A model generated the notes under the pieces. That model did not search any database. It saw only the letters and a program-made list of their open reading frames with translations, and was not told where the DNA came from. From an uncultured Muribaculaceae bacterium (GTDB lineage Bacteria > Bacteroidota > Bacteroidia > Bacteroidales > Muribaculaceae): a stretch of DNA of 35,471 nt. The stretch spans positions 1-35,471 of the forward strand of contig CAJOFH010000028.1 in assembly GCA_905233845.1 (NCBI GenBank). Direction: 5' to 3'. The translations under genes were made by a program, and so were the position numbers. Positions 1 through 35,471 of the stretch are shown here, one piece after another. Position 1 is the first letter of the stretch, and the number at the start of each line of letters is the position of its first letter.

Positions 1-17
1 GCGAGTTGTCAACTCGC
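1..17. repeat. Perfect short palindrome at left edge
   Basis: GCGAGTT and AACTCGC form a perfect 7-bp inverted repeat around GTC. It sits at the window edge, so its context is cut off. It may be part of a terminator or an operator. No function is assigned. Confidence 0.4.
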
Positions 18-54
18 ACCCACCGCAACAAGCCACCTAAAACTAACAACTAAA

Positions 55-149
55 TTTTTTTTCCAAAAACTGTCCCATACAATCCTGGGAGTTGTCAGTA
101 TATTGCACCGCAGGCGCGGTGCAAAAAGTTTTTTTCAAAAACTGTCCCA
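55..149. repeat. Two direct copies of a T-tract plus CAAAAACTGTCCCA
   Basis: Positions 55-76 and 129-149 each consist of 7-8 T followed by (C)CAAAAACTGTCCCA. The two copies are nearly identical and about 74 bp apart, in the non-coding region downstream of the minus-strand exporter gene. They could be remnants of a dispersed repeat or of a mobile-element end; the sequence alone cannot decide. Confidence 0.5.
103..135 (+). terminator. GC-rich hairpin followed by a T-tract
   Basis: A 9-bp perfect stem (103-111 with 116-124, loop AGGC) is followed on the plus strand by AAAG and seven T. This is the form of an intrinsic terminator for a plus-strand transcript that would enter from outside the window. 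On the minus strand no T-run follows, so it is not an obvious terminator for the exporter gene at 204-1520. Confidence 0.4.
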
Positions 150-203
150 GGTAGGTGGAGCGACTGAAATTCAACGCTTTATTTCCGTCAAGCTCACGTT
201 GAT

Positions 204-1520
204 TTAGTGCGTGCGGTGGTTGTGTGAGAAAATAATCTGCGGGAGTTCCATGGCGATGATTATGCCCAGAACTATCGCAATGGCGACTTTACACGCCATC
301 CAACCACTCTGCATTGAGAGGTCGAACTGAGAATCGGTGAGATAATAAGTGAACCAGAAAATTCCAGCTCCAGGAACAAGCGGGAAGATGCCGCAAAGGA
401 GGAAGCCCTGAGCTGGGATTCGGAACGGGATGGCTGCCATACGAGAGATTACGCACACCAGCGTGGATGCTGCAAGAGTGGCTGTCACAGGCGACGCGTC
501 ACACTGACGCACAAGTATCAGGTAGAGCGCCCATCCTATTGCACCAATCACTCCTGCAGGAACGTAATGCTCGCGGTCAATTCCGAAGAGCAATGCAAAT
601 GCCGCTGTGCCCACAAATGCAGCAAGTGCTTGCAACAGAAGATGGGAAGTTTCGGGATTTACAGTCATACTAAGGCTCAGCATTCCGCCATGTAACGAGC
701 CGTCAAATATAAAAGCAAGCGATACACCAACTGCTATGCAGAAGAAACCCAGCATGGCATCAGTAAGACGAGTGAAGCCTGCGATGTAGTCAGAGTTGGC
801 AAGATCGCGCACACCATTGACAAACGGCACTCCTGGAATCAGCGGCATGATGGCACCAATAATAACATTGGCAAGACTGCCACCAAAGCCCACGCGCCAG
901 CAGAGGATGCACAGCAGTGTTGCCATCAAGGCATTACACACGCCACCCACAATCTTCGACAGATAACGGCTGCTCACCCCCAAAACGAAGACATATAGCA
1001 ACAACCCCACCACAAGGGCAGCGGCGCAGTCGAGCCAACCCCCGCCAAACACTGCACAAAAACCGCCTGCTCCTAAACCAGAGCCCAATATCTGCTCCCA
1101 AGCAGGCTTTGGAGCTGAATTGCTGATGCGTTCCAGACGCTCACGAGCCTCAGCGAGACCAATCCGACCATTGGAGATGTCATAACTCAAACGATTCACA
1201 GCCACTACCTTCGACAGCTGAATCGCCCTGAGAGGAATAAACTCCACATTGGCATAGGTCGAAGCCTGAGCTCCCGACTTTGTGACCTTGTTGGCACGAC
1301 CAGTGGTGAAAATGCCGTTGGAAAGGATGAAGAAATTGCCCGAATCAACACCAAAGTGCGACGCGATGCGGCTCATAATGTCCTCCACACGCGAAATCTC
1401 GGCACCATTCTCAAGGAGAATATGACCAGCCTTAGCTGCCACCTCCAGAACATCAGCAAAATCACCCTGTTCCACCAAATCCTCAGAACCTTTATTTTTG
1501 TTGTCTTTCGCCTCTTCCAT
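204..1520 (-). CDS. ThrE-family threonine/serine exporter (DUF1212/DUF3815 fusion)
   Basis: Predicted inner-membrane amino-acid exporter of 438 residues. The N-terminal soluble part has the ThrE/DUF1212 pattern: AAKAGHILLENGAEISRVED near residues 27-46, then the segment around FFILSNGIFTTG and RLSYDISNG. Multiple hydrophobic segments follow, including GLGAGGFCAVFGGG and the VNGVRDLANSDYIAGFTRL loop typical of this family. The second half (LLLQALAAFVGTAAFALLFG to the end) matches the smaller partner domain that is a separate gene in some species, so this is the fused form. The start is set at the ATG of MEEAKDNKNKG; an upstream in-frame ATG would add 36 residues that do not look like the family. 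It lies 205 bp downstream of the GH3 gene on the same strand. The substrate is inferred from the family only. Confidence 0.85.
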   Translation of the reverse strand: MEEAKDNKNKGSEDLVEQGDFADVLEVAAKAGHILLENGAEISRVEDIMSRIASHFGVDSGNFFILSNGIFTTGRANKVTKSGAQASTYANVEFIPLRAIQLSKVVAVNRLSYDISNGRIGLAEARERLERISNSAPKPAWEQILGSGLGAGGFCAVFGGGWLDCAAALVVGLLLYVFVLGVSSRYLSKIVGGVCNALMATLLCILCWRVGFGGSLANVIIGAIMPLIPGVPFVNGVRDLANSDYIAGFTRLTDAMLGFFCIAVGVSLAFIFDGSLHGGMLSLSMTVNPETSHLLLQALAAFVGTAAFALLFGIDREHYVPAGVIGAIGWALYLILVRQCDASPVTATLAASTLVCVISRMAAIPFRIPAQGFLLCGIFPLVPGAGIFWFTYYLTDSQFDLSMQSGWMACKVAIAIVLGIIIAMELPQIIFSHNHRTH

Positions 1521-1725
1521 GAATCTTACAAATTTGACTGCAAAATTCCAAAAGAATCCTGAATTCTGCAAATATTCTCCCCAAAAAGATAGAAAACTCA
1601 CCACTCCTCTTAGCTCTGAATGCGGCACTTTTTTCTGCCATCACATGGCTGCTGATGAAAAATCAGCACTGCGCCCATCCGCCTCAACACGCCCCTCCTG
1701 TAAATATCGTTGCAACATAGGTAAG

Positions 1726-3243
1726 TTAAGTTTGCATTAATTGAAGCATTTGTTCAATGACATTGCGGTTGTTGTTTAGGCGGGGGATTTTGCGCTGGCC
1801 GCCGAGTTTGCCGGTTGAGCCGAGCCAATGGTCGAAGAGGCCGCGGTGCGCCACTACTACCTCGGGGGCATCAAGGAAGATGCTCTGGTAGCGCTTGGCC
1901 TGGTAATCGCCATTGTCTTCTTGCAGGAACTTGTCGAGCAGTGACGCAAACTCCTCAATGCTCACTGGCTCTTTCTCAAACTCTACGAGCCACTGATGGC
2001 GACCTTTGCTCTTATCACTGGCATAGACTGGGGCCGCCGTGTAGTTGAGCACTTGTGCGCCTGTGGCTTGCGAAGCAAGGGTTATCGCCTTATCGGCATT
2101 GTGTACCATTAGCTCCTCCCCAAATGCGTTGATAAAGCTCTTGGTGCGCCCTGCGATGTTGATTTTCACTGGATTGAGCTGCTCGATGTGCACTGTGTCG
2201 CCAATGCGGTAACGCCACAGTCCGTTGCAGGCAGTGATGATGAGTTCGTAGGTCTTGCCCGCCTCTATCTCCCAAATGGGCAGCACATCGGGATGCTCGC
2301 TATCGACTTCGCTCAGCGGGATGAACTCGTAGAACACGCCCACGTCGAGCAGCAGCAACATGGCAGTAGTATTCCAGTCGCTTTGTGTGGCGAAGAACCC
2401 CTCGCTGGCGTTATAGGTGTTGAGGAAGTGCATCTTGTTCATGTCGCACAATCGCTCATACTGCTCGCGGTAAGGCTCGAAGGCTATGCCTCCGTGAAAG
2501 AAGACTTCCAAGTTGGGCCACACGTCGTGTATGCAGTCTTTGCCTGTAGCTTTCAGCACCTCCTTGATGACGGTGAGGAACCACGAGGGAACACCGCTCA
2601 AGTTGGTGATGTCCTCGCCCTTGCTTGCCTCGACGAGTGCAGGGAGCTTAACCGTCCAGTCCTCGAGCAGTGCCGTGCGCTTGTCGGGTACTCGCACTAG
2701 GTTGACAAGAGGATTGATGTTGTTGATAAGTGTTGCCGAGAGGTCGCCTACATGCGTGCCACGTGGTAGGTTAAGCTCATTGGCGAACGAGCCACCAAGT
2801 ATCAGCGACTTGCCAGCAAAGAGTCGACTCTTTGGGTTAAGGTTTAGGTAGTGCGACACCACATCGCTGGCTCCGCGATAGTGATTCCAACGTAGCGACT
2901 CAGGAGTGATGGGAATATATTTGTGATTGCCGTCGCTGGTGCCAGACGACTGTGCGAAGTTAAAGCAGCGTCCAGGCCACAAAACATCTTTCTCGCCCTT
3001 GACCATGCGCATGATTTGTGGCTGTAGGTCCTCGTAGCGGTACAAGGGAATGCGAGTGGCAAACTCCTGGTAGGTGCGCATCGTCGAGAAGTCATATTTG
3101 CGACCAAACCAAGTGAGCGACGCCCTCTCGGTGATTTTCATAAGCTGCTCCTGCTGCACACTGTCGGCATGCTCGATGTAGCGAGCATGGTCTTTCAACC
3201 TTGAGAGCAAGTGCCCTCGCAATATGGGAGTAAAATTTAGCAA
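1726..3243 (-). CDS. GH3-family adenylate-forming acyl-amido synthetase-like protein
   Basis: A 505-residue cytoplasmic protein of the GH3 auxin-responsive-promoter family, part of the ANL adenylating superfamily. Plant members join an acyl acid to an amino acid through an acyl-adenylate; the bacterial substrate is not known. Visible family marks are the ATP-binding loop SSGTSDGNHKYIPIT (about residues 99-113), the YNASEGFFATQSD motif in the middle, and the YRIGDTVHIE hinge segment ahead of the C-terminal domain. Length is normal for bacterial members. The promoter at 3328-3359 and a heptamer tract directly upstream belong to this gene. It is transcribed away from the secreted TPR gene and is probably monocistronic. 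The family call is firm; the reaction is inferred. Confidence 0.88.
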   Translation of the reverse strand: MLNFTPILRGHLLSRLKDHARYIEHADSVQQEQLMKITERASLTWFGRKYDFSTMRTYQEFATRIPLYRYEDLQPQIMRMVKGEKDVLWPGRCFNFAQSSGTSDGNHKYIPITPESLRWNHYRGASDVVSHYLNLNPKSRLFAGKSLILGGSFANELNLPRGTHVGDLSATLINNINPLVNLVRVPDKRTALLEDWTVKLPALVEASKGEDITNLSGVPSWFLTVIKEVLKATGKDCIHDVWPNLEVFFHGGIAFEPYREQYERLCDMNKMHFLNTYNASEGFFATQSDWNTTAMLLLLDVGVFYEFIPLSEVDSEHPDVLPIWEIEAGKTYELIITACNGLWRYRIGDTVHIEQLNPVKINIAGRTKSFINAFGEELMVHNADKAITLASQATGAQVLNYTAAPVYASDKSKGRHQWLVEFEKEPVSIEEFASLLDKFLQEDNGDYQAKRYQSIFLDAPEVVVAHRGLFDHWLGSTGKLGGQRKIPRLNNNRNVIEQMLQLMQT

Positions 3244-3246
3244 AAC

Positions 3247-3281
3247 TAAGTGTAAAATGTTAAGTGTGAAGTATTAAGTGT
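3247..3281. repeat. Heptamer-periodic intergenic tract (TAAGTGT)
   Basis: Five contiguous 7-bp units: TAAGTGT, AAAATGT, TAAGTGT, GAAGTAT, TAAGTGT. Three are identical and fall exactly 14 bp apart. The tract begins 4 bp upstream of the GH3 start codon and so lies in its 5' untranslated region. Similar 7-bp periodicity occurs at 30813-30854 and 32269-32296. Confidence 0.65.
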
Positions 3282-3327
3282 TACGACTGGGATATAAGAT
3301 TACTTCATTATTATAGTATTAACACCA

Positions 3328-3359
3328 CAAAAATAATGTATTACCCGTTTGTGGGCAAA
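3328..3359 (-). promoter_or_regulatory. Bacteroidetes-type promoter of the GH3 gene
   Basis: Read on the minus strand, TTTG (3356-3359) is followed after exactly 20 bp by TATTTTTG (3328-3335), a match to the -33/-7 consensus TTTG-N19-21-TAnnTTTG. The predicted leader to the GH3 ATG is about 75-80 nt. Confidence 0.65.
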
Positions 3360-3401
3360 TTTTATGGACAAAAGTTCATAATAGTCAATAATAAGCTCTT
3401 G

Positions 3402-4967
3402 TCAATTTTGAGCTTTCTTGTACTCCTCAGCGAGGATGTTGCGCAATGTGGGGCCATCCATTTTGAGATAATCTTCTATCGGCTTGATGGTTCCGAGGGC
3501 TTCTTTGTTACGCTTGTAGTAGTCAATGACTTGCACCATCACCTCGCAGTACATCGCCTCGTCGGTCTTACTCACGTTGAACTCTATGGCGTGCTCAACC
3601 ATGGCGGCTATGTGAGCCAAAATAAGATCAACATTTGTCAAAGCCGCATTGGCATTTATAGAGAACAAGAACTCGTCGGTATTTGTCATCCAAATAATCA
3701 GGAACTTTGCCACCTCCTTTTGAGTCACATCGTTAGGATTTACTGGCTGTTCCAGATACCATTTTGCCAATCGCAGAGCGTCGCTGCGGTGCTGGCGGCA
3801 GCCCTCGGCGGTGGAAACCTCATCTACACTCGGAATAACAAGTTCATCAATCTTGTAAACCTTTGTCATCACCGTTGGCTCAGCATCCGATGGGACAAAA
3901 CGGTTCTGTATAAACCAGTTGGCAAACTTCTCAAGCTGTTCGTCTCCTTCTTTGGTTTCTGCCCATTGGTTTGTCTCATCTTTGTCTCCAGAGGACATAA
4001 GCCACATATTATAGGCGGTCCAGTGGCCGTTCTTGATGAGTTTGCGTTGATACTCGAGCAGCGAGAGGTTATAGTAACCCGAGGCGATAGAGTCGATGTG
4101 TGCCAAAGCATCCTTACGCATATCTGCTATCATTGCCACCGTGAGTTTCTTGGTTTTCAAAAACTCTTCAAGAGCTGGTGACTTCAAAACACCCATCTCA
4201 TACATCATAGGGAATGGCACTTGCACTCTTGAAGTGTCACTTGTCATATAGATGTTGTTCTCTTTAGTCAAAGATACATGGACCTTGTTTTCCTCCTCGA
4301 CTTTCACATTCTCTTGGAAGAGGTCATAGATGAGTTTGCCCATCTCGGTGCAGCGTTCAGTTCCAGGTTGAAGATTGCACACCACTTCACCATAGACGAT
4401 TGCCCATAGCGGTTCGGTGGAATCGGCATAGAGTTTCGCTAAACGATAGTAGTTGCTGGCAAAGTCGGGCTGTACCTCTACGCCACGAAGGTAGCACTTG
4501 ACGGCGTCGTTATAGTGCTGGTGCATCATGTGAATATTGCCTTTCTCAAGATAGAGATAACCCGAATTTGGGAAGCGTTTTAGGCCCTCGTCGTAGGTCT
4601 TGACTGCCGCCTCGGGGTCACCAAGGACATCTTGTGCGTTGCCCACCAGCTGATAGCACTGAGGCTCAATCTCGGGATGATTGAATAGCTTGGGTCCATC
4701 GCTGACAATGCGCTTGTAATCTCCAGCGAGATAGTAAGCATATAGCCGTTCATAATCAAGAATGTAGTTGTTGTCATACTTCTTGCACAAATCGTCTAAA
4801 ATCTTGATGGCATCTTGGGCCTTACCATTGTCCATAAGGGTCATGGCCTCTTCAAGCTGAGCACGGTCTTTGCCATTGATCATGTCAATAGACTTCTGCG
4901 CCTGCGCCCCAATCGAGCATGCCACAAAGCATAGTATAATCAAGATACGGAAAAAGGATGGTTTCAT
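3402..4967 (-). CDS. Secreted tetratricopeptide-repeat protein
   Basis: A 521-residue exported protein of unknown function. The ATG at 4967 gives a signal peptide (MKPSFFRILIILCFVACSIG, cleavage expected after AQA). A longer reading would overlap the serpin stop codon and hide the signal. The N-terminal third has TPR-type helices: EAMTLMDNGKAQDAIKILDDL, then PEAAVKTYDEGLKRFPNSGYLYLEKGNIHM and NDAVKCYLRGVEVQPDFASNYYRLAKLY. The C-terminal part (about residues 230-500) has no recognisable domain. It lies 35 bp downstream of the serpin gene on the same strand, so the two are probably co-transcribed. Its signal peptide closely resembles that of the serpin. Predicted location is the periplasm or envelope. 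Confidence 0.75.
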   Translation of the reverse strand: MKPSFFRILIILCFVACSIGAQAQKSIDMINGKDRAQLEEAMTLMDNGKAQDAIKILDDLCKKYDNNYILDYERLYAYYLAGDYKRIVSDGPKLFNHPEIEPQCYQLVGNAQDVLGDPEAAVKTYDEGLKRFPNSGYLYLEKGNIHMMHQHYNDAVKCYLRGVEVQPDFASNYYRLAKLYADSTEPLWAIVYGEVVCNLQPGTERCTEMGKLIYDLFQENVKVEEENKVHVSLTKENNIYMTSDTSRVQVPFPMMYEMGVLKSPALEEFLKTKKLTVAMIADMRKDALAHIDSIASGYYNLSLLEYQRKLIKNGHWTAYNMWLMSSGDKDETNQWAETKEGDEQLEKFANWFIQNRFVPSDAEPTVMTKVYKIDELVIPSVDEVSTAEGCRQHRSDALRLAKWYLEQPVNPNDVTQKEVAKFLIIWMTNTDEFLFSINANAALTNVDLILAHIAAMVEHAIEFNVSKTDEAMYCEVMVQVIDYYKRNKEALGTIKPIEDYLKMDGPTLRNILAEEYKKAQN

Positions 4968-5002
4968 ATGTTGTGTTTTTTGTTGTATTATTTTATAAAT
5001 GT

Positions 5003-6241
5003 TTAGTCTCCACAATACTGCCCTGCCAGCAGGATGGCATGGGTGGTCTCGTCATAGATGAAGTAGAGGAAGGGATGGTTGGCGTTGAAGGGCAGGTTTA
5101 TTGATTTAAACATGTTGCTCTGCACTGTCACGCCACTGGCTTCGGTGCCATACTCATTAACGTCGATTTTGGTGTCTTGCGTGAAGCGGTTGATATATGA
5201 CCTCACTTTGCTCAAGCGGCTAAAGTCGGCTGTCTCGTCAAATGCTGTGGGCATCAAAGTGGCTAACATCTCGCGTAGATTCAGATTGCAGTTGGTTGAA
5301 AATTGAGGCAAATTCAAATCGATTTTTCTCTCTGTGGTCTTAAGGCTCGAAATGATGTGATTGAAAACCTCGGCATTCATCGTTGTCAAGAATTTGTTGA
5401 TTTTCGTGTCTTTAGGAAGGACTATTAGCATGTGATACTCGCTGTTGTCATATTTCTTTGAGATAGCTTGGCATTTATTGTCCTCGTAATACTGCTCATT
5501 AAAATACTGGAACATTGTAGGCACTTGCATGGTGCTGCCGTCATCGTTGGTGAAATCTTTATTCCAGGTAAGGTTCTTGTCAAAGGGATTCTGCCACAGT
5601 GCTTTGAATCTCATGTAATTGATGATATAGGAGAGCTCGTTGGGATTTGTCTGCTCAATAATTTTGTCAAACTCGCCATTCGACTGTTGCTTAATCCATT
5701 CATTGAGCTTCTGAGTGGCCTCACTGGTGCCGAAGTTGAGGTTGCACATTTGGGCATTATAGATTCCTTTAATAGAGTTAATGTAACTCTGTTCGATGGG
5801 AAATCTATTGCTTAGAGCTAAAAGGTTGCTCATCATGACCGTTGGCGAGAAACGAGCGACATAATTGCTGTAGAATGAGTTGGCGACAGCCGAGGGACCA
5901 GTCAAGGCTTCAATTTCCTTGAGCGTAGTTCCGCTGGCGCCGTTACTTGCCATGGCAAGTGCATAGCCCACACTCAACGGGGAGAACGTGAAGCTTTTAA
6001 AGGGCTCTTTCTTAGACTGCTCGAGCATAAGAGTAAAAGCCAGTTCATTGGCCTTATCAACGCAGAGCTTGTCCATATCTTGATTGTTTTTCGTGACCTG
6101 TGGAGTGACATCAGCTTTGTTGTGGTGTCTTTGTTTAGTCACTCTATGCTTTTTCACTTTAGGTGCTTCACTGGCATACACTCCAAGCGAACACGTTACA
6201 GCGAGGAATAAAATCAAAATACGTGGAAAAATAGTTTTCAT
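5003..6241 (-). CDS. Secreted serpin (serine/cysteine protease inhibitor)
   Basis: A 412-residue serpin with signal peptide MKTIFPRILILFLAVTCSLG and cleavage likely after VYA. Typical serpin blocks are visible: NELAFTLMLEQSKKEPFKSFTFSPLS, the MRFKALWQNPFD strand region, and the C-terminal signature FNANHPFLYFIYDETTHAILLAGQY. The hinge EYGTEASGVTV (residues 363-373) keeps the small residues needed for loop insertion, so this looks like an inhibitory serpin that traps its target protease covalently. By alignment of the loop, the scissile bond is probably Lys379-Ser380 (P1-P1'), which suggests a trypsin-like target. A lysine/arginine-rich linker (KKHRVTKQRHHNK) follows the signal peptide. It is probably the first gene of a serpin-TPR operon. 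Confidence 0.93.
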   Translation of the reverse strand: MKTIFPRILILFLAVTCSLGVYASEAPKVKKHRVTKQRHHNKADVTPQVTKNNQDMDKLCVDKANELAFTLMLEQSKKEPFKSFTFSPLSVGYALAMASNGASGTTLKEIEALTGPSAVANSFYSNYVARFSPTVMMSNLLALSNRFPIEQSYINSIKGIYNAQMCNLNFGTSEATQKLNEWIKQQSNGEFDKIIEQTNPNELSYIINYMRFKALWQNPFDKNLTWNKDFTNDDGSTMQVPTMFQYFNEQYYEDNKCQAISKKYDNSEYHMLIVLPKDTKINKFLTTMNAEVFNHIISSLKTTERKIDLNLPQFSTNCNLNLREMLATLMPTAFDETADFSRLSKVRSYINRFTQDTKIDVNEYGTEASGVTVQSNMFKSINLPFNANHPFLYFIYDETTHAILLAGQYCGD

Positions 6242-6315
6242 ATCGTCTTAATTGTATTAGTGCAACAATATTTTTAAAACGCCACTAAGTTAGTAATTAT
6301 TATTGAGAATTCTTT

Positions 6316-6350
6316 AATTATGCTAAGAGAATAATTCTTTCAGCATAATT
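6316..6350. repeat. Inverted repeat upstream of the serpin gene
   Basis: AATTATGCT (6316-6324) and AGCATAATT (6342-6350) are a perfect 9-bp inverted repeat. An inner short palindrome AGAATaATTCT (6328-6338) extends the fold. It lies between the terminator of the dockerin gene and the serpin start, about 75 bp from that start. It could be an operator or an mRNA leader stem for the serpin operon. Confidence 0.45.
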
Positions 6351-6355
6351 TCTAT

Positions 6356-6389
6356 AAAAATGCCTCGGGGACTGGTTGTCCTCGAGGCA
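6356..6389 (-). terminator. Intrinsic terminator of the dockerin/beta-helix gene
   Basis: On the minus strand, TGCCTCGAGG pairs with CCCCGAGGCA (10 bp including one G-U; 6380-6389 with 6361-6370), followed at once by five T (6356-6360). It lies 47 bp past the stop codon of the gene at 6437-9745. Confidence 0.85.
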
Positions 6390-6436
6390 CGAATGTAATA
6401 AAGTTGGGTTTATTTAGGCTTTATTACTTTGTCACA

Positions 6437-9400
6437 TTATTGTGCTGTGAACGAAGTGAAGCTGGTTGTTCCCGTTGCGGTGCTGCCCAGATATACTCCG
6501 TGCCATGCTGTAGTGGCATTAGTTGGAGCGCTGGTGCTGTACTTAATAGTATAGCTCTGGTTCTTGGTCATGCCCTTGGCAGTGAAGAGTGACAATGAGC
6601 TTGAGAAACCAGCCTCAACACTATAGGTAATCAAGTTGGTACCACTGGAGTTGGCAATGGTGTAGTAGCGACCTGTGCTGTAGCTCAGCGAGCTGGTGCT
6701 CAAGTAGTAGCCTTGTACTGCGCTGCCAATGCCGCTGGAACCACCCCAGCCACCACCACCGCCTTGGCTGCCGCCACCGCTGATGGCGTAACCGTTGCCG
6801 GTGATACTGATGTAGCTGTTGTTGTCGCAGTCAAGACCTTCCTCGGGCGAACCCTTGCTTGTGTAGGCGAGGATACATCCATCGCCAATCTCGATAGCAC
6901 CCGAGCGGCCATAGTTACTGTCGACAGCATCGTTGCCATTTGAGTAAACAACTGTCACACCACCCATGAACCTGATTGCACCGGCACTGTTCATACCGTC
7001 ATCATAAGCCTTGTAATAGTGGTTACCGCCATTGATAGTGATGCTTGTCTTCGACTCGATACCCTCGGCACCGTCGGTAGCTGTTGTAACCTCGCTTTGG
7101 CCGCCGTTGATGACGATAGTTCCAAGCACCTTGATTGCCTTGGCACTACCCGAAACACCGCCTCCACCAGGTTGGCCTGGGAAGCCGCCACCACCGCTGC
7201 TTTGACCAGCAGCACTACCAGTAGTCTGCACTGTGAGTGTTGGACCTTCGCCACCGCTCACGCCTTGAACGTAGTTGCCGTTAACCTTGATGCCCTTGCC
7301 GCCAGTGCCAGTCATCTTGATGTAGATGGTGCCACCCAGCAGGTTCAGGTTGCCATCGGTCTTGAAGCCCTTGGCTGTGTAGTAGTCGCTCGATGCTGCC
7401 GACTGAGAAGAGCCTGTGTTGTTGATGGTGATAGAGCCGCCGTTGGTGGTGATGTTGGTTGTAGAAACACCCTTGCCGGCCACGCCGCTTGAGTTTATCT
7501 TGAGCACGCCGCCGTTCATCACGAAGTCAACAGCCTTGATGCCGCTGCTGTAGCTTGCATCGCTATTGATAACCTGCATAGCACCGCTAGGAGTGAGAGT
7601 GATGTCACCGCCATTGATGGTAACGGTGGCCTTGCTCTTGATGCTCTTACTCATCGAGCCATTGTTGGCAATGGTGAAGGTGCCACCGTCGATGGTGATA
7701 TTGCCATCGGCCTTGATGCCTGCAGCGTTGTAGCTTGTGCCAGTGTCCTCACTGATGTCGCTAGTGCCGCCGTAGGTGGAGGTAACGTTGTTGAGGGTGT
7801 AGGTGCGTGTATAAACGCCACCAGTAGTACTACTAGTGTAGCCGCCTATTTGATAGTAGATATCAGAGCCACTAGTTGGGCCGCTGAAATTGTTGGTTAG
7901 GATTACATAAGAACGACCCATGCTTGAGTAGTTATCGCTCTTGAAGTAGTAGGTGCCACTGTCGGCCGAACCGAAGTCGTAGTAGTAGAATGTGAGGGTT
8001 GAGTAACCCGAGGTCTTTTGAACGGTGTTGTTGGTGATGTTTGCCACCATTGTGCCGTCGCTCTTATAGAGATACATGTTGGTCCAAGCATTGCCGCCAG
8101 AACCACCGCTACTTGAGGGTTTAGCAACATAAATCCTGTAAGATTGTGGAGTCTCGCCGCCACCACTTGAGCTTCCAGCCTCGGCTGTGCCGCCCTGACC
8201 GTTGGCCTTGATGTTGATGGTAGTAGTGGTGCTGGCCTCGTCGATGGTGATAGTGCCGTCGGCGTTCAGACCCTTGCCGCCTTGAGCGGTGTTGGTGAGG
8301 TCAACGTTACCACCATGAATCAGGATGTCGCCACCAGCCTTGACGCAGGTGCCGTAGTCGATATCGCCGTCACCAGCCACGAGGTTACCGCTTTGAACCA
8401 TCTTGAGGGTGCCTTTGAGCATGATGAAGCTCGAAGCAGCCTTGATGCCCTTGCCGCCATTGTTGTTTGAGATGGTCATATCGAGAGTACCGTCCTTGAG
8501 GGTTACCTCTCCGGTGTTCTCTTCATCCTCGATGATTTGGTCATTATCATCGGTCTCGTAGCTTACCTGGATACCGTCGTCTTCAACATTCTTGACGGTC
8601 ACTTTACCACCATTCTGGAGGTAGTACTGGTTGATGTTGAAGCCGTCGCCCTTGGCGCCAAGGATGTTAATCTCACCCACGGTCTTCTTAACCTCAACGT
8701 ATTCCTTGCCCCAGAAGGCGTTCTTTGTGTTACCTGTGATATTGAGGGTACCGGCACCCTTGAACTCAGTGTGTCCCTTCACGGCGAAGCAGCCTTTTTG
8801 ATCACCATTTGCACCGTCGGTGAGAGTATTGGTGGTTCCTTCGGCGAGTTCCACTGCAATGCGCTTGCCGTCGCGAATGTTGATGGCAGCGCCGTCAGGG
8901 TTGTTAAGCGTGAGGCCGTTGAGCACTACTGTAATTTTGAGTTCGCCATCCTGATAGAACGAGCCGTTGTTGGAAGAACCACTGAGAGTGTAAACAATCT
9001 CAGAGGTAACATCGGCATCCTGCAAAGCCACTACATGAGCACCGTTAACGGTTGCTGTCATGTTCTTGGCAATGTTACCAGCCACAATCACCTTGGCTGT
9101 GTTGCCGTTGTAGGCAACATCAACGGTGTTGTCGGCAACAGGAGTATTGTCAACATAGATTTCGTCAACATCGGCAATGTTGAAGGTCTTGCCCTGAGCG
9201 GTGAATGTGGTGCCATTATTGTAGGGCATAGCCTCGAGCTGAGAGGTAGTGAACGCCCAGCTCACGTCGCCAGTAACAACCCACATCGTCTGGTCGCCAT
9301 CGGTGATTTCGCCCACAGAGCCAGCTTTGTTGCCCAAAAGGATGTTGTAAACAAATGTTACATCACCCGATGTGATGTTGCCGTCACCATCTTGGTCGCC

Positions 9401-9745
9401 GTTGACAATTGAGCTGCTGTCGTTGTTGAGCAGGAAGTTGTAGAGGGCTGTAATGTCACTCGAGGTTACGTTGCCGTCGCCGTCTACGTCGCCAGAGACA
9501 ACAGGATTATCCTCTGTTCCCAAGCCAAACATCATCTGGAGGATATTGTTCAGATTGTTGCTGCCAGCCTGCACGCCGTTATTTGAGGCAACAAGTTGGC
9601 CATTCTCAAAGTTCAGTATCAAGTCCGTAGTCGGATATGACACCTCTGAACCATTGTTCAGTTTTACATTAAGGTAAGGGTAGATTGCCGCTGTAGCTGC
9701 TATCACGCCTACCGAGATAAGAATTGTTAATAGTACTTTCTTCAT
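6437..9745 (-). CDS. Secreted dockerin-containing carbohydrate-binding beta-helix protein (Cthe_2159/DUF4353 type)
   Basis: A 1102-residue exported protein. The N-terminus (MKKVLLTILISVGVIAATAA) is a signal peptide or signal anchor. Residues 84-139 form a type I dockerin: two calcium loops, D86-V-D-G-D90-G-N and D117-Q-D-G-D121-G-N, each followed by a helix ending YNFLL or YNILL. From about residue 190 on are many short repeats of the form xITIDGGTFTI / TINGGDITL / VMNGGVLKI, as in right-handed parallel beta-helices. The family is named after a calcium-dependent pectate-binding protein of Clostridium. Glycine- and serine-rich linkers such as SSGGGGFPGQPGGGG interrupt the helix. No catalytic motif is recognised, so binding is more likely than cleavage. 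It has its own promoter (9791-9821) and terminator (6356-6389). Confidence 0.85.
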   Translation of the reverse strand: MKKVLLTILISVGVIAATAAIYPYLNVKLNNGSEVSYPTTDLILNFENGQLVASNNGVQAGSNNLNNILQMMFGLGTEDNPVVSGDVDGDGNVTSSDITALYNFLLNNDSSSIVNGDQDGDGNITSGDVTFVYNILLGNKAGSVGEITDGDQTMWVVTGDVSWAFTTSQLEAMPYNNGTTFTAQGKTFNIADVDEIYVDNTPVADNTVDVAYNGNTAKVIVAGNIAKNMTATVNGAHVVALQDADVTSEIVYTLSGSSNNGSFYQDGELKITVVLNGLTLNNPDGAAINIRDGKRIAVELAEGTTNTLTDGANGDQKGCFAVKGHTEFKGAGTLNITGNTKNAFWGKEYVEVKKTVGEINILGAKGDGFNINQYYLQNGGKVTVKNVEDDGIQVSYETDDNDQIIEDEENTGEVTLKDGTLDMTISNNNGGKGIKAASSFIMLKGTLKMVQSGNLVAGDGDIDYGTCVKAGGDILIHGGNVDLTNTAQGGKGLNADGTITIDEASTTTTINIKANGQGGTAEAGSSSGGGETPQSYRIYVAKPSSSGGSGGNAWTNMYLYKSDGTMVANITNNTVQKTSGYSTLTFYYYDFGSADSGTYYFKSDNYSSMGRSYVILTNNFSGPTSGSDIYYQIGGYTSSTTGGVYTRTYTLNNVTSTYGGTSDISEDTGTSYNAAGIKADGNITIDGGTFTIANNGSMSKSIKSKATVTINGGDITLTPSGAMQVINSDASYSSGIKAVDFVMNGGVLKINSSGVAGKGVSTTNITTNGGSITINNTGSSQSAASSDYYTAKGFKTDGNLNLLGGTIYIKMTGTGGKGIKVNGNYVQGVSGGEGPTLTVQTTGSAAGQSSGGGGFPGQPGGGGVSGSAKAIKVLGTIVINGGQSEVTTATDGAEGIESKTSITINGGNHYYKAYDDGMNSAGAIRFMGGVTVVYSNGNDAVDSNYGRSGAIEIGDGCILAYTSKGSPEEGLDCDNNSYISITGNGYAISGGGSQGGGGGWGGSSGIGSAVQGYYLSTSSLSYSTGRYYTIANSSGTNLITYSVEAGFSSSLSLFTAKGMTKNQSYTIKYSTSAPTNATTAWHGVYLGSTATGTTSFTSFTAQ

Positions 9746-9790
9746 AGAGTAAAAATATTGTTAGTTAATTATTTTCATTCGAAAAACTCA

Positions 9791-9821
9791 CAAATATAAT
9801 GTCATAAAATCGTCAAACCAA
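9791..9821 (-). promoter_or_regulatory. Promoter of the dockerin/beta-helix gene
   Basis: Minus strand: TTG at 9819-9821, a 20-bp spacer, then TATATTTG at 9791-9798 (consensus TAnnTTTG). The predicted leader is about 40 nt. Confidence 0.5.
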
Positions 9822-9904
9822 TTTTTTTCAACAAAATGTGTGTTTTTTTAAGTAAATACATGAAAATGAAAAAAATGATGTGTGATTGTTTCACCATTTT
9901 TTTG

Positions 9905-9912
9905 TACTTTTG
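9905..9912 (+). promoter_or_regulatory. -7 box of the C69 dipeptidase gene
   Basis: TACTTTTG matches TAnnTTTG and lies 22 bp before the ATG at 9935. This supports that ATG over an upstream in-frame one at 9836. The -33 element is poor. Confidence 0.5.
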
Positions 9913-9934
9913 CTGGCACATAAAAACAATATCT

Positions 9935-11563
9935 ATGAAACAGAGACTTTTATTATCATTAGCAATCTCGTTGGCTTTGATGCCGATGTTGGCGCAAGTA
10001 GACGAATCAACTCCCGAAGGTCGTGCAAGGCTTTCGTGTACAAGTATAATGGTGGGCAAGCGAGCAAGCACCGACGGCTCAGTAATGACCTCTCACACCT
10101 GTGACTCATGGTACCGCACCTGGATGACGATGACACCGGCACGTGACTATGAGCGCGACACGGTGACTGCCATCTACAAGGGGCGTATGCATACTCAGAG
10201 CGCAAGTGATAGCACAAAGATGTATGTGAAGGGCACGATACCGCAGGTGCGCCACACCTACCGCTATCTCGACACTGCCTATCCTTGCATGAACGAGAAA
10301 CAGGTAGCAATGGGTGAGACCACCATTGGCGGTCGTGACACCTTGCGCAACAAAGCGGGAATGTTCTATATCGAAGAGCTGGAACGTATCGCTCTTGAGC
10401 GTTGCTCCACGGCTCGTGATGCTATTGCCACGATGGGCAGCCTTGCCGAGAAGTATGGCTATGCCGACAGTGGCGAGTGCCTGACTGTTGCCGACCCTAA
10501 CGAGGTTTGGATTTTCGAGATTTTTGGTGCTGGTCCCAAGAAGATTGGTGCCGTGTGGGCAGCAGTGCGCATCCCCGACGACGAGATTGCAGTCTCGGCA
10601 AATATTTCGCGCATTGGCACCCTTGACCTTAAGGACACGGACCACTATATGGCATCGGCAAATGTCAAAGATGTTGCTAAGCAGCTCAAGCTGTGGGACG
10701 GCAAGGAGGAGTTCAACTTCTTCAAGGCCTATAGCGGTGAGAATTATTTCCATGAGAAGAAGAACTATAGTGTGCGCGAACATTATATTATGAACGCACT
10801 TGCACCGTCGCTGAATTTGAGCGACACCGTAGATTGTCTACCGCTAAGCATCAAACCCGACACGCTGGTGAGCCCTGAGCAAGTGATGCAGCTACTTGGC
10901 AGTTACTATGAAGGTACCGACAAGAACCTGAGCGGTCGCCACCTCATTCCCAATCCTAAGCGCAAGGACAAGATGGGCAACCTTGTGGAGAATGAGCCCG
11001 ACAGCATTGTTTCGCCTTATAGCAACCCATGGATGCGCCCCGACGAGATAAACATGTATTACGCCATGGGCGACTCGGCTATGAAGAACATTCGCACCGT
11101 GAGCGTGCCTTGGAGTGCCTACAGCACCGTCATACAGCTACGCTCATGGCTGCCCAACGAGATTGGCGGCGTAGCTTGGGTTGCCCTTGACAACCCAGGC
11201 GAAAGTCCACGATTCCCCATCTTTGCTGGAGCTACCGATTTACCTAAACTCCTGCAAATATGCGGACAGCATAGCGACCGCGACGATGCGGCCCTGTGGC
11301 ATTACCGCAAGGCCAACCGCCTCGCAACTGTGCGTTGGGGCACCTACCGCAAGATGTTGGAACCTTTGCGCGACTACTTTATGGAGAAAGGCCTGCGTGA
11401 GCTGCCTTATGTGGACCAGATGTGGCAAGATCTCAACAGCAGCGACCCAAAGAAGGCACAAGTGATGCTTAATGGCTACATCGCCGACTTCTTCGGAGCC
11501 ACCATCATCCGTTGGGACGAGCTCGCCCGCACCCTCTGGCGCCAGACCTGGACAGGGTTCTAA
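9935..11563 (+). CDS. C69-family dipeptidase, secreted
   Basis: A 542-residue peptidase of family C69 (PepD-like, N-terminal nucleophile hydrolases), expected to cleave dipeptides in the periplasm. The signal peptide is MKQRLLLSLAISLALMPMLA. The probable nucleophile is Cys35 in RARLSCTSIMVGKRAS, where processing exposes the cysteine in this family. It is followed by the family pattern STDGSVMTSHTCDSW. Other family segments are MGETTIGGRDTL, NPWMRPDEINMYYAMGDS and PWSAYSTVIQLRSWLP. The start was chosen for the signal peptide and the -7 box 22 bp upstream. The gene is probably monocistronic: metK has its own promoter 125 bp downstream. The family is confident; the in vivo substrate is unknown. 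Confidence 0.9.
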   Translation: MKQRLLLSLAISLALMPMLAQVDESTPEGRARLSCTSIMVGKRASTDGSVMTSHTCDSWYRTWMTMTPARDYERDTVTAIYKGRMHTQSASDSTKMYVKGTIPQVRHTYRYLDTAYPCMNEKQVAMGETTIGGRDTLRNKAGMFYIEELERIALERCSTARDAIATMGSLAEKYGYADSGECLTVADPNEVWIFEIFGAGPKKIGAVWAAVRIPDDEIAVSANISRIGTLDLKDTDHYMASANVKDVAKQLKLWDGKEEFNFFKAYSGENYFHEKKNYSVREHYIMNALAPSLNLSDTVDCLPLSIKPDTLVSPEQVMQLLGSYYEGTDKNLSGRHLIPNPKRKDKMGNLVENEPDSIVSPYSNPWMRPDEINMYYAMGDSAMKNIRTVSVPWSAYSTVIQLRSWLPNEIGGVAWVALDNPGESPRFPIFAGATDLPKLLQICGQHSDRDDAALWHYRKANRLATVRWGTYRKMLEPLRDYFMEKGLRELPYVDQMWQDLNSSDPKKAQVMLNGYIADFFGATIIRWDELARTLWRQTWTGF

Positions 11564-11687
11564 ACCCTATTCGCTCGATATGAACAACAACATTTTTTGA
11601 AAAGTTTTTGACTCTACAAAAGTTTTTGAAAAAAAGATGTTGGATTAATTCTTTGCGATTTTTGAGTGATATATTAAAAAAAAGTAT

Positions 11688-11695
11688 TACCTTTG
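11688..11695 (+). promoter_or_regulatory. -7 box of metK
   Basis: TACCTTTG fits TAnnTTTG. The context ATTAAAAAAAAGTATTACC, running into TTTGCAGCCGC, is almost identical to the sequence in front of tRNA-Pro at 34698-34705. TTTG at 11661-11664 is a possible -33 element, but at 23 bp. Transcription should begin near 11700, leaving a leader of about 160 nt. Confidence 0.65.
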
Positions 11696-11700
11696 CAGCC

Positions 11701-11865
11701 GCTATCGTGAAAGCGATGGCATGTTAAGGAATATAATTTATTAAACACAGTGGAAAAATTTGGCTGCTTGCAACCACTTGAAAAAATGCTAAAACTGCGA
11801 ATAATCCCTCAAATTTTTCACAGAATCTTAGCGTTTTTCCACATTAAAAACAATTTGGAAAAATG
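11701..11865 (+). promoter_or_regulatory. Structured metK leader, candidate cis-regulatory RNA
   Basis: The leader starts with a 7-bp hairpin (11701-11707 with 11714-11720, one G-U). Four further segments can pair in alternative ways. A (11750-11762, GTGGAAAAATTTG) pairs with B (11810-11821, CAAATTTTTCAC) over 12 bp with one bulged G. C (11834-11842, TTTTTCCAC) pairs perfectly with the start of A over 9 bp. C also pairs over 8 bp with D (11856-11863, TGGAAAAA), which includes the A of the metK ATG. D repeats part of A. A:B with C:D would bury the start codon, while A:C would free it. This is the logic of translational riboswitches, but no known SAM-riboswitch consensus is recognised here. Function is inferred. 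Confidence 0.5.
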
Positions 11866-13146
11866 AACTATTTGTTTACTAGTGAATCGGTGTCGGAAGG
11901 ACACCCCGACAAAGTTGCTGACCAGATTAGCGACGCGTTGCTCGACAATTTTCTGGCTTTTGACCCTCATAGCCGCGTAGCTTGTGAGACCCTTGTCACC
12001 ACTGGCCAGGTGGTGATTGCCGGCGAGGTGAAAAGTAAAACCTACATTGATCTGATGGAGGTAACTCGTCAAGTGATTAATAAAATTGGCTATAACAAGA
12101 GTGAGTACAAATTTGACGCTGAGTCTTGTGGCGTGTTCTCGGCAATCCATGAGCAAAGTGGTGACATCAACCGTGGCGTAGACCGCGCAACCAGCGAGGA
12201 GCAGGGCGCCGGCGACCAGGGCATGATGTTTGGCTTTGCTTGCAACGAGACTCCTAATTATATGCCATTGACTCTCGACCTTGCCCACCTGTTGCTGCGT
12301 GAGTTAGCGACCTTGCGCAAAGAAGGCGTGATACCTTATCTTCGCCCCGATGCCAAGAGTCAGGTGACAGTGGAGTATGATGATGATACTCACCGCCCAG
12401 TGCGCATTCACACCATCGTTATCAGCACTCAGCATGATGATTTCATCAAGGCAGAGGGCATCAGTCAGAAAGAGGCCGACGAGCAGATGCTACAGCGCAT
12501 CTATGACGACATGGAGACTATCTTGCTACCACGCGTAAAAGCAAAATTGCCCGATGAGGTGAAGCGTCTCTTTGACGACCAGCTCATCCTGCACGTGAAT
12601 CCCACTGGCAAATTTGTGATTGGTGGTCCTCATGGTGACACTGGCCTCACAGGTCGTAAAATCATTGTTGACACCTATGGTGGACGTGGTGCACATGGTG
12701 GTGGTGCCTTCAGTGGCAAGGATCCCAGTAAGGTAGACCGCAGTGCTGCTTATGCTGCTCGCCACATTGCCAAGAACGCAGTGGCTGCTGGCGTCGCCGA
12801 CGAGATGCTCGTGCAGGTGTCCTATGCCATTGGCGTTGCCGAGCCCATCAGCATCTACGTCAACACCTTCGGTACTAGCCATGTGGAAAAGAGTGATGCC
12901 GAGATTGCCAAGATTCTGAATGACACTTTCAAGATGACACCCTATGCCATCGAGAAGCGTTTGAAATTGCGCAACCCCATATATCAGGAGACGGCATCAT
13001 ACGGCCACATGGGTCGCGAACCAAAGGTCATCACCAAGACCTTCAACTCGCTCTATGAAGGCGAGCGAACCATCGAAGTAGAACTCTTCACCTGGGAAAA
13101 ACTCGACTACGTAGACACCCTCAAGAAAGCTTTCGGCATCGATTAA
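11863..13146 (+). CDS. metK: S-adenosylmethionine synthetase
   Basis: Makes S-adenosylmethionine from methionine and ATP, releasing phosphate and diphosphate; cytoplasmic, normally a tetramer. The 427 residues carry all the classic blocks: [18 protein letters not shown] at the N-terminus (His and Asp of the ATP/Mg site), the [17 protein letters not shown] hexapeptide block near residue 116, and the phosphate loop [25 protein letters not shown]. Length is near the usual 380-430. It has its own promoter and an unusual 160-nt structured leader, and is followed by a 16-bp-stem hairpin. No methionine-cycle gene is adjacent. Identification is secure. Confidence 0.97.
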
Positions 13147-13154
13147 ATGCTTGC

Positions 13155-13192
13155 TGAATCGGTCATTAGGACGCAACCTAATGACTGATTCA
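13155..13192 (+). terminator. Long hairpin after metK
   Basis: A 16-bp stem (13155-13170 with 13177-13192, one G-U pair) with loop ACGCAA begins 9 bp past the metK stop. Only GGTTTAACCTT follows, so the T-run is weak. It may act as a terminator or as a 3'-end stabilising stem. Confidence 0.55.
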
Positions 13193-13243
13193 GGTTTAAC
13201 CTTATCTTGAGTTTCTCATGTCTAAGAATGGAAAAACTTACTT

Positions 13244-13840
13244 ATGTTGCAACGATATTTACAAGAGGGTCGCGTTGAGGCAGGATGTGATGAGGCTGGG
13301 CGTGGATGCCTAGCAGGGCCCGTAACAGCTGCTGCCGTGATATTGCCGCCCGACTTTGAAAACGAGCTACTTAACGACAGTAAGCAACTCTCTGAACATC
13401 AACGCGACTTGCTGCGTCCCGTAATAGAGCGTGAGGCTTTGGCGTGGGCTGTGGCAATGGTGTCGCCGCAGGAGATTGACCGCATCAACATCCTCAAGGC
13501 GTCAATCACCGCCATGCACCGCGCCCTTGACCAACTAACGATACGCCCTGAGCACATCCTTGTCGACGGCAACCGCTTTTATCCTTACGGCGACACTCCT
13601 TTTACCACGGTTATCAAAGGCGACGGCAAGATGATGTGCATCGCAGCTGCGTCGGTCCTCGCCAAGACTCACCGTGACGAGTATATGCGAAAGATTGCTG
13701 AAGAATTCCCTCAATACAATTGGGCAAAAAACAAAGGTTACCCTACAAAAGACCACCGGGCCGCCATCGTGGCACACGGCATCAGTCCCTACCACCGCAA
13801 GAGCTTCAACCTTGTAGGGCAGCTGTCGCTGTTTGACTAA
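13244..13840 (+). CDS. rnhB: Ribonuclease HII
   Basis: Removes RNA from RNA-DNA hybrids, including single misincorporated ribonucleotides. The 198 residues are typical. The catalytic motif GCDEAGRGCLAGPVTAAAV gives Asp16 and Glu17. A further acidic residue lies in HILVDGNRF, and the KGDGKMMCIAAASVLAKTHRDEYM block completes the active site. The C-terminus NKGYPTKDHRAAIVAHGISPYHRKSF is also family-typical. It lies downstream of metK on the same strand, separated by the hairpin at 13155-13192. Its stop codon overlaps the stop of the convergent ATPase gene by 4 bp. Confidence 0.95.
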   Translation: MLQRYLQEGRVEAGCDEAGRGCLAGPVTAAAVILPPDFENELLNDSKQLSEHQRDLLRPVIEREALAWAVAMVSPQEIDRINILKASITAMHRALDQLTIRPEHILVDGNRFYPYGDTPFTTVIKGDGKMMCIAAASVLAKTHRDEYMRKIAEEFPQYNWAKNKGYPTKDHRAAIVAHGISPYHRKSFNLVGQLSLFD

Positions 13841-15033
13841 TAAATCAAACCCACAAGCCAAATGGGCAACTTCTTGCCTATGGAAAAGTCAAGATTGTCG
13901 GCTAGAATGTAAGAATTGGGAATATTGGCAATTTGCTGGAAAGATTTGTCTTTGCCTCCTACTTCAAACGTTATTTTACCATCAATCTTAAAGTCACCTT
14001 TATCCTTGCCATATTCCACCGTGTGTAGCGTTGAAAGTTGGTTAACCACAAAACATTCTCTTATTGTGCCAATATTTATTTGACTACTCAACGCATAAAG
14101 GATGTTGGTGTTGTGAATATATATTTTGTCAGGCTTCTGCATTTTTGTTACTGACTTTTTATCGGTATATAACAAGTGTAACAATTCAGCTTTATCCATA
14201 CTAGAAAGATAGCTCAACACCGTATTCTTATTCAATTCCAAATAAGCCGATAACTTGGCGATATTCACCTCGTAGGGGGTATTATCGCACAAAAATAGCA
14301 GCATGGCTTTAAGTTTACGTGTATAGGCCTGATCCACATTGCAGAACTGTGGCAACTCCTGGTCGATGATAAAGCTGACCACATTTTCAATGCGACTATA
14401 ATATTCGGTCTCATTACCATCGTAAAAAGGATAATATCCTACTCGTAGATATTCTTCAAACAGTAGCTGTGGATCACATAATTCACATACTTCTTGGCAA
14501 ATGCCATCAGGATTTTCAAGAATTTCTTGCAACGAATGACAAGGAATTTCAATGCCTTTATAAAAATGAACAAATTCACGGAAAGATAGTCCCGACATGT
14601 CATAACTCAACACGCGCCTTGATAAATCGGCTTGAGAGTTAAGGATTTGTAGCAACGATGAACCAGTAAACGTTATTTTAAGGTCGGGCCACAAGTCGAC
14701 GATCTCCTTTATTTCCTTGCTCCAAGTGGGATATTTGTGTACCTCATCAAGAAACAGATGTTTGCCTCCCATTGAATGAAATTGCTCCGCCATTTCAAGA
14801 AGAGTGTGGTTGGTAAAGAACATGCTATCCATGACACAATATAGTGCCTTACCAGCATTTATCCCATAGTTCAACTTAATATATTGGCGCATAAGAGTTG
14901 TCTTACCTACACCTCTTGACCCACGAATTGCAACAAGTTGTTTTTCCCAGTCTATGATATTCATTAACTGGCGAACTATTCTTGTTTCTACTTGTGAAAT
15001 AAGGATTTTGTGTTTCTTGAAAAGCGTTTCCAT
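13837..15033 (-). CDS. AAA-type ATPase with DUF4143-like C-terminus
   Basis: A 398-residue ATPase of the family often annotated ATP-binding protein/DUF4143, whose cellular role is unsettled. Walker A is GSRGVGKTT (residues 38-46), Walker B is HLFLDE (92-97), and a sensor-like TFTGSS follows. The remainder contains a likely winged-helix part (NIAKLSAYLELNKNTVLSYLSSM) and a C-terminal segment ending KDKGDFKIDGKITFEVGGK, the nuclease-like fold seen in DUF4143. The start is the ATG giving METLFKKHK; a longer in-frame reading runs into the promoter. It is AT-rich relative to its neighbours, which suggests acquisition by transfer. It has a consensus promoter at 15062-15093 and a palindrome cluster just upstream. 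Confidence 0.85.
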   Translation of the reverse strand: METLFKKHKILISQVETRIVRQLMNIIDWEKQLVAIRGSRGVGKTTLMRQYIKLNYGINAGKALYCVMDSMFFTNHTLLEMAEQFHSMGGKHLFLDEVHKYPTWSKEIKEIVDLWPDLKITFTGSSLLQILNSQADLSRRVLSYDMSGLSFREFVHFYKGIEIPCHSLQEILENPDGICQEVCELCDPQLLFEEYLRVGYYPFYDGNETEYYSRIENVVSFIIDQELPQFCNVDQAYTRKLKAMLLFLCDNTPYEVNIAKLSAYLELNKNTVLSYLSSMDKAELLHLLYTDKKSVTKMQKPDKIYIHNTNILYALSSQINIGTIRECFVVNQLSTLHTVEYGKDKGDFKIDGKITFEVGGKDKSFQQIANIPNSYILADNLDFSIGKKLPIWLVGLIY

Positions 15034-15061
15034 AATTTTGTTGTGTGAATGTTCTTGCCTG

Positions 15062-15093
15062 CAAAAATAGTAATAAATCACATAAACAACAAA
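15062..15093 (-). promoter_or_regulatory. Promoter of the AAA ATPase gene
   Basis: Minus strand: TTTG (15090-15093), an exact 20-bp spacer, then TATTTTTG (15062-15069). It matches the Bacteroidetes consensus and gives a short leader to the ATG at 15033. Confidence 0.65.
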
Positions 15094-15116
15094 CAAATCA
15101 AGCAAAAAGGTTATTT

Positions 15117-15288
15117 CAATAAGCGATTTTTATAAATTTCACTTATTGAAGTGATTGATTTTTGTATGATTTAGCTTAATAAACTAAGTCATATTGGCAT
15201 ATTTCGGTTATTAAGACAACCTATTATATGTTAAATCGCTTATCATATTAAGCGATTTAATATAAATTTCGCTTATTGAGATAAGCGA
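15117..15288. repeat. Cluster of AAGCGATTT palindromes beside the ATPase promoter
   Basis: Three inverted repeats share the core AAGCGA. The first is CAATAAGCGA with TCACTTATTG (15117-15126 and 15139-15148, one G-U). The second is TTAAATCGCTTA with TAAGCGATTTAA (15231-15242 and 15249-15260, 12 bp perfect, 6-bp spacer). The third is TCGCTTAT with ATAAGCGA (15269-15276 and 15281-15288, perfect, 4-bp spacer). A roughly 30-bp direct repeat also exists (15121-15149 and 15250-15279). The cluster fills the space between the ATPase promoter and the 3' end of cinA. Confidence 0.65.
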
Positions 15289-15294
15289 TTTCAT

Positions 15295-16533
15295 CTAACT
15301 GAGAAGTTTTAGCAACATTATCAGAGCGTGGGTGGTGGCGCGGTCGATGATTTGGGTGCGGCTGCCTGTGAAATGGAAGCATTTGCTTGTCACCACGTCG
15401 CCAACCTTTGCCGCTATCCACACAGTTCCCACTGGTTTGTCGGGAGTGCCACCGCCTGGCCCTGCCACGCCGCTTGTTGCCACAGCGCAGTCGGTTCTTG
15501 CCACTTGGCAAGCTCCATATGCCATCTGCTCCACTACTGGTTGACTCACAGCGCCACACATCTCGAGCGCGGTGTCATTGACACCCAGCACACGATGTTT
15601 CACATCGTTGCTGTAGCTAACCACACTGCCCATGAAATAGTCGCTGCTGCCAGCAATCGCTGTAATCACATGAGCGATGTTGCCACCAGTACAGCTCTCG
15701 GCAGTTGACATCGTGAGGCCCAACTCACGCAACCGTTCGCCTACTATCTGCGATAATGGTTTGTCGGCATCGGCAATAATGCTCTTGCCCAAGAGTTTGT
15801 GCAATTGCTTTGACAACCGCTCCATATCACAGTTCAATAGTTCGCGATTGGAATGTGTACCTGTAAGTCGCAACCGAATAACACCCTGTGCTGGCAGATA
15901 AGCCAAGTGGATATAATTGGGCATTTCATGTTCAAACTGTTCCAACTTCTCGGCAAGGGCACTCTCGGCATAGTCAACGACCACAAACGTGCGATACTCA
16001 ATATCGACATCACTGTGGAAATGCTTCACAAGTTGTGGGATGACCGCTCGCTCCATCATGGTCTGTGTCTCGATAGGGACACCAGGCATAGACACCAACA
16101 CCTTGCCATCACGCTCAAACCACATGATGGGTGCCGTACCTACCTCGTTCTGTATCACCTGACACGATGACGGCACCATCGCTTGCGAAGCAGTAAGGCG
16201 GTTCATTGGTATGCCGCGTCGAGCAAACATCTCGTCAACATTGCGTTTTACGTCTTCGTTGAGCACCATCTCGCCTCCAAAGTATTGGCACAACGTCGCC
16301 TTAGTAATATCGTCCTTGGTGGGTCCTAAGCCACCAGTCATCAACACCAGATTAGACTTGGCAAATGTCTCATCAATGGCATGAGTTATCTCGTTGAAGT
16401 CGTCGGCTATTACCCGCACGCTCTGATGTTCCCAACCAAAGGGCGCCAGATGTCGTGCTATCCAGCCAGAGTTTGTATCGGTGACCTGCCCAATGAGCAG
16501 TTCATCGCCTATTACTATTGTTGAGTATTTCAT
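15295..16533 (-). CDS. cinA: CinA-family protein (nicotinamide-nucleotide amidohydrolase, C-terminal PncC domain)
   Basis: A 412-residue two-domain protein. The N-terminal MoCF-like domain shows IVIGDELLIGQVTDTN and LVLMTGGLGPTKDDITK. In known members it acts as an ADP-ribose/NAD-related pyrophosphatase. The C-terminal PncC domain shows TAESCTGGNIAHVITAIAGSS and GVAGPGGGTPDKPVGTVWIA and deamidates nicotinamide mononucleotide in NAD salvage. Length is normal. The start is set at the ATG of MKYSTIVIGDELLIGQ; the 16 extra upstream residues do not fit the family. It lies 57 bp downstream of the M48 protease gene and is probably co-transcribed with it. Confidence 0.93.
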   Translation of the reverse strand: MKYSTIVIGDELLIGQVTDTNSGWIARHLAPFGWEHQSVRVIADDFNEITHAIDETFAKSNLVLMTGGLGPTKDDITKATLCQYFGGEMVLNEDVKRNVDEMFARRGIPMNRLTASQAMVPSSCQVIQNEVGTAPIMWFERDGKVLVSMPGVPIETQTMMERAVIPQLVKHFHSDVDIEYRTFVVVDYAESALAEKLEQFEHEMPNYIHLAYLPAQGVIRLRLTGTHSNRELLNCDMERLSKQLHKLLGKSIIADADKPLSQIVGERLRELGLTMSTAESCTGGNIAHVITAIAGSSDYFMGSVVSYSNDVKHRVLGVNDTALEMCGAVSQPVVEQMAYGACQVARTDCAVATSGVAGPGGGTPDKPVGTVWIAAKVGDVVTSKCFHFTGSRTQIIDRATTHALIMLLKLLS

Positions 16534-16590
16534 AGTTTCGTTGGTCGTTAAGTTATAAGAATGTGCATCAATCAGCACCACAGGTGCTAA

Positions 16591-17841
16591 TTATGTATTG
16601 TGAATTGTGCATTTTTTTAATATCGCCTCGATACGCTGGGCAAGTGTTGGATGGCTGTATTCCATCCACACCACAGCAGGATGCGGGGTGAGGTTTGATA
16701 GCGTGTTGGCGCTCAGTTTCTTCAGTCCCGAGATAAGGAACTCGCCATGACCATAGTCTGCAGCAAAGGCATCGGCACGGAATTCACAACGTCGTGATAT
16801 GCCATTGAGAATAGGGTTGAGCAGCAGGTCGATAGGTGAGAACAGCAGCGTGAACGCAATCAGAGATAGGGAAAACGAATGATCGCGTTTACCGCCCAAA
16901 GCGTGTGAGAGGTCGGGATTGTCGACCAGCAGCGAGAATACCCACAGGTTCACTGCTACCATCACGATGCTCATGATTGTGTTTTTAATAGTGTCGCGAT
17001 GCTTGCTGTGTCCCAACTCATGCGACAGTACAGCCACTATCTCCTCGGTGGTGAGCTGCTCGATAAGGGTGTCGTAGAGTACCACCCTTTTCTTCAAACC
17101 AAAGCCCGTGAAATAGGCATTGGCCTTGCTGCTGTGCTTGGAACCATCCATCACATAGATGTTTTTGATAGAGAAGCCCATTTCGTTGGCCGCCGCTTCG
17201 ATAGCAGTGCGAAGCTGTCCCTTTTCAAGTGGTTTCTGCTTGTTGAACAGCGGCACTATCAAGTTGCTGTAGAACAGCGAGAAGAATACAATAAACACTC
17301 CCACAACCAATGTCGCTATCCACCAGAACGAGGTGCCAAGATAGCTGTAGAGCAAGAAAATAATGCTCAAAATTATGGCTCCCAACACCAACGTGAGCAG
17401 GAAACTCTTAAGGGTGTCGAGCCAGAAAGTTTTACGAGTTGTCTTGTTGAAGCCAAACTTCTCTTCAATAACAAATGTGTCGTAGTAGCTGAACGGAAGG
17501 CTTATTAAAGTTGACACCATAGCAGTGATACCAAAAAATATTAGCATCTGGATTAGTAGTCCATGACTCCATTGCGTGGTCTTGTCATCGAGCCAGCCCA
17601 GCACACCGGTTAGTAGTACTACAAGAGTGAGGACCAGCATCACACACCGCTCTATCCAGCCAATGCGCTTGTTGGCACGCATGTAGTCCTGCTGCTTGCG
17701 ATATTTCTCCTCGTCATAGAGACCCTCAAGTACCTTAGGCACCGGATGTGTCATCCATTTACTGTTGAGCCATGAGAGCACACTGCTCACCACGAATTCC
17801 AACAGCACAAACGCTATGATAAGTATTAATATTGTCATCAT
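16591..17841 (-). CDS. Ste24-like M48 membrane metalloprotease
   Basis: A 416-residue zinc protease in the inner membrane, M48A (Ste24/CAAX protease) type. The zinc motif is HELGH (about residues 274-278, in AVLSHELGHSKHRDTI), with the third ligand in RRCEFRADAFAADYG. The N-terminal peptidase_M48_N region has several membrane segments, such as MTILILIIAFVLLEFVVSSV, CVMLVLTLVVLLTGVLGWL and LTLVLGAIILSIIFLLYSYL. The segment DGSKHSSKANAYFTGFG before the zinc site is characteristic. Two adjacent ATGs exist at the start and the outer one is used. A -7 box lies 24 bp upstream. It probably heads a two-gene unit with cinA. The natural substrate in bacteria is not known. Confidence 0.92.
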   Translation of the reverse strand: MMTILILIIAFVLLEFVVSSVLSWLNSKWMTHPVPKVLEGLYDEEKYRKQQDYMRANKRIGWIERCVMLVLTLVVLLTGVLGWLDDKTTQWSHGLLIQMLIFFGITAMVSTLISLPFSYYDTFVIEEKFGFNKTTRKTFWLDTLKSFLLTLVLGAIILSIIFLLYSYLGTSFWWIATLVVGVFIVFFSLFYSNLIVPLFNKQKPLEKGQLRTAIEAAANEMGFSIKNIYVMDGSKHSSKANAYFTGFGLKKRVVLYDTLIEQLTTEEIVAVLSHELGHSKHRDTIKNTIMSIVMVAVNLWVFSLLVDNPDLSHALGGKRDHSFSLSLIAFTLLFSPIDLLLNPILNGISRRCEFRADAFAADYGHGEFLISGLKKLSANTLSNLTPHPAVVWMEYSHPTLAQRIEAILKKCTIHNT

Positions 17842-17864
17842 AATTCAAGATGGTTTATTGAGGG

Positions 17865-17872
17865 CAAAATTA
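17865..17872 (-). promoter_or_regulatory. -7 box of the M48-cinA unit
   Basis: Minus-strand TAATTTTG (TAnnTTTG) lies 24 bp before the M48 start. A TTTG at 17896-17899 is a possible -33 element with a long 23-bp spacer. Confidence 0.45.
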
Positions 17873-17957
17873 CTAATAATAAGCAACACATAGGCCAAAA
17901 ACTGCGAGATTTTTATTTTTTTCAATCTTTAATGCTTTATATCTTCCAAATAATATA

Positions 17958-17965
17958 TAACTTTG
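17958..17965 (+). promoter_or_regulatory. -7 box of the tandem TPR operon
   Basis: TAACTTTG matches TAnnTTTG and lies 42 bp before the ATG at 18008. No clear -33 TTTG is seen at 19-21 bp. Confidence 0.5.
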
Positions 17966-18007
17966 GAGAATTTATGAAAAATATATAAAACATTCGATAT
18001 TCCATCT

Positions 18008-19792
18008 ATGAAAACTAAACTTTTTGCAATTTTTATTTTGATGGTTACTTGTTTTGCAATGCAGGCCGAGGACTTTGTTTACTGGCTCGACAGCAAGCAA
18101 TATAACCAGTGGACCGACAGCCCAAATTTCGTCAAAGCCCACAAGCTACTTGAGGACAACCCTGATAGTCCCAATGATATAATTGATATCTTAGACAAAG
18201 AGATTGCTGCTCATCCCAGCAACGGATATGCCCTATGCAACAAAACCATTTTAATGGTGGTACAGGATAATGCATCATGTAATAAGTATGTTTATTCCGA
18301 GGATGAGGACTCGGTAGAAATGGGAAAAGTCTTGCTTGACAAAGCTTTGCATAAAGCTCTTGATATGATGGAAAAAGGCCGAAATCTGATTCCTGAAGCC
18401 GATAAAGAGAACAGGGCATACTCATGGATTTGGACTGCCTTGTTCTATAAAATGATTGACAATGATGACACCACTCCCATGATTGAAGCATTGGAAAAAT
18501 CGGCAGAGCTGTACCCGATAAACGACATCTATGATATCCTGATGGAGCTGACGTGGAATCCAGAAGACGTGAGCAAAACTGAGAAATATGCACGATTGGC
18601 ACTTGAAAAAGATCCCAACAATCCAACGGCATTGGAAGCTATGTTGGGAATCTGCAAAGTAAGGAATGACCATGAGTCATTCGTCAAATACTTCGACCAA
18701 TACAAGGGAATCAAGCAAAATGAATCTATCGATAATGATATAAAACTCGCTTACGCCGTAGCTCTTACCTCTACAAGAGGTCAAGATGCCGCTATTGATT
18801 ATTTTTTCAACAATTTCGAGGATGACTATGAGACTCTTGAGAGATCGTTGCTGGCAATAAATGCCGACCCCGAAATCGTATTGATGAAGATTGGACAACG
18901 GGAGTTTGCTTTGGAGGGCGAAGCCGACTATTGGAATATGATTAAGGGTAACATCTACTGCAACCAGTTGAAAAACTACAAGGAAGCTCTGAACTGTTAC
19001 AACAAGATTGAGAATAAAGTCAATGCCAACGACTTGAACCGACAAATGAAAAAATGCTGTTACATGACTGGCGATATCAACAAAGCTATGGTGCATGCGC
19101 AAGCTGTTGACTATCTCACAGAAACCGATATTTTCCTCATGGACATTCAGCTAAATCAAGGTATGATTGACCCTGTAATAAAGTACCTGACCAACAAGAT
19201 AGAAATGGGCGAATTCCTTGAAACAGCTGAACAAGATTATATTCGCTTGGCATTGTGCTACCTGCTCAAGAAAGATTATCAGCAAGCGGCAACCATCAGC
19301 AACAAGGCTTTGGCCATAAACGAGGAATCTCCCGAAGCTCTGCTCTACTACGGTATAGCACTCAAAGCCTTGGGACGCGACAACGAGGCAAACAAGTATC
19401 TTGAAAAGACATTTGACGCCACTTATATAGATGGCATCACCCCAGTCGAAGAGGTGATACAGTCGCAGGCGAGTATTATGCTGGGACGCACTGTCGAGGG
19501 AAGAAAGATGCTTGAGGAATTAGAGCAAAACTGGCAGTCTTGTCTCGGGCAACAAGAGCCAGGCGATCCCATTTACAGCAAAGCTGATTGCTATGATATC
19601 GCCGCCATTTATGCTATGCTGGGTGACTACGGCAAAATCCAGGAATGGATGCAGAAGCACTTTGAGTATGATTACTTACCTTACAATTTTGGTTTCATGG
19701 CTCTTGACCGCCGTTTTGACAACGTGAGGGACGTGCCAATGTTCAAGCAACTTGTCGACAAGTATTACCAACAATGGAAAAACAACAAGTAA
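18008..19792 (+). CDS. Secreted TPR protein, first of two tandem paralogs
   Basis: A 594-residue protein with signal peptide MKTKLFAIFILMVTCFAMQA. The mature protein starts with the motif FVYWLDSKQYNQWTDSPNFVKAHKLL. A large set of TPR-like helices follows, for example YNKIENKVNANDLNRQMKK, DYIRLALCYLLKKDYQQAATISNKALAINEESPEALLYYGIALKALGRDNEANKYLEKTF. It ends ALDRRFDNVRDVPMFKQLVDKYYQQW. The next gene has the same N-terminal motif and the same kind of ending, so the two arose by duplication. The spacer to that gene's chosen start is 26 bp. A scaffolding role in the periplasm is the usual inference for TPR proteins; no enzyme motif is seen. Confidence 0.75.
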   Translation: MKTKLFAIFILMVTCFAMQAEDFVYWLDSKQYNQWTDSPNFVKAHKLLEDNPDSPNDIIDILDKEIAAHPSNGYALCNKTILMVVQDNASCNKYVYSEDEDSVEMGKVLLDKALHKALDMMEKGRNLIPEADKENRAYSWIWTALFYKMIDNDDTTPMIEALEKSAELYPINDIYDILMELTWNPEDVSKTEKYARLALEKDPNNPTALEAMLGICKVRNDHESFVKYFDQYKGIKQNESIDNDIKLAYAVALTSTRGQDAAIDYFFNNFEDDYETLERSLLAINADPEIVLMKIGQREFALEGEADYWNMIKGNIYCNQLKNYKEALNCYNKIENKVNANDLNRQMKKCCYMTGDINKAMVHAQAVDYLTETDIFLMDIQLNQGMIDPVIKYLTNKIEMGEFLETAEQDYIRLALCYLLKKDYQQAATISNKALAINEESPEALLYYGIALKALGRDNEANKYLEKTFDATYIDGITPVEEVIQSQASIMLGRTVEGRKMLEELEQNWQSCLGQQEPGDPIYSKADCYDIAAIYAMLGDYGKIQEWMQKHFEYDYLPYNFGFMALDRRFDNVRDVPMFKQLVDKYYQQWKNNK

Positions 19793-19818
19793 TCACTTTT
19801 AAAAAACTTATAATCATC

Positions 19819-21870
19819 ATGAATAATCTCAAGTTTTATGCTTTTTTGGTCTTTGCCTTGTTTGTGGCAAGCAACATCAATGCTCATAATAATTTGGGCT
19901 TTGAGCGCGATGAAGATAATAATGCTGTCGACACCGCTGTGGAAGTAGTCTCCTATAGCGATGCCTTCGATAGCAAGCAATACAACAAATGGACAAAAAG
20001 CACCAACTTTGTCAAAGGCATCGAATTGATGGATAATGCCATTCTCACCACATATGATGACAGTGAAGACGAAACAGTGCCATACAAAAATGCCATAGAT
20101 TTCTTTCAAAAAGAACTGAAACAGCATGCTAAGAATGGATATGCCAAGTGTAACATCGCTGTGTGTCAGCAACACATCGCTGGCATCACTCTCAATAAGT
20201 TTCTTGTGGACATTTTCAACGGAGAGGTTGATGTTGAGACTTCTGAGGTAGAAGACATAATGACTAAATTGGAAGCCATCTATCAAGACAAACAAAAGGA
20301 GAAAGAAAAAGACGTGAGAGATGCTATAAAGACTCTTGACGAGGGTATGACAATGCTGCCTGTCGCCGACAAAGAGATGAGATGCAAAGTGCTCTTGAAA
20401 AAATATGATATGCTGAAAGATATTGATGGAGATGCTACTGAATTGGAACAATGTCTTGTCGATGCAACAAAAAATTATCCATGCGAAGACAGCTATAATA
20501 AGTTAATATTATTTTATCAAGAAAACGGCAATGACGAGATGCTCGAGAAATGCTTCAAAGAGGCATCAAATGTAATCCCCGAGAGTCCCATCATTAAGTA
20601 TCATATTGCAACAAGCGAATTTAATAACAAAAACTATGACAAAACTCTGGAATTATGCAACCAACTTTTAGAGAGCAATCCTGATGACCATGACTATCTC
20701 AAGCTAAGAGCAGCGACTAATGCTAAAACTCAGAATTATAAGGGAGCTGTTGACGACTACATAACTCTCGCAAACAATGACCAGCTTGAGGATCCATTCA
20801 CATCTCTTGCCAGCATCGTCATCTTGGACGAAAAAAACTTGCCATTGGTTCTTGACGCTGTGAAAGAGCAAGAGAGAAACAAGATTGCTAACGCTGTAGA
20901 TATAAATGAAGAGGAAGATGTAGTAGTGGAAAACATGACATCTGCTGACTGGTTTTTAGTTGAATCAAAATTACACGAGAACCTATCTCATGACTATAAT
21001 GAAGCTCTTGAATGCGCCCAGAAAGCCGCCAAACAGAACTTTGAGAAGCATAAAAAAGACGGCTCACCCTTAAACACCGAGAGCATCAAACATGTGGCCA
21101 TGATGTACTATAAGCTGGGCAAGGTGGATAAGGCTCTCGTTCTTCTTGATATAGCAGCTAAGAAAGAAGGAGCCGCAAATCCCAATGCGCTGATAAGAAA
21201 GATTGATATTGAGTCAAATTGCGGAATGACCGACAAAGCAATCAACGACGCATTAGTACTCAAGAACCTGGGCAACGAAGGGCTTGAGTCTAATTACTGC
21301 TCCAATCTGGGATGGGCTTATTCTGCCCAAAAAGATTGGAACAATGCCATCAAAGCCTATGACAAGTGGCTAAAATGCGATGAAACAAGTATATTCGCAA
21401 AATATATGAAGGGCAGAGCGTTAATCCACTCTGGACAAACCGAAGAGGGACGCGAGATTTTGCAAGAGATTATCGATGACAGCTATTATGATAATAATGA
21501 GGAGCTTAAAATGTTCGCACTGTTCTATTTGGGAAGGACAAGTGAATCAAAGACTATTCTTGACCAATTTGCAGCAAACACCGATGAGGTGTTGAACATG
21601 ACCAACAAAGAAAAGCTTGAGGCAGAAAAGTTACCCGAGGTGATGTCACTTTACAATCTTGCTTGCTGGTACTCGTTGCATGGCGACAGTGAGAAGGCGC
21701 TTAAATATCTCAGGCTCAATTATGAGACCGATAACGAATATGCACTCCTCTTCGACTACGCTATTCTCGACAGCGATTTCGACAACGTGAGAGATAATCC
21801 TGAGTTTATGAACATAATAAACAAATACAAAACTCGCTGGCTCAAGGGTGAGTACAAACCTGTGAAATAA
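19819..21870 (+). CDS. Secreted TPR protein, second tandem paralog
   Basis: A 683-residue protein. The start at ATG 19819 gives signal peptide MNNLKFYAFLVFALFVASNI; an earlier in-frame ATG would overlap the preceding gene and mask the signal. The N-terminal motif SDAFDSKQYNKWTKSTNFVKG matches FVYWLDSKQYNQWTDSPNFVKA of the upstream paralog. TPR-like segments run through the protein, including NKNYDKTLELCNQLLESNPDDHDYLKLRAATNAKTQNYKGAVDDYI and SNLGWAYSAQKDWNNAIKAYDKWLKCD. The C-terminus DSDFDNVRDNPEFMNIINKYKTRW aligns with DRRFDNVRDVPMFKQLVDKYYQQW of its partner. It is about 90 residues longer than the paralog. It is followed after 4 bp by a small membrane protein, so all three are probably one operon. 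Confidence 0.75.
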   Translation: MNNLKFYAFLVFALFVASNINAHNNLGFERDEDNNAVDTAVEVVSYSDAFDSKQYNKWTKSTNFVKGIELMDNAILTTYDDSEDETVPYKNAIDFFQKELKQHAKNGYAKCNIAVCQQHIAGITLNKFLVDIFNGEVDVETSEVEDIMTKLEAIYQDKQKEKEKDVRDAIKTLDEGMTMLPVADKEMRCKVLLKKYDMLKDIDGDATELEQCLVDATKNYPCEDSYNKLILFYQENGNDEMLEKCFKEASNVIPESPIIKYHIATSEFNNKNYDKTLELCNQLLESNPDDHDYLKLRAATNAKTQNYKGAVDDYITLANNDQLEDPFTSLASIVILDEKNLPLVLDAVKEQERNKIANAVDINEEEDVVVENMTSADWFLVESKLHENLSHDYNEALECAQKAAKQNFEKHKKDGSPLNTESIKHVAMMYYKLGKVDKALVLLDIAAKKEGAANPNALIRKIDIESNCGMTDKAINDALVLKNLGNEGLESNYCSNLGWAYSAQKDWNNAIKAYDKWLKCDETSIFAKYMKGRALIHSGQTEEGREILQEIIDDSYYDNNEELKMFALFYLGRTSESKTILDQFAANTDEVLNMTNKEKLEAEKLPEVMSLYNLACWYSLHGDSEKALKYLRLNYETDNEYALLFDYAILDSDFDNVRDNPEFMNIINKYKTRWLKGEYKPVK

Positions 21871-21874
21871 TTTT

Positions 21875-22138
21875 ATGGACCACAACCCTCGTTGGAAAAA
21901 ACTGATAATCTTGCTCTCGCTGATACCACTTCTGTGGTGGCCAGTGTCATTGCTTCACGACAGTGCCTTCATGTTTAATGGCATGAAGCGACTGCTCATG
22001 TTTCTATTCCCCTTCTATGCTCTGGGTTCGGTAGCACTGGCATGGTATTGTCGCAATGAGCGCTCCGAGGTGATGTGGATTCTACTCATCCTGCTCTGGT
22101 TCAGCTACGCCGCAATATTCACCCTTGCCGCAATATAA
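21875..22138 (+). CDS. Small membrane protein, unknown function
   Basis: An 87-residue protein with about three membrane segments: KLIILLSLIPLLWWPVSLLH, LLMFLFPFYALGSVALAWYC and VMWILLILLWFSYAAIFTLA. It follows the second TPR gene by 4 bp, which makes co-transcription and probable translational coupling likely. The family is not recognised. Tight linkage suggests a membrane partner for the TPR proteins, as inference only. Confidence 0.65.
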   Translation: MDHNPRWKKLIILLSLIPLLWWPVSLLHDSAFMFNGMKRLLMFLFPFYALGSVALAWYCRNERSEVMWILLILLWFSYAAIFTLAAI

Positions 22139-22205
22139 TTAATATATTTATCGTTTTAAATGTTAGGTAGTGGCAATAAATGACTACAAATAAAAGACAA
22201 CTAAT

Positions 22206-23879
22206 ATGATTGAAGACTTAAAAATTTTCTGCAAAAACACTCAAGAGTATATCGACATTGATGGTGGCGATACCCTTCAAGATATATATGAGACTATAAA
22301 GAAGCGCATTCCATTCAGGCCCATCTGCGCTTTGGTAAACAACAAGCTTGAGGCACTAAGCTACCCAGTTTTCGGGCCCAAGATGGTGGAATATGTCGAA
22401 GCACTATCGCCCCAAGGCATCAGGGTCTATATCCACTCAGTGTGTATGATTCTCTACAAGGCCATTGTTGACCTCTTCCCGGGCAAGCGACTGCGCATCG
22501 AGCACAGCATCTCAGGAGGATTCTACTGCACCATTAAGCACGACGAGGAACTTCTCACCCCCGAGAATATCAAGCGCATCAAGGTGCGCATGCAGGAGAT
22601 TATTGACAAGGACATCAAGTTTGTGCGCCGCGAGCGTCTCACCACCGATGTTATTGAAATGTTCCGCAAGCAGGGACTCAATGACAAGGTGCGACTGCTT
22701 GAGTCGAGCAGCGATCTTTATACAACTTTCTACAAACTTGACAACGTCATCGACAGCTATTATGAGCCACTGGCCCCATCAACAGGCTATATCACGGCTT
22801 TCGACCTTGAGCCTTACAAGGATGGCATGCTGTTGCTCGGTCCTGATAAGAACGATGAGAACAAGCCTCGTAAGTCTTATCCGATGGAGAAGATGTTCAA
22901 GGCATTCACTCGATATGTGAAGTTTAACGATATTGTAGGACTTGACGATGTAGGAACTCTCAACAAAGGCATCGACAAAGGCTGGGCTCCCGATATCATC
23001 AATGTGGCCGAAGCACTCCACGACAAGATGTTTGCACGCATTGCCGACGACATCACCGAGCGCTACAACAATGGTGGTGCACGTGTTGTACTCATTGCTG
23101 GGCCATCATCAAGCGGAAAGACAACTTCAAGTAAGAGATTAGGCATCCAGCTAATCACCAATTATATCATACCCAAGGTGATCTCGCTTGACAATTACTT
23201 TGTTGACCGTGCACACACACCACGCGATGAAAAAGGTGACTATGACTACGAGTCGCTATACGCCCTTGACCTGGAGTTGTTCAATAAAGACCTAAAGGCG
23301 CTAATCAATGGTGAAGAGGTGAAAATGCCAACATATAATTTCCACACTGGCGAGCGAGAGTATCGTGGCAACACCCTCAAACTTGAAGACAATAACATCC
23401 TTCTCATGGAAGGCATTCACGGACTGAACCCCGAGCTCACCAAGGACATCCCTGATGAGATGAAATATCGCGTGTATGTGAGCGCTCTCACCACTTTGAG
23501 CATTGATGACCACAACTGGGTTTCGACAAGCGACAATCGTTTGCTGCGCCGCATCGTGCGCGACTACAAGTACCGTGGTGCCGACGCACAGGCGAGCATC
23601 GCACGCTGGCTGAGTGTGCGCCGTGGCGAGGAAAAATGGATATTCCCTTATCAGGAGAATGCCGATGCTATGCTCAACTCGTCGCTGCTCTTCGAGCTTG
23701 CAGTTATGAAGGAACAAGCCGAGCCCATCCTCAAGCAAGTGCCAAGCAACGTGCCTGAGTTTGCCGAGGCAAGCCGCCTGCTTCGCTTTCTGCGTTACTT
23801 CAAGCCCATCAGCGACTCTACAATCCCGAGTACGAGCTTAATCCGCGAATTCTTGGGTGGCAGCAGCTTCCGCGACTGA
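22206..23879 (+). CDS. Nucleoside (uridine) kinase-like protein with TGS-type N-terminal extension
   Basis: A 557-residue cytoplasmic protein. The C-terminal half is a P-loop kinase of the uridine kinase/phosphoribulokinase family: Walker A GPSSSGKT at residues 299-306, then KVISLDNYFVDRAHTPRD, and the LMEGIHGLNPELT block. The N-terminal part (EDLKIFCKNTQEYIDIDGGDTLQDIYETI) resembles a TGS domain. The following section, with YEPLAPSTGYI and FDLEPYKDGMLLLGPD, resembles the second N-terminal domain of threonyl-tRNA synthetase. This architecture is common in Bacteroidales and other anaerobes, where the protein is named uridine or nucleoside kinase; the role of the extension is unknown. It lies 67 bp after the small membrane gene and ends at the terminator 23901-23943. 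Confidence 0.88.
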   Translation: MIEDLKIFCKNTQEYIDIDGGDTLQDIYETIKKRIPFRPICALVNNKLEALSYPVFGPKMVEYVEALSPQGIRVYIHSVCMILYKAIVDLFPGKRLRIEHSISGGFYCTIKHDEELLTPENIKRIKVRMQEIIDKDIKFVRRERLTTDVIEMFRKQGLNDKVRLLESSSDLYTTFYKLDNVIDSYYEPLAPSTGYITAFDLEPYKDGMLLLGPDKNDENKPRKSYPMEKMFKAFTRYVKFNDIVGLDDVGTLNKGIDKGWAPDIINVAEALHDKMFARIADDITERYNNGGARVVLIAGPSSSGKTTSSKRLGIQLITNYIIPKVISLDNYFVDRAHTPRDEKGDYDYESLYALDLELFNKDLKALINGEEVKMPTYNFHTGEREYRGNTLKLEDNNILLMEGIHGLNPELTKDIPDEMKYRVYVSALTTLSIDDHNWVSTSDNRLLRRIVRDYKYRGADAQASIARWLSVRRGEEKWIFPYQENADAMLNSSLLFELAVMKEQAEPILKQVPSNVPEFAEASRLLRFLRYFKPISDSTIPSTSLIREFLGGSSFRD

Positions 23880-23900
23880 TACACTTAGACCCTAACCCTA

Positions 23901-23943
23901 ACACAACGAGTGAGCATCAAGTGATGCTCACTCGTTGTGTTTA
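23901..23943 (+). terminator. Strong terminator after the nucleoside kinase
   Basis: An 18-bp perfect stem (23901-23918 with 23923-23940, loop AAGT) is followed by TTATT. It lies between convergent genes. The plus strand has the better T-rich tail, but the hairpin may serve both sides. Confidence 0.8.
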
Positions 23944-23966
23944 TTGATATCTCGCTAAATCAGCAT

Positions 23967-24866
23967 CTATAGTGGCCAATAGACGAAAATCGCTGCTAAA
24001 GCAAATAGATGAAGCACCATCACGATAAAAGCAGTCCACTCACTCAACTCCCTACGAAGTAGCCATCGTGCCAACAAGTTGAGGGCAATCGCAGCTACAA
24101 AACCAATGATATAGATAAAAATATTGACGTTAACGTAGGAGGTATGCCATAGTTTGGCTACATGTGAGAGGTCATGAACAGTATTGTCGAATGCTGCGTT
24201 GATAGGCAACAAATATTTACTACATGCTATCAGCAATATCCATGAATAAGCCCCAAGTATCAAAGTAGACAACAGTCCATTCAACCATGAGATAAATGAG
24301 TGGTCTTCCTTTACTATGCGCCAAGCCTCGATACAAACTACCAGTGCCGAAATTACAACAAGCAAAGGCTGCAAGAGGTTGTTGCCGATAACACAAAATT
24401 CCCTATAGGTCAATCCTAAAGAAAATCCCACAGCAGCCATGAATGAGCAGCAAGTTCCAAACAGTGTGTCAAGTGTTGTCTTGTTGGAGAAAAATGACAA
24501 CAAGCATCCAATGACGACGAAACCTACCACTATAACAATGATGATGTACAGCAATGAGATACGCTTGACAATACTCATGCCAAACAAGATATTTACCACA
24601 ACGATAAGGCCCGTAAGCATGATAAATAGCATGCCAGGTAGGTAAGATTGGATATGTGACAACTCATGAGCGGTCTGAGTATCGTTGACAGCAGGCAAGA
24701 AACCCATGAAACGTGCTTGACCCATCAAGATCACCACTGCATAGATCAAAGCAAATAAAGCCACAAAGACCGATTTCAAATCATGGTCGCGAAACAAACG
24801 CCACACAGCGACGCCAAGCACTGCAAGTGTAGAAAATGCAATTAATATGTTAAATAGAATATCCAT
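23967..24866 (-). CDS. Polytopic inner-membrane protein, unknown function
   Basis: A 299-residue integral membrane protein with about nine hydrophobic segments, from LFNILIAFSTLAVLGVAVW at the N-terminus to FIVMVLHLFALAAIFVYW at the C-terminus. Two loops share a pattern with conserved His residues (TAHELSHIQSYLPG and VHDLSHVAKLWHT), which hints at an internal duplication. The family is not recognised and no transporter motif is seen. It lies 68 bp downstream of the SPOR gene and is probably the last gene of the operon starting at 28596. Confidence 0.7.
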   Translation of the reverse strand: MDILFNILIAFSTLAVLGVAVWRLFRDHDLKSVFVALFALIYAVVILMGQARFMGFLPAVNDTQTAHELSHIQSYLPGMLFIMLTGLIVVVNILFGMSIVKRISLLYIIIVIVVGFVVIGCLLSFFSNKTTLDTLFGTCCSFMAAVGFSLGLTYREFCVIGNNLLQPLLVVISALVVCIEAWRIVKEDHSFISWLNGLLSTLILGAYSWILLIACSKYLLPINAAFDNTVHDLSHVAKLWHTSYVNVNIFIYIIGFVAAIALNLLARWLLRRELSEWTAFIVMVLHLFALAAIFVYWPL

Positions 24867-24934
24867 TATTTAGTCTTTAATTGAATTGGGCCTTGAGCTA
24901 CTAAAAACAGTTACTTTCTTTCGCCAGGTAAGGA

Positions 24935-25354
24935 TTAATCGGTCATTGCTTTGGCGCTGGGTTTGAACACAGGGATAGGTCTGCCATCGCGTGGTGAAGC
25001 AGGCCGATACACGCATTTAGCAAGACCTTTAGATGGCCATATCCACTTGTCGTCACCGGCAAAGCCGCTATAAATTCCATTGAGGTCTTTCTTGGCATCG
25101 GCAAGATTGTAATAGCAATCGCAGCATACTCGATATACTGTCTTGCCGTTGGCTTTGGCCACAAACGCCTCATAGAACACAACCTCACTCATCTCATCAC
25201 AAAACTCGATGGCGTCCTCAAGCGAGGTAAAACTGCCGCACACAATATAGTAAACTGTGCGTGGTGATTTCTTTGTCTTAGCTTGAGCATCAACACTTGA
25301 GCCAAGCATCATTACCAGCAAAACTGGTAAAAAAATCATTAAAAATCTTTTCAT
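24935..25354 (-). CDS. Secreted SPOR-like domain protein
   Basis: A 139-residue exported protein with signal peptide MKRFLMIFLPVLLVMMLGSS, cleavage near VDAQA. The mature part, VYYIVCGSFTSLEDAIEFCDEM and GKTVYRVCCDCYYNLADAKKDLNGI, follows the SPOR pattern (aromatic strand, GSF turn, helix, second repeat). SPOR domains bind septal peptidoglycan lacking stem peptides. It carries four Cys in the domain (C39, C52 and a CCDC cluster), unusual for SPOR and possibly forming disulfides. The tail is proline- and lysine-rich. It lies 32 bp downstream of ribH. Confidence 0.7.
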   Translation of the reverse strand: MKRFLMIFLPVLLVMMLGSSVDAQAKTKKSPRTVYYIVCGSFTSLEDAIEFCDEMSEVVFYEAFVAKANGKTVYRVCCDCYYNLADAKKDLNGIYSGFAGDDKWIWPSKGLAKCVYRPASPRDGRPIPVFKPSAKAMTD

Positions 25355-25386
25355 AATTTCAAATGTTTTGGAGTTAATAATATTAG

Positions 25387-25872
25387 CTATCTCTTATAAT
25401 TGCGAGCCAGGGCGGCCATCTCGACGGCGGCTTCGGCAGCTTCGGTGCCTTTGTTGCATAGGGCACCGCCGGCGCGATCGAGTGCTTGCTGCTCGTCGTC
25501 GGTAGTAAGAACACAGAAGATTATGGGAACATCTTGAGTGGCATTAAGCATTGCGCATCCCTGAGTGGCATTGTCACACACGTAGTCGAAATGTGGTGTA
25601 CCCCCACGTATCACGCAGCCAATCATTATCACAGCGTCAAATTTGCCACTACGAGCCATTTGTGCCGCGGCAAAGGTGAGTTCCACTGTTCCAGGCACAC
25701 GTTGTACAGTGATGCTCTCACGTTCATATCCTTCCTCAACAATACGGTCGATGGCACCATTTAGTAAAGGTTCAGTAACCTGGCTGTTCCATCGAGCGGC
25801 CACAATTCCCACCTTGAGCCCCTCCACACGAGGAAGCTCCACAGCTATGCTATTATGAATTTCAGTTGACAT
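25387..25872 (-). CDS. ribH: 6,7-dimethyl-8-ribityllumazine synthase
   Basis: Condenses 5-amino-6-ribitylaminouracil with 3,4-dihydroxy-2-butanone 4-phosphate, the penultimate step of riboflavin synthesis. The 161 residues carry the family blocks: VGIVAARWNSQVTEPLL, VPGTVELTFAAAQMA, AVIMIGCVIRGGTPHFDYVCDNATQG (phosphate and substrate site) and PIIFCVLTTDDEQQALDRAGG. The start is the ATG giving MSTEIHNS; three codons upstream there is only a TTG. Next to it are a TPR gene (75 bp upstream) and a SPOR gene (32 bp downstream). No other riboflavin gene is nearby, so the pathway is scattered in this genome. Confidence 0.96.
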   Translation of the reverse strand: MSTEIHNSIAVELPRVEGLKVGIVAARWNSQVTEPLLNGAIDRIVEEGYERESITVQRVPGTVELTFAAAQMARSGKFDAVIMIGCVIRGGTPHFDYVCDNATQGCAMLNATQDVPIIFCVLTTDDEQQALDRAGGALCNKGTEAAEAAVEMAALARNYKR

Positions 25873-25946
25873 TGTTATCAATTATCAGTTGCCTTTATGG
25901 CCTTTGATGACTTTAAAGGTCTCTATTACTTATACTTATTTGCTAA

Positions 25947-26945
25947 TTAAAAAATGCTCTTGAGCAGTGTCATTATGTTTGTGTTTTTGTTCTTGTTGTT
26001 GAGCAAATTCTCTATCTCTATCTGCTCGTTTGTGGCGTTAAGGCGTTTTGCCAGAGGTTGGAGTGATAGAAGCAACTGCTCGGCACTCTCACGACGATTG
26101 GCGACCTTGTTGAGAGCCTTGGCAAGACCTATCGAGAGCACCAGCTCCTTGTGCCCCATATGGGTGCTCGCCTTCTTTTGGTAGCGGAGAGCTTTAGTGT
26201 AATATTTTGCCGCATTGCGGCCATTACCCATCTCAAGCATGATGTCACCTTCTTTCTTAAGAGAGTTCACAAGGTTGACAAGCGCCTCACGTGTCTTCTT
26301 GCTGTCACCATTGGCAAGCATACTGGTGTAGAGTTTCACCTCGTCATCATAGTGCTTGAGCACTTCCATGAGCTGAGCTTTTGATGTGATGATGCCTGTA
26401 GATGCTTCGACAGCATATAGGAGCATCGCTGAGAATCGACGCTCGTTCTTCTTTACCAGTCGTTCAAAGAGCTTCTGGCACTTGGTCAACTCTTTCTTGG
26501 CTCGCGCATTATCGCCCAAACTATTGTGCACCGCCGCCAGATTATAGAGCAGTGAGGCAAGAATGGCAAGAAAATCCTCCTTCTTCTTGCTCGTGATGTC
26601 GACCATCTTCAATAAAGCATTCTCGGCTGCACCAAGGGCAAGCATGAAATCTTTGTTTCCTATGAATATCGACATTCTCGCAAGCCACAACCAGCTCACA
26701 TAAAGCACAGGCATATCGTTGTAGCTCTCGTCAAAAACCAAAGTGTCAATTAGTGGAGCCGCCTCGCTGCCACGACCATTTGTCATCAAATGAAGCACAT
26801 GCCACAAACGCAGCTCTAACAACGACTCACGACTCACGCCATCAAGAGGCGGGAGCATTCCCTCTTGATTCTCAATTTGAGCCTTCAGCTGCGAGATGTC
26901 GCAGGTGAGCTTGGGAAACGAGGCTTCAATGAGTAATGGCTTCAT
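25947..26945 (-). CDS. TPR-like helical-repeat protein, cytoplasmic
   Basis: A 332-residue protein with no signal peptide. Helical repeats of TPR type are visible, for example EDFLAILASLLYNLAAVHNSLGDNARAKKELTKCQKLFERL and ALVNLVNSLKKEGDIMLEMGNGRNAAKYYTKALRYQKKAS. The C-terminus is Asn/Lys rich (NLLNNKNKNTNIM). It sits between the PfkB-like gene (22 bp upstream) and ribH (75 bp downstream). No catalytic motif is seen; a scaffold or regulator role is the family inference. Confidence 0.7.
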   Translation of the reverse strand: MKPLLIEASFPKLTCDISQLKAQIENQEGMLPPLDGVSRESLLELRLWHVLHLMTNGRGSEAAPLIDTLVFDESYNDMPVLYVSWLWLARMSIFIGNKDFMLALGAAENALLKMVDITSKKKEDFLAILASLLYNLAAVHNSLGDNARAKKELTKCQKLFERLVKKNERRFSAMLLYAVEASTGIITSKAQLMEVLKHYDDEVKLYTSMLANGDSKKTREALVNLVNSLKKEGDIMLEMGNGRNAAKYYTKALRYQKKASTHMGHKELVLSIGLAKALNKVANRRESAEQLLLSLQPLAKRLNATNEQIEIENLLNNKNKNTNIMTLLKSIF

Positions 26946-26967
26946 TTATTGGTAGTTCTTGACAATA

Positions 26968-27918
26968 TTATTTCTCAACTAAGCACCCTTGAGGCAATCT
27001 ATTTGCTTTAGACGCGGCAAAGTCGGCGGTTATGCAATTGTTGTCACTCTCCGAGCAGCACTTGGCAAATTCAAACGCCTGCGTCATTACCTGCTGCCAG
27101 CGCTCCTGGGTTATAATGGCAATATCGCTGTACCTTATCCCCGAGGCAATGAGCTCATAGATAACTCCAGCGATAAAACCTGCCTGCCAACCCAGATGGT
27201 TGACTGTTTGATAAGTATAGTCACATACAAATTTGTCCATACCCTGATAGATAATGGCATTCTCGGCAGGGTTGATGTGAATGTAGGTGGGACCATAGAA
27301 CTTGATGTGGTTGTTCCACACCTTCTCACTGTCCTGATTGGGGAACATGTTGTTGATGTCCTTGTCGTGATCAATAACAATGGTCGACACCTCAAAGTTC
27401 TCAAGTATATTGGGCATCACCTTTGTGAGATTGAATTGAGTGCCATGTTGGAAGCCTGGCAAGTACACAACAATCGCTTTGCGCTCACATGCATAGCTCA
27501 GCAAGTCAAACAAACGTTCGCGCTGTGGCTCATCGATGGCATAATACGACCCAAACAAAACGATGTCGTCCTCATCAATGCGGGGCCAAATCACGTTGAA
27601 ACGGTTCAACGGATAAGCACCATAGTTTACAATCGACTCGATGCCAGAATCATCCTTAAAGATTGCAGCGAGAGGGGTGGAACCGTCGGGATAACGGTCT
27701 ATCGATTTGGTGTCAACATGATGACTCTCAAAAAAGTCAATCACCCAGTCGCCAACCTTGTCGGTGCAGCACTCACTCACCATCGACACTTGAAGACCAA
27801 GCTCGCCAAGCGACGCAGCAGCATTGCTCACTCTACCTCCCACAAACGTACGCTCAGGGCGGTGATTGCAATAAACGGTGTCTAAAATAGACTCTCCTAT
27901 AGCAATGATTTTTCTCAT
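26968..27918 (-). CDS. PfkB/ribokinase-fold protein lacking the GAGD catalytic motif
   Basis: A 316-residue member of the PfkB sugar-kinase family by its N-terminus: MRKIIAIGESILDTVY and FVGGRVSNAAASLGELG (the sugar-binding GG...N.A..L..LG block), followed by typical strands such as DDIVLFGSYYA. The C-terminal signature normally DTxGAGDxFxAG reads NHLGWQAGFIAG here. The anion-hole GAG is thus GWQ, and the catalytic Asp is Ala. The frame is open throughout, so this is a substitution and not a frameshift. It is therefore either inactive as a kinase or works differently. It follows the SIS isomerase gene by 54 bp and precedes the TPR gene by 22 bp, so co-transcription is likely. Family membership is confident; function is unknown. 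Confidence 0.8.
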   Translation of the reverse strand: MRKIIAIGESILDTVYCNHRPERTFVGGRVSNAAASLGELGLQVSMVSECCTDKVGDWVIDFFESHHVDTKSIDRYPDGSTPLAAIFKDDSGIESIVNYGAYPLNRFNVIWPRIDEDDIVLFGSYYAIDEPQRERLFDLLSYACERKAIVVYLPGFQHGTQFNLTKVMPNILENFEVSTIVIDHDKDINNMFPNQDSEKVWNNHIKFYGPTYIHINPAENAIIYQGMDKFVCDYTYQTVNHLGWQAGFIAGVIYELIASGIRYSDIAIITQERWQQVMTQAFEFAKCCSESDNNCITADFAASKANRLPQGCLVEK

Positions 27919-27972
27919 CTTTTATATAAATATATATGTATCAAAAGTTTACAATTTGTTTCTCAACGGCAC

Positions 27973-28596
27973 TTATCGGCCCATGCGGCTCTTCATGCCC
28001 AAGTAGCCTCCATGATGACGTTTAGCATAGTCCTCGCGAGTGAAACCAGTAGCTTTCATCGTGCACACGACAAGCACATCGCCCATCACAGTCATCATCG
28101 TGGTCGACGTTGTGGGTGTGAGTCCTAAAGGACAAACCTCAGGAGCGCCACCAGTATGAAGACACACATCAGCCATCTGCGCAAGTTTGCTCTCTGGGTG
28201 ACCAGTAATGACTATTATCGGCACCTCGCCATAGAGCTCCTTGGCAAGCGTAACAAGATCGACAATCTCGGTCGTTATTCCCGAGTTTGACAACAGCAGC
28301 ATCACGTCGTCAGGTTGCAACACGCCCAAGTCACCATGTTGGGCCTCGCCTGGATGGAGAAAGATTGATGGTGTTCCTGTCGATGAGAACGTGGTAGCTA
28401 TGTTGTTGGCAATCTGACCACACTTGCCAATCCCCGACACCACAAGCTTTCCGCCATTGTGGTGAACTCGGTCGACAATTATCTGAACGGCTTTCTCATA
28501 TCCATCGGTAATAGGAATGTTGCGAACTGCCTCACTCTCTTGCCGCAGGATTTCTGACATCGTCTGCTTTACATCCATTTCAAGCTCTTTTTGCAT
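27973..28596 (-). CDS. KpsF/GutQ-type SIS-domain sugar-phosphate isomerase (no CBS domains)
   Basis: A 207-residue SIS protein related to D-arabinose-5-phosphate isomerases, which supply the precursor of Kdo. Visible blocks are VVSGIGKCGQIANNIATTFSSTGTPS (the Lys position of the active site), HPGEAQHGDLGVL, LLSNSGITTEI, and TPTTSTTMMTVMGDVLVV followed by REDYAKRHHGGYLG, where the last His matches the catalytic His of the family. The pair of CBS domains found in full-length KpsF/KdsD is absent. The start at ATG 28596 is favoured because the -7 box sits at 28618-28625, inside any longer reading. It is the first gene of the probable operon down to 23967 and is paired with the PfkB-like gene. Confidence 0.87.
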   Translation of the reverse strand: MQKELEMDVKQTMSEILRQESEAVRNIPITDGYEKAVQIIVDRVHHNGGKLVVSGIGKCGQIANNIATTFSSTGTPSIFLHPGEAQHGDLGVLQPDDVMLLLSNSGITTEIVDLVTLAKELYGEVPIIVITGHPESKLAQMADVCLHTGGAPEVCPLGLTPTTSTTMMTVMGDVLVVCTMKATGFTREDYAKRHHGGYLGMKSRMGR

Positions 28597-28617
28597 ACCG
28601 TCTTTCTTTTGAATATG

Positions 28618-28649
28618 CAAAGTTAGTGCAAGCCGAGAGAAAAAACAAA
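28618..28649 (-). promoter_or_regulatory. Promoter of the SIS-PfkB-ribH operon
   Basis: Minus strand: TTTG (28646-28649), exactly 20 bp, then TAACTTTG (28618-28625), a perfect consensus match. It fixes the SIS start at 28596 with a leader of about 15 nt. Confidence 0.7.
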
Positions 28650-28766
28650 TTTATTTGAGTTTTTCAAAGAACCTAATTAAAATGCAAAAGGCAACCCATT
28701 CATAACTTTTTTTGCCAACATCATTTAAAACTTTCTACAAAAAACTACAGTTAACAAAAAAAATAC

Positions 28767-28774
28767 TATCTTTG
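28767..28774 (+). promoter_or_regulatory. -7 box of the zinc-ribbon gene
   Basis: TATCTTTG, followed by CACC, matches the TAnnTTTGCA pattern seen also at metK and tRNA-Pro. The region upstream is A-rich and no clear -33 TTTG is found. The leader would be about 65 nt. Confidence 0.55.
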
Positions 28775-28841
28775 CACCAAGTTTTGAGGAATAGACACTT
28801 GTCGTTGACAAGCACAAACAAGTAAGGTAAACAACATAAAT

Positions 28842-29429
28842 ATGCTTTTTCAATGTCCACAGTGCAGTAAAGTTATTGACATGACGCTCGAGGAACTCGC
28901 CTTGAGCAAGAAGGTTGTTGTGTGCCCACAGTGCCTCAATGAGTTTCTGGCGCATGGGGTCGATATCCCTGCGTCCATGTACAGGACCAAAGTGGCGACA
29001 ACAAGAGCAAGCCGACAGCTCTATTGCCACAGTTGCGGGGAGTCGTTACCTGTGGCTGGACTCAAATTTTGCCCCTACTGCGGAGCATCGCAAAACCTTA
29101 CTACTGCAGCGGTTGCTACTAAGCAAGACACAACCGAAACGTCAACACAGACCCAAACCAGCACACAAGCTATGGGCGACAACAACATCAAAGACCACGA
29201 AGACCAAGTAGTTGTCGAGGACGATGCCTACGACATGCTCTCACATCTTCCTTTGATTCGACCCATACCACGAATGCGCACTAAGCGAGAAATCATGGGT
29301 TCACCATTAACTCGCGCAATTTGCTACCTTGTCATTCTCATCCTCCTCGCAATCTTCGCATTTATCATTTACATCTCCTACTGGGACGAGGAAGGAAAAC
29401 TCACCCGTGCAATTGGTCTAAATATCTAA
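28842..29429 (+). CDS. Zinc-ribbon protein with C-terminal membrane anchor
   Basis: A 195-residue protein. Two zinc-binding units are visible: CPQC...CPQC at the N-terminus (residues 5-8 and about 27-30) and CHSCG...CPYCG near residues 63-80. A low-complexity Thr/Gln linker (TTETSTQTQTSTQ) follows, then an acidic stretch and one membrane helix, ICYLVILILLAIFAFIIYISYW. The topology suggests a cytoplasmic zinc domain tethered to the membrane. The family is not recognised beyond zinc ribbon. It is monocistronic, between its own promoter and a bidirectional terminator. Confidence 0.75.
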   Translation: MLFQCPQCSKVIDMTLEELALSKKVVVCPQCLNEFLAHGVDIPASMYRTKVATTRASRQLYCHSCGESLPVAGLKFCPYCGASQNLTTAAVATKQDTTETSTQTQTSTQAMGDNNIKDHEDQVVVEDDAYDMLSHLPLIRPIPRMRTKREIMGSPLTRAICYLVILILLAIFAFIIYISYWDEEGKLTRAIGLNI

Positions 29430-29462
29430 AATTATCAACTACAGATTCCAATAAATGAAAAC

Positions 29463-29478
29463 GGCGCCATCAGGCGCC
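29463..29478. terminator. Bidirectional hairpin between zinc-ribbon gene and der
   Basis: GGCGCC-ATCA-GGCGCC forms a 6-bp GC-only stem. The plus strand continues ATTTGTTTCTT; the minus strand continues GTTTTCATTT. It lies between convergent genes and can end both. Confidence 0.7.
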
Positions 29479-29490
29479 ATTTGTTTCTTG

Positions 29491-30804
29491 CTACTTCTGC
29501 CTGAAGTAGAGGTTGATGGGTGTTCCGCAGAAGTCCCATTTCTCGCGGATTTTGTTCTCGAGGTAACGCTTGTAGGGGTCTTTTATCCACTGAGGTAAGT
29601 TACAGAAGAACACAAACGATGGCACCCTCGCCTCCTTGAGCATAGTTATGTACTTTATCTTGATGTACTTGCCCTTGGTTGCTGGAGGCGGCACGGCTGC
29701 GATTGCTTCCTGCAGTACGTTGTTGACTTGCGAGGTAGAAATCACAGTCTTGCGTTTGTTGTAGACAGCAATAGCCTCCTCGAGAACTCGCAGGATGCGT
29801 TGCTTGGTGATAGCTGAGCCGAAAATTATGGGGAAGTCGGTGAACGGCGCGAAGCGCTCACGTATGGTGTTCTCCATATAGGTAATGGCCTGCTGTGACT
29901 TCTGCTGCGCCAAATCCCACTTGTTGACGAGCACAACGAGCCCCTTGCGGTTCTTTTCGATAATTGAGAAGATGTTCACGTCTTGTGACTCTATGCCGCG
30001 GGTGGCGTCGATAAGCAAGATGCACACGTCGCTGTTTTCGATGGCGCGTATGCTGCGCAGAACCGAGTAATACTCGATATCTTCGTTCACTTTGTTCTTC
30101 TTGCGGATGCCAGCGGTGTCGACAAGATAGAAGTCAAAGCCAAACTTGTTGTAATGTGAATAGATGCTGTCGCGAGTGGTGCCGGCGATGTCGGTCACAA
30201 TATTGCGCTCCTCGTCCATGAGGGAGTTCACCAAAGATGACTTTCCTGCGTTAGGACGGCCCACTATGGCAAAACGAGGCAAATCCTCCTCGGGTTGGTC
30301 ATTGCTCTTCTTTGGCATAAGACGATATACCTCGTCGAGCAAGTCGCCAGTGCCAGTACCATTAATTGCCGAAATAGCAAACGGTTGTCCTAACCCTAAA
30401 GCGTAAAATTCACTCTCGCCATAATAACCCTGATTATTGTCGTCCTTGTTCACCACTACCACTACAGGCTTCTTGCCACGGCGCAAAATCTGTGCCACAT
30501 GGTCATCAAGGTCAGTGATTCCCGTCTTGATGTCGACCATAAAGAGAATTACGTCGGCCTCCTCGATGGCGAGGTACACCTGCTTGTTAATCTCGCTCTC
30601 AAAGATGTCATCACTGCCCTCGACCCAGCCACCGGTATCTACTACGCTCATCTCCATGCCGTTCCACTCCATTAGACCGTATTGGCGGTCGCGTGTAGTG
30701 CCGCTGGTGTCATTAACGATTGCCGCCCGAGTCTTGGTCAAGCGATTAAAAAGGGTTGACTTGCCCACATTAGGGCGTCCCACTATTGCTACTAATCGTC
30801 CCAT
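29491..30804 (-). CDS. der: GTPase Der (EngA), ribosome assembly
   Basis: A 437-residue GTPase with two G domains in tandem, which is unique to Der, required for 50S subunit assembly. The first P-loop is [14 protein letters not shown], the second [14 protein letters not shown]. Each has its DTxG switch ([20 protein letters not shown]) and its NKxD base-binding motif ([16 protein letters not shown]). The C-terminal KH-like domain ends [13 protein letters not shown]. It is the last gene of the DUF177-rpmF-fabH-era-der block. It is separated from era by a GxxExxY gene and a 90-bp spacer with heptamer repeats. Confidence 0.97.
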
Positions 30805-30812
30805 ATATTCTA

Positions 30813-30854
30813 TAGTTCAGAGTTTATAGTTCAAAGTTCATTGTAGATTGTGGA
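30813..30854. repeat. Heptamer-periodic tract upstream of der
   Basis: Six 7-bp units in register: TAGTTCA, GAGTTTA, TAGTTCA, AAGTTCA, TTGTAGA, TTGTGGA. The tract begins 8 bp before the der start codon. It has the same period and style as the tracts at 3247-3281 and 32269-32296. Confidence 0.55.
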
Positions 30855-30894
30855 TAATCAAACAAATCCAACAAAACCTAACAAGTAAAACAAA

Positions 30895-31329
30895 TTAATT
30901 GTATTCAAATAATCTATGTCCGTTAACGTCGATTATTGAGTTGATATCTTTGTCAAAGAAGTAACGCTCAATAGTATAACAGGTTGGGTAAAAATTTACT
31001 AAAACACCGCAAGGCATTTTCAATAATCTCATATAATTGAATAACTGAGCCCGATGTTCAGAAGATAATTTTTGTACTGCTTTACATTCAACAACAATAT
31101 TTTCTTTGCACAAAAAATCAATGCGGAATTCAGTTCTCATAGTTTCTCCCAAATAAGAAGGGTGAAAAGACATTTCTTTGCTGAAATTTATCTTGTCTCT
31201 TGTGAACTGTATAGCTAATCCTTCTTGATAGCAATATTCATTAAGTCCAGGACCTAATATTTCATGTACTTTTCGCATGGCCCCTAATACATCAAAGACA
31301 TGTTCTTTAAGTGCTGGAATATTAATCAT
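30895..31329 (-). CDS. GxxExxY protein (PD-(D/E)XK-like), inserted between era and der
   Basis: A 144-residue protein of the GxxExxY family. The name motif is GLNEYCY (residues 28-34, in VHEILGPGLNEYCYQEGLAIQF). The nuclease-like core follows as MRTEFRIDFLCKENIVVECKAV, giving the D...E-x-K pattern. The start is the ATG giving MINIPALKEH; a longer in-frame reading overlaps the era gene. The coding sequence is clearly more AT-rich than era and der. The family is often found near selenium, toxin or mobile genes with no settled function. Its position inside a conserved housekeeping block suggests insertion by transfer. Nuclease activity is not proven. Confidence 0.85.
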   Translation of the reverse strand: MINIPALKEHVFDVLGAMRKVHEILGPGLNEYCYQEGLAIQFTRDKINFSKEMSFHPSYLGETMRTEFRIDFLCKENIVVECKAVQKLSSEHRAQLFNYMRLLKMPCGVLVNFYPTCYTIERYFFDKDINSIIDVNGHRLFEYN

Positions 31330-31378
31330 AACTAAAAAAATATTTGTTATTGTTTGTTTTTTTTGTTTGATAAATTCC

Positions 31379-32263
31379 TCACTCGATATATCCAAATTGA
31401 CGGAGTTTGTTTTCCTGGTTGCGCCAATCTTTTTCTACCTTGACGTAAAGCTCAAGGAAGACACGTTTCTCAAAAAACTTCTCGATGTCCTTGCGAGCCT
31501 CGATGCCCACGTGCTTTAGTTTCTTGCCCTGATGCCCAATGATGATGCCCTTCTGGCTGTCGCGCTCAACATAGATGACCGCCATGATGTGAATTGATTT
31601 ATCGTCCTCGGCAAACTTCTCCACGATGACTTGTGTGGCATAGGGCACCTCCTTGTCATAGGTGAGCAATATCTTCTCACGCACTATCTCGGTGACGAAG
31701 AAGCGAGAGTTGCGGTCGGTCAATGCGTCTTTGCCAAAGTATGGCGGACTCTCGGGCAGCAGCTCCACGATGCGCTTCATGATATTGTCAACGTTGAAAT
31801 TGTGCAAAGCACTTGTAGGATAAATCTCGGCTTGAGGCAGCAGCTCTTTCCACTGCGTCACAAGTGCCTCAAGCTCTGGCTGGCCACCAGTGAGCAAGTC
31901 AATTTTATTGATTACCAGCAGCACAGGGATTTTCTCTTTTGCCACTTTGTCGAGGAAGTCCTGATTCTTAGTGGGTGTTTCCACCACATCGGTGACATAG
32001 AGCAGCACGTCGGCGTCGATGAGCGCACCCTTCGAGAAATCGAGCATCGACTCCTGAAGTTTGAACTTTGGTTTGAGCACACCTGGCGTGTCGCTGAAGA
32101 CAATCTGGTAGTCTTCACCGTTCACTATACCCATAATGCGGTGACGAGTAGTCTGCGACTTGCTGGTGATAATAGATAGCTTCTCTCCCACCAACAGGTT
32201 GCTGAGCGTCGATTTTCCCACATTTGGGTTTCCTACGATATTTACAAATCCTGCGCGATGCAT
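31379..32263 (-). CDS. era: GTPase Era, 16S rRNA maturation
   Basis: A 294-residue GTPase that binds the 3' end of 16S rRNA through a KH domain and assists 30S maturation. The P-loop is [14 protein letters not shown], switch II is FSDTPGVLKPKFKLQ, and the base-binding motif is VINKIDLL. The C-terminal KH domain is seen as KGIIIGHQGKKLKHVGIEARKDIEKFF, then VFLELYVKVEKDWR. Length is normal. It lies downstream of fabH, but a strong terminator (32415-32467) lies between them, so era needs its own promoter, which was not identified. Confidence 0.97.
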   Translation of the reverse strand: MHRAGFVNIVGNPNVGKSTLSNLLVGEKLSIITSKSQTTRHRIMGIVNGEDYQIVFSDTPGVLKPKFKLQESMLDFSKGALIDADVLLYVTDVVETPTKNQDFLDKVAKEKIPVLLVINKIDLLTGGQPELEALVTQWKELLPQAEIYPTSALHNFNVDNIMKRIVELLPESPPYFGKDALTDRNSRFFVTEIVREKILLTYDKEVPYATQVIVEKFAEDDKSIHIMAVIYVERDSQKGIIIGHQGKKLKHVGIEARKDIEKFFEKRVFLELYVKVEKDWRNQENKLRQFGYIE

Positions 32264-32268
32264 ATTAT

Positions 32269-32366
32269 AGTTGACAGTTATCAGTTGTCAGTTTTAAGAC
32301 AATTAAGGACAATATTCTTTGTGCTCTTTTATTAAGGACAATTGACGAGTGAAGTTGTCAGTTGTC
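32269..32366. repeat. Heptamer units and repeated ATTAAGGACAAT between fabH and era
   Basis: AGTTGAC, AGTTATC, AGTTGTC and AGTTTTA follow one another at 32269-32296. Two more AGTTGTC units are at 32353-32366. ATTAAGGACAAT occurs twice (32302-32313 and 32331-32342), 29 bp apart. No open reading frame is present here. Confidence 0.55.
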
Positions 32367-32397
32367 TAGAAATTCTAGAAGATCTAGATAATCTAGA
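32365..32397. repeat. Four TCTAGA hexamers at exact 9-bp spacing
   Basis: TCTAGA begins at 32365, 32374, 32383 and 32392, separated by AAT, AGA and TAA. Each unit is itself a palindrome, so the array can fold or offer repeated binding sites. It is directly downstream of the fabH terminator. Confidence 0.8.
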
Positions 32398-32414
32398 ATT
32401 ATAGCATTGTGCAT

Positions 32415-32467
32415 TAAAAAATGCGTTGCCACCAGGCATGTAGATGCCTAGGTGGTCAAACGCATTT
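32415..32467 (-). terminator. Strong terminator of fabH
   Basis: On the minus strand, AAATGCGTT pairs with AACGCATTT, inside which CCACC pairs with GGTGG and AGGCAT with ATGCCT, giving a long, slightly bulged hairpin ending in a run of six T. It lies just past the fabH stop. Confidence 0.85.
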
Positions 32468-32482
32468 ATGAATAAGCAAAGT

Positions 32483-33478
32483 TTAGATAGCCCAGATAAT
32501 GTACTCAGCTCCCCATGTAAAGCCAGCACCAAAGGCTGTGAGGACAATCTTGTCACCCTTCTTCAGCAGGTGCTTGTTCTCGTCGAGACACAAGGGGATG
32601 GAAGCTGCACTTGTGTTGCCGCGATGTTGGATGTTCACGAGGATTTTCTCCTCGGGAATTCCCAAGCGGGCTCCCACTGCCTCGATGATGCGCAGATTGG
32701 CCTGATGTGGCACGAACCAGTCGATGGTCTCGTTGGTCAGGTTGTTTCGCTTCATCACGTCGCGAGTCGAGGTGAGCATATCAACAACTGCATGGCGATA
32801 CACAGCTCGGCCTTCTTGATAAACGAAGTGTTCACGAGCTTCAACCGTCTCGTGTGAGGCGGGTCTTGCCGAGCCACCAGCTTTGTACACAAGGTGCTCG
32901 AGGCCACTGCCGTCAATGTGGTAGATGCCGTCAATAATTCCCTCGGCAAGATTTTCGGTAGGCTCGATGAGAACTGCTGCGCCAGCGTCGCCAAAGAGCG
33001 GGCATGTGGCACGATCCTGATAATCGGTCATGCTCGTCATCTTCTCGGCGCATACCACGATAATCTTCTTGTAGAGTTGTGACTTGATGAGCGCATTTGC
33101 TACATAGGTGCCCACTACAAATCCTGCGCATGCAGCCTGAATATCGAAGCCATAGCATTTCTTACCCATTCCGTCCATTCCGCAGTTGTGCATTATTACT
33201 GATGCAGTTGAAGGGAAACGGTAGTCAGGATTGGAAGTGATACAGATGAGAACGTCAACGTCATCGGGGCTGGTACCTGTCTCTTCGAGCAGTTTCTTTA
33301 CTGCCTTCGTGCCCAGGAATGAAGAACCCTTTCCGTTCTTCAGAACTCGTCTTTCCTTAATTCCCACACGTGTGGTAATCCACTCGTCACTAGTGTCGAC
33401 AATGCGAGATAGCTCCTCGTTATCGAGCACATCGTCGGGAACATAGGATGCTATGCCTGTTATCTTTGCGTTAAGCAT
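32483..33478 (-). CDS. fabH: 3-oxoacyl-ACP synthase III
   Basis: Starts fatty-acid synthesis by condensing acetyl-CoA (or a branched acyl-CoA) with malonyl-ACP. The 331 residues carry the full triad: Cys117 in QAACAGFVVGTYV, His in FVPHQANLRIIEAV, Asn in HRGNTSAASIPLCL. The N-terminus KITGIASYVPDDVLDNEELS and TSDEWITTRVGIKERR are typical. It is downstream of rpmF, separated by a 77-nt palindrome, and ends at a strong terminator. Branched-chain primer use is common in Bacteroidales but cannot be read from this sequence. Confidence 0.97.
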   Translation of the reverse strand: MLNAKITGIASYVPDDVLDNEELSRIVDTSDEWITTRVGIKERRVLKNGKGSSFLGTKAVKKLLEETGTSPDDVDVLICITSNPDYRFPSTASVIMHNCGMDGMGKKCYGFDIQAACAGFVVGTYVANALIKSQLYKKIIVVCAEKMTSMTDYQDRATCPLFGDAGAAVLIEPTENLAEGIIDGIYHIDGSGLEHLVYKAGGSARPASHETVEAREHFVYQEGRAVYRHAVVDMLTSTRDVMKRNNLTNETIDWFVPHQANLRIIEAVGARLGIPEEKILVNIQHRGNTSAASIPLCLDENKHLLKKGDKIVLTAFGAGFTWGAEYIIWAI

Positions 33479-33531
33479 AAAGCGTTATTTTACTTGTTCC
33501 AGTAATGTAATTACAAGGTAGATGTAATAAT

Positions 33532-33608
33532 CAATCCTAAATATGCCTCTTTATGGCTACCGATTTCCATATATTTAGATAACGGCAGGAGGCGAATATT
33601 TAGGATTG
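33532..33608 (-). promoter_or_regulatory. Large palindrome between rpmF and fabH
   Basis: CAATCCTAAATAT-GCCTC (33532-33549) pairs with GAGGC-GA-ATATTTAGGATTG (33589-33608): 18 bp with a 2-nt bulge and a loop of about 39 nt. A second small hairpin, TCTCAT...ATGAGA, lies at 33612-33633. With no T-run it is not a standard terminator. An mRNA-processing or regulatory element, or a small palindromic repeat insertion, is possible. Confidence 0.6.
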
Positions 33609-33645
33609 AATTCTCATCTAATTGATAATGAGACTTAATGATGGG

Positions 33646-33831
33646 TTATACAGCAGCCTCATCGTCAAACACCTTCTTGCCACGATAGTAACCGCACTCG
33701 GGGCAAACAGTGTGATAAACATGCCATGCGCCGCAGTTGCTGCAGCGAGCGATTGTTGGGGCAACAGCCTTGTCATGAGTTCTTCTCTTGGCTGTGCGTG
33801 TCTTTGATTGTCTACGTTTTGGATGTGCCAT
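33646..33831 (-). CDS. rpmF: 50S ribosomal protein L32
   Basis: A 61-residue ribosomal protein. MAHPKRRQSKTRTAKRRTHDK is the conserved basic N-terminus. The zinc ribbon is intact: CSNCGAWHVYHTVCPECGYY. It is the zinc-binding (C+) form. It lies 8 bp downstream of the DUF177 gene, the arrangement found across many bacteria. Confidence 0.97.
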   Translation of the reverse strand: MAHPKRRQSKTRTAKRRTHDKAVAPTIARCSNCGAWHVYHTVCPECGYYRGKKVFDDEAAV

Positions 33832-33839
33832 TTCTCAAT

Positions 33840-34409
33840 TTATTTTTTATTGTTCTTATTTTCAAGTAATTGCTGGAGGGCTGACCATCGTGGGTCGATG
33901 GCGCCGTCTTCCATGCTTTCGCTATCATTGTCTTGTGGAGGCCTCAAAAAATCCTCGTCACTGTCGTAGTCACGTGCAGCATGCTCCTCAAGCCGGCCAA
34001 GCATCTCCTCGTTGCACTCACCTGGGGCGTGAACATGCATCATAGGAATTGTGAGCAGCACAGTGTCGCGTACCATGGGCGCGAGGTTTAGTGTCCTCCA
34101 GGACGACGGTATCACTAGCACGCCATCAACGCTGTCGTACAGTGCGTCGCCCATCTTAACGGTCAGGTGGTAAGTGGCATCAACCACGTGCTCCATATCA
34201 TCCAGGCAACGGTCGCACGGAATAGTGATAACACCATTGCACACGAAGTCGAGCTCGTAGATTCCCTCTTGGGTGTGACTAACGCTTAGGGCGACATCAA
34301 CACTTCCGGAGCGAACTTCGGAGGCCTCGATTTCGTTGAAAAATTCACCGTCGACATGATAGCTAAAATCTTGTTTGCCAAACGGTAAAGATGAAATGGA
34401 TAACTTCAT
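33840..34409 (-). CDS. DUF177 (YceD-like) protein
   Basis: A 189-residue protein of the YceD/DUF177 family, which is nearly always encoded next to rpmF and is linked to 23S rRNA accumulation or large-subunit assembly. Family features are the central VITIPCDRCLDDME (Cys pair) and the C-terminal AIDPRWSALQQLLENK. The acidic stretch SDEDFLRPPQDNDSESMEDG lies between them. The start is the ATG giving MKLSISSLPFGK; upstream there is only a TTG. It is the first gene of the block, with a consensus promoter at 34450-34481. Confidence 0.9.
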   Translation of the reverse strand: MKLSISSLPFGKQDFSYHVDGEFFNEIEASEVRSGSVDVALSVSHTQEGIYELDFVCNGVITIPCDRCLDDMEHVVDATYHLTVKMGDALYDSVDGVLVIPSSWRTLNLAPMVRDTVLLTIPMMHVHAPGECNEEMLGRLEEHAARDYDSDEDFLRPPQDNDSESMEDGAIDPRWSALQQLLENKNNKK

Positions 34410-34449
34410 TTCAGCCACTTTTTCCAACTATTTCTCGTTAAAATCGGCG

Positions 34450-34481
34450 CAAAGTTATAAACATTATCGTTAATAATCAAC
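34450..34481 (-). promoter_or_regulatory. Promoter of the DUF177-rpmF-fabH operon
   Basis: Minus strand: GTTG (34478-34481), a 20-bp spacer, then TAACTTTG (34450-34457). The leader to the ATG at 34409 is about 35 nt. Confidence 0.65.
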
Positions 34482-34557
34482 GTTTTTACCACGTTTTTTA
34501 CTTTTTTTAGTCAAAAATCCCGAAAAATCCTGATTTCAACTTTGCTCCACACCCCAC

Positions 34558-34595
34558 AAAAAGAGCGGCAAGCATGACTCTCACACTTGCCACTC
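34558..34595 (-). terminator. Terminator of tRNA-Pro
   Basis: Minus strand: GAGTGGCAAG pairs with CTTGCCGCTC (10 bp, one G-U; 34586-34595 with 34563-34572) and is followed by TTTTTG. It starts 10 bp past the tRNA 3' end. Confidence 0.75.
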
Positions 34596-34605
34596 AAAGC
34601 ATTAG

Positions 34606-34679
34606 TCGGGGTGAGAAGACTCGAACTTCCGGCCTCCACGTCCCGAACGTGGCGCGCTAACCAACTGTGCTACACCCCG
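34606..34679 (-). tRNA. tRNA-Pro (anticodon CGG)
   Basis: A 74-nt cloverleaf. The acceptor arms CGGGGTG and CACCCCG pair fully, with discriminator A. The anticodon stem CCACG/CGTGG carries the loop TTCGGGA, giving anticodon CGG for CCG codons. The T-arm contains GTTCGAGTC. CCA is not encoded. The C1 start fits proline tRNAs. It is flanked by a -7 box and a terminator, so it is a single-gene unit. Confidence 0.95.
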
Positions 34680-34697
34680 CACTTTAAAATGCGGTTG

Positions 34698-34705
34698 CAA
34701 AGGTA
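34698..34705 (-). promoter_or_regulatory. -7 box of tRNA-Pro
   Basis: Minus-strand TACCTTTG within TATTAAAAAAAGTATTACC, running into TTTGCAACCGC. This is almost the same sequence as the metK promoter. Confidence 0.65.
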
Positions 34706-34786
34706 ATACTTTTTTTAATACCACACTCTTTTTTGCATAAAAAACTCCAGCGCTTAAACATATATGAATCATAAACCAGACTATTT

Positions 34787-34818
34787 TTTGGATATTATAA
34801 GAATAATCTATAGATTTG
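34787..34818 (+). promoter_or_regulatory. Consensus promoter of the small secreted protein gene
   Basis: TTTG (34787-34790), exactly 20 bp, then TAGATTTG (34811-34818). The leader to the ATG at 34852 is about 25-30 nt. This supports the downstream frame as a real gene. Confidence 0.7.
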
Positions 34819-34851
34819 TAATCAATATCCAAAATCTAAATATTCAACGAT

Positions 34852-35364
34852 ATGAAAAAGAACATTTTAGTTTTTTCTTGCATACTAATTCACTTACTAG
34901 CAAGCGCGAAGACTGCACAATTAAGGATAACACCATCTATTCTCTGTCAAATATGGAATGAAATGGGGTGTCCCGATCAAACGATTGAAAAAGCTGGTTA
35001 TAAATTGGTGGCAGAAAAAAAATATGAAATAGGCTTCGATAAATATTTTACTTATGGGTGCACTATAAGTATTTCAAGCTCTGGAAATATAAAATCGGTA
35101 AAAGCGACAGTAACCAACGGCTACGCCAGTTACATAGAAATAGGAGCCAGCATAGGTCTATGCTACTCTATATCGGTTACATTCCTTAGCAAGAAAGGTA
35201 GACAAGCGTTCGTCTCGCTTCTCAAGAAGAATGGCTACCGCTTAACCAGAAAGGACCAGTATGACTGGGGCATAATTGAGAACGTATGGGAGCGACGCTC
35301 CGATAACAGTTGTATTATGCAAGAAGGCAACTGCTTCTACATCAATGATGGTCCATGTGCTTGA
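34852..35364 (+). CDS. Small secreted protein, unknown function
   Basis: A 170-residue protein with signal peptide MKKNILVFSCILIHLLASAK. No family is recognised. The mature part contains several Cys and a mixed beta pattern: YFTYGCTISISSSGNIKSVKATV and YIEIGASIGLCYSISVTFLSKKG. It is AT-rich, stands alone after tRNA-Pro and has a perfect promoter. Its neighbour on the right is IS-edge-like sequence, so it may belong to an accessory stretch. Confidence 0.65.
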   Translation: MKKNILVFSCILIHLLASAKTAQLRITPSILCQIWNEMGCPDQTIEKAGYKLVAEKKYEIGFDKYFTYGCTISISSSGNIKSVKATVTNGYASYIEIGASIGLCYSISVTFLSKKGRQAFVSLLKKNGYRLTRKDQYDWGIIENVWERRSDNSCIMQEGNCFYINDGPCA

Positions 35365-35378
35365 ACTTGCTTAATCAT

Positions 35379-35471
35379 TAGTGTCCACTAAAAATCATAA
35401 AATAGGTCTTTGAAATAATTGAAATTCAGTTTGTTAGTTGACAATTTTGGGGTGCGACGATTTCAATTTAC
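35379..35471. other. AT-rich right edge with IS-end-like inverted repeats
   Basis: TAGTG-TC-CACTA (35379-35390) is a short inverted repeat reminiscent of IS ends. AATTGAAAT (35417-35425) and ATTTCAATT (35460-35468) are a perfect 9-bp inverted repeat. No reading frame is present before the window ends. This could be the start of a mobile element or simply an intergenic region; nothing more can be said. Confidence 0.3.

Follow-up and report, generated by a model that had tools for sequence, protein, structure and literature searches.

The leader of metK described here is probably a SAM-II riboswitch that acts as a translational OFF switch on the start codon itself. It lies in a stretch of 35,471 nucleotides from an uncultured Muribaculaceae bacterium (GenBank assembly GCA_905233845.1, contig CAJOFH010000028.1), which we refer to as the window and whose relevant features are collected in Table 1. 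The aptamer, metK, a conserved helix between a strand C and the start region D with matched changes on its two sides, and a conserved complementarity between C and the aptamer can be read from the sequences; from these we infer the switching.

Table 1. Features of the metK leader, in coordinates of the window
Feature	Position	Strand	Remarks
TACCTTTG, Bacteroidetes -7 element TAnnTTTG	11688..11695	+	exact match; predicted transcription start about 11700
8-bp hairpin at the predicted transcript 5′ end	11701..11720	+	minimum-energy fold of 11701-11902
SAM-II (long loop) riboswitch aptamer, Rfam RF01726	11744..11802	+	cmscan 62.8 bits, gathering score 44
P1 5′ strand AGUGG	11749..11753	+	pairs with 11774-11778; segment A runs from here into loop 1
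P1 3′ strand CCACU	11774..11778	+	from the RF01726 alignment and the helix list; P1 is 5 bp
Aptamer 3′ strand AAAAAUGCUAA	11782..11792	+	alternative partner is C (11828-11838), 11-bp helix
Local hairpin CUG.GAA...UUC.CAG, contains B	11795..11823	+	between aptamer and C; fold z -2.5
C, shuttle strand UUAGCGUUUUUCCAC	11828..11842	+	partners: aptamer 3′ strand, A, or D
D, start region UGGAAAAAUG including AUG	11856..11865	+	10 bp with 11832-11841
metK, methionine adenosyltransferase (SAM synthetase), 427 aa	11863..13146	+	NCBIfam TIGR01034, 521.2 bits against a cut-off of 309.4

A SAM-II aptamer in the metK leader

The original prediction had described four segments before and at the metK start, A to D, that pair in mutually exclusive ways; it recognised no known SAM-riboswitch core, considered a new Bacteroidales element or a protein-controlled leader, and proposed a scan with the Rfam SAM models. 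That scan ran contrary to the reading of an unknown core, which was wrong: RF01726 matched above its gathering score (62.8 against 44 bits, with an E-value of 5.6e-10 for the window) and over its full length, model positions 1-60 of 60. The P1 stem, the conserved loop and the GCUAAA segment are all present in the alignment, and no non-standard pairs are marked in it. Because the match runs from end to end, the sensing part is neither a new element nor a protein-controlled one; by its sequence, the sensor of the metK leader is a SAM-II riboswitch aptamer, a known class. The P2 pseudoknot is absent from the RF01726 model, and a possible consensus pairing of loop CUG with tail CAG is not kept in the window, where the tail reads CUG. 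The SAM-alpha model RF00521 reached 19.4 bits at the metK leader, below its gathering score of 36, and the eight further matches to other Rfam families between 11301 and 12100 each fell below their cut-offs.

The genome of the window holds one SAM-II match. Of the genomes examined, 95 of 101 from the genus, 188 of 198 sampled across the family and 129 of 198 sampled across the order have such a match. The closest named record among the matches listed, a listing from which records very near the window may have been left out, is a rumen Muribaculaceae metagenome bin (L159) whose MetK is 82% identical.

Since TACCTTTG fits the consensus given for the Bacteroidetes -7 element (TAnnTTTG, in passages of PMC7366714), the predicted transcription start lies near 11700, before the aptamer. 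All 92 leaders examined carry the element no more than 110 nt before P1, with 10.2 expected from shuffles, at a distance from P1 of 14-84 nt (median 31), and a sigma-70-like site within the leader (11778-11805) is at chance level (one found, 1.1 expected). A transcription start downstream of segment A, which the original prediction had named as a refutation, did not come to light; the metK transcript likely starts near 11700, upstream of both the aptamer and segment A. Three TTTTTGA-like words (ATTTTTTGA, GTTTTTGA, GTTTTTGA) stand at 11592-11629, upstream of the predicted promoter.

The gene upstream of metK (9836-11563) resembles a C69-family dipeptidase (191.2 bits, under the curated cut-off of 250), the gene after it (13244-13840) is ribonuclease HII, and a tRNA-Pro (CGG) gene lies at 34605-34679 on the minus strand of the window. 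In a set of 303 ORFs from the window and twenty stretches of the same genome (metK included; starts taken as the longest ATG frames, some of which may be wrong), start regions are A-rich, and a Shine-Dalgarno-like motif occurs in 13.

A conserved helix between C and the start region

Leaders came from every genus genome that has a match (95 genomes, 93 distinct leaders) and, in the family, from 131 of the 188 matching genomes. For the run-length counts, 92 distinct leaders were assigned to the genus; the 135 others include one genus leader that is identical to a named record. The 5′ half of C, TTAGC[AG], is found in the linker of 84 of the 92 genus leaders, where mononucleotide shuffling leads one to expect 3.4, and is missing in the other eight; it is found in 19 of the 135 others. 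The extended motif TTAGC[AG]T is present in 85 of 93 genus leaders and 13 of 113 leaders from other genera, named records left out. Two types of C can be distinguished: type 1, that of the window, in 52 leaders (38 from the genus), and type 2, UUAGC followed by GUUCAU or a close variant, in 40 leaders, all from the genus. As MAFFT split the C block in the alignment, counting relied on ungapped blocks, with TTAGC and the ATG as anchor points.

From the register and permutation tests, 11 rows were left out by hand; the same rows were not excluded by name from the run-length and accessibility tests. They are L001, which is identical to the window; L055, L077, L186, L199 and L211, which lie outside the genus and have TTAGC without a C-like block after it; and five genus leaders with TTAGC (L109, L148, L261, L266 and L269) whose C either lies far from the ATG or shows no obvious match to the start region, and which count against a fully conserved C:D.

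In the window, C:D reaches -9.6 kcal/mol and covers the entire AUG; the helix had been predicted correctly, with 8 bp instead of its actual 10. Across the 52 type 1 leaders, 96.9% of the 520 cells of this ungapped 10-bp register pair, against 30.4-66.3% in registers slid by -5 to +6. When D was permuted among leaders, 0 of 1000 permutations reached the observed 96.9% (mean 90.2, maximum 92.9), and the C:D duplex energy was -12.37 with the leader's own partner versus -10.10 with swapped ones (0/300). Changes on both sides are seen in four of the ten pairs, a number that the register shifted by -4 also gives.

The two strands match in run length as well. Among the 103 leaders with TTAGC[AG], 50 could be scored strictly (the remainder are mostly of the second C type), and in all 50 the run of U in C is as long as the run of A before UG in D, at a length of four in 10 leaders, five in 37 and six in 3. 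Under loose scoring, L153 has seven U in C versus six A in D. The aptamer's own A-run does not track these lengths (L258 and L013 are examples), and hence it is D that C follows. The exact 5-run pattern was confined to the window's own genome among 393 order genomes drawn, a draw that held no other genus member and five other family members; in the run-length counts it is present in other members of genus and family.

In type 2 leaders, the partner of GUUCAU is AUGAAC, in a register displaced by four columns, where 70.2% of cells pair against 24.8-56.2% in other registers; the energy was -8.97 with own and -8.33 with swapped partners (0/300), and AUGAAC is missing in 5 of the 40. L244 carries a joint change, C reading CGUUUUCAAUU and the start region AAUUGAAACG, in a helix with one bulge that ends just before the AUG. 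On a metK tree of 92 rows, the C state changes 10 times and the D state 11 times, and the GUUCAU type stands in two separate places. Independent co-changes of run length number three on supported branches (four to six on the best tree), all of them concordant; three are too few for a significant sign test.

The compensatory changes on which the original prediction had staked segments A to D were found, in C:D. As expected of a start-codon sequestor, C:D is conserved and co-varies, spans the AUG and uses nucleotides that also take part in the aptamer-pairing state; its independent changes are few.

In a subgroup with diverged aptamers (L276, L279, L283, L286, L287, L291 and L292), C has a further possible partner close by, a AAAATGAA(T/C) copy that is followed by a T-run. 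It looks possible that this copy with its T-run is a decoy start region or a weak terminator.

Pairing of C with the aptamer

C is also complementary to the aptamer: in the window, its first 11 nucleotides can pair with the aptamer 3′ strand at -9.1 kcal/mol, a helix absent from the original list. Complementarity to the aptamer 3′ strand extends over at least 10 bp in 52 of 52 type 1 leaders and over 8 bp in 40 of 40 type 2 leaders, about six of these pairs being set beforehand by the selection of C through TTAGC[AG]. As the aptamer 3′ strand hardly varies, C:aptamer rests on conservation, and on that measure this strand is C's principal partner in the anti-aptamer state. In many relatives, C approximates the reverse complement of GUGGAAAAAUGCUAAA, a composite of segments from both strands of the aptamer; the GGAAAAAU part of GUGGAAAAAUGCUAAA recurs in D. 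The local hairpin between aptamer and C has a median z of -2.18 over 92 leaders, 62 of which lie below -1.5.

Predicted switching at the start codon

We propose that at low SAM, C would pair with the aptamer 3′ strand, and could also take the 5′ strand, in a long hairpin over the local hairpin at 11795-11823; the AUG would then be at least partly free and MetK would be made. At high SAM, the ligand would hold the aptamer in its own fold and release C, which would pair with UGGAAAAAUG over 10 bp and block initiation. SAM synthesis would in this way be repressed by feedback at the level of translation. Because C is transcribed before D, its first available partner would be the aptamer, so that the ON state would be favoured without SAM. 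The translational switch that the original prediction had placed on metK is likely in its general form, with C pairing either with the domain that contains A (open) or with the start codon (closed). Its closed state, A:B plus C:D, gives way to a folded aptamer plus C:D, because segment A lies inside the aptamer, as P1 5′ strand and loop 1.

When 85 genus leaders were folded, the mean unpaired value for the AUG was 0.38 with a free aptamer and 0.12 with a masked one, masking being a crude stand-in for ligand binding; shuffled linkers gave 0.41 and 0.36, respectively. The natural drop in AUG access was larger than the mean shuffled drop in 63 of the 85 leaders, and in 41 it surpassed 24 or all 25 of the leader's own shuffles. 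For the window, the value was 0.56 with the aptamer free and 0.015 with it masked; in the transcript 11701-11902, the three AUG bases went from 0.76, 0.33 and 0.26 to 0.13, 0.05 and 0.10 (about 0.45 to 0.09).

These folds also bear on an alternative in which the aptamer is real but SAM acts otherwise, C:D forming constitutively as a hairpin that reduces translation of metK or shields the mRNA. C:D follows the start region whatever segment A is, and part of it (7 bp) persists in the free fold of the window, both of which suit such a hairpin; yet a constitutive hairpin needs no complementarity between C and the aptamer, which is kept in the 92 leaders tested, and the mean predicted change in access is larger than with shuffled linkers. 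We regard it as unlikely and prefer the translational OFF switch.

Other apparent outputs in the family and the order

When leaders were sorted by output class (named records left out, the terminator-like class assigned by a simple script), the 93 genus leaders comprised 85 with a C block, one with the aptamer at most 25 nt from the ATG, three terminator-like and four with none of these; the 113 leaders from other genera of the family comprised 13, 10, 49 and 41, respectively. The terminator-like leaders, which lack a C block, are in line with a SAM-II riboswitch acting by transcription termination, in which SAM binding would let a terminator form before metK, and most SAM-II riboswitches are described as transcriptional in passages of PMC6061858 and, for alpha- and beta-Proteobacteria, of PMC2258182. 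Against termination in the window, a consensus scan of the + strand from 11560 to 11960 gave no terminator-like site, and C tracks the start region. The transcriptional platform was rejected for the window, no intrinsic terminator having been found between aptamer and gene, and we hold this mode of action to be quite improbable there. The simple script also gave a terminator-like score in 11 of 98 C-block leaders.

GCUAAA begins 6 to 23 nt before the ATG of metK, without a C strand, in L088, L118, L122, L131, L268 and six others; L097 reads the same as L088 there, and in L268 GCUAAA is followed directly by AUG. By their layout, these leaders look like cases of direct start-codon occlusion by the aptamer.

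In the wider order, CAATC occurs in 18 of 21 linkers of GATTG-loop aptamers, with 2.4 expected, and is often followed by pyrimidine-rich TTCC; L303, L307, L311, L325 and L326 are examples. CAATC looks like another anti-aptamer strand, and metK SAM-II leaders of the order may commonly carry such a strand. Outside the GATTG class the linker follows the loop weakly, CAGTC being found with 4 of 18 GACTG, 5 of 22 GGCTG and 3 of 21 GATTG loops in a table that leaves out the 45 of 106 distinct leaders whose loop the pattern did not class. Among 55 wider-order and named-record leaders, some of them identical stretches, pairing was exceptional (at most 2 of 200 shuffles) for linker:start in four and for linker:A in eight, and the two best segments overlapped by at least 5 nt in 30, with 20.4 expected.

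Pairings of segments A and B, and the role of chance

All four pairings of the original prediction, A:B, A:C, C:D and B:D, are present in the sequence of the window. A:B is an 11-bp helix there (11753-11763 with 11809-11819, -8.4 kcal/mol); it is unbroken in the window only, 1 of 52 leaders, and has at most 9 bp in the other 51, so that it is not conserved and was rejected as part of the closed state. B:D has the roughly 7 bp claimed for it but is weak, at -2.5 to -2.8 kcal/mol, and was rejected. A:C comprises 10 bp including one G-U (11750-11759 with 11833-11842, -10.4 kcal/mol). As the main anti-aptamer helix of type 1 leaders it was rejected, showing no co-variation (own -10.83, swapped -10.78, 33/300); we keep it as possible because it has 10 bp in 35 of 52 leaders and a co-variation signal in type 2 C (0/300). 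A model that does without a known aptamer, in which segments A to D are closed by A:B plus C:D, possibly under protein control, can point to the 11 bp of A:B in the window; the RF01726 match, the place of segment A within the aptamer and the broken A:B of the other 51 leaders make it very improbable.

The original prediction had itself cautioned that chance pairing must be excluded in segments so rich in A/T. Of 200 dinucleotide shuffles of the window linker, four reached the energy of pairing with the start region, one that with the aptamer 3′ strand and three that with A. At most 2 of 200 shuffles did so in 20 (start region), 44 (aptamer 3′ strand) and 28 (A) of 73 genus leaders, and single leaders are therefore often not exceptional; for 135 leaders outside the genus, 125 of them with a linker long enough, the counts were 10 (start), 17 (3′ strand) and 16 (5′ strand). 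When the 303 ORFs are ranked by how stably an upstream segment can pair with the start region, metK comes second, and in eight of them this pairing is at least 10 bp long. That every pairing beyond the aptamer is chance in A/T-rich DNA, a view for which the four shuffles and the eight ORFs speak, is contradicted by the register specificity and the matching run lengths across relatives and deserves almost no credence. Since relatives keep C:D and C:aptamer, these two pairings go beyond chance, whereas chance may account for A:B and B:D.

Discussion

A known riboswitch class joined to an output domain directed at the start codon is well supported by the comparison of leaders, and no description of this output domain was found in the titles and abstracts of the open-access papers listed. 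According to passages of the papers cited, RF01726 is listed as "SAM-II long loops" from Bacteroidetes and marine samples (PMC2864571), a few SAM-II cases occur in the Bacteroides group, with terminators in many representatives (PMC1273637), the majority of SAM-II riboswitches are transcriptional, with metX a rare translational case (PMC6061858), and riboswitch output domains have been classified (PMC2258182); the term SAM-II is absent from the available part of PMC12121620. It is an evenly balanced question, in our judgement, whether in this lineage, which hardly uses Shine-Dalgarno sequences, SAM-II evolved a start-codon output through a shuttle strand complementary to both aptamer and start region and re-tuned along with the start region, relatives having terminators or an aptamer directly before the AUG.

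Translational control by riboswitches in mRNAs without a Shine-Dalgarno sequence is little described in the literature found. The family offers a natural series in which one aptamer and one gene are combined with apparently three outputs, namely a start-codon sequestor, direct occlusion and a terminator-like element. The paired changes make the start-codon helix directly testable, and the leader could provide a compact native SAM-responsive translational part for Bacteroidota.

The window shares with the RF01726 long-loop riboswitches an aptamer that matches from end to end and a position upstream of a gene of SAM metabolism; it differs in its output domain, which the main text of PMC2864571, as available, does not describe. 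Like the SAM-II riboswitch of Sinorhizobium meliloti metA, for which passages of PMC9373788 propose translational control through a Shine-Dalgarno sequence within the riboswitch, it has a SAM-II aptamer proposed to repress translation. In metA, however, the P2 pseudoknot hides the Shine-Dalgarno sequence, whereas in the window a separate strand outside the aptamer would hide the start codon. The translational SAM-II case treated in PMC6061858 is likewise an OFF switch with a pseudoknot fold; there, in the passages available, the folded aptamer occludes the Shine-Dalgarno sequence directly, without an anti-aptamer strand, and the 11 leaders of the family with the aptamer at most 25 nt from the ATG are nearer to that case than the window is. 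With the sequestor/anti-sequestor platforms of PMC2258182, the window has in common that mutually exclusive pairing would decide ribosome access; the usual target of those platforms, as the accessible text has it, is the ribosome-binding site, whereas in the window it would be the whole AUG together with the A-run.
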